DNA from: Janthinobacterium sp.
GTDB taxonomy: Bacteria; Pseudomonadota; Gammaproteobacteria; Burkholderiales; Burkholderiaceae_D
Assembly: GCA_003133225.1 (NCBI GenBank)
Contig: PKWL01000041.1
Coordinates: 186,151 to 250,150 of the forward strand
DNA length: 64,000 nt
Direction: 5' to 3'
Numbering within the stretch: position 1 is the stretch's first letter; each line of letters opens with the position of its first letter. The position numbers were made by a program, and so were the translations under genes. Below the pieces are notes generated by a model. The model was not told where the DNA came from. It saw only the letters and a list, made by a program, of their open reading frames with translations, and made no database searches. Below are positions 1 through 64,000 of the stretch, in pieces.

Positions 1-1
1 C

Positions 2-223
2 ACCAAGACGGGCAGCAATTTGCTGTACCTGCCGCTCGACAAACTGATCGCCCAAACGGCGGCCAACGATGCAGCGGCCGCAGCCGCCAAGGCCGCCACG
101 GCGGCCGCCGTAGCACCGCCGCTAAGCGCGGTGTTGCCGGCCGACGCGCTGCAAGCGCTGGAGGCGGTGCGTCAGCACGACAGTCGTTCCCGCGACAATT
201 CACGTGAACGGGAGAGCCGCTAA
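2..223 (+). CDS. hflK: HflK C-terminal part (partial at window edge)
   Basis: Open frame from base 2 (TKTGSNLLYLPLDKL...) ending TAA at 221-223, overlapping the hflC ATG (TAATG). Confidence 0.85.
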   Translation, partial: TKTGSNLLYLPLDKLIAQTAANDAAAAAAKAATAAAVAPPLSAVLPADALQALEAVRQHDSRSRDNSRERESR

Positions 224-1110
224 TGAACCGTATCGCCACAGCTCTGATCGCGGGCTTTATCGCACTCATGCTCTTGTCATCGACCGTGTTCATCGTCGAT
301 CAGCGCAAATACGCCATCGTCTTTGCCTTGGGCGAAGTCAAGCAAGTCATCAGCGAACCGGGCCTGCATTTCAAACTGCCGCCCCCCTTCCAGAACGTGC
401 TGTACCTCGACAAGCGCATCTTGACCATCGAATCGCCGGAAGCCGACCGCTTCATCACGGCTGAGAAGAAAAACATCCTGGTCGATGCCTTCGTCAAGTG
501 GCGCATCATCGAACCGCGCCTCTACTTCGTCAGCTTTGGCGGCGACGAAGGCCGGGCGCGCGACCGCCTGGGCCAAATCGTGAAGGCGGCGCTGAACGAC
601 GAAATCACCAAGCGCACCGTGCGTGAAGTTATTTCCGGCGAGCGCGGCAAGGTAATGGAAGCGATTCGCACTAAGGTCGTGGCCGAAGCCAATCTGATCG
701 GCGTCGAGATTGTCGACGTGCGCCTAAAGCGGGTTGATTATGTCGAGCAGATCAACAATTCGGTGTATGACCGCATGAAGTCCGAGCGCGTGCGGGTCGC
801 CAATGAACTGCGTTCGACCGGTTCGGCCGACTCCGAAAAAATCCGCGCCGACGCCGACAAACAGCGCACCGTGATCTTGGCCGAAGCGTACAGTGACGCT
901 GAAAAAATCCGCGGCGAAGGCGACGCCAAGGCATCGCAGACGTATGCCGAGGCGTTTGGCAAGAACCCAGAGTTCTACAAGTTCTACCGCAGCTTGGAAG
1001 CCTATCGCGCCACCTTCAAGACCCACGGCGACGTGATGGTGATCGACTCGAGCTCCGACTTCTTCAAATACTTCAAGAATTCCGGCGCCGCCGCTGGTGC
1101 CAAAAAGTAG
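223..1110 (+). CDS. hflC: HflC, FtsH modulator, SPFH/band-7 protein
   Basis: 295 aa, N-terminal TM, FIVDQRKYAIVFALGEVKQVISEPGLHFKLP, coupled to hflK. Confidence 0.95.
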   Translation: MNRIATALIAGFIALMLLSSTVFIVDQRKYAIVFALGEVKQVISEPGLHFKLPPPFQNVLYLDKRILTIESPEADRFITAEKKNILVDAFVKWRIIEPRLYFVSFGGDEGRARDRLGQIVKAALNDEITKRTVREVISGERGKVMEAIRTKVVAEANLIGVEIVDVRLKRVDYVEQINNSVYDRMKSERVRVANELRSTGSADSEKIRADADKQRTVILAEAYSDAEKIRGEGDAKASQTYAEAFGKNPEFYKFYRSLEAYRATFKTHGDVMVIDSSSDFFKYFKNSGAAAGAKK

Positions 1111-1147
1111 AACTTGCAGCGGGGCATAGGACAGGCGCATGGTCGAT

Positions 1148-1184
1148 GTGCCGGAGCGGCCCCGTTTCAGGGCCGCTCTGGCAC
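1148..1184. terminator. Strong hairpin after hflC
   Basis: GTGCCGGAGCGGCCC-cgtttca-GGGCCGCTCTGGCAC inverted repeat; T-run is distal, so Rho-independence is uncertain. Confidence 0.5.
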
Positions 1185-1314
1185 GCGAACTTGTTGCCAT
1201 TGTTGTCTTTTTTCGCGTAAAATATTAGGCTCGGCTTTTTGCTTGGTATGAACACTGCTGCCAAACATTATTCATTTTAATTTCATTTTTTCCACTTTCT
1301 TTCCGTATTTCCCC

Positions 1315-2475
1315 ATGCCGAATTGGCTTTTGCCCGAAAATATTGCCGACGTTTTACCGTCGGAAGCGCGCAAGATTGAAGAGTTGCGTCGTCTCATGCT
1401 CGACAATTTCCGTCTCTACGGTTACGAGCTGGTCATGCCGCCGCTGCTGGAGTATCTTGAATCGCTGCTGACTGGCGCCGGCAAGGATACCGATCTGCGC
1501 ACCTTTAAACTGGTGGATCAGATTTCCGGGCGCATGCTTGGCTTGCGCGCCGATATGACGATCCAGGTGACCCGCATCGATGCCCACTTGCTAAACCGCG
1601 CTTCCGTGACGCGCCTGTGCTACGCCGGCAGCGTGCTGCACACGCGCCCGTCCGGCCTGCACGCGACGCGCGAGCCGTTGCAAATCGGCGCCGAGATTTA
1701 CGGCCATGCCGGCCTCGAAGCCGATGCCGAGATCCAGGAGCTGGCGCTCGCCTCGCTCGCGCTCGCCGGATTTGCCGAGGTGCGCCTGGATTTGTCGCAC
1801 GTCGGCGTGCTGCGCGCCATCATCGCCGGCGACGCGGCCGCCCGCCTGGACGAGGCGGCGTTGTACGCGTTGCTGCGCGCCAAGGACAAGCCCGGTCTCC
1901 TGGAACTGACCGCCGGCTACGAAGCGCAGACGCGAATTGCCCTGTTGGCTTTGCCCGAATTGTACGGCGACATCGAGGTGCTGAAACGGGCCCGCGAAGT
2001 GCTGCCTGCTGCGCCCGGCATCACGAAAGCGTTAGCCGAGCTGGCGGCGCTGGCTGGCTCGGCCATCGGTCGCGCCGAGGTGGCCATCGACTTGGCCGAC
2101 CTGCGCGGTTATCAATATGAAAGCGGCGCGATGTTCGCCTTGTATGTGCCCGGCTTGCCGAATGCAGTCGCTCACGGCGGGCGCTACGATCACGTCGGCG
2201 AAGCGTTTGGCCGCGCTCGTCCTGCCACCGGATTTTCGCTCGACCTGCGCGAGCTGGCGCGCCTGCTTCCCACAGCCGAGCGCAAGCATTCGATCCGAGC
2301 GCCATGGGGCAACGCGCTCGAGCTAAAGCAAAAAATCGTCGAGCTGCGCACGGCAGGCGAAGTGGTGATCCAGAGCATGCCGGGTCATACTGACGAACAA
2401 GACGAGTTCGAGTGCGACCGCGCGCTAGTGCTTGACGTTGATGGTTGCAACTGGATTCTAAAAAACTTAGGTTAA
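1315..2475 (+). CDS. hisZ: ATP phosphoribosyltransferase regulatory subunit
   Basis: HisRS-like paralogue ([52 protein letters not shown]), 386 aa, next to purA. Confidence 0.93.
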
Positions 2476-2478
2476 GTG

Positions 2479-3792
2479 ATGTCAAAGAAAATTATGGCAA
2501 AGAACGTCGTCGTCATCGGCACCCAATGGGGCGATGAAGGTAAGGGCAAGATTGTCGATTGGCTGACGGATCACGCCCAAGGCGTGGTGCGTTTCCAAGG
2601 CGGCCATAACGCCGGTCATACTTTGGTGATCGAAGGCCATAAAACGGCGCTGCAACTGATACCGTCGGGCATCATGCGCCCCGGCGTGGCCTGCTACATC
2701 GGCAACGGCGTCGTGGTCTCGGTGCCAGACGTGCTACGCGAGATCGACAAGCTGCAGCTGATCGGCGTCGAAGTGGCCTCGCGCCTGATGATTTCCGAAG
2801 CCTGCCCCGTGATTTTGCCCTACCACGCGGCGCTTGACGCGGCGCGCGAAGCGGCGCGCGGTGCGGCCAAGATCGGCACCACGGGCAAGGGCATCGGTCC
2901 GGCCTATGAAGACAAGGTGGCGCGCCGCGCCATCCGCATCGCCGACTTGCTAAACGAGGCCCGCTTCGCTGAAAAATTGGCCGAAAACCTGGATTACCAC
3001 AACTTCGTGCTGAGCAATTATCTAAAGGCGCCAAAGGTCGACTATCAGAAGACTTTGGATGACGCTCTCACCTGTGTGGCGCGCCTGCGGCCGATGGTGG
3101 GCGATGTGTCGAGCGCGCTGCACGCGGCGCATAAGGCCGGCGCCCACCTCCTGTTCGAAGGCGCGCAGGGCAGCTTGCTCGACGTCGATCATGGTACTTA
3201 TCCCTACGTCACATCGAGCAATTGCGTGGCCGGCAATGCGGCGGCCGGATCCGGGGTCGGTCCGAACATGCTGCACTACATCCTAGGCATCACCAAGGCA
3301 TACACGACACGCGTCGGCTCCGGCCCGTTCCCGTCGGAGCTGACAACAGATGCTGGTGTCGGCCAGCATCTGTCGGCCGTCGGCCGCGAATTTGGCACCG
3401 TCACCGGGCGCGCGCGTCGCTGCGGCTGGTTCGACGCCGCCTTGCTGCGCCGCTCGGTGCAGATCAATGGGGTCTCGGGCATGTGCCTAACCAAGCTCGA
3501 CGTGTTAGATGGCATTCCATTGCTCAAGCTGTGCACCGGTTATGAGCTCGATGGAAAAACAATTGATATCTTTCCCGTTGGGGCGGAAGCGGCCGGGCGC
3601 TGCGTGCCGATCTATGAAGTAATGCCGGGCTGGAAGGAAAGCACCGTGGGCGCAAAATCACTGGCCGCGCTGCCGGCCAATGCGCGCTCCTACCTGCAGC
3701 GGATCGAAGAGTTGGTGGGAGTGCCGATCGACATGGTGTCGACGGGCCCGGATCGTGAAGAAACGATCGTGCTGCGCCACCCCTTCGAATAG
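2479..3792 (+). CDS. purA: Adenylosuccinate synthetase
   Basis: [38 protein letters not shown] motifs; ORF also open from a GTG at 2476. Confidence 0.97.
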
Positions 3793-3802
3793 GGAGTCCA
3801 AC

Positions 3803-4348
3803 GTGGCTGCCCCAACATCCGACGAAAAACACCTGTGGGTCTCTTGGGATGAGTACCACCGCCTGATCGAGCGCTTAGCGCTGAAGGTGCACGAATCGGG
3901 CTGGAAATTTGACCAGGTGCTGTGCCTGGCGCGCGGCGGCGTGCGTCCGGGCGACGTCTTCTCACGCATTTTCGACGTGCCGCTGGCGATTTTGTCAACC
4001 AGCTCCTACCGCGAAGAGTTGGGTACGCGGCGCGGCGAGCTCGACATCGCCAAATACATGACCATGACCCAAGGTCCACTGGCCGGCAAGATTTTGCTGG
4101 TCGACGATCTGGTCGACTCCGGCGCGACGCTAGAGAAGGTCACGCGCCACCTGAAGGAAAATTTCATTGGCGTGAGTGAAATAAAATCGGCCGTCATCTG
4201 GACCAAGGGCTGTTCCTCCCTTCGCCCCGACTATTTTCTGGAAGAATTGCCGCATAATCCATGGATCCATCAGCCGTTCGAGGACTACGACGGTCTGCGT
4301 CCGCATCAATTGGCCGCGTGGATCAAAAAAGGCGTGGCGCGCACTTGA
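3803..4348 (+). CDS. Phosphoribosyltransferase
   Basis: PRPP motif ILLVDDLVDSGATLE; probable GTG start at 3803 rather than the ORF-track start 3680, which lies inside purA. Confidence 0.85.
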   Translation: MAAPTSDEKHLWVSWDEYHRLIERLALKVHESGWKFDQVLCLARGGVRPGDVFSRIFDVPLAILSTSSYREELGTRRGELDIAKYMTMTQGPLAGKILLVDDLVDSGATLEKVTRHLKENFIGVSEIKSAVIWTKGCSSLRPDYFLEELPHNPWIHQPFEDYDGLRPHQLAAWIKKGVART

Positions 4349-4351
4349 GGC

Positions 4352-4381
4352 GCTGGCTGTGCCCGCGCGGGCACAGCCAGC
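4352..4381. terminator. Perfect 30-bp palindrome between convergent genes
   Basis: GCTGGCTGTGCCCGCGCGGGCACAGCCAGC, self-complementary, between a + gene ending 4348 and uvrB ending 4429 (-). Confidence 0.65.
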
Positions 4382-4428
4382 CTTGAAGGCGGCCCCGCTT
4401 GCCAGCGCAGATCCTGGGCGCGCGCCGC

Positions 4429-6516
4429 CTAATCGCCGAGCAGCGCCATGAGGTTGTCTGCGCCCGGCGCGCCAAACACTTGCTGTTTGAGCACATGCAA
4501 CTGGTCGCGCACCTGCGCCGCCTGTTCGAACTCCAGATTCTTGGCATGATCGAGCATCAGCTTTTCCAGACGCTTGATCTCTTTGCTGATTTGGCGCTCG
4601 CTCATCGCCTCAAAATTGGCCTGTGCGTGTACCACCTGCAGCGTCTCGCGCGCTTCCTGCGGGTTGTAGACGCCGTCGATCAATTCCCGGATGCTCTTCT
4701 TGATGCCGATCGGCGTAATGTTGTTGGCGGCGTTAAAGGCGATTTGCTTGTTGCGCCGGCGCTCGGTTTCGTCGATCGCGCGGCGCATGGAATCGGTGAT
4801 ACGGTCGCCATATAAGATCGCCACTCCGTGCAGGTTGCGCGCGGCGCGGCCGATGGTCTGGATTAGGCTGCGTTCGGAACGAAGAAAGCCTTCCTTGTCC
4901 GCGTCGAGGATCGCCACCAGCGATACTTCCGGCAAGTCCAGCCCCTCGCGCAGCAAGTTGATGCCGACTAAGACGTCGAAAGTGCCCAGGCGCAAGTCGC
5001 GCAAGATCTCGACCCGTTCCACGGTTTCGATGTCGCTGTGCAGGTAGCGCACCTTGATGCCATGGTCGCTCAGATAGTCGGTCAGCTGTTCGGACATGCG
5101 CTTCGTGAGCGTCGTCACCAGTACCCGTTCATTCTTGCGTACGCGCTCTACGATCTCGGACATCAGGTCGTCGACTTGCGTGCTGGCCGGACGCACGATG
5201 ATTTGCGGGTCGACGAGGCCGGTTGGCCGCACCACCTGCTCGACTACCTGGTCCGAATTTTCTTTTTCGTAATCGGCCGGAGTGGCCGAGACGAACACGC
5301 TCTGGCGCATCTTGGAGCGGAACTCGTCGAAACGCAGCGGCCGGTTGTCCAGCGCCGAAGGCAGACGGAAACCGTAGTCGACCAGATTGGTCTTGCGCGA
5401 GCGGTCGCCATTGTACATGGCGTTGAGCTGGCCAATTAAGACGTGTGACTCGTCGAGGAACATCAAAGCATCCGCCGGCAGATAGTCAACTAGGGTCGGC
5501 GGCGGCTGGCCCGGCAGCGCGCCGCTCAAGTGGCGTGAATAGTTTTCGATGCCCTTAGTAAAGCCGATCTCGGCCATCATCTCAAGGTCGAAGCGGGTGC
5601 GCTGCTCAATGCGCTGCTCCTCGATCAGCTTGTTTTCCTTGCGGAAGAACTCAAGGCGCTCGCGCAGCTCGTCCTTGATGGTCTCGATGGCGCGCAAGAC
5701 GGTGGCACGCGGCGTCACATAGTGCGAACCTGGATAGACGGTGAAGCGCGGGATCTTTTGGCGCACGCGGCCGGTCAAGGGATCAAATAACTGGATCGAA
5801 TCGATCTCGTCGTCGAACATCTCGAGGCGCACCGCCAGCTCGGCATGCTCGGCCGGGAAGATGTCGATGGTGTCGCCGCGCACGCGGAAGGTGGCGCGTC
5901 CGAAATCGATTTCGTTGCGGGTGTACTGCATCTGGATCAGGCGCGCAATCACATCGCGCTGGCTGACCTTGTCCTTGACGCGCAAGGTCAAGATCATCTG
6001 GTGGTATTCGTGCGGGTTGCCGATACCATAAATGGCCGACACCGTGGCCACGATCACCACGTCGCGCCGTTCCATCAGCGACTTGGTGCAAGACAGGCGC
6101 ATCTGCTCGATATGCTCGTTGATCGACGAATCCTTTTCGATGAACAAATCGCGCTGCGGCACGTAGGCTTCCGGCTGGTAGTAGTCGTAATAACTGACGA
6201 AGTATTCGACCGCGTTGTGCGGGAAAAACTCGCGGAACTCGCTGTAGAGCTGGGCCGCCAGTGTTTTGTTCGGCGCAAAAATGATGGCCGGACGGCCCAT
6301 GCGCGCGATCACGTTGGCCATGGTGTAGGTTTTGCCAGACCCGGTCACGCCCAGCAGAGTCTGGAATGACAGGCCGTCTTCGATGCCCTCGACCAACTGC
6401 TCGATCGCGCTCGGCTGGTCGCCAGCGGGCAAAAAGGGCTGGTGCAGCTTGAACGGCGAGTTGGGGAAGGTGATCACGGCCGGCGCCACCTCATTTGCAA
6501 TCGATAAATCAGCCAT
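4429..6516 (-). CDS. uvrB: Excinuclease ABC subunit B
   Basis: 695 aa; [17 protein letters not shown] Walker [14 protein letters not shown]-terminal UVR motif. Confidence 0.97.
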
Positions 6517-6632
6517 GCGAATCAGACCTTTGTTAGAATGGTACCCTGCTGGCGGCCTTGGGACGATTATCCTTGTGGCCGCTATCTATCGACTCCGCTG
6601 CGAACCTGCCTTCTATCGAATTCAATCTTATC

Positions 6633-7859
6633 ATGACGAACCCCCCTGTTAGCGCCAATAGTGCCAACCTTTTCAGTGCCATCGACATGGCCCCCCGCGA
6701 CCCTATCCTGGGCATCACGGAAGCATTTAATGCCGACCCGAATCCCGCCAAAATCAACTTGGGCGTAGGCGTCTATTATGACGACAACGGCAAAGTGCCG
6801 CTGCTCTCTTGCGTGCGCCAGGCTGAGGCGATTTTGATGGAGCAACTCGCGCCCCGTACCTACCTGCCCATCGACGGCTTGGCTGCTTACGACAAGGCCG
6901 TGCAAGAACTCGTATTTGGGGCCGACAGCGGCGTCATTCAAGAGCGCCGCGCGGTCACCGTGCAGGCCATCGGCGGCACCGGCGCCTTGAAGATCGGCGC
7001 CGACTTCCTGCGTCGCTTTGCGCCGGACGCGCAAGTATACATCAGCGACCCGAGCTGGGAAAATCATCGCGCGCTGTTCGAAAGCGCCGGTTTTGTCGTC
7101 AACAGTTACGCCTACTACAACGCCGCGACCCATGGCGTCAATTTCAGCGCCATGCTAGCCGACTTGAGCGCGATGCCACGCGGCTCCATCGTGCTGCTGC
7201 ACGCCTGCTGCCACAATCCGACCGGCGCCGACCTCAACTCGGAACAATGGGGCGAGGTCATCGCCGCCGTCGCCAAAGGCGGCCTGATCCCGTTCCTGGA
7301 CATGGCCTACCAAGGCTTTGCCGCTGGCATCACGGAAGACGGCGCCGTGGTGCGCCGTTTCGCCGCGGCCGGCGGCCCCTTGCTGGTCTCGAACTCGTTT
7401 TCGAAATCGTTCTCGCTGTATGGCGAGCGCGTGGGTGCGCTAAGCGTAGTGGCGTCGAGCGCCGACGAAGCGGCGCGCCTGTTGTCGCAGCTAAAGCGCG
7501 TCGTGCGCACCAACTACTCGAACCCGCCGGTGCATGGCGGCAAGGTGGTGGCCACCGCGCTGACGACACCGGCCTTGCGCCGCCTCTGGGAAGAAGAGCT
7601 GGCCGGCATGCGCGTGCGCATTCGCGAAATGCGCAATGTCTTGGTCGAGAAACTCAAACAGAAGGCGCCAGCCCATGATTTCGAATTCGTGCGCGAGCAG
7701 ATCGGCATGTTCTCCTACTCAGGTCTGACCAAGGCTCAAGTCGAGCGCCTGCGCTCTGAACACTCGATTTACGCGGTCGATACGGGCCGCATCTGCGTCG
7801 CCGCTTTAAATTCGCGCAACATCGATGTCGTGGTGGACGCGATCGCCAAAGTCATTTAG
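6633..7859 (+). CDS. Aromatic amino acid / aspartate aminotransferase
   Basis: INLGVGVYYDDNGKVPLL, HACCHNPTGADL, SNSFSKSFSLYGERVGAL (PLP Lys). Start at ATG 6633. Confidence 0.93.
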   Translation: MTNPPVSANSANLFSAIDMAPRDPILGITEAFNADPNPAKINLGVGVYYDDNGKVPLLSCVRQAEAILMEQLAPRTYLPIDGLAAYDKAVQELVFGADSGVIQERRAVTVQAIGGTGALKIGADFLRRFAPDAQVYISDPSWENHRALFESAGFVVNSYAYYNAATHGVNFSAMLADLSAMPRGSIVLLHACCHNPTGADLNSEQWGEVIAAVAKGGLIPFLDMAYQGFAAGITEDGAVVRRFAAAGGPLLVSNSFSKSFSLYGERVGALSVVASSADEAARLLSQLKRVVRTNYSNPPVHGGKVVATALTTPALRRLWEEELAGMRVRIREMRNVLVEKLKQKAPAHDFEFVREQIGMFSYSGLTKAQVERLRSEHSIYAVDTGRICVAALNSRNIDVVVDAIAKVI

Positions 7860-7871
7860 CGTTCCCGCCGC

Positions 7872-7901
7872 CTCCGGATCGATTGCAAGACGGATCCGGA
7901 G
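7872..7901. terminator. Hairpin downstream of the aminotransferase
   Basis: CTCCGGATC-gattgcaagacg-GATCCGGAG inverted repeat 13 bp after the stop codon; no T-run. Confidence 0.45.
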
Positions 7902-8335
7902 CGGGCGGCAGTTGCCTTCCCGGCGCAGCCCGCGCCGTGTCGCCTGGGAACGCGCCGCTCCTGCCTGAGCCTGCTCTTCACACGGCCTGGGGCTGCCTGT
8001 CTTCGCCATCGAATCATGCTATGGCGTATCACTTGACGCATTTCTTCCTTTGGCCGGCGCCCGATTCAGCCATTGGCCAGTTTTCTCACGCCACCTCTTT
8101 TAGCGGGCGGCGCGCTCTTGCGGGTGCCGCCACGCAAAACGTCAAAGGGCGCGCCCGCGCCGCAACACCCTCCGAGGCCACTCCCGATTTTGAAGTTGAG
8201 TCGGACGAAATTGGGGCCCTGTGGCCCCCGGTTGGGGCGCTTTGGCACTGCTGTGAGGCGTCCTAACGGTCATGTCTTGGCCATGCCGGGCCCAGCTTCA
8301 TTTGTTGAATTTGGAAGTACATGTTACTATCAACG

Positions 8336-8374
8336 GCTATCTTTCCGGAACCGTTGCTATCTTACCGGAACCGT
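8336..8374. repeat. Direct repeat, 2 x 19 bp with a 20-bp period
   Basis: GCTATCTTTCCGGAACCGT (8336-8354) and GCTATCTTACCGGAACCGT (8356-8374), 18/19 identical, upstream of the Ehr-like operon. Confidence 0.85.
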
Positions 8375-8483
8375 GTGTTGGGCAAAGCTGCCGACACGGG
8401 CCCAGCGAGCGACCGTTTGTCACAGGAAGTCCCGCCCCCAACGTCGCAGTCGGGCCCGGGCCTCCCATTAAGTTGAAAGAACC

Positions 8484-10481
8484 ATGACCGCACTTATCAC
8501 CGCCATACTCGTCCTGTTTCTGGGGGCTGGCGTTTGTTTGCTTCCCTTGCGTAACGCCACCCGTGCCGGTGTCGGCATTCTCTCTCAACTGATCGCTACG
8601 CTACTAGTTTGGGCCACGGTGTTGCCGATTCTGTTCGGCGGCCACGATATCGTTGGCGAATTGGCTTGGGCCTATCCCGTTGGAACCTTGCGCTTGCGCC
8701 TCGACGCTCTGGGCGCATTTTTTTTGGCCTGGTCGTTGCCGATGACGCTACTGGGCAGCATTTACGCTGTTGGCTACCTGCGCCCGTTCTTCCAAGGTAA
8801 ACGGAACCTAGGCGTGCACTACGCTTTGCTCAATCTGACCTCTTTGTCTTTCATCTTGGTGTATACGGGCGAGCACGCACTCGTTTTTTTGCTCGGGTGG
8901 GAAATCGCCGCGCTCGCAGCCTGGCTGCTCGTGATCTGGGATTACACCAACCGGAACGTGCGTTTTGCCGGGTTCAACTATCTGGTCTCCACTCACATCG
9001 GTTTGATTTTCCTCGTCGCCGCCTTCATGATCATGTATACACACTCGGGATCTTGGTTTTTGACGAGCTTTGGCGACTGGCTAAAGAGGGGGGCCAGTTC
9101 CGAGCGCAACGCCGTATTTCTCCTGTTGGTTGCAAGCTTTGGCTTGAAATCTGCCTTCTTCCCGTTTCATTCTTGGCTGCCGCGCGCCCATGCCGCGGCG
9201 CCGGCCCATGTCTCGGCTCTGATGTCGGGGGTGATCCACAAAGCAGGGCTGTATGCGCTGATTCGCTTCGTGCTGCTAATTGGCACGCCCGATGAGTGGA
9301 TGGGCTGGTTCCTGATCGTCTTTTCCGCGTGTTCGGCCTTGATCGGAGCCCTATATACGGTCGGCCAGCGCGATCTGAAGCGTCTGCTCGGCTATTCATC
9401 GACGGAAAATGTTGGTATTGCAGGGATCGGCTTTGGGGTAGGGTGCCTGGGCCTGAGCTGGGGTATTCCTTCCCTCGCTGCCCTCGGCTTTGCCGGCGGC
9501 CTGCTTCATGTGCTCAATCACGCATTTTTCAAGTGCCAGCTTTTTTACGCGGCCGGGGCGGTCTATCAAGTGGCCCATACCGTTGACATGGAACGTCTGG
9601 GTGGGCTTGCACGCTGGATGCCGTGGACCTCGGCCAGTTTCCTCATCGGCGGCGTCGCGATCTGCGCCTTGCCGCCTTTGAACGGGTTCGCCAGCGAGTT
9701 CGTGATCTATTCCGGCCTGTTTAGTGGCGCCTCGGCCGGGATCTGGGCCAAGCTGGCGCTGTGCGTGGCGGGCGCCGCGCTCGCGTTCGTGGGCGCGGTC
9801 TCGGCCTTGAGCATCACGCGTGCCTTCGGCGTCATTTTCCTCGGTGCGCCACGCGACCCCACGACCCCGCCCGCCACGGAAGTGAGTCGGTGGATGCTGG
9901 TGCCCATGGCCATCCACGCAGCCGGTGTGATCGTACTCGGGGTCGTGCCTGCCGTCGGCTTCATGCTGGTGCGGCGAGCCACTGAACTCGCGCTGGGACC
10001 ACTATCTGCATCCGCCGCGGCCGCCCTTGCTCCCATTAGCGATGCGCTAACACGCATCGGATTGATTTCGGGCACACTCGTCGCCGCGATTGCCCTCGTC
10101 TTGTGGCTGCGCTCAAAAGGGGCGTCCGCGCCAGCGCGCCAGTTGACTTGGATTTGCGGCTACGGCGCACCCACTTCGCGCATGCAGTACACGGGAGCGA
10201 GTTTTTCGATGGACTTCGGCGCCCACTTCCGCGGCATCATGGTTTTTCTGCGCCGCAAAAAATCCCCGGCCGGCTACTTTCCATCCGACAGTTACGTGAT
10301 CACCGCTTGCGTCGATGCCGTGGAGCGCCGCCTGTTCTCCGTCATCGACCGCGGCAACGCGTCGGCTGCCGACGTGTCCGCCAAGTTTCGGGAAGACGAT
10401 CCGCGCGTCGCTTTTGCGGCCGGCCTCGTTGCCGTCGTCGTGATCGTGGGGCTGGTGCTGTTGTGGGGAGGGCCGCGATGA
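8484..10481 (+). CDS. HyfB-like antiporter-type membrane subunit (NuoL family) of Ehr-like complex
   Basis: 665 aa polytopic; conserved TM charges LLGWEIAALAAW, FGLKSAFFPFHSWLPRAHAAAPAHVSALMSGVIHKAGLYALIRF. Confidence 0.9.
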   Translation: MTALITAILVLFLGAGVCLLPLRNATRAGVGILSQLIATLLVWATVLPILFGGHDIVGELAWAYPVGTLRLRLDALGAFFLAWSLPMTLLGSIYAVGYLRPFFQGKRNLGVHYALLNLTSLSFILVYTGEHALVFLLGWEIAALAAWLLVIWDYTNRNVRFAGFNYLVSTHIGLIFLVAAFMIMYTHSGSWFLTSFGDWLKRGASSERNAVFLLLVASFGLKSAFFPFHSWLPRAHAAAPAHVSALMSGVIHKAGLYALIRFVLLIGTPDEWMGWFLIVFSACSALIGALYTVGQRDLKRLLGYSSTENVGIAGIGFGVGCLGLSWGIPSLAALGFAGGLLHVLNHAFFKCQLFYAAGAVYQVAHTVDMERLGGLARWMPWTSASFLIGGVAICALPPLNGFASEFVIYSGLFSGASAGIWAKLALCVAGAALAFVGAVSALSITRAFGVIFLGAPRDPTTPPATEVSRWMLVPMAIHAAGVIVLGVVPAVGFMLVRRATELALGPLSASAAAALAPISDALTRIGLISGTLVAAIALVLWLRSKGASAPARQLTWICGYGAPTSRMQYTGASFSMDFGAHFRGIMVFLRRKKSPAGYFPSDSYVITACVDAVERRLFSVIDRGNASAADVSAKFREDDPRVAFAAGLVAVVVIVGLVLLWGGPR

Positions 10482-11401
10482 TGGCCTTGCTCGCGGCCAC
10501 GCACGTGCTGATCGCGCTCTCGATGCCTATCTTGCTAGTTGGTATCGTGAACCGGACCAAGGCATTGTGGGCCGGCCGCAAGGGGCCGCGTCTGCTGCAG
10601 ATGGGCTCGGATCTGCGCCGCTTGCTGGGAAAGCGCCCGGTCTACAGTGCCGTCGCCACGCCCTTGTTTAAGGCTGGCGCCTACGTGGTGCTCATGGCAT
10701 CCATCCTGGCCGCCATGATCGCCCCCATCCTGGGCAGCGTCTCGCTCGTTCAGTTCGACTACGATTTCATTTTGTTCGCCTACACTCTCGGGCTGGCGCG
10801 CATTTTCCTCATGCTCTCTGCCATGGACGTCGGCAGTTCCTTCGAGTCCATGGGCGCGGCCCGCGAAGCCTCGTTCTCAGCGTTCATCGAACCGGCCTTG
10901 TTCCTGTTCGTCGGCGCAGCGAGCGTGGCCACCGGTCATACGAGTTTCGCCGGCCTGATCGGCCACCTGCACCAAGCCGCATCGTTTCGCTGGATGGCCG
11001 TTCCAGCCGTCGTCGCTCTGTTCATCCTGTTGCAAACTGAGGCGGCGCGCGTGCCGGTGGACGACCCGCTAACGCACTTGGAGTTGACGATGATCCACGA
11101 GGTCATGATTCTTGACCATAGCGGACCCGAGCTCGCGGCGATGGAGTACGCGGCGGCGCTCAAGATGAGCATGTACGCAGGCTTGATCGCCGCGCTGCTC
11201 AATCCGTTCGATCCAATTGCAGAGCCCGGGCTGTGCATTCTTCTGTCCTTGGCCCTCATGCTCATAGTCGCCGTGGCGGTGGGCTGTGTCGAGTCCTTGA
11301 CGGCGCGCCTGCCCATGCGCTGGGTGCCCGGCTATCTGTTGCTGGCGTCGCTTGCAGCGGCCTTATGTATGGCTGCCGTGGGATGGGGAGCGCTAACCTG
11401 A
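10478..11401 (+). CDS. HyfC/NuoH-like membrane anchor subunit of Ehr-like complex
   Basis: NuoH-family signatures SFESMGAAREASFSAF, VDDPLTHLELTMIHEVMILDHSGPELA; ATGA overlap with previous gene. Confidence 0.9.
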   Translation: MMALLAATHVLIALSMPILLVGIVNRTKALWAGRKGPRLLQMGSDLRRLLGKRPVYSAVATPLFKAGAYVVLMASILAAMIAPILGSVSLVQFDYDFILFAYTLGLARIFLMLSAMDVGSSFESMGAAREASFSAFIEPALFLFVGAASVATGHTSFAGLIGHLHQAASFRWMAVPAVVALFILLQTEAARVPVDDPLTHLELTMIHEVMILDHSGPELAAMEYAAALKMSMYAGLIAALLNPFDPIAEPGLCILLSLALMLIVAVAVGCVESLTARLPMRWVPGYLLLASLAAALCMAAVGWGALT

Positions 11402-12006
11402 TGACGTTGCCATTGATCGGTTTTCTTCTCGCCGCCGTCATCCCTGTTTTCTTCGGGAAGATTCGCTCCGCGCCGGTGTGGCTGTGCCTGCAGGCGATAA
11501 TGCTCGGATGGAACGGATTCGCTCACCATGCCGACTTCTCGAGCCATGCGATCCTGGCGCTAGTCGAGGTCACCGTCGTGCGCGTTTGCCTGGCCCCGCT
11601 TCTGCTGCGCAGCACGATTCGCCGCCGCGCCGAGGTGAACTTGGACTTGATGCCGTCCAACCTCTTTGCCTGGATCGTGGCGACGGCGCTCATCGCATTG
11701 TCTTTCCAGTTCGGCGAGGCGGCATCGAGCCCGGACGCTTTCACGCTCGGCGTCGTCGGGGCAACGGTGATGATCGCCTTGCTCATCTTGTCGACGAACG
11801 ATTCGCCGCCGGCGCAACTGGTCGCGCTGCTCTTCATGGAAAATGCGCTGGCCTTGTTCGAGTCGCTGTTGCCCGAACCGTGGCCGCTGCCGGTTCATGC
11901 CGCCTTGGGCGCCGTCTACATTCTCACCGTTGGCGTCGGTAACTGGCTCCTCGCAACGCGTTCGGTGGCGGTGCCGGTCTTGGAAAAGAAAAAGGATGCC
12001 CCATGA
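11401..12006 (+). CDS. HyfE/NuoK-like membrane subunit of Ehr-like complex
   Basis: About 200 aa polytopic protein in the hyfE position; ATG 11401 overlaps the preceding TGA; NLFAWIVATALIALSF. Confidence 0.8.
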   Translation: MTLPLIGFLLAAVIPVFFGKIRSAPVWLCLQAIMLGWNGFAHHADFSSHAILALVEVTVVRVCLAPLLLRSTIRRRAEVNLDLMPSNLFAWIVATALIALSFQFGEAASSPDAFTLGVVGATVMIALLILSTNDSPPAQLVALLFMENALALFESLLPEPWPLPVHAALGAVYILTVGVGNWLLATRSVAVPVLEKKKDAP

Positions 12007-13445
12007 ATCGTGCCGATGCGATCGTGATGGCCGAGTTTGCCGCCGACGAGGCCGACTTGGTGCGCCACCGCTGGGTGGGCTCGGCGCTGGTTGCCGTAGC
12101 TTTGCTCACTTGGCTTACGTGCGTGACGATCTTTGTGCGCACCCCCCTTGCCGAACTGCCTCAGTATTTTGTGGAGCGCTACTTCGTACTTGACCCGACC
12201 TCCTTGTTGTTCGTGTTGCTCATTAATACCGTATTCCTCGGCATTAGCGTCTACATGTACTCGCGCGTGCGCACCTCGCGCGCGCTGGCGCAAAACATGC
12301 TCCCAAGGGCGGCCCTCTCGCTCGTGTTCATGGTGGCCATGAACCTGGGCGTGATGTCCAACCACCTGCTCGTGCTGTGGGCCCTGATCGAGGTCACGAC
12401 GCTGTGCGCGGTGCCCCTGGTGGCCCAAGGCAGTTCGAGTAACCCGCGCCGCGTCGCTTGGCACTACATGCTCTATTCGAGCATGTCGCTGGCGCTGACC
12501 TTCCTCGGCTTCATGTGCTTGACCCAGTCCGCCCACCTGCACGGTTTGGAGATCAACTTCGCCTTCGATCAATTGGCGTTGGCCCTGCAGCCGGCCGGCG
12601 ATGGATGGCAACGCCTTGGGCTCGCGCTCATGTTGTTCGGGCTCGGCAGCAAGCTGGGCCTCGCGCCTCTGTACGGTTGGTTGCCCGAGACCTACGAAGG
12701 CGCACCAACGAGCGCGAGCGCGCTGTTGGCGGCGGTCCAATTTAACGTCAGCGTCTTGGCCGTGTTCCGCATTCTTCAGGTGTTCCGCGGCAGCCACAGC
12801 AATTTCGTCATGTATGAATTGCTCATTATGGGATGCCTGTCGCTGACGGTGGCAGCCATTCAGGTCATGGCCTCCCACAACTATAAGCGGCTGATCGCCT
12901 ATGCCTGTGTTAGCTCGGCAGGGGTCATCGCCATCGGACTCTCGGTGGGCAAGGCGGCGGCCTATGGCGTCGTTCTGTATGTCGTTAGCAGTGCGTTTAT
13001 CAAGGCGTTGTTGTTTCTTACTGCCGGACGCTTGCGGGCGGTCTACGGAACCAACGATATTGGCGCTTTGAGCGGAGTGATCAAGGTGCTGCCGTTTTCA
13101 GGATTGTTGTTCACGGTGGGCATCTTTGCCCTGCTGGGGTTCCCCCCTTTCGGCAGTTTCCTGGCGGAGATGCTGATCTTGTCGGGCATCGTGCAATCGG
13201 GCAATCTGATCGTCTTCACGCTGATGTGCACGATGTTGACCGTCATTTTCGTCGCCGCCGGCCGTGCCATCTTTCCCATGCTGTGGGGGCCATCAAACAG
13301 GACCGGTTCGCCGATCAATGAACCGTTTGTGACCGCTTTGCCGAAGCTTGGATTCGTCGCCGCGCTGGTGCTGCTCGGCGTATACACGCCGCAACCCGTT
13401 AGCCAGTTGCTGTTGCTCGTGGCCAACTCTATTGGTGGAAAATGA
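12003..13445 (+). CDS. HyfF-like antiporter-type membrane subunit (NuoN/M family) of Ehr-like complex
   Basis: 480 aa polytopic; LWALIEVTTLCAVPLV, GSKLGLAPLYGWLPETYEGAPTSASALLAA, YKRLIAYACVSSAGVIAIG; ATGA overlap. Confidence 0.9.
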   Translation: MNRADAIVMAEFAADEADLVRHRWVGSALVAVALLTWLTCVTIFVRTPLAELPQYFVERYFVLDPTSLLFVLLINTVFLGISVYMYSRVRTSRALAQNMLPRAALSLVFMVAMNLGVMSNHLLVLWALIEVTTLCAVPLVAQGSSSNPRRVAWHYMLYSSMSLALTFLGFMCLTQSAHLHGLEINFAFDQLALALQPAGDGWQRLGLALMLFGLGSKLGLAPLYGWLPETYEGAPTSASALLAAVQFNVSVLAVFRILQVFRGSHSNFVMYELLIMGCLSLTVAAIQVMASHNYKRLIAYACVSSAGVIAIGLSVGKAAAYGVVLYVVSSAFIKALLFLTAGRLRAVYGTNDIGALSGVIKVLPFSGLLFTVGIFALLGFPPFGSFLAEMLILSGIVQSGNLIVFTLMCTMLTVIFVAAGRAIFPMLWGPSNRTGSPINEPFVTALPKLGFVAALVLLGVYTPQPVSQLLLLVANSIGGK

Positions 13446-14932
13446 TGCAAGCTAAGGAGCCGCTAGTCCTCCTGTCTGCCCCCGCGATTGCGCGCACGGG
13501 TTTGCCAGAATTGATCGGCCTGTGCGCTGATCGGCTCGATTCGGGCGCGCGCATGCTCACGCTGTTCGGCCGCGCCAGCGAGGGCGAAGAGGTCCTGGTG
13601 AGCGCGGTACTGGAAGAGGCGGGGGGGCGCCTGATAGTGATGCAAGCCGATGCCAAGCGCGGCGATCGCTTCGATTCGCTAACGCCCCTGCATCCGGCGC
13701 TGCACATGGTCGAGCGTGAGCTGTGGGAACAAACGACGCTCACCCCGGACGGACACCCTTGGCTAAAGCCGGTTCGCCATGAGGGCGCGCGCCAGCAGTG
13801 CATGAGCGACTACCCATTTTTCAAAGTGCGGGGAGCCGAAGTCCACGAGGTGGGGGTAGGGCCCATTCATGCCAGTGTGATAGAGCCCGGGCATTTTCGT
13901 TTCATGTGCCTAGGCGAGCAGGTTCACCACCTTGAGATACAGTTAGGCTATCAGCACCGGGGGGTCGAGCAGCTGTTATTGCGCCGCAACCCTCTCTTAC
14001 TGGCATCTAGCGTGGAAGCCATCGCGGGCGACTCCAGCGTTGCCTACGCATGGGCTTACTGCGCGGCGATGGAGGCATTGTCGGCGACCCAAGTGCGGCT
14101 CGAGGATGATCTTGTCCGCGGCGTCGCCTTGGAGCTCGAACGGGTGGCGATGCACCTCGGGACGCTAAACGGGATGGCCACTGACATCGCTTTTTTGCAA
14201 GGGGGCGCCACCTACGGGCGCCTGCGAACGGCCATCATCAACGCCTCCATGCGCTGTTGTGGCAGCCGCTTCGGGCGCGGCTGGCTGCGACCGGGCGGCG
14301 TGCGCTTTGGCTTGAGCGCGGAGCGGTGCCAGGACCTGCTCGACACCTTGGGCTCGTTTGCGCGGGATTTCCAACAGGTCAACGAACTGATGCTCTGCGC
14401 GCGTAGCGTGCAGGCCCGGCTTAAGGGCGTGGGCGTCGTGACTGCAGCGGTGGCGCGCGAGATCGGGATGGTGGGCCTTGCCGCGCGCGCCAGCGGCGTG
14501 GCGCTTGACACGCGCCTTAGCATGCCCGGCCGCGTGCATGGCGCTTTTCCGCTCGCGCTAGTCACGGAGGACGGTGGGGACTGCTGGGCGCGCCTACGGA
14601 TGCGCATCCGAGAGACCGATGAGTCGGTTCGTTGGCTGCTGCAAGTGATCGCCCATGCGGCGCTCGAGCGCAGCGACTTCGCGCCCGCCGAGCCCGCGTG
14701 CAAAGAGCTGCGCCCGAATATGCTGTGTGTCTCCGTGCGCGAAGGGGCAAGGGGAGAGATAGTCCAAGTGATCGAGACTGGCAGCGACGGGCGCCTGCGG
14801 CACTATAAGGTTCAGGATCCGTCCCTTCAAAACTGGTTTGGCGTGGCTCTTTCTGTGAGAGACAACGAGATCTCGGACTTCCCTATTTGCAACAAGAGCT
14901 TTGATCTTTCCTACTGTGGAAACGATCTCTAG
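13442..14932 (+). CDS. HyfG-like large subunit (NuoC-NuoD fusion) lacking the [NiFe] ligands
   Basis: GPIHASVIEPGHFRF, LGYQHRGVEQLL, RCCGSRFGRGWLRPGGVRFG; L1 position reads EAIAGDSSVAYA, L2 position reads DLSYCGNDL-stop. Confidence 0.9.
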   Translation: MMQAKEPLVLLSAPAIARTGLPELIGLCADRLDSGARMLTLFGRASEGEEVLVSAVLEEAGGRLIVMQADAKRGDRFDSLTPLHPALHMVERELWEQTTLTPDGHPWLKPVRHEGARQQCMSDYPFFKVRGAEVHEVGVGPIHASVIEPGHFRFMCLGEQVHHLEIQLGYQHRGVEQLLLRRNPLLLASSVEAIAGDSSVAYAWAYCAAMEALSATQVRLEDDLVRGVALELERVAMHLGTLNGMATDIAFLQGGATYGRLRTAIINASMRCCGSRFGRGWLRPGGVRFGLSAERCQDLLDTLGSFARDFQQVNELMLCARSVQARLKGVGVVTAAVAREIGMVGLAARASGVALDTRLSMPGRVHGAFPLALVTEDGGDCWARLRMRIRETDESVRWLLQVIAHAALERSDFAPAEPACKELRPNMLCVSVREGARGEIVQVIETGSDGRLRHYKVQDPSLQNWFGVALSVRDNEISDFPICNKSFDLSYCGNDL

Positions 14933-14940
14933 GACAAACG

Positions 14941-15690
14941 ATGTTTAGATCGATCGCGGTCAGGGTATCCCAAGGAACCCAGTATATCTTGGATCCCCGC
15001 AAGGCAAGCCCGCTGGGCTTTCGTGGCCGCCCGCTAATTGGCAGCGCCATGTGCGCAGCCGAGTGCGGCGCCTGCGTGGCGTCCTGTCCCACCGATGCCG
15101 TCTCTCTAGCTCCCCTCGAGATTGATTTGGGACGCTGCGTGCTGTGTGGCGATTGCGCGCCCGTGTGTCCGTCCGCGAAACTCTCGTTTTCGAATGATTT
15201 CAAGATGGCCGCCACCGATCGTTCCGCTCTGGTCGTGAGTGCTTTGCGAGCGTCACTCGATCCGGTGGCGGTCTCTGCGGCAATGCGAAAAAGGTTCGGC
15301 CATTCGCTCAAGCTGCGCGTGGTTTCTGCCGGCGGATGCAACGGCTGCGAGCTGGAGATCAACGCGCTGTCGAACGTCAATTTCGATATCGGACGCTACG
15401 GCATCGACATCGTGGCCTCGCCGCGGCACGCCGACGGCCTCGTTCTGTCGGGGCCGCTTACGCGCAATATGGCCGATGCTTTGCAGCTGTGCTGGGACGC
15501 GATTCCGGAGCCGAAGTTCGTGATCGCGGTGGGAGCGTGCGCCATCTCCGGCAGCCCGTTTGAAGGCTCGTCTGCGCTTGATCGTCGTTTTTTGGAGCGC
15601 TTCGCGCCGTCCCTGTATATTCCCGGGTGTCCTCCGCACCCTCTCACATTCCTATGCGGCGTCCTCGATTTCCTGGGAATCCCAAGCTAA
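14941..15690 (+). CDS. Fused 2x[4Fe-4S] ferredoxin + NuoB/HyfI-like small subunit
   Basis: CAAECGACVASCP and CVLCGDCAPVCP ferredoxin motifs, then GGCNGCELE, GACAISG, PGCPPHP. Confidence 0.92.
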   Translation: MFRSIAVRVSQGTQYILDPRKASPLGFRGRPLIGSAMCAAECGACVASCPTDAVSLAPLEIDLGRCVLCGDCAPVCPSAKLSFSNDFKMAATDRSALVVSALRASLDPVAVSAAMRKRFGHSLKLRVVSAGGCNGCELEINALSNVNFDIGRYGIDIVASPRHADGLVLSGPLTRNMADALQLCWDAIPEPKFVIAVGACAISGSPFEGSSALDRRFLERFAPSLYIPGCPPHPLTFLCGVLDFLGIPS

Positions 15691-15847
15691 GGTGACATCT
15701 GGCAAACTGAGGTGAACCAACCACGGGCAATGGCGCGGGAAATGCTTGGCTGCGCCTATCGGCGAACAGAGCCCCTTGCACGCGCCTTTGTGCGGGAAAA
15801 TTTCGCGCGAATGGATGACCCCGCTTTTTTGTGGGTAAAATGGGGGC

Positions 15848-16837
15848 ATGCAAAGACAGCGTAAAGACGGAAATCCCCTACGACTGCCCGCACGCTGCCA
15901 CTACAAACATGGCGCGTTTTGGTATGTCCATTCTGTTGGGCGGTGGGAAAGCCTGGGGAGCGACATCGCCAAGGCGTGTGAAAAGGCCGGACATTACAAC
16001 AAACACGTGCAAGCCAATGGCACTGTCGCATGGTGTATCGACGCGTATTTGTTGCATTTGGAGCAGCTCGTCAAGCTGGGAAAAAAAGCCGCCCGCACGC
16101 TGTCGGATTACCAAAAATACGCGCTGTCTTTGAAAGACTATTTTGGCAAGATGCGGCTAGATGAGGTCCAAGCGCACCATGTTAAAACCTATCTGGACAT
16201 CAACGACAAACTGGGGCGCGGCGTGAGCGCGAACCGCGAAAAAGCCCTGCTGTCTGGCGCATTTTCTTGGATCATCGGATCGCAGCAAGGCGTGATCGTG
16301 TTGAACCCGTGCGCGAAGGCCGGCCGCAACAAAGAAATGGCGCGCGCACGCTACGTGTCGGACGAAGAATATCATGCTGTTCAGTCGCTTGCGACGCCGA
16401 ACGTCCAGCTAGCCATGGAGCTGATGTATAGAACCCTACAGAGTCCCTCTGACGTGCTGCGCTACCGGCGCGATGCGATCCGGATGTGCGATGGCAAACG
16501 GATTTTCCGTTTCCGTCAGGACAAGACGAAAAGAACGCTAGACATCGAAATCGACGCTCATTTCCAAGTCATGATCGAGCATGGCGCCGGCGCCGGCGAT
16601 TACCTGCTGGTGTCACGCCTTAGCAAGCCGTACACGCCCAATGGGATGGCATCGATGCTGCATCGCTACCAAAAAATAGCTGGCATTGCATCATTTGGCT
16701 TGCAAGACTTGAAAGCCAAAGGCGCGACGGACATGTATCAATCCGGCGTGGCGCTGGACATTATTTGTGAGCTGTTGGGGCATAAATCCGTGTCGACGAC
16801 GGAAGTCTACGTCAAGCAGCACTTGACGTCGTCTTAG
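15848..16837 (+). CDS. Tyrosine-type site-specific recombinase / phage integrase
   Basis: C-terminal QDLKAKGATDMYQSGVALDIICELLGHKSVSTTEVYVK (box II with GH and Tyr), N-terminal SAM-like core-binding region. Confidence 0.85.
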   Translation: MQRQRKDGNPLRLPARCHYKHGAFWYVHSVGRWESLGSDIAKACEKAGHYNKHVQANGTVAWCIDAYLLHLEQLVKLGKKAARTLSDYQKYALSLKDYFGKMRLDEVQAHHVKTYLDINDKLGRGVSANREKALLSGAFSWIIGSQQGVIVLNPCAKAGRNKEMARARYVSDEEYHAVQSLATPNVQLAMELMYRTLQSPSDVLRYRRDAIRMCDGKRIFRFRQDKTKRTLDIEIDAHFQVMIEHGAGAGDYLLVSRLSKPYTPNGMASMLHRYQKIAGIASFGLQDLKAKGATDMYQSGVALDIICELLGHKSVSTTEVYVKQHLTSS

Positions 16838-17130
16838 ACGAAAAACGCCCTGTGCGAGTCGGCTTAGGTCCGCTCCCGCTGCTGCATCACGAGCCAAGCT
16901 GTAATGGCATGATGTCAAGTATCGCAAGTGTTGCATGCTTCGCCGGCGGTGACGGTTGGGGCAGCCATTGGGAATGAGTGAAAATCATTGTCACGGCAAT
17001 TTAGCGGCCCTGGGCTCCTAAGAAAAACATTTGTGCCCCGGAAAATTCTGATATACTTCGTTTCGTTGGAGGAAGCAGTTAGACAGTCAAGCGCAAGCCG
17101 ACATCTTAACCCATTGATTCTAAAAACTTT

Positions 17131-17206
17131 TCCCTGATAGCTCAGTTGGTAGAGCGACGGACTGTTAATCCGCAGGTCCCAGGTTCGAGTCCTGGTCGGG
17201 GAGCCA
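17131..17206 (+). tRNA. tRNA-Asn (GTT)
   Basis: TCCCTGATAGCTCAGTTGGTAGAGCGACGGACTGTTAATCCGCAGGTCCCAGGTTCGAGTCCTGGTCGGGGAGCCA; acceptor, D, anticodon and T stems pair; CCA encoded. Confidence 0.97.
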
Positions 17207-17217
17207 GAATGCATTGC

Positions 17218-17250
17218 AAAAAGCCCAGCCTTCATCGGTTGGGCTTTTTG
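17218..17250 (+). terminator. Rho-independent terminator after tRNA-Asn
   Basis: AAAAAGCCCAGCC-ttcatc-GGTTGGGCTTTTT. Confidence 0.9.
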
Positions 17251-17854
17251 CTTTCCGGCTCTGTATCGGGTCGGCGCTCTGCTGGTCTGCGTAACTGTCC
17301 TTCTGCTTCTAACCCAGGGCCTTCCCTCATCATTCCGACAAAGAGCGTTCCTGCAAGTCATGCGCGGTTATCCTCGCTGTAGCCCACCTTCCGCAATCAT
17401 TCAATTTTTTCCTCCAGCTGCAGAAAAGTTTGCTGTGCAGAGATGGAAATTTGTTGCTCCTTTCCAGCATTGCCGACGCGGTTGCGTTGGTGCCTCCCGA
17501 GCGTCATCGCATTGAGCCGCTTGGGGGCAGGCAAACGGGGAGGCAGTCGATATTCGCGCTATAAATTAGTCGCTTACGATGTAGCCGGAGTCTTTCGCCG
17601 GAGGTTTGTTGCGTATAAAAATTATTTACATATTGTCCACATGAATTTAATTACATCGGTCACAATAATTTCCTCAAAGTAATTTAGTTGTAACTCCGAT
17701 ATCCGGCGCTAGTCGTTTGGCCGGTTGTTGGATATTTATAGGCCCACTAAACGTGGTAGCCGCATATGAATACCAGCCTGCAACACCCAATTAAGTAATT
17801 ACTGCGAATCGCATCCCAGTCCAATATACCGTGCTAATTTTTTGGAGCCCCATA

Positions 17855-18430
17855 ATGAAAATTAAATATTTCGTCGTTACCGCAGCTATGGTATTGCTTT
17901 TGTCGGGATGCGCCACCTTTTTGGCGCCATTGAATTTTTCTGTTCCAAATGTGGGCCTCTCACAGAAAAAAATAGATGCTGATATGAAGTCTTTGATTGT
18001 AACTATTGCCCGCCCCGATGAAAAAACCGGAGACATTCCTGCTGCTATTGCCGTAACGTTTCCACAACTGTGGCAGACAGCTTTGACTGAGTCTATAAAT
18101 AGAATGGCGATTTTTCAAGATGACGCAACAAAAAAAATAAACTTATCAGTAAAAATTCTAAAACTCGAGGTGCCAACTGCCGGAGCGTCGATGACGACGG
18201 ACGTGGCCGCGCGGTATGAAATCATGGATCGAAAAACGGGCGATATGATTTTCGCTCAAGATATTTCATCTTCCGGCGTGGTTCCTTTCGATTATGCCTT
18301 TAAAGGCTTAGTTCGCGCCCGTGAATCAATTAACCGCGCAATTCAAAACAACATCACACAATTTCTTCAGGCATTAGAAATGGTTGATGTCCAAAAACCC
18401 ATGTTTCCTGCCAAAGTTGCCGCAAAATGA
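17855..18430 (+). CDS. Predicted lipoprotein
   Basis: Signal peptide with lipobox LLLSGC; AT-rich gene; ATGA overlap with the next gene. Confidence 0.7.
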   Translation: MKIKYFVVTAAMVLLLSGCATFLAPLNFSVPNVGLSQKKIDADMKSLIVTIARPDEKTGDIPAAIAVTFPQLWQTALTESINRMAIFQDDATKKINLSVKILKLEVPTAGASMTTDVAARYEIMDRKTGDMIFAQDISSSGVVPFDYAFKGLVRARESINRAIQNNITQFLQALEMVDVQKPMFPAKVAAK

Positions 18431-18846
18431 AATCGTTCATGGTTGGTTTTGCCACATTACTTCTTGTTGGGTGCGCGTCCGAGATCTCTCCCAAAACTTA
18501 TTCCGTCGGATCTGTAGGGCAGGTTAACCGAACCGTATCAGCCACGGTAATAAGTGCGCGGCAAGTTGATGTAGCTGGAACCACTGGTGTGGGTGGCAGC
18601 GCCGGAACGGCAGTTGGTGCTGTTATAGGATCAGGCGCTGGGGGAAATAGCTCGCGAAGTAATATCGTTGGCGCAATTGGTGGTGCCGTTATAGGTGGCC
18701 TCGCCGGGGCCGCAGTTCAAGCTAACGCGACAAAACAGAAAGGAATCGAATATGTAGTCGAGACTGAGAATGGGAATCTCATGACGATGGTTCAAGGAAC
18801 AGATACGGTATTTGCGATAGGGCAGAAAATTCGAGGGTGTATTTAA
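18427..18846 (+). pseudogene. Glycine-zipper outer-membrane lipoprotein (SlyB/Pcp-like), C-terminus interrupted by the IS element
   Basis: Lipobox LLLVGC, GAIGGAVIGGLAGAAV glycine zipper; the last codons (RGCI) are IS sequence; the original tail LVLYGSPSRLISDPR-stop is readable at 20191-20237. Confidence 0.8.
18825..18832. repeat. Left 8-bp target site duplication of the IS element
   Basis: GAAAATTC at 18825-18832 and 20183-20190. Confidence 0.9.
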
Positions 18847-20182
18847 TTTTGTGTAAATGGTCATTTGGCAGGACACTGCCACCATAGAGGAAAAAATGAC
18901 CTACGTGAAACGTACCAAACGGGCCAAGCCCGATCCTGAGCTGGTCAAGCTGGCTGACAGCCTTCTTGCCAACTACAAGAAACCTGAAGACCTGATTGGC
19001 GAAAATGGCTTGCTCAAGCAGCTCACCAAGATGCTGGTTGAGCGCGCCTTGGAGGTCGAGATGACCGACCACCTCGGCCACGGCAAGAGTGGCGAGGTCA
19101 TCAACGACACAGCCAACACCCGCAACGGGCACAGCGCAAAAACGCTCAAAGGCGACTTCGGCGCACTCCCTCTCGACATTCCGCGCGACCGCCAGAGTTC
19201 GTTTGAACCTCAAATCGTTGGCAAGCATCAGACCCGCTGGACCGGCTTCGACGACAAAATCATTTCGCTGTATGCCCGCGGCTTGACGGTCAGGGAGATC
19301 CAGAGCCATCTGGAGGAGATATACGGCGCCGAGGTGTCACCAAGCCTCATCTCGGCCGTCACCGACGCTGTGAGCGATGATGTGAAGGTTTGGCAAGCCC
19401 GGCCACTCGATGCGCTCTATCCGATTCTGTATCTCGACTGTATTCACGTCAAAGTGCGCGACACCGGTGCCGTGCGCAACAAGGCCGTCTACCTGGCCAT
19501 CGGCGTGAACATGGAAGGCCACAAGGAAGTGCTGGGCCTGTGGATCGCTCAGACCGAAGGCGCCAAGTTCTGGCTGCAGGTGGTCACCGAACTAAAAAAT
19601 CGCGGCGTACAAGACATCTTCATCGCCTGCGTTGACGGCCTGAAAGGCTTCCCCGATGCGATCGAAGCGGTCTATCCGAAAGCGGCCGTCCAGCTGTGCA
19701 TTGTCCACATGGTGCGCAACAGCATGAACTTCGTTCCGTGGAAAGTGCAGAAGGAAGTGGCCGCCGATCTGAAGTGCGTCTATAGCGCGGCGACCGTCGA
19801 TGAGGCCGAACTCATGCTCACGCAATTCGAGGTCAAATGGGACAAGGACTACCAGTCAATCGGCCTATCCTGGCGGCGCAACTGGGCGCGCATCACGCCG
19901 TTCTTCGACTATCCACCGGAAATCCGAAAAGTCATTTACACCACGAATGCCATCGAATCGATTAATATGAGCCTGCGAAAAATCATCAAAACTCGCAGTT
20001 CATTTCCAACCGATGAGGCCGTCAGTAAGCTGTTTTACCTGGCGCTCAATAACATCAGCAAGAAATGGACGATGCCGCTAAGGGATTGGAAAGGGGCGCT
20101 CAACCGCTTCACTATCCAGTTCGAAGAACGGATGTCGCTCGCTTAAACGAAACGCCATTTACACAAAATCCCGCACACCCCC
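18833..20182 (+). mobile_element. IS256-family insertion sequence, apparently complete (1350 bp)
   Basis: Terminal inverted repeats GAGGGTGTATTTAATTTTGTGTAAATGG / GGGGGTGTGCGGGATTTTGTGTAAATGG, intact transposase, 8-bp TSD. Confidence 0.93.
18896..20146 (+). CDS. IS256-family (mutator-type) transposase
   Basis: YLDCIHVKVRD, CVDGLKGFPDAIEAVYP, HMVRNS, YTTNAIESINMSLRK; ORF also open from 18857. Confidence 0.95.
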   Translation: MTYVKRTKRAKPDPELVKLADSLLANYKKPEDLIGENGLLKQLTKMLVERALEVEMTDHLGHGKSGEVINDTANTRNGHSAKTLKGDFGALPLDIPRDRQSSFEPQIVGKHQTRWTGFDDKIISLYARGLTVREIQSHLEEIYGAEVSPSLISAVTDAVSDDVKVWQARPLDALYPILYLDCIHVKVRDTGAVRNKAVYLAIGVNMEGHKEVLGLWIAQTEGAKFWLQVVTELKNRGVQDIFIACVDGLKGFPDAIEAVYPKAAVQLCIVHMVRNSMNFVPWKVQKEVAADLKCVYSAATVDEAELMLTQFEVKWDKDYQSIGLSWRRNWARITPFFDYPPEIRKVIYTTNAIESINMSLRKIIKTRSSFPTDEAVSKLFYLALNNISKKWTMPLRDWKGALNRFTIQFEERMSLA

Positions 20183-20190
20183 GAAAATTC
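20183..20190. repeat. Right 8-bp target site duplication of the IS element
   Basis: GAAAATTC, identical to 18825-18832. Confidence 0.9.
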
Positions 20191-20389
20191 TAGTACTTTA
20201 TGGCTCTCCTTCTCGTCTTATATCTGACCCACGATAGCAACGATGATGGGGCCACCTTTCAAACCTAGCCGTTCCAATAAGGAGTTGTTAGACTATTTTT
20301 GGATTTGATTGAAAGTCCCTCCAACGGATTGTTGCAAGAGGCTTTTTGGGGTATCCGGATTTGGCTGTGGGTGTCCACGCAGGCCGCTT

Positions 20390-20773
20390 CTAATGCAATG
20401 TTGGTTGATGCATCACTCCGAATCGCTCTGACAGCGCGGCCAGGCGCTTGTCTAGTGTCCACAGCTCTGCGCTAGGCGTGATTAGCGCTGACGCCAACAA
20501 AACCATTTCAACTAACCCGCAGCCAAGCCCATAGAGCTTTTCGCGCTCAACGAATTCCATCACCTCGGGCAAACTGGCCTGTTGTGTCTGTTGAAGTAGT
20601 CCTATGTCGTTGAGCGTCTGAACACGTGGTGCTGGCAGCGTCCCGCATGCAAGTTCAACCAAGACCATTGGATTGGTCAGCGCCAAGTCCAAATCAAGCA
20701 AGTCCACCAGAACATCATTGTGTTGTCGGAAGTGGTCAACCCACACCGATGTGTCGATTAAAACGCCCCTCAT
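20390..20773 (-). CDS. vapC: VapC-like PIN-domain toxin
   Basis: LIDTSVWVDHF, LVELACGTL, VEMVLLASALI, LWTLDKRLAAL. Confidence 0.85.
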   Translation of the reverse strand: MRGVLIDTSVWVDHFRQHNDVLVDLLDLDLALTNPMVLVELACGTLPAPRVQTLNDIGLLQQTQQASLPEVMEFVEREKLYGLGCGLVEMVLLASALITPSAELWTLDKRLAALSERFGVMHQPTLH

Positions 20774-20990
20774 CGAGGCACATCCTGCATCTCAGGCAAC
20801 GTGCACCCAACGCGGCAAGGCGCTTGGCAGCCTGTACCTTCATTGCTTCTCTGAAGATGTCTGTCCTGTCCATAGCCGGGTCGGCCACTTCCAGGGCCTT
20901 TTTGTACTTTGCAACTGTTGCCTCTCCTAAGATGCTACCCAAATGGCTAAGTCCAATTGGGCGACGCGACGCGGCAGTGTTCCCCTCCAC
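20770..20990 (-). pseudogene. vapB: VapB-like antitoxin, apparently frameshifted near its C-terminus
   Basis: ALEVADPAMDRTDIFREAMKVQAAKRLAALGA, then the conserved-looking tail LPEMQDVPR-stop lies in another frame; its TGA would overlap the vapC ATG (ATGA). Confidence 0.7.
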
Positions 20991-21302
20991 TTTTTATGCG
21001 CCCCGACGGAAGCGGCGCTGGCCGGTGCTCGGTCTGAACGCCCATTCCTATACATCGACCTCAAAGCAACTGATGCCGTAATCGCCCCTCAGGGAATCGT
21101 CAAGCGCGGCGCCGTCAGGTAACTCAACTGCATCGATCATTTCCTCGATGGCGGGTTGGCGCCGCTAAAGTGAAGAACCCGCGCCGGGCATCGCGTATTC
21201 TGATAAGGCGTCCAGGACATACTAAGTGTAAGATAACCTGGCTCGTATGCGGCAATTCCCCTCGGATGCGCGCCTATCCCAACCATACCAAAGGAGAAGT
21301 TT

Positions 21303-21857
21303 ATGTTTTCAAATCTGGAAAAATTATCATCCGCAACCAAAGCCCTTTTTGAATCCCAACTGGCAACCTTTAATACGCTGGCGAACAAAGCTGTTGAGGG
21401 TGGACAAAAGGCCATAGCGTTAAATATCTCTGCGGCCAAGGCGGCAGCAGAAGAATCCGCAGTTTCCACTCAGAAGTTATTTTCAAGCAAAGATCCCCAA
21501 GCTTTTTTCGAGCTGGCAGCGCAGCAAGCGAAGGTGAATGCGGAAAAGGCGGCCTCTTTCGGGCAGCAATTGACTGAAATCATGTCGGGTATTAACGCTG
21601 ATGTTACAAAAACCGCGGAAGCTCAAATCGCCGACGCAAAAAACAAGGTGGCTGCATTGGTTGCCGAGGTCATCAAGAATGCACCTGCCGGTTCCGAAAA
21701 TGCCGTTGCCATGCTGAAGTCAGTCATCGACAATGCAAATGCCGGTTTTGAGCAGGCAGCTAAGGTCCACAAGCAAACCGTTGATACGGTGAAAGCTCAA
21801 GTCACCAAGGTCACTGACCAGCTGGCGCAGGCGGCAAAAAAAACGACCAAGAAGTAG
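21303..21857 (+). CDS. Phasin family protein (PHA granule-associated)
   Basis: 184 aa, TKALFESQLATFNTLANKAVEGGQKAIALNISAAKAAAEES..., low-complexity Ala/Lys helix. Confidence 0.88.
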   Translation: MFSNLEKLSSATKALFESQLATFNTLANKAVEGGQKAIALNISAAKAAAEESAVSTQKLFSSKDPQAFFELAAQQAKVNAEKAASFGQQLTEIMSGINADVTKTAEAQIADAKNKVAALVAEVIKNAPAGSENAVAMLKSVIDNANAGFEQAAKVHKQTVDTVKAQVTKVTDQLAQAAKKTTKK

Positions 21858-22176
21858 GCCGCGGCGGTTAAAACGGTCGCATCTGGTTAGTCACTTAGCC
21901 CGCGCCTGCCAGGACTGGGATGGTTGCCTTGCCACGGTCAATCCAGTCTTCGGGTCCGGCTCTGTGGCCACCGACCAAGAAAATTTGGCGCTCCATCGCA
22001 TCATGTTTGGCCGCCGCGACGCCCGTCACTTTCGTCTTATACCTGGCGTCATCGGAGACGGGTTGTGCATAATGCGATCGTGTGTGGCGTCCGTTGCCGT
22101 CGCCAAATCTGCGCGCGTAGTGGAATGCGGAGCTGCCAGGTCTGGCTTAGTTGCGCGCTGGTACGGTGTTGCTAGC

Positions 22177-22713
22177 TCAGATTTTTTTCAACGTGCTCAG
22201 GTGCTGTTCGATGGCAAACACGTGTGAATCAGTTTTGCCCAGCTCGCGCAAGGCGGCGGCCAGATTGGTGAGGTAGTCGCGATTGGGGCCGCTCGGTCCC
22301 CTCGAATTGGCGATTTGCCGCGCAATGTCCAGTTCGGAGGCGGCGCCCAGGAAGGCTGCGTTGTTCTGCTCGGCGATATAGACCAAACCTTCCGCGCTGC
22401 TGCCATCTTCAAAATTAATTTCTAACGTCAGGCGCAGGTAACCGTTCTTCTCCCGATGATCGAGGTGGTCTAACACGTCCGGCGCGATCAGATACGCCAT
22501 GCCGTCGCACACGGCGCCCGATTGCGCGATGATGGTCACGACACGGCCCGGTGCGGTTGGCGTTCCGCGGTGGTCGTGCGAGCCTTGCCAGAAACGGCGC
22601 GTCCACCCCCTAATACTGGCCGGACGGCGCAAGATGAAAGGAAAATCCGCCTTGAAAATCAGGGAGCCGTAACCGAACAGCCAGACGTGACCGACGTTGA
22701 ATTCATTTTTCAT
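22177..22713 (-). CDS. ChaC-like gamma-glutamylcyclotransferase
   Basis: VWLFGYGSLIFKADFPFILRRPASIRGWTRRFWQGSHDHRGTPTAPGRVVTI. Confidence 0.88.
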   Translation of the reverse strand: MKNEFNVGHVWLFGYGSLIFKADFPFILRRPASIRGWTRRFWQGSHDHRGTPTAPGRVVTIIAQSGAVCDGMAYLIAPDVLDHLDHREKNGYLRLTLEINFEDGSSAEGLVYIAEQNNAAFLGAASELDIARQIANSRGPSGPNRDYLTNLAAALRELGKTDSHVFAIEQHLSTLKKI

Positions 22714-23070
22714 CGGATAATCGCGATGGTGTTGGCGGACACGCTGGCGGCCCCTTAGTTTTCCACATAATTGGCGCTGCGCCTGACACTTATAAAGTGG
22801 TTGCGGCGAAGCAGACGTTTCATTGGCTCATTTGGCGCCGCGAATTGCTCAGTTTCGCAATGCGTCTAGTCCGGTCTCGTCGCGTTTTGTAGGACCGTAG
22901 CCGCAGCGATCTGACCCCCGTTGAGGGTTATATTATCGCATATCACTAGCCGCCATAAACGTAAACCGGATGCAATGTTACCGCGCGTGGCAACGTGAGC
23001 GTGCGTAGTTTTTGGGCCAATGCAGCTGCCGTATCTGCCAGAGTGCGGGACGTCCCGGCAGGGGACGGCA

Positions 23071-23104
23071 AAGAGTTCCTGTTTTTCTGATAAAGGGAAC
23101 TCTT
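23071..23104. repeat. 9-bp perfect inverted repeat, 16-nt spacer
   Basis: AAGAGTTCC-tgtttttctgataaag-GGAACTCTT in a noncoding stretch. Confidence 0.6.
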
Positions 23105-23466
23105 AAGCAATTTGACTATAAACAAGCAAGGCTCCGAAGGTTTCCAGCGCTCGAGTAGGCAAAAGTTAGTCAGTCGCTGGCGGCCGGCGTGCAAGACGGG
23201 ATCTTCTCTTGAGGGAAAGGGCGACGAAGAGCTGACAAAGCACGTTGGATCCGGCGGGACGGCGGCCTATGATTGATTGTGTGCGGTCAGTGCCGCAGGC
23301 CGCATAAAGCTTGGCATTTGCCACAAGCGCATGCGTTGCGACAATTTGCGAGATTTCAAACACGTGATATTGTTAAGGCGCGCATAGCAAGTGCTAAATC
23401 TGCGCCGCTGATTGGGATGGCGCAACCGGGTCTGCCCTGAGAAAGATTTCCCCACTGGAGCGAGTG

Positions 23467-24015
23467 ATGGCCATCAAACAAATTCACCATGTCGCATATC
23501 GTTGTATCGACGCCAAAGAAACCGTTGAATGGTACGTCAAACACCTGGGGATGAACTTTGTGCTGGCCATCGCCGAAGACGAGGTGCCCTCGACCAAGGC
23601 GCCCGACCCGTACATGCACGTGTTTCTCGACGCCGGCCACGGCAACGTGCTGGCGTTTTTCGAGCTGCCGACCCAGGCCCCGATGCACCTCGACGAGAAC
23701 ACGCCGGCCTGGGTCCAGCACCTGGCGCTGGAAGTCGAATCGATGGATGAGTTGCTGGCGACCAAAGCCCGCCTGGAAGCGGGCGGCATCGCCGTCCTCG
23801 GTCCCGTCAATCACACTATTTTCAAATCGATCTATTTCTTTGATCCGAATGGCCACCGGCTGGAATTGGCCGTCAACACAGGCACGCCCGAGATGATGCA
23901 CCGTCTCGATGCAGTGAAGTGGGACATGCTCGAAGAATGGTCCAAGACCCGCAAGGCGCCTAAGCACGCGGCCTGGATGCATGCACCGCCATCCGAACTC
24001 GGGCCCAACCGTTGA
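23467..24015 (+). CDS. VOC-family (glyoxalase/dioxygenase superfamily) protein
   Basis: IKQIHHVAYRCIDAKETVEWYVKHLGM ... FFDPNGHRLELAV. Confidence 0.88.
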   Translation: MAIKQIHHVAYRCIDAKETVEWYVKHLGMNFVLAIAEDEVPSTKAPDPYMHVFLDAGHGNVLAFFELPTQAPMHLDENTPAWVQHLALEVESMDELLATKARLEAGGIAVLGPVNHTIFKSIYFFDPNGHRLELAVNTGTPEMMHRLDAVKWDMLEEWSKTRKAPKHAAWMHAPPSELGPNR

Positions 24016-24377
24016 AACTCGCCCTCTAAAACGGTGGCAGGCGGTGAGGGAGGCAATTTTGCTTGGCCGCTACCCTAGATGCTGCCGGCGCCGCCCATTG
24101 AGCGACCTTGCCAGCAGTGGGCAACGCCAACTGGGCGCCGCCCTCTCGAAGCTATGGGCGCGAGCGCGAGCGCTACGCTGTCGGCCACGTCACGTTCGCT
24201 CGGCCGCCATGATCTTCATCTCGGGCAACGGGCAGGCAGCATATACTGCGAGGGCGCGCGGCATCCTTGGCGACCGTGCGCTCATCGACATGCCAGCTCG
24301 GGAACAGAGTCGCATGTAGAACAGCACGTTAGGCGCCATCGATCAAAGCGTCGGTCCCTACTTATGAAGGAGTGCGC

Positions 24378-25022
24378 ATGAAGCTCTACACTTATTTTCG
24401 CAGCTCGGCCGCTTACCGCGTGCGCATCGCGCTGAACCTGAAAGGCTTAGCCTACGAGGCAATACCGGTGCACCTGCTCAAATCGGGGGGCGAGCAGTTG
24501 CAGCCGGCATATCGGGCCATTAACCCGGCGGCGCTAGTTCCCGCGCTGGACGACGACGGCGCATTGGTGACGCAGTCACTGGCAATCATCGAATACTTGG
24601 ACGAGACTCATCCGCCGGCGTCCCTGTTGCCATTAGATGCGGCCGGGCGCGCCCGGGTAAGAGCGTTGGCGCTGTCGGTGGCCTGCGACATGCACCCGCT
24701 CGGCAACCTGCGCGTGCTGCGCTATCTGGTCCACACCTTGAAATTCGGCGAGGACGCCAAGCTGGAGTGGATTTGGCACTGGCTCCAGCTTGGTTTCGCA
24801 AGCATCGAGCTGGTGCTGGCAAGCGATGCGCGCACGGGCCGCTTCTGCCACGGCGACACGCCGAGCATGGCCGATTGCTGCCTGGTGCCGCAAGTGTTCA
24901 ACGGCTTGCGCGTTGCGCTCGACATGACGCCTTATCCAACCATCATGCGCATTCACGCTGCGTGCGGCGAACTGCCGGCGTTCGTCGGCGCGCATCCGGC
25001 GCAGCAGCCGGACGCGGAGTAG
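24378..25022 (+). CDS. maiA: Maleylacetoacetate isomerase (zeta-class GST)
   Basis: MKLYTYFRSSAAYRVRIALNLKGL ... LVTQSLAIIEYLDETHP. Confidence 0.9.
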   Translation: MKLYTYFRSSAAYRVRIALNLKGLAYEAIPVHLLKSGGEQLQPAYRAINPAALVPALDDDGALVTQSLAIIEYLDETHPPASLLPLDAAGRARVRALALSVACDMHPLGNLRVLRYLVHTLKFGEDAKLEWIWHWLQLGFASIELVLASDARTGRFCHGDTPSMADCCLVPQVFNGLRVALDMTPYPTIMRIHAACGELPAFVGAHPAQQPDAE

Positions 25023-25148
25023 GCGCTCCTTGGCACGCGCCCAGCGGCACCGGATGGGTGCCTTATGGCAAAAATTCAAGCAAGCTCACCCATGGGCTTG
25101 CCTCAAACAAAGTGCATTAAAATTGGCTTTTTTCCCTAATCGATTTCG

Positions 25149-25940
25149 ATGTCCGGCATAGCTATCCCGACGACTATCCTCGACGCTCTGGCGGCGGCCC
25201 ATCCGAGTTGGCGTCCGATTTTGCGGCAGGGTCTGGCGGCGGTGGCAGCGGCCGACCCGGCTTATCTGCCGGCCTTGGCGGGTGCCCCCTATTTGCCGAC
25301 CGAACAGCGTTTATTTGCCGCGTTTGCGTTGCCGCTAGCTGCGGTGGCCTACGTCCTCATTGGGGAAGGGCCGTACCCGCGGGCGGAAAGCGCTACCGGC
25401 GTGTGCTTCATGGATGGTGCCGTGGACAGCTTATGGTCCGATAGCGGCTTGTCGAAGCCCGTCAACCGCGCCACCTCGCTGCGCAACTTCATGAAAATGC
25501 TGTTGGTCGCCGATGGGGTCTTGTCGGCGTCAAATACCAAAGGCAGCGCCATGGGAGCGGCATGCGCGCACGCGCGCCGCGAAGACACGATCCAAACATT
25601 ATTGCAATTGCAATATAATTTGATCGATCATGGTTTTCTGCTGCTGAACGCGGCGCTCGTTTTTCGCCCCGATGTGGCGCCGGTACGGGAAGGCAAGGCG
25701 TGGTTGCCGTTCCTGAAAGTGGTGCTGGGCGCCTTGGCCGAACGGGCCCAGAAAATCGGGCGGGACGCGCCGACGCTCGTATTATGGGGTAAGCTCGCCG
25801 AGCAACTAAAGCATCTGCCGGATGGCGCTCGCTTTCCAAGTTTGAGCTGCGAGCATCCCTACAACCTGTCCTTCATCTCCAATCCCGCCATGCTAGCCTT
25901 GTTTGGTCCGATGAATCTGTTGCGCAGCACCCGCTTGTGA
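25149..25940 (+). CDS. Divergent uracil-DNA-glycosylase-like protein
   Basis: VLIGEGPYPRAESATGVCFMDGAV ... SLRNFMKMLL ... LWGKLAEQL ... EHPYNLSFISNPA, resembling displaced Ung motifs GQDPYHG / HGLCFS / HPSPLS. Confidence 0.6.
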   Translation: MSGIAIPTTILDALAAAHPSWRPILRQGLAAVAAADPAYLPALAGAPYLPTEQRLFAAFALPLAAVAYVLIGEGPYPRAESATGVCFMDGAVDSLWSDSGLSKPVNRATSLRNFMKMLLVADGVLSASNTKGSAMGAACAHARREDTIQTLLQLQYNLIDHGFLLLNAALVFRPDVAPVREGKAWLPFLKVVLGALAERAQKIGRDAPTLVLWGKLAEQLKHLPDGARFPSLSCEHPYNLSFISNPAMLALFGPMNLLRSTRL

Positions 25941-26211
25941 GAACGGCAACGCCACTTCGGTGGCGACCAGCCTCGTGCGCGGCGCGCACAGCGCCCGCGG
26001 ACAGGCAAGAAGCAAGCGCTGTCTCTCTGTCTCTTTCAGGGGCGCGAGAAAAATTGCGCGCCGTAAATTGAAGCTGGCAAGCCCATGCCTGAATATTTAT
26101 GCTGCCTGTCAGACAAACTTGCGCGGATTTTGCTATACTTGACTAAATTATTCAACTAATCCGGCTTTCGATTGGTTGGGAGTGCGTTATTTTTAACTGA
26201 ACCGAGGTTGT

Positions 26212-26688
26212 ATGCGTCTGACTACCAAAGGCCGTTTTGCCGTGACTGCGATGATCGATCTTGCCTTGCATCAAGGTAAGGGCCCCGTCACGCTGTCTGG
26301 CATCAGCCAGCGTCAAGCGATCTCCCTGTCCTATCTGGAGCAACTGTTCGGCAAGCTGCGCCGGCATGAGATAGTCGAATCGATTCGCGGGCCGGGCGGC
26401 GGTTACAGTCTGGCGCGCCGGGCCAATAAAGTCACGGTGGCCGACATCATCATCGCCGTTGATGAGCCGCTCGACGCGACCCAGTGCGGCAGCAAGGAGC
26501 AATGCCACGGTGCCGATGCGGCCACCGGCGCGCGCTGCATGACGCACGAGCTGTGGGCAACGCTAAACGAAAAGATGGTCGATTACCTCGATTCCGTTTC
26601 CTTGCAAGATCTGGTCGATCAACAACGACACAAGAGCGCCGAGCAAAACGTGGTGGTGATGCACCATAACCACGTTGCAGTCGGTTGA
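26212..26688 (+). CDS. iscR: Fe-S cluster regulator IscR
   Basis: MRLTTKGRFAVTAMIDLALH, three-Cys cluster region C-x5-C-x8-C. Confidence 0.96.
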   Translation: MRLTTKGRFAVTAMIDLALHQGKGPVTLSGISQRQAISLSYLEQLFGKLRRHEIVESIRGPGGGYSLARRANKVTVADIIIAVDEPLDATQCGSKEQCHGADAATGARCMTHELWATLNEKMVDYLDSVSLQDLVDQQRHKSAEQNVVVMHHNHVAVG

Positions 26689-26724
26689 AAAAATATTTGG
26701 TCTGCTCGATAGCATTGGAGTGAT

Positions 26725-27981
26725 ATGAACGCCCCCGAAACAAAAGCTGAACAGGTTCTATTTCAAACTGCGCCCCATTTTCCGATTTATATGGACTATT
26801 CGGCCACCACGCCAATTGACCCGCGGGTCGCCGACAAGATGATTCCATTCCTGCGCGAGCAGTTCGGCAATCCGGCCTCGCGCAGCCACATGTACGGCTG
26901 GACGGCGGAAAAAGCGGTCGAGCAAGCGCGCGCCCAGGTGGCCGCCCTGGTGCATGCCGATGCGCGCGAAATTATCTGGACTTCAGGCGCGACGGAAAGC
27001 AACAACCTGGCCCTGAAGGGCGCGGCCCAGTTTTACAAGACCAAGGGCAAACACATCATCACCGTCAAGACGGAACACAAATCCGTGCTCGACACCGTGC
27101 GCGAACTGGAACGGATCGGTTTCGAGGCGACTTATCTGGAACCCAAGGACGATGGCTTGATCACGATTGAGCAACTGGCCGCGGCCATCCGCCCCGATAC
27201 GATCCTGGTCTCGGTCATGCTGGTCAACAATGAAATCGGCGTGATCCAGCCGATCGATGCGATCGGCGAACTGTGCCGCTCGAAGGGCATTGTGTTCCAC
27301 TGCGACGCCGCCCAGGCGACTGGCAAGGTCCACATCGACCTGGAAAAAAGCAAGGTCGACCTGATGACCTTCACGGCCCACAAAACCTACGGTCCGAAAG
27401 GCATCGGCGCCCTGTACGTGCGCCGTAAGCCGCGCATCCGCATCGAGGCGCAGATGCACGGTGGCGGTCACGAGCGCGGTTTGCGCTCGGGCACTCTGCC
27501 CACCCATCAAATCGTGGGCATGGGCGAGGCCTTCCGCATCGCCCAGGAAGAAATGGACCTGGAAATCACGCGCGTCAAAGGATTGCGCGACCGTCTGGCC
27601 AAGGGCTTGCAGGAGATCGAGGAAGTGTATGTCAACGGCGACATGGTGCAGCGCGTGCCGCACAACCTGAACGTGAGCTTCAATTACGTCGAAGGCGAGT
27701 CCCTGATCATGGCCATCAAGGACATCGCCGTGTCGTCCGGTTCGGCCTGCACGTCGGCCAGCTTGGAGCCATCTTACGTGTTGCGCGCCCTAGGCCGCAG
27801 CGACGAGCTAGCGCACAGCTCGATCCGTTTCACCATCGGCCGCTTCTCAACCGAAGCGGATATCGATTTCGCAATTGCTCTCTTGAAGTCGAAAGTGTCG
27901 AAATTGCGTGATCTGTCGCCTCTGTGGGACATGTTCAAAGAGGGGATCGACATCAATTCGATCCAATGGGCGGCGCACTAA
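26725..27981 (+). CDS. iscS: Cysteine desulfurase IscS
   Basis: [49 protein letters not shown]. Confidence 0.97.
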
Positions 27982-28032
27982 GCGCAGATGGCCCCGGTGA
28001 CGGGGTTGGCTTTTAATTTTAGGAGCATCAGA

Positions 28033-28422
28033 ATGGCTTACTCAGACAAAGTGTTGGATCATTACGAAAACCCGCGCAACGTCGGTGCTTTCGATCAAGG
28101 CGACAAGGCCATCGGCACCGGCATGGTGGGCGCGCCCGCCTGCGGCGACGTCATGAAACTGCAGATCAAGGTGGGCGCCGACGGCCTCATCGAGGATGCG
28201 AAATTCAAGACCTACGGCTGCGGTTCGGCCATTGCGTCGAGTTCCCTCGTCACCGAGTGGGTCAAGGGCAAGACGCTAGATCAGGCGCTGTCGATCAAGA
28301 ACACCCAGATCGCGGACGAATTGGCGCTGCCGCCGGTAAAGATTCATTGCTCGATCCTGGCCGAAGATGCGATCAAGGCGGCCGTATTAGATTACAGGAC
28401 CAAGCATCCAGTCGCGCCTTGA
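28033..28422 (+). CDS. iscU: Fe-S scaffold IscU
   Basis: MAYSDKVLDHYENPRNVGAFD, GAPACGDVMKLQI, LPPVKIHCSILAEDAI. Confidence 0.97.
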   Translation: MAYSDKVLDHYENPRNVGAFDQGDKAIGTGMVGAPACGDVMKLQIKVGADGLIEDAKFKTYGCGSAIASSSLVTEWVKGKTLDQALSIKNTQIADELALPPVKIHCSILAEDAIKAAVLDYRTKHPVAP

Positions 28423-28492
28423 CGGCCGAGCCCATAGGACTTAACGGCAGTTCATCAAGACCTGTTCTCAGCGAGCAGGCGCGGAGATATAA

Positions 28493-28816
28493 ATGGCAAT
28501 TACTCTTACAGAAAAAGCGGCGAAGCACATCAATCGCTACATCGAACGTCGCGGCAAAGGCGTCGGTTTGCGTTTTGGCGTACGCACCACGGGCTGTTCT
28601 GGCCTCGCCTACAAGCTTGAATATGTTGATGAAGTCGCCGCTGAAGACAAGGTCTTCGAATCTTACGGCGTAAAGGTATTCGTCGATCCCAAAAGCCTGC
28701 CCTATATTGACGGCACCGAGCTCGATTTCGCGCGCGAAGGCTTGAACGAGGGCTTCAAATTTAACAACCCGAACCAGAAAGACGCGTGCGGCTGCGGCGA
28801 GAGCTTCCGTATTTAA
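28493..28816 (+). CDS. iscA: A-type carrier IscA
   Basis: [25 protein letters not shown]. Confidence 0.97.
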
Positions 28817-28880
28817 ACTTAGCATCCAGTTTAAGCGCTGCGATCTGATTGATCATGTTAGCGAACAGATAGACGTAGCT

Positions 28881-29396
28881 ATGCAAAACCATTTTGAATT
28901 ATTTCAGCTAGCGCCCCGCTTTGCACTTGACGCAGGTGCGCTCGATGCGGCCTACCGGGACGTGCAAGGCCGTGTCCACCCAGACAAATTCGTGAATGCC
29001 ACCGACGCCGAAAAGCGCGTCGCGATGCAATGGGCCACGCGCGCCAATGAAGCGTATCAGACCTTGAAAAATCCGCAAAAGCGGGCGCAGTACCTGTGCG
29101 AGCAAAATGGCGTCGACTTGCAGACGGAATCGAATACGGCCATGCCGCTCGAATTTCTGATGCAACAGATGGATTGGCGCGATGCGCTGGGCGAGGCGCG
29201 CGCCGGGCGCGACGTGGCAGCGCTCGATGCGCTCGATGAACAGCTGATATCCGAGCGCAGGGCGCGCTTGCTGGACATCGCCTCCCAGCTCGATGCGGGC
29301 CAATTTCAACAAGCCGCGCAGGGCGTGCGCGCCCTGATGTTCCTGGAAAAGTTCGGCGACGAGGTCAGGTTTGCTTTTGAAGCAATCGAAGCGTAG
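28881..29396 (+). CDS. hscB: Co-chaperone HscB
   Basis: J-domain with HPDKF and C-terminal HscB helix bundle. Confidence 0.94.
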   Translation: MQNHFELFQLAPRFALDAGALDAAYRDVQGRVHPDKFVNATDAEKRVAMQWATRANEAYQTLKNPQKRAQYLCEQNGVDLQTESNTAMPLEFLMQQMDWRDALGEARAGRDVAALDALDEQLISERRARLLDIASQLDAGQFQQAAQGVRALMFLEKFGDEVRFAFEAIEA

Positions 29397-29443
29397 ATCA
29401 GTGCCCAAGCTAGAATCCGCTTGTCTTGCGCCGCCTCATCCGC

Positions 29444-29467
29444 GATGATGCAAATGATGATGCAAAT
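29444..29467. repeat. Perfect 12-bp tandem duplication upstream of hscA
   Basis: GATGATGCAAAT repeated twice, head to tail. Confidence 0.85.
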
Positions 29468-29489
29468 TATAAAGGTACAGGTCTCATAG

Positions 29490-31367
29490 ATGGCACTTCT
29501 GCAAATTTCCGAACCGGGCAGGTCGACCGCGCCGCATCAGCATCGACTGGCGGTCGGTATCGATCTGGGCACCACCAATTCCTTGGTCGCCTCCGTGCGC
29601 AACAGCATTCCTGAAGTATTGAACGACGAAGAAGGACGGGCCTTGCTGCCGTCCGTCGTGCGCTACCTGGCGAACGGCCACGCCAACATCGGCTACCTGG
29701 CGCAGGCCGCGCAAACCACCGATCCTAAAAACACGATCGTTTCGGTCAAGCGCTTTATGGGCCGCGGCCTGGGCGATATCGCCTATGTGGAAAACCTGCC
29801 TTACGCTTTCCAAGACGCGCCCGGAATGGTGCAGTTGAAAACCGTGGCCGGCATCAAGAGCCCGGTCGAGATCTCCGCCCAAATCCTAGCGACCCTACGC
29901 CAGCGGGCCGAAGATGCGCTGGGCGACGATCTGGTGGGCGCCGTCATTACCGTGCCCGCCTATTTTGACGATGCACAGCGCCAGGCGACGAAGGATGCGG
30001 CCCAGCTGGCCGGCTTGAACGTGCTGCGCCTATTAAGCGAGCCGACGGCGGCGGCCATCGCGTATGGCCTCGACAACGGCGCCGAAGGCGTGTACGCAGT
30101 CTATGACTTGGGCGGCGGCACTTTCGATATCTCCATATTAAGGTTGAGCAAAGGGGTGTTCGAAGTTTTGTCGACGGGCGGCAATTCCGCGCTCGGCGGC
30201 GACGACTTCGACCATCGCTTGTTCTGCTGGATCTGCGAGCACGAACGGCTAGCTCCCCTGTCTGACGAGGATACGGCGATCCTGATGGTCAAGGCGCGCG
30301 AGGTCAAGGAGTTGCTCTCGGCCAAGGTCGACACCACCATCGATGCGGTTCTCAATTCGGGCGAAGAAATCCATGTGCGCATCACGGCCGAGACCTTCGC
30401 GAAAATCACGCAGCACTTGGTCGCCAAGACCATGAGCTCAATTAAAAAAGCGCTGCGCGACGCCAGTGTCGATGTCGATGACATCGACGGCGTGGTCATG
30501 GTCGGCGGCGCAACCCGCATGCCGCACGTGCAAAGAGCGGTCAGCGACTTTTTTCACACCATTCCGCACGCCAACATCGATCCGGACAAGGTAGTTGCCT
30601 TGGGCGCGGCGATCCAAGCCAATTTGCTGGCCGGCAACCGTGCCGCCGGCGACGACTGGCTGCTGCTTGACGTGATTCCACTCTCGCTCGGCGTCGAAAC
30701 CATGGGCGCCCTGGTCGAAAAAATCATTCCCCGCAACGCGACGATCCCTTGCGCGCGGGCCCAGGAATTTACCACCTTCAAGGATGGCCAGACAGCCCTC
30801 GCGGTGCACGTGCTGCAAGGCGAGCGCGAGCTGGTGAGCGATTGCCGTTCGCTGGCTCGCTTCGAGTTGCGCGGCATTCCGCCGATGGTGGCAGGCGCTG
30901 CGCGCATTCGCATCACCTATCAGGTCGATGCGGACGGGCTGCTGTCGGTCTCGGCGCGCGAACTGCGCTCGGGCGTGGAAGCATCGATTAGCGTCAAGCC
31001 CGCTTATGGTCTAGCCGACGACGCTATTGCGCGCATGCTGCAAGATTCGTTTCAGGCGGCCGACGTCGATATGGCCGAACGCGCGCTGCGCGAGGAGCAG
31101 GTCGAAGCCGAGCGCATCTTGCTAGCGACCCAGTCCGCGCTCGACGAGGACAGTTCATTGTTGTCGGACGGCGAGCGTAGCGTCGTCGACGCCTTGATGC
31201 AGGCGGTGCGCTCTAAGGTGCTAGCCAAAACCGGGGGCGCCGATGTGGCAGCTCTCAGAGTAGCCGTCAAGGCCTTGGCCGACGGCACCGAAGTATTCGC
31301 CGCGCGCCGCATGGACCGCAGCGTGCGCCAGGTACTGACCGGCAAGACCTTAGACCAAGTGCTATGA
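29490..31367 (+). CDS. hscA: Fe-S chaperone HscA (Hsp70 family)
   Basis: [29 protein letters not shown], 625 aa, in isc cluster. Confidence 0.96.
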
Positions 31368-31640
31368 GAATCGCGCTCGCTGCCCGAGCTGTTTTTTGCC
31401 ATCATATTAGGGGTTAAAACTGATGCTTGATTTCTTATCAAAGTGGGGCATATGTGCTTATTTTGATGGCGCAGCCAAACGCCTTCGATATCGATCAAGA
31501 TAGGAGTGCGCGCTCATCTTTGCAATCTCGTTCTCCGGCGCCACTGAGCGTACATAGGCAGTTGGGCGAGCAATCGCGTCAACCAAGTGCGGATAAATCC
31601 TTCAAGCAGCTTTGAATATTTTTTTAGGAACAGGTAACCA

Positions 31641-31982
31641 GTGCCACAAATCGTATTTCTGCCCCACGCCAAGTTATGCCCGGAAGGCGCCGTCGTCGAT
31701 GCGCCGGCCGGCAAGTCGCTGTGCGACGTCATGCTCGAGAACGACATCGACATCGAGCATGCCTGCGAAAAATCGTGCGCCTGCACCACGTGTCACGTCC
31801 TCGTGCGCGAGGGGTTTTTCTCCCTCGATGGCGCCTTGGAACAGGAGGAGGACCTGCTCGACAAAGCCTGGGGCCTGGAAGCGGTTTCGCGCCTCTCGTG
31901 CCAAGCCATCGTGGGCGAGGTGGACCTGGTAGTCGAGATTCCAAAATACACGATCAACCAGGTCAGCGAAGCTAGCCACTGA
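31641..31982 (+). CDS. fdx: ISC-type [2Fe-2S] ferredoxin
   Basis: CEKSCACTTCHVLV ... RLSCQAIV. Confidence 0.96.
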   Translation: MPQIVFLPHAKLCPEGAVVDAPAGKSLCDVMLENDIDIEHACEKSCACTTCHVLVREGFFSLDGALEQEEDLLDKAWGLEAVSRLSCQAIVGEVDLVVEIPKYTINQVSEASH

Positions 31983-32224
31983 TCGGGTGCCAAGAGTCGG
32001 CTTAGGTGCAGCTCGCCTGAGGCCGCCCATGGTGCGCCAGCTGCGCTGGCCAGCAAAGTCCATCCCCGTATAGCGACGGCGAAGGAGAGCTGCGCGTGCA
32101 AGACTCCCATTCGCTCGCGCCGTAGAATAAGGCGCTACGTTATGCAAGCAGAAGGAGCGGCAGCGCTTGCCGCCCAATCTGTCCTATCCGGTTTTTCGGG
32201 TGAACTTTTTTTGGAGCAAATCGG

Positions 32225-32419
32225 ATGAAATGGAATGACATTAGCAGCATCGCCGAGGCACTGTACGACAAATACCCGGACATCGACCCGATGACGATCC
32301 GCTTCGTCGATCTGCACAACTGGGTGGTCGATCTGGACGGCTTTGACGACGACCATGCGCACGGCGGCGAAAAAGCGCTGGAAGCAATTCAAATGGCGTG
32401 GATCGATGAAGCGCGCTGA
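32225..32419 (+). CDS. iscX: IscX (YfhJ)
   Basis: MKWNDISSIAEALYDKYPDIDPMTIRFVDLHNWVVDLDGFDDD. Confidence 0.95.
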   Translation: MKWNDISSIAEALYDKYPDIDPMTIRFVDLHNWVVDLDGFDDDHAHGGEKALEAIQMAWIDEAR

Positions 32420-33302
32420 CCTCGACGCGGCGCGCGTGGCGGCCATGCCCGAGATTTTGCCGGGGCAATCGGTCGCGCTGCTGCAGGAGCTGCACATCCT
32501 AACCCGCGAGGGCAAGATGAACCAGGACAGCCGCCGCAAGCTCAAGCAGGTCTACCACCTGGTTCAGTTTATCGAGCCGTTGCTCAAGGAAATCCAGCAA
32601 GATCATGCGGGCGTATCGCTCGTAGATCACGGTGCCGGCAAATCCTATCTTGGTTTTATCCTGTACGACCTGTTTTTCAAATTGCAAAACGACGGCTCCC
32701 ACGTATACGGCATCGAAACGCGTGAAGACCTGGTGCAAAAGTCGCAACAACTGGCCCGGAAATTCGATTTTCCCCGTATGTCTTTCCTGAATTTGTCGGT
32801 GGCCGAATCGACTGAATCGGACCTGTTGCCACAGCGCATCGACGTAGTCACCGCGCTTCATGCCTGCAACACCGCAACTGACGACGCCATCCGTTTCGGC
32901 TTGAGGAAAAGAGCCAAATTCATGGTGCTGGTGCCGTGTTGCCAGGCTGAAGTCGCGTCCGTGCTGAACAAGAACAAGGGCAAGATGCCAAGCCAGAATG
33001 CGCTGACCGAACTATGGCGCCATCCGCTGCACACGCGCGAATTCGGCAGTCAAGTCACAAACGTGCTGCGCTGCCTGCAACTCGAAGCGCATGGTTATCA
33101 GGTCAAGGTCACGGAGTTGGTTGGCTGGGAGCATTCGATGAAAAATGAGCTGATCGTCGCCAGCTACAAGAACCTGCCACGCGGCCGGCCGGCCGCCCGC
33201 CTGCAAGACATGCTGCAGGCGCTGGGGCTAGAAGAGATGGCGGCGCGCTTCTTCACCGAGCAGCCGGCGCCAGACGAGGCCAGCCCGGGGCGCAGTCTAT
33301 GA
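32406..33302 (+). CDS. SAM-dependent methyltransferase-like protein, overlapping iscX
   Basis: LVDHGAGKSYLGFILYDLF, VTALHACNTATDDAIRFGL; ATG 32406 lies inside iscX. Confidence 0.75.
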   Translation: MKRADLDAARVAAMPEILPGQSVALLQELHILTREGKMNQDSRRKLKQVYHLVQFIEPLLKEIQQDHAGVSLVDHGAGKSYLGFILYDLFFKLQNDGSHVYGIETREDLVQKSQQLARKFDFPRMSFLNLSVAESTESDLLPQRIDVVTALHACNTATDDAIRFGLRKRAKFMVLVPCCQAEVASVLNKNKGKMPSQNALTELWRHPLHTREFGSQVTNVLRCLQLEAHGYQVKVTELVGWEHSMKNELIVASYKNLPRGRPAARLQDMLQALGLEEMAARFFTEQPAPDEASPGRSL

Positions 33303-34333
33303 ACGCCCCAAACCGGCCATGGCTGGATCTCCGCAGCGACACGGTAACGCGTCCAGGCCTCGCCATGCGCGCGGCGATGGCCGCTGCCGAGGTCGGGGAC
33401 GACGTCTATGGCGACGATCCGAGTGTCACGCTGTTGCAAGAGCGTGCCGCCGACTTGTTCGGTTACGGCGCCGCCCTGTTCGCGCCATCGGGCACCCAAA
33501 GCAACCTGATCGCGTTGCTCGTCCATTGCGCCCGCGGCGACGAATACCTGGTTGGCCAGGAAGCTCACACTTTCCGCTACGAAGGCGGCGGTGCGGCCGT
33601 CTTGGGCAGCATTCAGCCGCAGCCGATTGCCAATCAGGTCGATGGCAGCATTGCCTTGGCCGACATCGAGGCCCAGATCAAGCCGGATGATTTTCATTTC
33701 GCCCGCACCAAGCTGCTGGCGCTGGAAAACACGATCGGCGGGCGCGTGCTGGGGCAAGGCTATCTGGAGCAGGCCACTGCGCTGGCCCATCGCCATGGCC
33801 TCGCCACGCATCTGGATGGGGCCCGCATCTGCAATGCCGCAGTCCAGCAGGGCATCAGCCTGCGCGCGGCGGTAGCCGGTTTTGACAGCGTCTCGGTGTG
33901 CCTGTCAAAAGGGCTGGGTGCGCCCGTAGGCTCGCTTCTGCTGGGCGGGCAAGCATTCATCGCACAGGGAAAACGCTGGCGCAAGATGCTGGGCGGCGGC
34001 ATGCGCCAGGCCGGCGGCCTGGCCGCCGCCGGCCTGTACGCTCTCGAGCATCATGTGGCGCGCCTCGCCGATGACCATGCCAACGCCGCTTTTCTAGCGC
34101 GGGAGCTGGCGAAAATTTCGGGCATTACGGTCAGCACGCCGCATACCAACATCGTCTACGTCGATATGCCGGCGGCCGCCTGCGCCGGCTTGGCCGAGGT
34201 CCTCAACTGCGAACGCATCCGGGCCACGATGTCGCCCCATATGCGCATCGTGACGCATCTGGATGTGACCCATGCCGATGTAGAGCGCACGGCCGCGATC
34301 TTTGCCGCCTATTTCAGTCATTGGCAAGATTGA
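33299..34333 (+). CDS. ltaE: Low-specificity L-threonine aldolase
   Basis: LDLRSDTVTRPGLAMRAAMAAAEVGDDVYGDDPSV, SVCLSKGLGAPVGS. Confidence 0.93.
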   Translation: MNAPNRPWLDLRSDTVTRPGLAMRAAMAAAEVGDDVYGDDPSVTLLQERAADLFGYGAALFAPSGTQSNLIALLVHCARGDEYLVGQEAHTFRYEGGGAAVLGSIQPQPIANQVDGSIALADIEAQIKPDDFHFARTKLLALENTIGGRVLGQGYLEQATALAHRHGLATHLDGARICNAAVQQGISLRAAVAGFDSVSVCLSKGLGAPVGSLLLGGQAFIAQGKRWRKMLGGGMRQAGGLAAAGLYALEHHVARLADDHANAAFLARELAKISGITVSTPHTNIVYVDMPAAACAGLAEVLNCERIRATMSPHMRIVTHLDVTHADVERTAAIFAAYFSHWQD

Positions 34334-34385
34334 TGCGCCCTGCGGTTACAATGGCTGCCGCCTTTTCCCTTTTTCTTCAGATGCA

Positions 34386-35129
34386 ATGACCGACTCCGAC
34401 CCAGAACTTACCGTCCGCCTGGCCAAACGCTTGGCCCAAACGCTGCCGTGCTCCCGCCGCGAGGCCGAGCTGTATATTGAGGGCGGCTATGTCAGCGTGG
34501 ACGGCCAAGTGGTGGAAGAGGCGGGCGCGCGCGTCGGTCCCGATCAAACAGTGGCACTGGCGCCCGACAGTCTCTTGCAAGAGGTCGCGCCCGTCACGAT
34601 CTTGCTGCATAAGCCGGCCGGTTATAGCGCGGGCGTGGATGGGGGTGGCAAACCGGCGCTCTGTTGCCTCTCCCAAGACGCGCTGAGCGCACCCGAACAC
34701 GGCCGCCAGCGTTTTTTAAAGCGCCATCTGACGGGCTTGACACTGACGAACCCGCTCGATACCAGGGCCAGCGGCATGCTCATATTTACACAAGACTTCC
34801 GCGTCACCCGCAAGCTAGTCGATGTGGCGGATGTCGAACAAGAGTTTATCGTTGAAGTGGCCGGCACCATCGGCCAAGATGGACTGGCCCTGCTCAAGCA
34901 CGGCTTGCCGTTTAACGGCAAGCCGTTGGCGCCGATCAAGGTCAGCTGGCAAAATGAAACGAAACTGCGCTTTGCCCTAAGGAGTGTGCAGCCGGCACAG
35001 ATCGAGCACATGTGCCGCATGGTGGGGCTGACGGTGCTAGCGATAAAACGCCTGCGAATCGGGCGCATCTCGATGGCCGCCTTGCCGCCCGGCCAGTGGC
35101 GTTACCTGCAGGAATACGAACGATTCTAG
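34386..35129 (+). CDS. rRNA pseudouridine synthase (RsuA/RluF family, N-terminal S4 domain)
   Basis: S4-like ELYIEGGYVSVDGQVVEE, LDTRASGMLIFTQD catalytic region. Confidence 0.85.
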   Translation: MTDSDPELTVRLAKRLAQTLPCSRREAELYIEGGYVSVDGQVVEEAGARVGPDQTVALAPDSLLQEVAPVTILLHKPAGYSAGVDGGGKPALCCLSQDALSAPEHGRQRFLKRHLTGLTLTNPLDTRASGMLIFTQDFRVTRKLVDVADVEQEFIVEVAGTIGQDGLALLKHGLPFNGKPLAPIKVSWQNETKLRFALRSVQPAQIEHMCRMVGLTVLAIKRLRIGRISMAALPPGQWRYLQEYERF

Positions 35130-35143
35130 GGCTGCTGCAGCAG

Positions 35144-35653
35144 CTAGCGCGGCTTCTGCGCCCGCAAGACGAGGCGGGTGCCGAGCAGCCGGTCATGCAA
35201 GAACTGCCGGTCTTGGTCGAGAAAGGCGGTCAAGGCCCATCCGGCCATCCCGACTAGCAAGGCGGCAGCGATCTCCTTTTCCGTGTTGAGATTGAATGCA
35301 TAGCAGGCCATCAGAGCCGGCAAAAACCATCCCCACGCCAATAGGAAGCGGGCCACCGCCACGCGCAGCGGGAGCCGGGCGTAGCCCGGCTTGATCAACT
35401 GGATGCGCCAAGTCTTCATGGCTAGAGTTTGCCCGCGCTCACTCCAAAAATAGATGAAATAAAGCGCCGTCACCAGGAACAGCACGAACTGGAGGGCATG
35501 GCCATATGCCGGCGAATGACGGTTGCCGGTGAGGAGAAGGAACAGGCCGACGGCCACCAGTTCCACGGCGGTCAGCAGCAACCCTTCATACAGCAAGGAC
35601 AGCAAGCGCCGTTTGACGCTGGGCGTCGTGGGCCCAGGCAAACTAGCCGGCAT
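35144..35653 (-). CDS. RDD-family membrane protein
   Basis: YFIYFWSERGQTLAMKTWRIQLI, multiple TM segments. Confidence 0.8.
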   Translation of the reverse strand: MPASLPGPTTPSVKRRLLSLLYEGLLLTAVELVAVGLFLLLTGNRHSPAYGHALQFVLFLVTALYFIYFWSERGQTLAMKTWRIQLIKPGYARLPLRVAVARFLLAWGWFLPALMACYAFNLNTEKEIAAALLVGMAGWALTAFLDQDRQFLHDRLLGTRLVLRAQKPR

Positions 35654-35671
35654 CGGAGGGCGCCGGGCCGG

Positions 35672-36343
35672 TCACGGCGGGGATGCCGACGGCGCAGGGG
35701 CCGCTGCGGTGGGCGCCGGCATTCCAGCTGGTGCCGCCGCCGGCGGTCCCACGAAGGCTTGCTGCGCCACCGCCTTGATCGGGGGCAGCTTGATCGTCGA
35801 TTCCGCGCTCGAGGGCAAGTTGGCCACGTGTTTTTTCACGGCAGCCTCGGCCGCAAGTTTTTTCTTTTGTTCTTCCGGCAATTGCTGATATTGTTCCCAT
35901 TGCGCGGACTTTTTCTTAGGTTCAATTTTCTTGCTGCGGGCATAGTTTTCGCGCACGACACGACGCTGTTCGGGAGTCAGTTTGACCCACTCGTTCATGC
36001 GCTCATGCATCCGTTGCTGTTCATCGGGCCTCATCGACGAAAAGCGATTAGCGATCTCCAGCCATTTTTGCTTGCGCACCCGTTCCAGCTTGTCCCATTC
36101 GCCGGCAAGGGGCATCAACGCTTCCTGCTGCGTTCGGCTCAGTTCGTTCCACGCCGGCCGTGCCACATGCTTGCTGATGGTGCCTGGCTTGGCCGGCGCC
36201 GCTACGCCAGAGGCCGCGCTGGTCACCGCCGCCGGCGGGGCCGCAGGTGGAACGGCCGGCTTGTTGTTAATGACCCAGAACAGGCCCGCCGATGCGATCA
36301 CGGCGAGGGCGACCAATCCGCTCCGTACGCTCATGCGCGCCAT
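35672..36343 (-). CDS. DUF3106-type protein with N-terminal TM
   Basis: Repeating W-x-L-x-x-x-Q-Q units (RPAWNELSRTQQEALMPLAGEWDKLE...WVKLTPEQRRVVRENYARSKKI). Confidence 0.7.
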   Translation of the reverse strand: MARMSVRSGLVALAVIASAGLFWVINNKPAVPPAAPPAAVTSAASGVAAPAKPGTISKHVARPAWNELSRTQQEALMPLAGEWDKLERVRKQKWLEIANRFSSMRPDEQQRMHERMNEWVKLTPEQRRVVRENYARSKKIEPKKKSAQWEQYQQLPEEQKKKLAAEAAVKKHVANLPSSAESTIKLPPIKAVAQQAFVGPPAAAPAGMPAPTAAAPAPSASPP

Positions 36344-36345
36344 GC

Positions 36346-36732
36346 TTATTGCTCACGTTGGGTGAGATAGGCGTTAAAACCATGATCGAGGTAAGCGGAG
36401 AGGGGAAGTTCATCGGACAATACTGCCGCGTCCAGTTCGGCCAGTTCGCTGATCCGTTGCTGTTGTTGTGCCTGGTAAATTCCCACCAACCCTGCCGCCA
36501 GCGCCAGTAACGGCACGGCCACACCCATCCGCCCTAACCAGGAGAAAGGCTGGAAGAAACGGCCCGCATTGCCGGCCCAAGCGGCGCCTTCTGGAGCATG
36601 CGCTTTCTTGCGTGATAGCGCCAGTTGACGTGCAGTAGCAAGACGATCCATAGTCGATGGCGGCAAATGTTCAAGCCTTGCGTTTAGCGCGTGACGCACC
36701 TTGTATGCGAAATTGAGATCGTCGACATTCAT
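36346..36732 (-). CDS. DUF3619-type single-TM protein, possible anti-sigma partner
   Basis: Starts MNVDDLNFAYKVRHALNARLEHLPPSTMDRLATAR; ATGA overlap with the sigma-factor stop; central TM VAVPLLALAAGLVGIY. Confidence 0.7.
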   Translation of the reverse strand: MNVDDLNFAYKVRHALNARLEHLPPSTMDRLATARQLALSRKKAHAPEGAAWAGNAGRFFQPFSWLGRMGVAVPLLALAAGLVGIYQAQQQQRISELAELDAAVLSDELPLSAYLDHGFNAYLTQREQ

Positions 36733-37298
36733 AATTTTATTCCCTTGGCTTTGAGCGTTTCGGCGAGGGTGTGCGTTGCGCGTGAGCAGTGTGTCTTGAC
36801 GCTGCCCTCTGAACAACCCATCGCTTCGGCTGTTTCAGCCACGCCCATATCTTGCCAGTAACGCATGAGGAAGGCTTCCCGTTGACGCGCCGGCAGCTTT
36901 TGCACTTCTTCGTCAATTAAATCAAGGATTTGGATGCGCTCAACCTTGTCGGCGCTCGACTCGGACGCCTGCGATCCCTGTTCGGCCTCATAGGAGTCGA
37001 GCAAATCAAAGTCCTCGCGCTCGTCGCTGGCCGGGCCCAGGCTGGAAAACAGGCTGACCCAAGTGTTGCGCACCTTTTCGCGTCGGAAATAATCAAGTAT
37101 CGTATTTTGTAATATACGCTGAAACAGCATGGGCAGCTCGGCGGCCGGTTTGTCGCCGTATTTTTCAGCGAGTTTGATCATCGCGTCTTGCACCACGTCA
37201 AGTGCCGATTCGTCCTTGCGCACTGCATACACGGCTTGCTTGAAGGCGCGCCGCTCGACACTTTCGAGAAAGTCGGATAATTCTTTGTCTGTTGCCAT
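36729..37298 (-). CDS. ECF-like RNA polymerase sigma factor
   Basis: Region 2 DVVQDAMIKLAEKY, region 4 LPARQREAFLMRYWQDMGVAETAEAMGCSEGSVKTHCSRATHTL; start ATG at 37298. Confidence 0.88.
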   Translation of the reverse strand: MATDKELSDFLESVERRAFKQAVYAVRKDESALDVVQDAMIKLAEKYGDKPAAELPMLFQRILQNTILDYFRREKVRNTWVSLFSSLGPASDEREDFDLLDSYEAEQGSQASESSADKVERIQILDLIDEEVQKLPARQREAFLMRYWQDMGVAETAEAMGCSEGSVKTHCSRATHTLAETLKAKGIKL

Positions 37299-37801
37299 GC
37301 GAATGGGGGAGTTGCCGGGAGAGCGATGGTTAAGGGCCTGGTTTGAAAAGAAGGGACCAGCGCGCGGCGTTTTGCGAGCTGAGCGCATGCTAGCAAAAAT
37401 TGGGTATTTATGCATGTTTTTTAATGCTTTGGGCATCAGCGCGATACGTTGCGCGCAATTTGTCTTGACCAACATGGTGCGACGCAGTAACGTATGGGAC
37501 GCTTTGCAAACCCCAAAGCTCTATGGTCTGGTCGCGCTCGGCACACAAGGCCAATTGCGGCACGACGCGCTTTCATATGTAGGCAGTTTGCTCTGACCCG
37601 CGCCACAAGCGCGAGAGGTAAGTGTGTCGCTACGGAACTCCCGCCAAACGAGCTGCGTGTAAACGGCGTTTTATTGGGTACCACGGGTACTCAATAAATG
37701 CCGCAAGCGCAGAGAGAAGGCAAAGGCACCGTTGCGCAGCGCGTACTTCGTGAGGAAAGAGCATCCGATCAATCTCCAATGGACCTTGAAAGGAATGTTT
37801 C

Positions 37802-39525
37802 ATGATTACCGAAGCAGCAATCCCCATTACTGGCGCCGAAATACTCGTGCGCTGCCTGGCTGAAGAGGGCGTCGAGCACGTCTTCGGTTACCCGGGCGGA
37901 GCCGTGCTATACATCTACGACGCCATCTTCAAGCAAAACAAATTTCAGCACATTCTCGTGCGTCACGAGCAGGCAGCCGTGCATGCGGCCGATGCCTATT
38001 CGCGCAGTTCGCACAAGGTTGGCGTCGCCCTAGTCACTTCCGGGCCCGGCGTCACCAATGCCGTCACCGGTTTGTCGACGGCCTATATGGACTCGGTTCC
38101 GATGGTGGTGATTTCGGGCCAGGTACCGAGCCACGCCATTGGTCAGGATGCTTTCCAGGAATGCGATACAGTCGGCATCACGCGCCCCGTAGTCAAGCAC
38201 AATTTCCTCGTCAAGGACGTCAAGGATCTGGCCGCGACCATAAAAAAGGCATTTTTCATTGCCAAGACGGGCCGTCCTGGCCCTGTTCTGGTCGATATTC
38301 CCAAAGACATCAGCATGCACAAGTGCGTCTACGATTATCCGCAAGTAATCGAGATGCGCTCCTACAAGCCGGTCGATAAAGGCCATTCGGGGCAGATCCG
38401 CAAGGCTGTGCAACTGCTGCTGCAGGCGGAACGGCCGATGATTTACAGCGGCGGCGGCGTCATCCTCGCGAATGCCGCCCCGGAATTAAATAAGCTGGTC
38501 GACAAGCTCGGCTTCCCGTGTACCAACACCTTGATGGGCTTGGGCGGCTACCGCGCATCTAGCGATCTGTACGTTGGCATGCCGGGCATGCACGGCACCT
38601 ATGAAGCGAACATGGCGATGCAGCACTGCGACGTCTTGATCGCCGTCGGCGCCCGTTTCGACGATCGGGTGATTGGCAACCCTAAGCATTTTGCCTCTCA
38701 CCCGCGCAAGATCATCCATATCGACATCGACCCGTCGTCGATTTCCAAACGGGTCAAGGTTGACGTTCCCATCGTTGGCAACGTAAAAGACGTGCTGGCC
38801 GAATTTCTGACGCAGCTCGATGCCGCCGAAGCCAAGGTGAACGCTCCGGAGTTGAAAAATTGGTGGAAGCAAATCACGGAATGGCGCGGCCGCGATTGCC
38901 TCAAATATGCGGGCTCGGAGCTGTTGATCAAGCCGCAGGCGGTGGTCGAAAAAGTATGGCAGCTGACCAAGGGCGATGCCTTTATTACGTCCGATGTCGG
39001 ACAGCATCAAATGTGGGCCGCTCAATACTACCGCTTCGACAAGCCGCGGCGCTGGATCAATTCCGGGGGGCTAGGCACGATGGGCGTCGGCTTGCCCTAT
39101 GCCATGGGAGTGCAACTGGCCAATCCGGGCGCCACGGTGGCCTGCATCACGGGCGAAGGATCGATCCAGATGTGCATCCAGGAGCTCGCCACCTGCAAGC
39201 AATACCATTTGACGCCGAAAATCATTTTGCTCAATAACCGCTTCCTCGGCATGGTGCGGCAGTGGCAGGAAATCGACTACGGCGGGCGCTATTCCGAATC
39301 TTACATGGATTCCTTGCCGGACTTTGAAAAGCTGGCCGAAGCGTACGGCCACGTCGGCATGAGGATAGACAAGCCAGCGGACGTCGACGGCGCCTTGAAA
39401 GAGGCCTTTGGCATGAAGGATAAGCTGGTGTTCATGAATTTCATCACCGATCAGGCGGAAAATGTGTGGCCGATGGTGAAAGCCGGCAAAGGCTTGTCTG
39501 AAATGCTGCTCGGTTCGGAGGACTT

Positions 39526-39529
<4 letters not shown>
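37802..39529 (+). CDS. ilvB: Acetolactate synthase large subunit
   Basis: ThDP enzyme, VFGYPGGAVLYIYDAIF, GLGTMGVGLPYAMG; 575 aa. Confidence 0.95.
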
Positions 39530-41084
<1,555 letters not shown>

Positions 41085-41217
41085 AAGTTTTTCATCAGGG
41101 CAAGAACCTGGTCGTTTAGACGAACAAGACCAGAGGCATTCCATCGCCTTTTGGGCCGGATCCGCCGCGATTTGGGTTAAAGTTCAATGTCTGCCAGTTT
41201 TCCTGGCTTTCGTGTTG

Positions 41218-41246
41218 AAATGGGGCGTGGATGCCCCATTTTTTTC
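41218..41246 (+). terminator. Rho-independent terminator after ilvC
   Basis: AAATGGGGC-gtggat-GCCCCATTTTTTT. Confidence 0.9.
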
Positions 41247-41266
41247 ATCAGCCACGGAGCACCCCC

Positions 41267-42013
41267 ATGCACATCGCAAAATTCCTATTGGTCAGCGCCG
41301 CGGCGCTGACAGCGCAAGTCCAAGCCCAATCCCTGTCCACTTCCGGCACCCTCGTCGTAGTGCCCGCTTTCGCTGAAGTGCGGCATGCCAACGACCAGGT
41401 CGTAGCCATGCTGGCCATCGAAGAGCAAGACAAGGACAAAACCGTGGCCGCCTCGCGCGTCAATAAAAAAATGAAGCAGGGCATCGAAATTGTCAAGAAG
41501 GAGGATCCGCAGGCGAGCTTGAAAACCCAGGGTTATTACTCCTACCCCGTGTATGCCGACGAGCATCCGGGCGCAGCGGCGGCCAAGACACGCGTCGCGC
41601 TGTCCTGGCGCATCGGGCAAACGCTTCAGGTCAAGACCACCAATCTTGACGGATTGCCAAGGACCGTGGCGGCGGCGCAGCAGGTCTTGACCTTAAACAG
41701 CCTGCAGTTTGGCTTGACGCCGGCCACCGTCAAAAAGCTCGACGACCAGCGCCTTGCTGCGACCTATCAAAATCTGACTGAGCGCATCGACTCGATCGCG
41801 CGTGCGATGGGACGTAAGGCGAGCGATGCGGTGCTCGACACGGTCGACTTCGAAGGCTCGGGTGCGTACGCTCAGGATGCCTTGGCGGGCGCGCCCATGA
41901 TGCGCGGCGCCATGCTGATGAAGGGCGCCGCCGCCGCAGTCGAAGAACCAAGTTTTGAGGCGGGCGAGACGGCACTCCAGATGCGTCTGGTCGGCAAGGT
42001 GAAATTTAAGTAA
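41267..42013 (+). CDS. SIMPL-domain (DUF541) periplasmic protein
   Basis: Signal peptide MHIAKFLLVSAAALTAQVQAQ then LSTSGTLVVVPAFAEVRHANDQVVAMLAIEEQDKDK; the upstream start at 41231 lies inside the terminator. Confidence 0.75.
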   Translation: MHIAKFLLVSAAALTAQVQAQSLSTSGTLVVVPAFAEVRHANDQVVAMLAIEEQDKDKTVAASRVNKKMKQGIEIVKKEDPQASLKTQGYYSYPVYADEHPGAAAAKTRVALSWRIGQTLQVKTTNLDGLPRTVAAAQQVLTLNSLQFGLTPATVKKLDDQRLAATYQNLTERIDSIARAMGRKASDAVLDTVDFEGSGAYAQDALAGAPMMRGAMLMKGAAAAVEEPSFEAGETALQMRLVGKVKFK

Positions 42014-42128
42014 TTGGTCGCCTTTCCCTGCTGTCTTATAATAAGGGCGATCACCGCTGTGCGCCATGGGCGCTTCCCGCGGCAGCGTCCGTAAAAAGCG
42101 ATACCAGCTTTGATGCGCTAGTCGTAAA

Positions 42129-43022
42129 TTGAAATGGAATGATATGGCAAATTTTCCCCGTCGCCGAGCTAAAAATGGCACGCCGCTTGCAGCTAAAACA
42201 TCACGCCTGACGCGCTTTGGCAAGTTTGCGCGGCAGCAGCCGGGTGTCGCAACCGGCAAAACCTTGCGCCGGCGCGGCATTTTCTTGTTGCCGAACGCGT
42301 TTACGACGGCCGCTTTGTTTGGCGGATTTTATGCCATCGTCATGGCCATGAACCAAAAATTCGAGCTTGCAGCCTGGGCCATTTTTATCGCCATGATCCT
42401 CGACGGTCTCGACGGACGCATTGCCCGCCTGACCCATACCCAAAGCGAGTTCGGCGCGCAATATGACAGCCTGTCAGACATGGTTTCGTTCGGCGCCGCC
42501 CCGGCGCTGGTCATTTATGAGTGGTCGTTGCGCGGCTTAGGCAAGCTAGGCTGGCTGGCCGCTTTTGTCTATTGCGCCGGCGGCGCCTTGCGCCTGGCCC
42601 GTTTCAATACCAATATTGAAGTGGTCGACAAGCGTTTTTTCCAGGGCTTGCCAAGCCCGGCTGCGGCGGCGATGGTGGCCGGCTTCATCTTGCTGATGAA
42701 CGATTTGCAAGTATCTGGCATTCAATTGCCGTGGGTGTCTTGGAGTATTGCCCTGTTTGCCGGCTTGACCATGGTCACCAACGTGCCGTACTACAGCTTC
42801 AAGGACGTCAATTTTCGCAAGTCGGTACCGTTCATCGCCGTGTTTCTGATCGCGTTGATGTTCGCTCTGGTGTCGATCGACCCGCCCAAGATCTTATTTC
42901 CGATTTTTGTGACGTACGGCTTGTCCGGTTATGCCGTCTATTTCTGGCGCCTGGCAAAAGGGAAGCCGGTCAGCATTATTCAAACCGGTCACGAGCCGGT
43001 CGATCAAAGCGAACGCAGCTGA
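42129..43022 (+). CDS. pssA: CDP-diacylglycerol-serine O-phosphatidyltransferase
   Basis: CDP-alcohol motif DGLDGRIARLTHTQSEFGAQYDSLSD; alternative ATG 42144. Confidence 0.93.
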   Translation: MKWNDMANFPRRRAKNGTPLAAKTSRLTRFGKFARQQPGVATGKTLRRRGIFLLPNAFTTAALFGGFYAIVMAMNQKFELAAWAIFIAMILDGLDGRIARLTHTQSEFGAQYDSLSDMVSFGAAPALVIYEWSLRGLGKLGWLAAFVYCAGGALRLARFNTNIEVVDKRFFQGLPSPAAAAMVAGFILLMNDLQVSGIQLPWVSWSIALFAGLTMVTNVPYYSFKDVNFRKSVPFIAVFLIALMFALVSIDPPKILFPIFVTYGLSGYAVYFWRLAKGKPVSIIQTGHEPVDQSERS

Positions 43023-43072
43023 TTGGCAACGATGGCGGCGCGTATTTATTCTGAAAGCAATTAGGAGCATCT

Positions 43073-44620
43073 ATGAGCGAGTCATCGAATCGGCTTATTA
43101 TTTTTGACACCACCTTGCGTGACGGCGAGCAGTCGCCGGGCGCCTCGATGACCAAGGACGAAAAGATCCGCATCGCGAAACAGCTCGAACGCATGAAAGT
43201 CGACGTGATCGAGGCTGGATTCGCCGCCGCCTCTGGCGGCGATTTCGAATCGATCAAGGCGATCGCCAGCGTGGTGCGCGAGTCGACCGTTTGCTCGCTC
43301 TCGCGCGCCAACGAGCGCGACATTGCGCGCGCGGCCGAGGCCTTGGCGCCGGCCGCGCGCAAGCGCATCCACACCTTCATTGCGACTTCGCCCTTGCATA
43401 TGGAAGTGAAGCTGCGCATGGCGCCCGAGCAAGTGCTCGAGCAAGCAAGAAGCGCCGTGCGTTATGCCCGTCAGTTTACCGACGACATCGAATTTAGCCC
43501 GGAGGACGGCAGCCGTTCGGACGAGGATTTCCTGTGCCGGGTGCTCGAAGGCGTGATTGCCGAGGGCGCGACGACCATCAATTTCCCCGATACGGTCGGT
43601 TACGCCGTGCCTGAAATTTTTGGCAATACCATCAAGCGTTTGCGCGAGCGGATCCCCAATTCCGACAAGGCGATCTGGTCGGTGCATTGCCACAATGACC
43701 TCGGGCTGGCGGTGGCCAATTCGCTGGCCGGCGTGATGATTGGGGGCGCGCGCCAAGTCGAGTGCACCATCAACGGCTTGGGTGAACGTGCCGGCAACAC
43801 CGCGCTTGAAGAAGTCGTGATGGCGCTGCGCACGCGCGCCGCGTACTACAATTTAAGCGTCGCCATCGACACCACGCAAATCCTCGCTGCCTCGCGCCTG
43901 GTGTCGCAAATTACGGGGTTTGTCGTGCAGCCGAACAAGGCGGTGGTGGGTGCCAACGCCTTCGCTCACGCCTCTGGGATTCATCAGGACGGCATCTTGA
44001 AGGCGCGCGAAACCTACGAAATTATGCGCGCGCAAGATGTCGGCTGGGCTGCCAACAAGATCGTGTTGGGCAAACTGTCCGGGCGCAACGCGTTCAAGCA
44101 GCGCCTGCAGGAACTGGGCATCGTGCTTGACTCCGAGGCGGAAATTAATGCCGCCTTCGTCCGTTTCAAGGAACTTGCCGACCGCAAATCAGAGATTTTC
44201 GACGAGGACATCTTGGCCTTGGTTTCAGACGAGGAACATGCGCATGAGAACGAATTTTACCGCTATGTTTCCTTGGCGCAGCATTCCGAGACGGGCGAGA
44301 CGCCTTGCGCCAAGGTGGTTTTTTCCATTGACGGCCAGGAGCATGTGTGTGAAGGCCGCGGCGACGGCCCCGTCGATGCGACCGTCAATGCCATCGAAAG
44401 CGCAGCGGCCAGCGGCGCCGAACTGGTCTTGTTTTCGATCAACGCGATTAGCACCGGTACCCAGTCGCAAGGCGAGGTGACGATGCGCCTGTCCAAGCTG
44501 GGGCGCATAGTCAACGGCGTGGGCGCCGACCCGGATATTGTCGTCGCCTCCGCCAAGGCGTATTTATCGGCCTTAAACAAGCTGCATTCGAAAATCGAGC
44601 GCCTCAATCCGCAGTTGTAG
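43073..44620 (+). CDS. leuA: 2-isopropylmalate synthase
   Basis: [37 protein letters not shown]. Confidence 0.96.
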
Positions 44621-44828
44621 CCGCTGGCGCGCGGGCGTGGGCGATTTTTCACGATTTTCACCGAAAGAGGGTGGTCCAAGGCTGTTCATGAAACAAAAGG
44701 GGCGGCAGCGCAATACAGGGGCGTCGTTTTCCGATATACTGGCGCGTCTGGTCTTTTGATCAGTTTTTTAATCGAAGTTCACGGTGCTTGGGGTTGCGAC
44801 TCTGCGCACCGCATGTGAAAGGTTCATC

Positions 44829-45098
44829 ATGACAGTAGAAAATATCAACAAAGCGGCCATTATTGCGGACAATGCACGTGCTCAAAACGACACGGGCTCG
44901 CCGGAAGTGCAAGTAGCGTTGCTGACAGCTCGTATCAACGAACTAAATGGCCACTTTAAAGTACATGCCAAGGATCACCATTCGCGTCGTGGTCTGATCA
45001 TGATGGTCAACCGTCGGAAGAGCTTGTTGTCTTACCTCAAGGCCAAAGACGCTGCCCGTTATCGTGACCTGATCGCTAAACTCGGTCTGCGCAAGTAA
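44829..45098 (+). CDS. rpsO: 30S ribosomal protein S15
   Basis: 89 aa, [52 protein letters not shown]. Confidence 0.98.
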
Positions 45099-45123
45099 TT
45101 TTTGCAAGACTAGGGTTATGCAG

Positions 45124-45158
45124 AAATGCCTGCGCCAGTTCGCTGACGCGGGCATTTT
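45124..45158 (+). terminator. rpsO terminator/attenuator
   Basis: AAATGCCTGCG-ccagttcgctga-CGCGGGCATTTT. Confidence 0.8.
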
Positions 45159-45358
45159 GCTATTTTAAAGTTGGATTGTATTTTCATTTGGCAATATCGC
45201 GCCAGATAGGCTCGGCCAGATAGGCTCGGCCAAGTGGGCCGGGCCGGACGGGGAACTTGAGCTAGTAGTAAAGGCGGCGCTTCATGCGTGACGGGCCGCC
45301 TGTGGTGAGGTGAACGACAGCTCCTGAAAATCTGTCGGCAAATAGAAAGGGATTTTCC

Positions 45359-47488
45359 ATGTTTAATAAAATTTCCAAAACCTTCCAGTACGGCCAACAT
45401 TCGGTGACGCTGGAAACGGGCGAAATCGCGCGCCAGGCTTCAGGCGCGGTCTTGGTGTCGATCGAGGATACCGTCGTTCTGGCAACGATCGTGGCCCGCA
45501 AAGATGCCAAGCCAGGCCAGGATTTTTTTCCGCTGACCGTCGATTACGTTGAAAAAACTTATGCTGCAGGCAAAATCCCGGGCGGTTTTTTCAAGCGCGA
45601 AGGTCGTCCTTCGGAAAAAGAAACATTGACGTCGCGCCTGATCGACCGTCCAATTCGGCCTCTGTTTCCGGAAGGCTACCTAAATGAAGTGCAAATCATC
45701 ATTCACGTCTTGTCGGTGAACCCGGAGATCGATCCGGACATCGCTGCCATGATCGGCGCTTCGGCTGCCTTGTGCGTATCGGGTGTGCCCTTTAGCGGCC
45801 CGATCGGCGCTGCGCGCGTCGGTTACGCGAACGGCCAATATATCCTGAACCCAACGACGACCCAGCTGAAAACGTCGGAAATGGATCTCGTTGTGGCCGG
45901 CACGGAAACGGCCGTGCTGATGGTCGAATCGGAAGCGAAACAATTGTCCGAAGAAGTCATGCTCGGCGCGGTCGTGTTCGGTCATGAGCAAATGAAAGTG
46001 GTCATCGATGCCATCCATGAATTGGTGCGCGATGGCGGCAAGCCTGAAATCGAATGGGCGCCGCCGGCCAAAAACGAAGCGCTGATCGCGCGCGTTGCCC
46101 ATTTCGCCGGCGCCAAAATCCGCGACGCCTACCAGACCAAGGACAAGCAGCAGCGTACCGCCAAGTTGAAGGCGGCGACCTCGGAAGTGATGGCGGATCT
46201 GTCGGCCGAAGCGGCCGCAAGCGGCGCTTCGGCACCGGATTCGGCTGAAATCAACAATATCTTGTTCGACATCGAAGCGAAGATCGTGCGTTCGCAAATT
46301 CTCGATGGCGAGCCCCGCATCGACGGCCGCGACACCCGCACCGTGCGTCCGATCTCGATTCGCACCAGCGTGCTGCCACGCACCCACGGTTCGGCCCTGT
46401 TTACCCGCGGCGAAACCCAAGCGCTGGTCGTCGCCACCCTCGGCACCGCACGCGACAGCCAGAAGATCGATGCTCTGATGGGTGAATTCACCGACAGCTT
46501 CATGCTCCATTACAACATGCCTCCGTTCGCGACGGGCGAAACGGGCCGCGTTGGCACGCCGAAGCGGCGTGAAATCGGCCACGGCCGTCTGGCCAAGCGC
46601 GCTTTGCTGGCCGCGCTGCCGGCACCGGAGGAGTTCAGCTACTCCGTGCGTCTGGTGTCTGAAATCACGGAATCGAACGGTTCCTCGTCGATGGCATCAG
46701 TCTGCGGCGGTTGCCTGGCACTGATGGATGCGGGCGTGCCGATGAAGGCACACGTGGCCGGTATCGCGATGGGCTTGATCAAGGAAGGCGGCAAGTTCGC
46801 CGTCTTGTCCGATATCTTAGGCGACGAAGATCACTTGGGCGATATGGACTTTAAGGTAGCCGGTACGGCCAACGGAATCACGGCCTTGCAGATGGATATC
46901 AAGATCATGGGCATCACCAAGGAAATCATGCAAGTGGCGCTGGCGCAAGCCAAGGAAGGGCGCGAGCACATATTGGGCGAAATGCAAAAAGCCATGCCTC
47001 ATGTGAAAACCGAACTCTCCGATTTCGCGCCGCGCCTGATCACGGTCAAGATCAATCCGGAAAAAATTCGTGACGTCATCGGTAAGGGCGGCGCCGTGAT
47101 CCGTGCGCTGACCGAAGAGACCGGCACCCAGATCGATATCAGCGACGAGGGCGTCGTCACCATCGCGTCCGTCGACGCTGCCGCCGGCCAGGAAGCCAAG
47201 CGCCGCATCGAGGAATTGACGGCGTCGGTGGAAGTGGGCAAGACGTACGAAGGCACGGTTCTAAAGTTGCTGGACTTCGGCGCGATCGTGCAGGTGATGC
47301 CAGGTAAAGACGGCTTGCTGCACATCAGCCAAATTGCCAACGAACGCGTCAATGCGGTCGCCGATTACTTGAAAGAAGGCCAACTGGTGCGTGTGAAAGT
47401 GCTCGAAACGGACGATCGCGGCCGTTTGAAACTGTCGATGAAGGCAGCTGCCGCGGAAAATGGTGCTGAGCCAGTCGCCGCGCAATAA
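45359..47488 (+). CDS. pnp: Polyribonucleotide nucleotidyltransferase
   Basis: 709 aa with RNase PH repeats, KH ([22 protein letters not shown]) and S1 domains. Confidence 0.98.
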
Positions 47489-47511
47489 AGCAATAAGTAG
47501 TCTCGTCAGTC

Positions 47512-47544
47512 AAAAAAAACCGCCCCGAGGGCGGTTTTTTTTCG
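47512..47544 (+). terminator. Rho-independent terminator after pnp
   Basis: AAAAAAAACCGCCC-cga-GGGCGGTTTTTTTT. Confidence 0.95.
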
Positions 47545-47837
47545 CTCCCAGCGCCCCTTGCTGCGAGCGCCATGACCTTTGGCAGAAGAGAAAATGCAGT
47601 TGGCACACCCCTGCGGCGGCGCGGCCGGCTGCTGCACATTCGCATCTATTCATGAGCAATGTATTTCCCTGTTCGCGCCCACCTGACCCGCACGCCATGC
47701 GCTGCGCCCCCGGAACGACCATTGCCGCATTAAAACGGATTGGCGCGCCCTACGGCGCGCGAGTTTGCCGCTCGCCGCGCGTGCCATGGCGCCCGTGCTG
47801 TCGTACAATCACGCTTTCATCCAAAGGGAAGCGAACC

Positions 47838-48818
47838 ATGCGTGTGATTGAAATCAGTCAGCCCGGCCCAGCCGATGTTCTAAAGCTTGCCGAACGGCCC
47901 CTGCCAGAATTAAAGGCCGGTGAGGTACTCATCAAAGTGCATGCGGCCGGCTTGAACCGGCCGGATGTGTTGCAGCGGCTGGGGCTGTACCCGGTGCCGC
48001 CGGGCGCCTCTGACTTGCCTGGTCTGGAAGTGGCCGGCGAGATTGTTGCCGGCGAGCTCGCCGGCACCGGTTTCAAGATGGGCGACATGGTCTGCGCGCT
48101 CGTGCAAGGCGGTGGCTACGCCGAATATTGCGCCGCCCCCAGCGGGCAATGTCTGCCCGTGCCCAATCAGTGGTCGCCTCTGGAAGCGGCCTCGCTGCCG
48201 GAAAACTATTTCACAGTCTGGAGCAATGTATTCGACCGCGCCAATCTGCGCGCCGGCGAAACGTTGCTGGTTCAGGGCGGCAGTTCCGGCATCGGTGTGA
48301 CGGCGATCCAGCTTGCGAAGGCTCTCGGCCACCGCGTCTTTGCCACTGCCGGCAGCGATGACAAGTGCCGCGCCTGCGAAGTTTTGGGTGCCGAGCGCGG
48401 CATAAATTATCGCAGCGAAGACTTCGCGGAAGTCGTCAAAATGCTCACGTCGGGCAAGGGCGTGGACGTCATCCTCGACATGGTCGGGGGCGATTATTTA
48501 CCCCGTGAAATCAGCTGTCTGGCCGACGACGGCCGCATCAGCCTGATCGCGCATTTGGGGGGCTCGAAGGCAACAGTCGACCTGGGCCAGGTTTTGCGCC
48601 GACGTTTGACCATCACAGGCTCGACCTTGCGGCCGCGTCCGATCGCCTTTAAAGCGGCCATTGCGGCGCAATTGCGGGAACATGTCTGGCCCTTGCTGGA
48701 ATCGGGCCAACTCAAGCCTGTCATTTTCAAGACATTTCCGTTGGAACAGGCCGCCGCCGCGCACGCGCTGATGGAAAGCAGCACGCACGTGGGGAAAATC
48801 ATGCTGCAAGTAATTTGA
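47838..48818 (+). CDS. NAD(P)H quinone oxidoreductase (zinc-independent MDR family)
   Basis: LVQGGSSGIGVTAIQLAKALGHRVFATAGSDDK; ATG 47838 preferred over 47460. Confidence 0.9.
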   Translation: MRVIEISQPGPADVLKLAERPLPELKAGEVLIKVHAAGLNRPDVLQRLGLYPVPPGASDLPGLEVAGEIVAGELAGTGFKMGDMVCALVQGGGYAEYCAAPSGQCLPVPNQWSPLEAASLPENYFTVWSNVFDRANLRAGETLLVQGGSSGIGVTAIQLAKALGHRVFATAGSDDKCRACEVLGAERGINYRSEDFAEVVKMLTSGKGVDVILDMVGGDYLPREISCLADDGRISLIAHLGGSKATVDLGQVLRRRLTITGSTLRPRPIAFKAAIAAQLREHVWPLLESGQLKPVIFKTFPLEQAAAAHALMESSTHVGKIMLQVI

Positions 48819-48958
48819 GCGTGGAGGTGATCTGGGTGAGCCGTGGCCCCGGCGCCAAATTGGCGCTGCTGCTGCGAGAAAAGGGGCGCGCCGCATTGCC
48901 TATTTGACCGGCATTGCCGGGCCGCGTAAAATAGCAGGCTATCGAAATTTAGGCTACT

Positions 48959-49708
48959 ATGCGTCGCAAACTCATTGTTGGAAACTGGAAAATGAACGGC
49001 AGCCTCGGCGCGAACTCGGTGTTGCTAGCGGGAATCGTTGCCGGCTTGTCTGACTCTCGTGCAGACTGTGCGGTATGCGCGCCGGCTCCTTATCTGGCGC
49101 AGTGTCAGGCGCAATTGTCTGGCACCCCCGTTGGCTGGGGCGCACAAGATGTCTCGCCCCACGCCAACGGCGCCTATACGGGCGAAGTGGCGGCCGGCAT
49201 GTTGCGCGACTTTGCCTGCCGCTACGTGATCGTCGGTCATTCCGAGCGGCGCGCCTATCATGCCGAGAGCAATGATCTGGTGGGGCAAAAGACAGTCGCG
49301 GCCATCGCCGCCGGCTTGACACCGATCGTGTGCCTCGGTGAAACGCTGGCCGAGCGCGACGCGGGGCACACCAATTTGGTCGTCAATGCCCAGCTGGGCG
49401 CCGTGCTGGCTGCGCTTGATGGGGCCGACGTCGACAAGATCGTGCTCGCCTACGAGCCAGTATGGGCGATCGGCACCGGCAAGACGGCGACGGCGGGCAT
49501 GGCGCAAGAGGTGCACGCGGTGCTGCGGGCGCAATTGGCGCAAAAAAATGCGGATGCTGCCGCCGGCGTGCAAATTTTGTACGGCGGCAGCATGAAGCCG
49601 GAGAATGCGAAGGAATTGATGGCCATGCCCGATATTGATGGCGGCCTAATTGGTGGGGCCGCATTGAAGGCGGCAGATTTCCTGGCGATTGTTCACGCCG
49701 CTAATTGA
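48959..49708 (+). CDS. tpiA: Triosephosphate isomerase
   Basis: [40 protein letters not shown]. Confidence 0.97.
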
Positions 49709-49737
49709 ATTAATTTAAACTGAGAATGGAATAAGCA

Positions 49738-50142
49738 ATGAACACTTTGTTCAATTTGGTGGTGGTGGTGCAGGTGCTGTCGGCGTTAATTATCATCGCG
49801 TTGGTCTTGCTGCAGCATGGCAAAGGGGCCGATATGGGGGCCGCTTTCGGTTCCGGCGCTTCGGGCAGTTTGTTCGGCGCGACCGGCTCGTCCAATTTCA
49901 TGTCGAAGTCGACGGGCTTGGCTGCCGCCATTTTCTTTGCGGCGACGCTTGGTCTGTCCTATATGGCCAACCAGCGCTCGACGACGGTTAGCGGCGGCGT
50001 CATGGAGAAGGTGACGACGCCGATCGCTCCCGTCAGCGGGGCGGGCGCCATTCCAACGGCGAAGCCGGCCACTTCGGCGCCGCCAGCGCCAGCGCCGGCA
50101 GCACCAAGCCCTAACGTGCCGGCTACGCAAATACCGAAGTAA
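49738..50142 (+). CDS. secG: Preprotein translocase subunit SecG
   Basis: VLLQHGKGADMGAAFGSGASGSLFGATGSSNFMSK. Confidence 0.95.
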   Translation: MNTLFNLVVVVQVLSALIIIALVLLQHGKGADMGAAFGSGASGSLFGATGSSNFMSKSTGLAAAIFFAATLGLSYMANQRSTTVSGGVMEKVTTPIAPVSGAGAIPTAKPATSAPPAPAPAAPSPNVPATQIPK

Positions 50143-50289
50143 TGGCGCATGGCCTTGCCATTTGTTCCGAGTGGCTTGGCGCAATAACAATCCGGTATAA
50201 ATAAATAAGGTTTTATCGTTTTTCTTTCTCTTTTAGTGCAATTGCGCATTAACAAAGACATTAAAGCGGAGTAGAATAATGCCCATGAC

Positions 50290-50374
50290 GCCGACGTGGT
50301 GAAATTGGTAGACACGCTATCTTGAGGGGGTAGTGGCGAAAGCTGTGCGAGTTCGAGTCTCGCCGCCGGCACCA
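50290..50374 (+). tRNA. tRNA-Leu (GAG)
   Basis: GCCGACGTGGTGAAATTGGTAGACACGCTATCTTGAGGGGGTAGTGGCGAAAGCTGTGCGAGTTCGAGTCTCGCCGCCGGCACCA; class II variable arm, anticodon GAG, CCA encoded. Confidence 0.95.
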
Positions 50375-50537
50375 AAAATTGAAAGCCAGCGAGGGCTGTG
50401 CCTTTGCTGGTTTTTTTGCGAGAATATTAGCCGTTCGATTCCTGGCGTTCGCTGCATCTGGGGTCGTAACGTTAAGTGCGCTGCAAGGGACCGCAGCGTT
50501 TGCATTTAACCGATCGTTCAACATAAGCTAATCCATC

Positions 50538-50897
50538 GTGAACCTCGAAATTTATTTTCCTGTCCTCTTGTTTATCCTCGTCGGTATCGGCGTTGGCATC
50601 GTCCCGCAGGTGTTGGGGCGTTTGCTGGGGCCCAATAATCCCGATGCGGCCAAACTGTCCCCTTATGAGTGTGGCTTCGAAGCATTTGAAGATGCGCGCA
50701 TGAAATTCGACGTCCGGTACTATCTGGTCGCCATCCTCTTTATTTTGTTCGATCTGGAAACGGCATTCTTTTTCCCGTGGGGCGTGGCCATGCGCGAGTT
50801 GGGCTGGGCCGGTTTCGTGACGATGATGGTGTTCATCACTGAATTCGTGGTCGGGTTTTGGTATATCTGGAAGAAAGGTGCCCTTGATTGGGAATAA
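50538..50897 (+). CDS. nuoA: NADH-quinone oxidoreductase subunit A
   Basis: [41 protein letters not shown]. Confidence 0.97.
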
Positions 50898-50900
50898 GCC

Positions 50901-51377
50901 ATGTCAATTGAAGGCGTATTAAACGAAGGTTTCATCACCACGACGGCCGACAAGCTGATCAACTGGGCGCGCACCGGGTCGATGTACCCGATGACGTTCG
51001 GTCTGGCTTGCTGCGCGGTGGAGATGATGCATGCCGGTGCGGCGCGTTACGATTTGGAGCGTTTTGGCTTCATGTTCCGTCCCTCGCCCCGCCAGTCCGA
51101 TGTCATGATCGTGGCCGGTACGCTGTGCAATAAGATGGCGCCGGCGTTGCGCAAGGTCTACGACCAGATGCCGGAGCCGCGTTGGGTCATCTCGATGGGT
51201 TCCTGCGCTAACGGCGGCGGTTATTATCACTATTCGTACTCGGTGGTACGCGGCTGCGACCGCATCGTTCCGGTTGACGTTTATGTCCCGGGTTGCCCGC
51301 CGACGGCGGAAGCGCTGCTGTATGGCATTTTGCAGCTGCATAACAAGATCAAGCGCACCAACACGATCGCGCGCTAA
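50901..51377 (+). CDS. nuoB: NADH-quinone oxidoreductase subunit B
   Basis: [54 protein letters not shown]. Confidence 0.98.
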
Positions 51378-51394
51378 ACGGGAAGTTGTAGACT

Positions 51395-51988
51395 ATGGCA
51401 ACACATTTGGAAGTCTTGGAAGCCGCCCTGCGCCATGCGCTAGGTGAGCGAGCAAGCATCAGCGTGGCGCTGGGCGAAGTGACTCTAGTGCTTGAGTCTG
51501 CCGATTACCTTGCGGCGATGAAAGTATTGCGCGATGACGCCGGCTTGCGCTTCGAGCAGCTCATCGATTTGGCTGGTGTCGATTATCAAACCTATGGCGA
51601 CGGCGCGTGGCATGGCTTGCGCTTTGCGGTCGTCTCCCACCTGATGTCGGTGCAGCACAACTGGCGTTTGCGCGTGCGCGTTTTCGCTGCCGACGACAGC
51701 ATGCCGCAGGTGGCTTCGGTGACCGGCATCTGGCGCTCGGCCAACTGGTACGAACGCGAAGCATTTGACTTGTTCGGCATCTTGTTTGACGGTCACAACG
51801 ATCTGCGCCGCCTGTTGACGGACTACGGCTTCATCGGCCATCCGTTCCGCAAAGATTTCCCCGTCTCCGGTTATGTCGAGATGCGTTACGATCCGGAACA
51901 AAAACGCGTGATTTATCAGGCCGTGACGATCGAACCCCGGGAAAACGTGCCGCGTGTGATACGCGAAGAACATTATGGGACGAAATAA
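51395..51988 (+). CDS. nuoC: NADH-quinone oxidoreductase subunit C
   Basis: [39 protein letters not shown]. Confidence 0.97.
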
Positions 51989-53241
51989 TGGCCGAAATTA
52001 AAAATTACACCCTCAATTTTGGTCCGCAGCATCCCGCCGCGCATGGCGTGTTGCGCATGGTGCTCGAGCTCGATGGTGAAGTGATTCAGCGCGTTGACCC
52101 GCACATCGGGTTGCTGCACCGGGCCACGGAAAAGCTGGCCGAGCAAAAGACCTATCTGCAGTCGGTGCCGTACATGGACCGCCTCGACTATGTGTCGATG
52201 ATGTGCAACGAGCACGCCTACGTGCTGGCCATCGAAAAACTGCTGAGCCTGGAAGTGCCGCTGCGCGCGCAATACATCCGCGTCATGTTCGACGAGATCA
52301 CGCGCTTGCTGAACCACTTGCTGTGGCTGGGCGCGCATGCGCTTGACGTAGGCGCGATGGGCCCCTTCCTGTATGCCTTCCGCGACCGCGAAGACTTGAT
52401 GGATTGCTACGAAGCGGTGTCGGGCGCGCGCATGCATGCCGCCTATTACCGTCCGGGCGGGGTCTATCGCGACTTGCCGGACGTGATGCCCCAGAACAAG
52501 CCCTCGATCATTCGCAATGCCAAAGCGATTGCCCAGCGCAACGAGAACCGCCAAGGCTCGATGCTCGACTTCATCGAAGACTTCACGAACCGTTTTCCGA
52601 CCTATGTCGACGAATACGAAACCTTGCTGACGGATAATCGCATCTGGAAGCAGCGCACCGTCGGCGTCGGCGTGGTCACGCCGGAAGCGGCGCTGGCGAT
52701 GGGCTTTAGCGGAGCCATGGTGCGCGGTTCCGGCATCGAATGGGATTTGCGCAAAAAGCAGCCGTACGAAGTCTACGACTTACTCGAGTTCGATATCCCG
52801 ATCGGCACCAATGGCGATTGCTACGACCGTTATCTGGTGCGTATGGAAGAAATGCGCCAATCGAACCGCATCATCGTGCAATGCGTCGAATGGCTGCGCA
52901 ACAATCCGGGTCCCGTCATGAGCGAGAACCGCAAAGTGGCGCCGCCAAGCCGGGTCGACATGAAGACCAACATGGAATCGCTGATTCACCACTTCAAGCT
53001 ATTTACGGAAGGTTTCCACGTCCCCCCTGGCGAAGCGTACAGCGCGATCGAGCATCCGAAGGGCGAGTTCGGCATTTACCTGGTCTCCGATGGCGCCAAC
53101 AAGCCGTACCGGATGAAGATCCGCGCGCCCGGGTATGCACACTTGCAAGGCATGGATGAAATGGCGCGCGGGCACATGATTGCCGACGCAGTCACGATTA
53201 TTGGTAACCAAGATATCGTCTTTGGCGAAATCGATAGATAA
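51988..53241 (+). CDS. nuoD: NADH-quinone oxidoreductase subunit D
   Basis: [32 protein letters not shown]. Confidence 0.98.
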
Positions 53242-53254
53242 GGCCTTGAGGCTC

Positions 53255-53746
53255 ATGTTGTTATCAGAACAGTCATACCAGAAAATCGACCGCGAAGTCG
53301 CTAAATATCCCCCCGACCAAAAGCAATCTGCAGTGATGGCCGCGCTCGCCATCGCCCAGGATGAAAAAGGCTGGCTGGCTCCGGAAACCATGCAAGATGT
53401 CGCCGCCTATTTGCAAATGCCGGCCATCGCCGTGCAGGAAGTGGCGACGTTTTACAATATGTACAACGTCAAGCCAGTCGGCAAATTCAAGGTGTCGGTG
53501 TGCACCAATTTGCCGTGCGCCTTGTCCGGCGGCGAGCGCGCTGCCGCCCACTTGAAAGCCACGCTCGGCATCGATTACCACGAGACAACGGCCGACGGCC
53601 AAGTCACGCTAGTCGAGGGCGAGTGCATGGGCGCTTGCGCTGATGCCCCTGTCATGCTCGTCAACAACAAGCGCATGTGCAGCAGGATGACCAATGAGAA
53701 AATCGACGCCTTGGTCGGTGAATTGACCAGCGGAGCGGCGGAATGA
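53255..53746 (+). CDS. nuoE: NADH-quinone oxidoreductase subunit E
   Basis: [2Fe-2S] thioredoxin-like fold; [27 protein letters not shown]. Confidence 0.97.
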
Positions 53747-55038
53747 CATCACTGCACAATCGCCACCTCGATCCACTGATCCTAAAGGGCTTGGACGGCA
53801 AGAACTGGCATTTGGAAGACTATGTCGGGCGCGGCGGCTACAGCGCCTTGAAACGCATTGTCGACGAAAAAATCACGCCTGAGCAAATCATCGCCGACCT
53901 GAAGGCGTCCTCCTTGCGCGGGCGCGGCGGCGCAGGCTTTCCTACCGGCCTCAAATGGAGCTTCATGCCGCGCCAGTTCCCGGGCCAGAAATACCTCGTC
54001 TGCAATTCCGACGAAGGCGAGCCGGGGACCTTCAAGGATCGCGACATCATTCGCTACAATCCGCACGCGCTGATCGAGGGCATGGTCATCGGCGCCTACG
54101 CGATGGGCATCACGGTCGGCTACAATTATATTCACGGCGAAATTTTTGCCGAGTACGACCTTTTCGAAGAAGCGCTGGAAGAGGCTCGGTCCGGCGGCTT
54201 CCTGGGCGATAACATCTTGGGTAGCGAGTTCAGCTTCCAGTTGCACGCGCATCACGGTTACGGCGCTTATATCTGCGGCGAAGAAACGGCGCTGCTCGAA
54301 TCGCTGGAAGGAAAAAAAGGCCAGCCGCGCTTCAAGCCGCCATTTCCCGCCTCGTTCGGCCTGTACGGCAAGCCGACCACGATCAACAACACGGAAACCT
54401 TCGCGGCCGTGCCCTTTTTGCTTAACATGGGCCCGGAGAAATACGCGGCCTTGGGCCGGCCAAACAACGGCGGCACCAAGATTTTCTCGATTTCTGGCGA
54501 TGTGGCCTTGCCCGGCAATTACGAAGTGCCGCTCGGTACGCCGTTCGCCAAACTGCTGGAATTGGCCGGCGGCATGCGTGACGGCAAAAAGATCAAGGCC
54601 GTCATCCCCGGCGGTTCGTCGGCTCCCGTCATCCGCGGCGAGCTCATGATGAACACCGACCTCGATTACGACTCGATCGCGAAAGCCGGTTCCATGCTTG
54701 GCTCGGGCGCCGTGATCGTGATGGATGAGACGCGCTGCATGGTCAAGTCGCTGCTGCGCCTGTCGTATTTTTATTTCGAAGAGTCGTGCGGTCAGTGCAC
54801 TCCGTGCCGCGAAGGCACGGGCTGGATGTACCGCATGCTTGAGCGCATCGAGCATGGCGCTGGACGCGCCGACGACCTGGACTTGCTCAATTCGATCGCC
54901 GACAATATCCAGGGGCGCACCATTTGCGCACTTGGCGACGCGGCGGCGATGCCGGTGCGGGCCTTCATCAAGAATTTCCGGGAAGAATTTGAATATCACA
55001 TCGAGCACAAGCATTGCTTAGTGCCCGCTTACATCTAA
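53743..55038 (+). CDS. nuoF: NADH-quinone oxidoreductase subunit F
   Basis: [36 protein letters not shown]. Confidence 0.98.
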
Positions 55039-55060
55039 GCTCGGTCAGGTAACGATCACC

Positions 55061-57394
55061 ATGGTTGAAATCGAAATAGACGGCAAAAAAGTCGAAGTCC
55101 CTGCGGGTAGCATGGTGATGGACGCTGCCAACAAATTGGGTACCTACATCCCCCATTTTTGCTACCACAAAAAATTGTCGATCGCTGCGAATTGCCGCAT
55201 GTGTCTGGTCGAAGTGGAAAAGGCGCCCAAGCCTTTGCCCGCTTGTGCGACACCGGTTTCGGCCGGCATGGTCGTGCACTCGAACAGCGAGAAGGCGGTG
55301 CAGGCGCAAAAAAGCGTGATGGAGTTTTTGCTCATTAACCATCCGCTCGATTGCCCGATCTGCGATCAAGGCGGCGAATGCCAGCTGCAAGATCTGGCCG
55401 TCGGTTACGGCAACGGCGAGTCGCGCTACCAGGAAGACAAGCGCGTGGTGGTGCCCAAGGACGCCGGGCCTCTCGTGTCGATGCGCGAGATGGCGCGCTG
55501 CATCCAGTGCACGCGTTGCGTGCGTTTTGGCCAGGAGGTGGCGGGCATCATGGAGCTGGGCATGCTGGGTCGGGGCGAACATTCCGAGATCACCACGTTC
55601 GTCGGCCAAGCCGTCAACTCCGAAATGTCGGGTAACATGATCGACCTTTGCCCGGTCGGCGCCTTGACGTCGAAGCCATTTCGCTACAGCGCCCGCACTT
55701 GGGAATTGTCGCGTCGCAAATCGGTCAGTCCGCACGATGGCTTAGGCAGCAATCTGATCGTTCAGGTCAAGAACGGCAAAGTGATGCGCGTCTTGCCGCT
55801 GGAAAATGACGCCATCAATGAATGCTGGATTTCCGACAAGGATCGCTTTTCCTACGAAGGCGTCAACAGCGCCGAGCGCCTGACCAAGCCCATGCTCAAG
55901 CAGGGCGGTCAGTGGAAGGAAGTCGATTGGCAAACGGCGCTGGAATACGTGGCGCACGGCTTGAAAAACATTAAGGCCGAACATGGCGCCGATGCCATCG
56001 GCGCTCTGGCGACACCGCATTCGACAGTGGAAGAACTGGCGATGCTGAAAAAACTCGTGCATGCTCTCGGCTCGGACAGCATCGACTTCCGTCTGCGCCA
56101 GCTTGATTTCGCCTTGGATGGCGAAGTCAAGCCGTGGCTGGGCATGCCAATTGCCGCATTCGGCCAACTCGAGCGCGTCTTCGTGATCGGATCGTTCCTG
56201 CGCAAGGATCATCCATTGCTGGCAACGCGTTTGCGCAGCGCAGTCAAGGGCGGCGCCCAGTTGTCGATCCTGCACGCGGCCGACGACGAATTGCTGATCC
56301 CGGTAGCCAACAAGATCATCGCCGCGCCCGCAGACTGGCTGGCGGCATTGTCCGAAGTCGTCGTCGCGGTTGCCAAAGCGAAGGAAATCTCCGCGCCCGC
56401 CGGCTTCGAGCACATCACGGCATCGTCTGCCGCCGTCAAGATTGCGGCGAGCCTCATGGCCGGCGCCCACGGCGCGGTCCTGCTCGGCAACGCGGCCACG
56501 CACCATGCGCAGGCGTCAAGCCTGCACGCGGCGGCGCAATGGATCGCGCAGCAAACGGGGGCCAAACTAGGGTACCTGACGGAAGCGGCCAACACGGTCG
56601 GCGCTCATCTCGTTGCCGCCACCGCCAAAAATCCGGTGCCGGCATTTTCCGCGCCGAAAAAAGCGTACCTCCTGCTCAACGCGGAACCGGAACTCGACAG
56701 CGCCAACCCGCAAGCGGCCCGCGCCGCGCTCGACCAAGCCGAGATGGTGATCGCGATGTCCGCCTTCCAGCATGGCTTGGAATACGCCGATGTCTTGCTG
56801 CCGATTTCGCCATTTACGGAAACCTCGGGCACCTTCGTCAATTGCGAAGGTCGTGCGCAAAGTTTCAACGGCACGGTCAAGCCGCAAGGCGAGACGCGCC
56901 CGGCCTGGAAAGTGTTGCGCGTGTTGGGCAACATCCTCGGCCTGGCAGGATTTGACTACGAGACTTCGGAGGCGATCCGCGACGAAGTGCTGGGCCAGGG
57001 CGTGACCGATTTGTCCGCGCAACTGAACAACCTGTCGCAAAAGACCTTGCAGGCGGCGACGTTTGCAGCGCCGGCGGCAGCGTTGCAACGGCTTGCCGAC
57101 GTGCCTATCTATTTTGCGGACGCTGTGGTGCGCCGCTCCGAGCCTTTGCTAAACACGCAAGACGGTCAAGCGCCCAAGGCGTGGCTGTCGCCAAAGCTGG
57201 CGCAGCAGATGGGCATTGGCGCCGGTGACAAGGTCAAAGTGACGCAGGGCGCCGCCAGCGTGGTGCTGACGGCGGCGATCGGCGCCGGACAAGCAGATAA
57301 CGTCGTGCGCGTGGCGGCGGCTCATGCATCGACCGCGACCCTAGGTGGTATGTTCGATTCCATTACAATTGAAAAAGCCGGGGAGAAATTCTGA
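55061..57394 (+). CDS. nuoG: NADH-quinone oxidoreductase subunit G
   Basis: [2Fe-2S] N-terminus, [28 protein letters not shown]. Confidence 0.97.
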
Positions 57395-58467
57395 TGGCTC
57401 TACCTGAATTCATCACTACCATTAATACCACGGGACAAGACCTGGTCGGTTATACCTGGCCTTTTTTCTGGACGCTGGCGAAAATTTTGTGCGTGACCTT
57501 GCCTTTGATGGGCCTGGTGGCTTACCTGACGTTATGGGAGCGCAAGCTGCTCGGCTGGATCCAGATCCGTATCGGTCCGAACCGCGTCGGCCCCATGGGT
57601 CTGTTGCAACCGATCGCCGATGCGATGAAGCTGTTGTTCAAGGAAATCATCATCCCGGCCAAATCGAACAAGGTTCTGTTCGTGATCGGTCCGATCATGA
57701 CCATCATGCCGGCCCTGGCCGCCTGGTCGGTGATTCCATTTGGTCCGGAAGTGGTGCTAGCGAACGTCAACGCCGGCCTGCTGCTCTTGATGGCGGTGAC
57801 GTCGATTGAAGTCTACGGCCTCATTATTGCCGGCTGGGCCTCGAACTCGAAATACTCGTTCATCGGCGCCATGCGGGCCTCGGCCCAGATGATATCGTAC
57901 GAAATCGCCATGGGCTTCGTGCTGGTGATCGTCCTCATGGTGTCGGGCAGCTTAAATCTCACCGATGTCGTCAATGGCCAGGCGCACGGCTATTTCGCGA
58001 GCAAGGGCCTCAACTTCCTGTCTTGGAACTGGTTGCCGCTGCTGCCAATCTTCGTCGTCTACCTCGTGTCCGGTCTGGCCGAATGCAACCGCCACCCGTT
58101 CGACGTCGTCGAGGGCGAATCGGAAATTGTCGGCGGCCACATGGTGGAATACTCGGGCATGTCGTACGCCATGTTCTTCCTGTCCGAATACGCGAACATG
58201 ATCTTGATCAGTGTGGTGGCTTCCTTGCTGTTCCTGGGCGGCTGGTCGTCGCCTCTGGAAATGCTCAGTTTCATCCCGGGCTGGATCTGGTTGGGCATCA
58301 AGGCCTTCTGCGTCGTGTCCATATTCATCTGGACCCGGGGAACTTTCCCACGCTATCGGTTTGATCAGATCATGCGCCTTGGCTGGAAAGTGTTCATTCC
58401 CCTGACATTGGGCTATTTGGTCTTCGTCGCTGCCTGGATGCAGACATCCTGGAATATTTGGAAGTAA
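57394..58467 (+). CDS. nuoH: NADH-quinone oxidoreductase subunit H
   Basis: [33 protein letters not shown]. Confidence 0.98.
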
Positions 58468-58483
58468 GAGAGCGGACATACGA

Positions 58484-58972
58484 ATGGACAGAGTAAAAGA
58501 TTTTTTCGGCAGCCTGATGCTGCGCGAACTGCTAAAAGGGATGGCGCTCACGGGCAAGTACATGTTCGCGCGCAAAATCACCGTGCAATATCCGGAGGAG
58601 AAGACGCCGATCTCGCCACGCTTTCGCGGCCTGCACGCGTTGCGCCGTTATCCAAACGGGGAAGAGCGCTGCATCGCTTGCAAGTTGTGCGAGGCCGTAT
58701 GCCCGGCCATGGCGATCACGATCGAATCCGAGCAGCGCGCCGACGGGTCGCGCCGCACCAAGCGCTACGACATCGATTTGACGAAATGCATTTTCTGCGG
58801 TTTCTGTGAAGAGTCCTGCCCGGTCGATTCGATCGTCGAGACTCACATCTTGGAATACCACGGCGAAAAACGCGGCGATTTGTACTACACGAAAGAGATG
58901 CTGCTGGCCGTGGGCGATCGTTACGAAAGTGAAATCGGCGCCGCCCGTGCCGCCGACGCGCCTTATCGCTAA
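58484..58972 (+). CDS. nuoI: NADH-quinone oxidoreductase subunit I
   Basis: [32 protein letters not shown]. Confidence 0.98.
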
Positions 58973-59064
58973 TCGTCACGTCAGCGCGCGTCCATAGAGT
59001 CCGGGCGCGCGGATTCGTTAATCTGTATTCATACGTTAGTATTGATACGTTTTCTGGGTTTGTT

Positions 59065-59697
59065 ATGGAATTTAAAACTGCTTTGTTTTACGCATTCTCG
59101 GCCATACTCATCGTGGCCGCGACGCGCGTTATCACGGCCCGTAATCCGGTCCACGCCGCGCTCTTTCTGGTGCTGTCGTTTTTCTCTGCGGCCGGCATCT
59201 GGATGCTGCTGAAGGCGGAATTTCTCGCCATCGTCTTGGTTCTGGTCTACGTTGGCGCCGTCATGGTCCTGTTCTTGTTCGTCGTCATGATGTTAGACAT
59301 TAATATCGACAAGCTGCGCGAGGGCTTCTGGGGCTATTTGCCGCTGGCGGCCACCATCGGCGTTGTCATCGTGCTGGAAATGGCCTCGGTGCTGTGGCGC
59401 AGTTTCTGGGCCTTCGATCAGCAACCGCCTGCCGCCGCCGGCAACATCGGCGGCACCAAGGAACTCGGCTTGCTCATTTACACGCAATACATCTACGCGT
59501 TTGAAATTGCCGCCGCCGTGCTGCTAGTGGCCATTATCTCGGCCGTCGCGCTCACCATGCGCAAGCGTAAAGATTCCAAACATTTCGATCCGGGCCAGGC
59601 AGTGCGGGTGCGCCGCAACGACCGTCTGCGCATTGTCAAAATGGCGGCCGTGTCGACCCGCGCAGACGCCCCAGCAGCAGCCAAGGAGGCCGTATGA
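59065..59697 (+). CDS. nuoJ: NADH-quinone oxidoreductase subunit J
   Basis: [51 protein letters not shown]. Confidence 0.97.
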
Positions 59698-60002
59698 CAT
59701 TATCGCTCGCACACTATCTGGTCCTGGGCGCGATCCTTTTCGCGATCTCCGTGGTCGGCATCTTTTTGAACCGCAAAAACATCATTGTGCTGCTGATGGC
59801 CATCGAGTTGATGTTGTTGGCGGTAAACACGAACTTCATCGCTTTCTCGCATTACCTCGGCGATGCGGCCGGGCAGGTTTTTGTGTTCTTTATCCTGACA
59901 GTGGCTGCCGCGGAATCGGCCATCGGTCTGGCGATTCTGGTGATCATGTTCCGCAATTTGGACACGATCAATGTAGAAGACTTGGATAGCCTCAAAGGCT
60001 AA
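59694..60002 (+). CDS. nuoK: NADH-quinone oxidoreductase subunit K
   Basis: 102 aa; [24 protein letters not shown]. Confidence 0.97.
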
Positions 60003-60038
60003 GTTTTAACCCTCGAATAATAACGATTAAGGTTCATC

Positions 60039-62111
60039 ATGGCGGGGCAACTTAACCCTAACCTCCTTCTTGCCATCCCTCTCGCGCCGCTGGCTGGCGC
60101 AATGATCGCGGGCTTGTTCGGAACCCAGTTCCTGGGTAATTTGGTCGGACGCAAAACGTCGCATACCGCGGCAATTGTGGGCGTACTGATTGCATTCGTT
60201 TTGTCGGTCCAGGCTCTGCTTGGCGTATTGGATGGCGCCAGCTTCAACGGCGTCATCTATAACTGGATGACGGTCGGCACCTTGAAACTCGAAATCGGGT
60301 TCCAGATCGACGCCTTGTCGGCGATGATGATGTGCGTTGTGACGTTCGTCTCGCTGATGGTGCATATCTACACGGTCGGCTACATGAAAGACGATGAAGG
60401 CTACAACCGCTTCTTCTCTTACATCTCGCTGTTTACTTTCTCGATGCTGATGCTGGTCATGGCCAACAACTTCCTGCAACTGTTTTTTGGTTGGGAAGCG
60501 GTCGGCTTGATGTCGTACCTGCTGATCGGATTTTGGTACACGCGCCCGACCGCCACCGTAGCTAGCATGAAGGCGTTCCTGGTCAACCGCGTGGGCGACT
60601 TCGGTTTCCTCTTGGGGATCGGCCTGCTGCTGTCTTACGCCGGTTCCTTGAACTACGGCGAAGTGTTCGCCCAGCGCGAGGCGCTCAGTGCGTTGACCTT
60701 GCCGGGCACGGACTGGATGCTGCTGACGGTGGCCTGCATTTGCCTCTTTATCGGTGCCATGGGCAAATCGGCGCAGTTCCCGTTGCACGTCTGGCTGCCC
60801 GACTCGATGGAAGGCCCGACCCCGATTTCCGCGCTGATTCACGCCGCGACCATGGTGACCGCCGGCATCTTCATGGTGGCGCGCATGTCGCCCCTGTTTG
60901 AATTGTCCGACACCGCCTTGTCCTTCGTACTGGTGATCGGCTCGATCACGGCGCTGTTCATGGGTTTCCTCGGTGTCATCCAGAACGACATCAAGCGCGT
61001 CATCGCTTACTCGACCTTGTCGCAGTTGGGCTACATGACGGTCGCTCTCGGTTCGTCGGCCTACTCGGTCGCCGTGTTCCATCTCATGACCCACGCCTTC
61101 TTCAAGGCGCTCTTGTTCCTCGGCGCCGGTTCCGTCATCATCGGCATGCACCACGATCAGGACATTCGCAACATGGGCGGCTTGCGTAAATACATGCCGA
61201 TTACCTGGATCACCTCCCTGCTCGGTTCCCTGGCGCTGATCGGCACCCCGTTCTTCTCCGGTTTCTATTCGAAGGACAGCATCATCGAAGCGGTAGCGGC
61301 CAGTCATATCTGGGGTTCGGGCTTCGCCAGCTTCGCCGTCATGGCCAGCGTGTTCGTGACCGCCTTTTATTCGTTCCGCTTGTACTTCGTCGTCTTCCAC
61401 GGCGCCGAGCGCTTTGGCAAGGCGCCGGCGCACGCCGCGCCGAGCGTGGCCACGGCCGCCCATGAAGCGCCGGTCGGGCACGAGGAAGAAGAAGTGGAAC
61501 ATCACGTCGGCTTGGCGCCAGGGCAAAAACCGCACGAATCTCCGTTCGTCGTGTGGTTCCCGCTCGTGATGCTAGCCATTCCTTCGGTCATCATCGGTTA
61601 CTTGACCATTGGCCCGGTGTTGTTCGGTGACTTCTTCAAGGGCGTTATTTTTGTCGCCGACAGCCACCGCGCGATGGAGGAGCTGGGCGCCGAATTCCAA
61701 GGCCCGCTGGCGATGGCTTTGCATGCCGTGACCAGCTTGCCGCTCTGGCTAGCCATCGCCGGCGTGGCGTCGGCCTATTATTGCTACATGATCAACCAGC
61801 GCGTGCCGGCTTGGTTTTTCTCTAAATTCCGCGGCTTGTACACGTTGCTCGACAATAAGTACTACATGGACAAGTTCAACAACGTCGTGTTCGCCGGCGG
61901 CGCCCGCTTGCTAGGTGATGGACTGTGGAATATCGGCGACAAGCTGCTGATCGACGGCTTAGTCGTCAATGGCAGCGCCAAGGTGGTGAGCTGGTTCGCG
62001 GCTCTGTCACGCTTGCTGCAGACCGGATACATCTATCATTACGCGTTTGTGATGATCCTTGGCGTGCTCGGTTTCCTGATCTATTTCCTGCCATTCTGGC
62101 CCGCTAAGTAA
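60039..62111 (+). CDS. nuoL: NADH-quinone oxidoreductase subunit L
   Basis: 690 aa; GWEAVGLMSYLLIGFW, GKSAQFPLHVWLPDSMEGPTPISALIHAATMVTAG. Confidence 0.98.
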   Translation: MAGQLNPNLLLAIPLAPLAGAMIAGLFGTQFLGNLVGRKTSHTAAIVGVLIAFVLSVQALLGVLDGASFNGVIYNWMTVGTLKLEIGFQIDALSAMMMCVVTFVSLMVHIYTVGYMKDDEGYNRFFSYISLFTFSMLMLVMANNFLQLFFGWEAVGLMSYLLIGFWYTRPTATVASMKAFLVNRVGDFGFLLGIGLLLSYAGSLNYGEVFAQREALSALTLPGTDWMLLTVACICLFIGAMGKSAQFPLHVWLPDSMEGPTPISALIHAATMVTAGIFMVARMSPLFELSDTALSFVLVIGSITALFMGFLGVIQNDIKRVIAYSTLSQLGYMTVALGSSAYSVAVFHLMTHAFFKALLFLGAGSVIIGMHHDQDIRNMGGLRKYMPITWITSLLGSLALIGTPFFSGFYSKDSIIEAVAASHIWGSGFASFAVMASVFVTAFYSFRLYFVVFHGAERFGKAPAHAAPSVATAAHEAPVGHEEEEVEHHVGLAPGQKPHESPFVVWFPLVMLAIPSVIIGYLTIGPVLFGDFFKGVIFVADSHRAMEELGAEFQGPLAMALHAVTSLPLWLAIAGVASAYYCYMINQRVPAWFFSKFRGLYTLLDNKYYMDKFNNVVFAGGARLLGDGLWNIGDKLLIDGLVVNGSAKVVSWFAALSRLLQTGYIYHYAFVMILGVLGFLIYFLPFWPAK

Positions 62112-62141
62112 GCTGACCTGATAATAAGAATACTGACAACC

Positions 62142-63644
62142 ATGATGCAGTCTACGATTTCTACTCTTCCTCCCTACCTGAGCCTGGCGATCTGGGCCCC
62201 GATCCTGTTTGGGCTCCTGATCTTGGCCTTCGGCCGTGACGACAAACCGGGCCAGGTTCGCGTCGCGTCCTTGGTCGCGTCCGTGGTCAGCTTTTTGTTC
62301 ACGCTGCCGCTGATCTCGCATTTTGACAATGCGGCGCACGGCATGCAGTTCGTCGAAAAGGCGCCCTGGATCGAACGCTTCAATATCATGTATTCGCTCG
62401 GCATCGACGGCCTGTCGCTGTGGTTCGTGCCTTTGACCGCGTTCATCACGGTCATCGTCGTGATCGCCGGCTGGCAAGTGATCGAGAAGCGCGTGGCGCA
62501 GTACATGGGCGCGTTCCTGGTCCTGTCGGGCCTGATGGTCGGCGTCTTTTGCGCGCTCGACGGCTTGCTTTTCTACTTCTTCTTTGAAGCGACCTTAATT
62601 CCGATGTTCATCATCATCGGCGTGTGGGGCGGACCCAACCGCGTGTACGCCGCGTTCAAGTTTTTCCTGTACACCTTCTTCGGCTCCTTGCTCACGCTGT
62701 TGGCGATTATCTACCTGTACAACCATTCGAACGGTAGCTTCGACATCCTGACCTGGCAGAACCTGCCGCTGACGATGCGCGAACAAATTTTCATATTCTT
62801 CGCCTTCCTGCTGGCATTTGCCGTCAAGGTACCGATGTGGCCGCTCCACACCTGGCTCCCGGACGCCCACGTGGAAGCGCCCACGGGCGGCTCCGTGGTC
62901 CTGGCCGCGCTGATGCTCAAGCTGGGCGCATACGGTTTCCTCCGTTTCTCGCTGCCGATTACGCCCGATGCCAGCCACTACCTGTCCGGCTTCATGATTA
63001 CCTTGTCCTTGATCGCCGTGATCTACATCGCTCTGGTCGCACTGGTCCAGGCCGACATGAAAAAGCTGGTTGCCTACTCCTCGATTGCGCACATGGGTTT
63101 CGTCACGCTGGGTTTTTTCATGTTCAATAACATGGCCATGCAAGGCGGTATCGCGCAAATGATCTCGCATGGCTTCGTCTCGGGCGCCATGTTCCTTTGC
63201 ATCGGCGTCTTGTATGACCGCATGCACTCGCGCCAGATCGCCGATTACGGCGGGGTCGTCAACCGCATGCCGAAATTCGCCGCCTTCTTCGTCTTGTTTA
63301 CCATGGCCAACTGCGGCTTGCCGGCAACCTCCGGTTTCGTCGGCGAGTTTATGGTGATCCTGGGCGCCGTCAAGTTCAACTTCTGGATCGGTATGGCAGC
63401 TGCGACCGCGCTCATTTTAGGGGCCGCCTACTCGCTGTGGATGGCCAAGCGCGTTATGTTTGGCAAGATTGCGAACCACCATGTGGCCGAGCTGACCGAC
63501 ATCAACAAGCGTGAGTTCTTCATGTTCACCTTGCTGGCGATCGCCGTCATGGCGATGGGTCTGTACCCGGCGCCGTTCACCGATACGATGCAAACTTCGG
63601 TCGCCGACTTGCTCCAGCAAGTTGCGCACTCGAAGCTGCCTTAA
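62142..63644 (+). CDS. nuoM: NADH-quinone oxidoreductase subunit M
   Basis: 500 aa; FAVKVPMWPLHTWLPDAHVEAPTGGSVVLAALMLKLGAYG. Confidence 0.98.
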   Translation: MMQSTISTLPPYLSLAIWAPILFGLLILAFGRDDKPGQVRVASLVASVVSFLFTLPLISHFDNAAHGMQFVEKAPWIERFNIMYSLGIDGLSLWFVPLTAFITVIVVIAGWQVIEKRVAQYMGAFLVLSGLMVGVFCALDGLLFYFFFEATLIPMFIIIGVWGGPNRVYAAFKFFLYTFFGSLLTLLAIIYLYNHSNGSFDILTWQNLPLTMREQIFIFFAFLLAFAVKVPMWPLHTWLPDAHVEAPTGGSVVLAALMLKLGAYGFLRFSLPITPDASHYLSGFMITLSLIAVIYIALVALVQADMKKLVAYSSIAHMGFVTLGFFMFNNMAMQGGIAQMISHGFVSGAMFLCIGVLYDRMHSRQIADYGGVVNRMPKFAAFFVLFTMANCGLPATSGFVGEFMVILGAVKFNFWIGMAAATALILGAAYSLWMAKRVMFGKIANHHVAELTDINKREFFMFTLLAIAVMAMGLYPAPFTDTMQTSVADLLQQVAHSKLP

Positions 63645-63669
63645 GAAAAATTAGACGGAACAAGCCTAC

Positions 63670-64000
63670 ATGAATACCACCAACATGATCCCGCTCTACG
63701 CAGAAATCTTTCTGCTGGTCGCCGCTTCCGCGATCTTGCTGATTGATATGTTCCTATCCGAGTCGCAGCGCTACGTCACCTACATCCTGTCGCTGCTGAC
63801 CTTGGTTGTTTGCGGCGCTTTCAGCTTGGCCGACTTTAACGCCGGCACGACCGTGTACACGTTCTCGAACATGTTCATTTCGGACCCGATGTCCAATCTG
63901 CTCAAGCTGTTTTCCTACCTCGCCGTCGGCTTGACCTTAATTTACTCGCGCACTTACGCCACCGACCGCGGCATGTTGAGCGGCAACCTGGGCGGCGAGT
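63670..64000 (+). CDS. nuoN: NADH-quinone oxidoreductase subunit N (partial at window edge)
   Basis: Open frame MNTTNMIPLYAEIFLLVAASAILLIDMFLSESQRYVTY... to the window end, following nuoM. Confidence 0.93.
   Translation, partial: MNTTNMIPLYAEIFLLVAASAILLIDMFLSESQRYVTYILSLLTLVVCGAFSLADFNAGTTVYTFSNMFISDPMSNLLKLFSYLAVGLTLIYSRTYATDRGMLSGNLGGE

Follow-up and report, generated by a model that had tools for sequence, protein, structure and literature searches.

A six-gene Ehr complex without a Ni-Fe site in Janthinobacterium sp. and the variable iron-sulfur clusters of its relatives

The operon at positions 8484-15690 of the window, the 64,000-nucleotide stretch of a Janthinobacterium sp. contig analyzed here, is a further member of the already known, functionally orphan Ehr family and belongs to its ferredoxin-fusion branch. 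Comparison with its relatives shows that the Fe-S wire is dispensable among them and has been lost repeatedly, whereas the pumping subunits and a peculiar pocket in the large subunit persist. Ehr complexes are widespread. The name stands for energy-converting hydrogenase-related complexes (Coppi, 2005; Marreiros, 2013; both as cited in PMC4378227), which combine Hyf/complex I-like subunits with the absence of Ni-Fe ligands and are functionally orphan (PMC6349859, PMC10284858, PMC12342949). The first-pass annotation of this DNA stated that they lack a settled physiological reaction, which still holds according to PMC12342949 (2025). Natural variants without one or more clusters reveal the essential parts of Ehr, and for experiments the window copy, which has all of its cluster ligands, pairs well with the cluster-poor complexes of Bacteroidales.

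All six reading frames are open and lie on the plus strand. The first encodes a HyfB-like antiporter-type subunit of 665 aa (8484-10481; PF00361, Proton_antipo_M, 4e-53), whose nearest NCBIfam model is 'hydrogenase 4 subunit B' with 454 bits, below the cut-off of 667. It is followed by a HyfC/NuoH-like membrane anchor of 307 aa (10478-11401; PF00146, NADHdh, 2e-21) and a HyfE-like membrane subunit of 201 aa (11401-12006), which has no Pfam match and was assigned by its operon position and by its five closest relatives with 53-59% identity. The remaining genes encode a second antiporter-type subunit similar to HyfF (12003-13445, 480 aa; PF00361, 2e-38), the HyfG-like large subunit, a NuoC-NuoD fusion of 496 aa without Ni-Fe ligands (13442-14932; PF00346, Complex1_49kDa, 4e-31, and tree), and a two-cluster ferredoxin fused to a NuoB/HycG-like subunit of 249 aa (14941-15690; PF01058, Oxidored_q6, 6e-25, and Fer4). 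Neighboring genes overlap by 1-4 nt at the B/C, C/E, E/F and F/G borders and a gap of 8 nt separates the last two, so that the open frames, the overlaps and the Pfam matches bear out the six tightly coupled HyfB/C/E/F/G and ferredoxin-NuoB genes of the first-pass annotation. A scan for promoters and terminators upstream of the operon found none.

The large subunit lacks all four [NiFe] cysteines. In the alignment, the L1 position reads AIAGDSS (14018-14038, plus strand) instead of the RVCGICG of hydrogenases, with AGDS in place of CGIC, and the L2 position at the C-terminus reads FDLSYCGNDL followed by the stop codon (14900-14929, plus strand), where hydrogenases have DPCxxC as in DPCYSCTDR. 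The ligand set is missing with the same replacement pattern in 80 of 80 relatives, which span more than 15 phyla. This confirms the earlier claim that the subunit is unable to bind Ni-Fe and makes a sequencing error, which had been considered as an explanation for the missing cysteines, very unlikely, since they are missing family-wide. The end of the protein (LSYCGNDL) corresponds approximately to the length of a processed hydrogenase; a C-terminal extension of the kind cut by a dedicated hydrogenase protease is absent, as is a protease gene from the operon.

The large subunit has a pocket whose motifs IEPGHF (13880-13897, plus strand), xGD[S/T] and NKSFxLSYxGxDL are near-invariant among relatives. 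It contains the conserved acid/base residues H143, E148, D197, S198, K485, S490 and Y491; E148 of the IEPGHF motif aligns with MbhL E21 and the nearby H143 with Nqo4 H38, and Gly196 is found at the position of the quinone-binding tyrosine (Nqo4 Y87). The AlphaFold model of the subunit (pLDDT 89.7) has HycE as its best PDB match (7z0s_E, TM 0.86).

In our tree, which has few outgroup rows, flagged long branches and no named published Ehr reference sequence, the large subunit is placed in an Ehr clade with 100/100 support, and neither the sampled group-4 hydrogenases nor NuoD belong to that clade. The alternative raised earlier, a position inside H2-evolving group 4, is contradicted by this result, and the proposed Ehr membership is supported by the tree, the missing Ni-Fe ligands and the subunit set, with NuoB-like, NuoH-like and antiporter-like membrane subunits together in one operon. 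Escherichia coli hydrogenase-3/-4 (FHL, HycE/HyfG) shares the fold, the NuoC-NuoD fusion, the CxxC of the small subunit and the pump subunits, but the window complex lacks the Ni-Fe ligands, HyfA/D/J/R and the protease and falls into a separate clade. Respiratory complex I (NuoB/D/H/L/M/N) is similar in fold and pump residues and differs by its NADH module, of which NuoE/F/G were not found beside the Ehr operon, by the quinone tyrosine, by CC instead of CxxC and by its own clade.

The operon came into the genome by horizontal transfer on a mobile island. An insert of 9.3 kb (7859-17126) between an aminotransferase gene and a tRNA-Asn gene (gtt; 17131-17206, plus strand) is not found at that place in three genomes of the same genus, and a phage-type tyrosine integrase gene (15848-16837, plus strand; PF00589, 1e-12) adjoins the operon; att-site repeats flanking the island were not found. 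The apparent matches within the genus are NuoD, of which a canonical copy is also present in the window near 52345, except for one fragment of the type found on contig C79 of the window's own genome. This contig carries a second, divergent Ehr operon of proteobacterial type, and the large subunits of both operons are only 31% identical. The first-pass annotation was correct in that the operon itself has no hyp genes, yet the genome-wide search found hypF/D/E-like genes on contig C4. They adjoin a HoxFUYH-like operon and probably serve another hydrogenase; HypD is missing from 12 of 25 genomes of relatives.

Both antiporter-type subunits retain their pump residues in the residue alignment (HyfB: E140, K222, K253, E405; HyfF: E130, K217, E389), with N248 at the TM8 lysine position of HyfF. 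At least 90% of the relatives conserve these residues, except that HyfB K253 is conserved in most and N248 is not part of this set. HyfC contains an Ehr-specific loop, VDDPLTHLELTMIHE, with the conserved charges D196, H200 and H207. Many Bacteroidales carry an extra HyfB.

The ferredoxin-NuoB fusion of the window has 12 of 12 cluster cysteines (C38, 42, 45, 49, 66, 69, 72, 76, 133, 136, 200, 230), the full ligand set for three [4Fe-4S] clusters leading to the HyfG pocket, and its NuoB part has a full-length CxxC of hydrogenase type (CNGCE), where complex I has two adjacent cysteines (CC). The AlphaFold model (pLDDT 93.8) matches 7z0s_G and 6cfw_J. Nearly all window-type relatives have the fused ferredoxin domain, and 74 of 76 keep the middle-cluster ligands. 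Across the family no Fe-S cluster is common to all Ehr: proteobacterial Ehr have the proximal cluster only, some relatives retain the pocket but have lost either the distal or the proximal cluster or even the entire ferredoxin domain, and the proximal ligands are replaced in at least three independent lineages. In Bacteroidales, Asp/Asp/Asn occupy the proximal ligand positions in 30 of 30 sequences, with the pocket residues unchanged in every row that could be read (27-28 of 28). As clusters are lost where the pocket is kept, the family does not require an electron path to the pocket. A literature search, with Coppi 2005 and Marreiros 2013 outside its scope, gave no relevant report of Ehr cluster loss.

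For the window complex we tentatively favor, at somewhat less than an even chance, an ion pump linked to ferredoxin. Protons are not its acceptor and, in the ferredoxin-fusion branch, a quinone probably is not either. Reduced ferredoxin, the presumed donor, would give electrons to the fused ferredoxin domain, from where they would reach the proximal cluster; in the metal-free HyfG pocket a small acceptor might be reduced, or a charge might change, and this event would be passed via the HyfC loop to the pump subunits, which would move H+ or another cation. Protons are excluded as acceptor because the Ni-Fe ligands are missing, and a quinone is unlikely in quinone-poor hosts, so that the family comparison narrows the Ehr question. 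With regard to the donor, no dehydrogenase neighbor recurs in 80 Ehr loci (two neighbor clusters of antisense artefact ORFs were left out), and this self-contained six-gene block points to a general soluble carrier. POR_N proved uninformative as a marker for a ferredoxin source, as it matches everywhere, including long frames that are perhaps transketolase-like.

The cluster losses also fit a different, though unlikely, explanation, in which Ehr is a redox-independent or redox-gated coupling device, mainly a cation/proton transporter, whose pocket would serve as a conformational element or as a proton element, with the Fe-S clusters as optional sensors. The replaced proximal ligands in at least three lineages, the Asp/Asp/Asn of Bacteroidales next to an unchanged pocket, the lack of a universal cluster, the extra HyfB and a frequent HTH-PTS-EIIA gene, which adjoins the operon in 22 loci, speak for it; the complete set of cysteines in the window and the middle-cluster ligands retained in its type speak against it. 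Slightly less doubtful is the idea that the pocket is not an oxidoreductase site and forms, together with the pumps, a conserved transport machine with an optional electron wire. The Asp/Asp/Asn of Bacteroidales would then possibly bind a cation, and HTH-EIIA may regulate by phosphotransferase status in other lineages; a literature search found nothing relevant on an EIIA-Ehr link. If the pocket does work without electrons, these complexes would offer a naturally occurring system in which to examine how pumping is linked to redox chemistry in complex I, a link that is under dispute.

A ferredoxin:quinone reductase like chloroplast NDH-1 is similarly improbable. The fold shared with NuoD/NuoB and the alignment of H143 with the quinone-site histidine are in line with it, and UbiA-family prenyltransferases in the host genome keep a quinone conceivable in this organism; the glycine instead of the quinone-site tyrosine and CxxC instead of CC argue against it. 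Furthermore, both menaquinone-route markers are missing in 16 of 19 Ehr genomes, only two of these 16 being betaproteobacteria, which are expected to use ubiquinone, and MqnA together with above-cut-off MenD is missing in 9 of 9 Gastranaerophilales/Melainabacteria relatives. UbiA (PF01040) itself was too general as a quinone marker, with matches in 26 of 26 genomes, and was replaced by MqnA and MenD.

We consider it quite improbable that formate is the electron source of a formate dehydrogenase-Ehr complex as proposed from gene content for Margulisbacteria and Saganbacteria (PMC6349859), as no formate dehydrogenase, NuoE/F or other oxidoreductase recurs among the 80 loci or stands beside the window and C79 operons. 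Even less probable is a sulfane/polysulfide reductase like Pyrococcus MBS/Mbx, likewise a Ni-free, ferredoxin-fed relative of complex I: MBS lacks the H38 and E21 equivalents, keeps two Ni-Fe cysteines and has a shortened small-subunit Cys motif, which results in a three-Cys proximal cluster with an open Fe site (PMC7684303), whereas the window complex retains H143, E148 and the full CxxC. A dead hydrogenase relic under relaxed selection, in line with one paper that regards the Geobacter Ehr as non-functional (PMC13194489), is the least credible explanation, given pocket and pump motifs that are near-invariant across many phyla and an operon that was acquired laterally and is intact.

The six open reading frames predicted at 8484-15690 (hyfB-C-E-F-G-I) could be recovered with overlaps of 1-4 nt and one gap of 8 nt. 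By Pfam, two of the products are antiporter-type subunits, one is a NuoH-like anchor, one fuses the 49-kDa and 30-kDa (NuoC-NuoD) families and one fuses Fer4 to Oxidored_q6; HyfE gave no Pfam match. As all NCBIfam matches are below the curated cut-offs and the best one is "hydrogenase 4 subunit B", the mislabelling by automated annotation expected in the first-pass annotation is plausible. The large subunit HyfG (13442-14932) can be aligned to E. coli HycE (7z0s_E, 2.5e-34) and Pyrococcus MbhL, and its AlphaFold model (pLDDT 89.7) has HycE as top structural match (TM 0.86); the model of the fused small subunit (14941-15690, pLDDT 93.8) matches HycG and MbhJ.

In a tree of 97 rows the large subunit was placed outside the sampled NiFe group 4, in a single Ehr clade (100/100) that is also separate from the NuoD rows, and we regard the identity of the operon as Ehr as practically certain. 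The clade splits into the window type with the ferredoxin-NuoB fusion (80 rows, 100/97) and a proteobacterial type (8 rows, 100/99), but the order of the outgroups is unreliable due to long branches flagged by the program and the lack of a curated Ehr reference row. The window belongs to a five-row betaproteobacterial subclade (100/100), whose long stem sits within a group made up largely of lineages of anaerobes (among them Bacteroidota, Melainabacteria, Spirochaetota and Verrucomicrobiota). The 80 loci analyzed are the best of at least 581 confirmed candidates ranked by match to the window, and counts among them therefore do not represent family frequencies.

The proposed absence of a Ni-Fe site was confirmed: L1 CGIC is replaced by AGDS and L2 DPCYSC by DLSYCG, in which the cysteine is out of register with the hydrogenase ligand, and the C-terminus lies near the site of protease cleavage in hydrogenases. 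The ligand set is gone in 80 of the 80 best relatives, with Ser, Thr or another non-Cys residue for the second L1 cysteine throughout and both L2 cysteines absent (the end of row L031 is unreadable); the first L1 cysteine alone persists in Gastranaerophilales and four betaproteobacteria. Essentially all of these relatives keep IEPGHF, GD and NKSF[N/D]LSYxGxD. In the alignment, E148 corresponds to MbhL E21, H143 to Nqo4 H38 and Gly196 to Nqo4 Y87, and the functional roles of the MbhL and Nqo4 residues were taken from PMC7684303.

The small subunit of the window contains 12 of 12 cluster cysteines. The middle-cluster ligands C49, C66, C69 and C72 are kept in 74 of 76 window-type small subunits, and the distal and proximal sets are missing in sub-branches ("middle" and "distal" are named after the N6b/N6a topology of complex I). 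In Bacteroidales (L117-L146) C133/C200/C230 are changed to Asp/Asp/Asn and the distal ligands are missing, both in 30 of 30 loci; the HyfG pocket residues are unaltered in every readable row (27-28 of 28). All 35 Bacteroidales genomes that gave a match hold a single Ehr copy, and thus no intact paralogue at the search threshold used. Proximal-ligand loss requires five changes on the tree, at least three of them forced by well-supported branches, and some Verrucomicrobiota and one planctomycete carry another replacement with Trp at C230. The proteobacterial type has the proximal cluster only, without ferredoxin domain, and two Omnitrophota lost the ferredoxin cysteines. Accordingly, no single Fe-S cluster is common to all Ehr complexes examined; judged from sequence, the pocket and the pump residues are common.

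A device needing no electrons at this pocket seems improbable to us, and we tentatively prefer an ion pump linked to ferredoxin, with an acceptor that is neither a proton nor, probably, a quinone. Of 19 Ehr genomes, two encode MqnA and one has a MenD match above cut-off; neither marker was detected in 9 of 9 Gastranaerophilales/Melainabacteria genomes and in 16 of the 19 overall, two of which, including the window host, are betaproteobacteria expected to use ubiquinone. As these markers are mostly absent, a quinone is an unlikely acceptor for the window-type branch but may serve in the host itself.

As reported, the operon has no hyp genes, but a genome-wide search identified hypF/D/E-like genes on contig C4. 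These adjoin HoxFUYH-like genes, which explains their presence without Ehr. HypD was not found in 12 of 25 genomes of relatives, where absence from MAGs is weaker evidence; isolates whose genomes lack HypD include Extensimonas, Ancylomarina and Geothrix paludis.

When genes were called and clustered in the 80 best loci, the B-C-E-F-G-I block was recovered; the calls are crude in high-GC loci. The only clear recurrent sense-strand neighbour in this set is an HTH_17 plus PTS_EIIA_2 protein, encoded in 24 loci (22 with identified hyfB) versus 54 loci having hyfB with more than 1.2 kb upstream. This gene (22-24 of loci L032-L105, e.g., L037 3213-3899) is translationally close to hyfB, mostly immediately 5' and frequently overlapping, or is located between hyfB and hyfC, and in most of the proteins the EIIA phosphorylation site retains its PH motif. 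The gene is absent from the window. Two tandem hyfB-like genes, i.e., a third antiporter-type subunit, are present in L067, L069, L080 and L092, and two hyfB genes are frequent in the Bacteroidales operons.

No window-type Ehr was found in 36 same-genus genomes searched. In the same-genus genomes inspected at this site, tRNA-Asn lies about 130 bp beyond the aminotransferase gene; in the window this interval is 9.27 kb long and contains the operon and a tyrosine integrase, with nothing unusual in GC content. A Mutator-family (IS256-like) transposase (18857-20146) follows the island on its downstream side, within a stretch of lower GC (16.5-22 kb), and a canonical NuoD at about 52345 places complex I genes in the same window.

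The same genome carries a second, divergent Ehr operon of the proteobacterial type on contig C79 (L005 13081-19977, continuing into L114), with RVSGDST and NKSFNLSYSG motifs and a NuoB without ferredoxin domain, flanked by glnE-like and GAPDH genes. In Verrucomicrobiota (L070, L208-L212) the window-type operon is near a third Ehr type with IEPGHFLFS, SGDSS and NLSYSGTDR and the middle and proximal clusters only; that two unlike Ehr complexes are repeatedly paired hints at a joint role. A Rhodoferax MAG (L030 3741-19110) has window-type and proteobacterial-type operons converging on one contig within a few kb.
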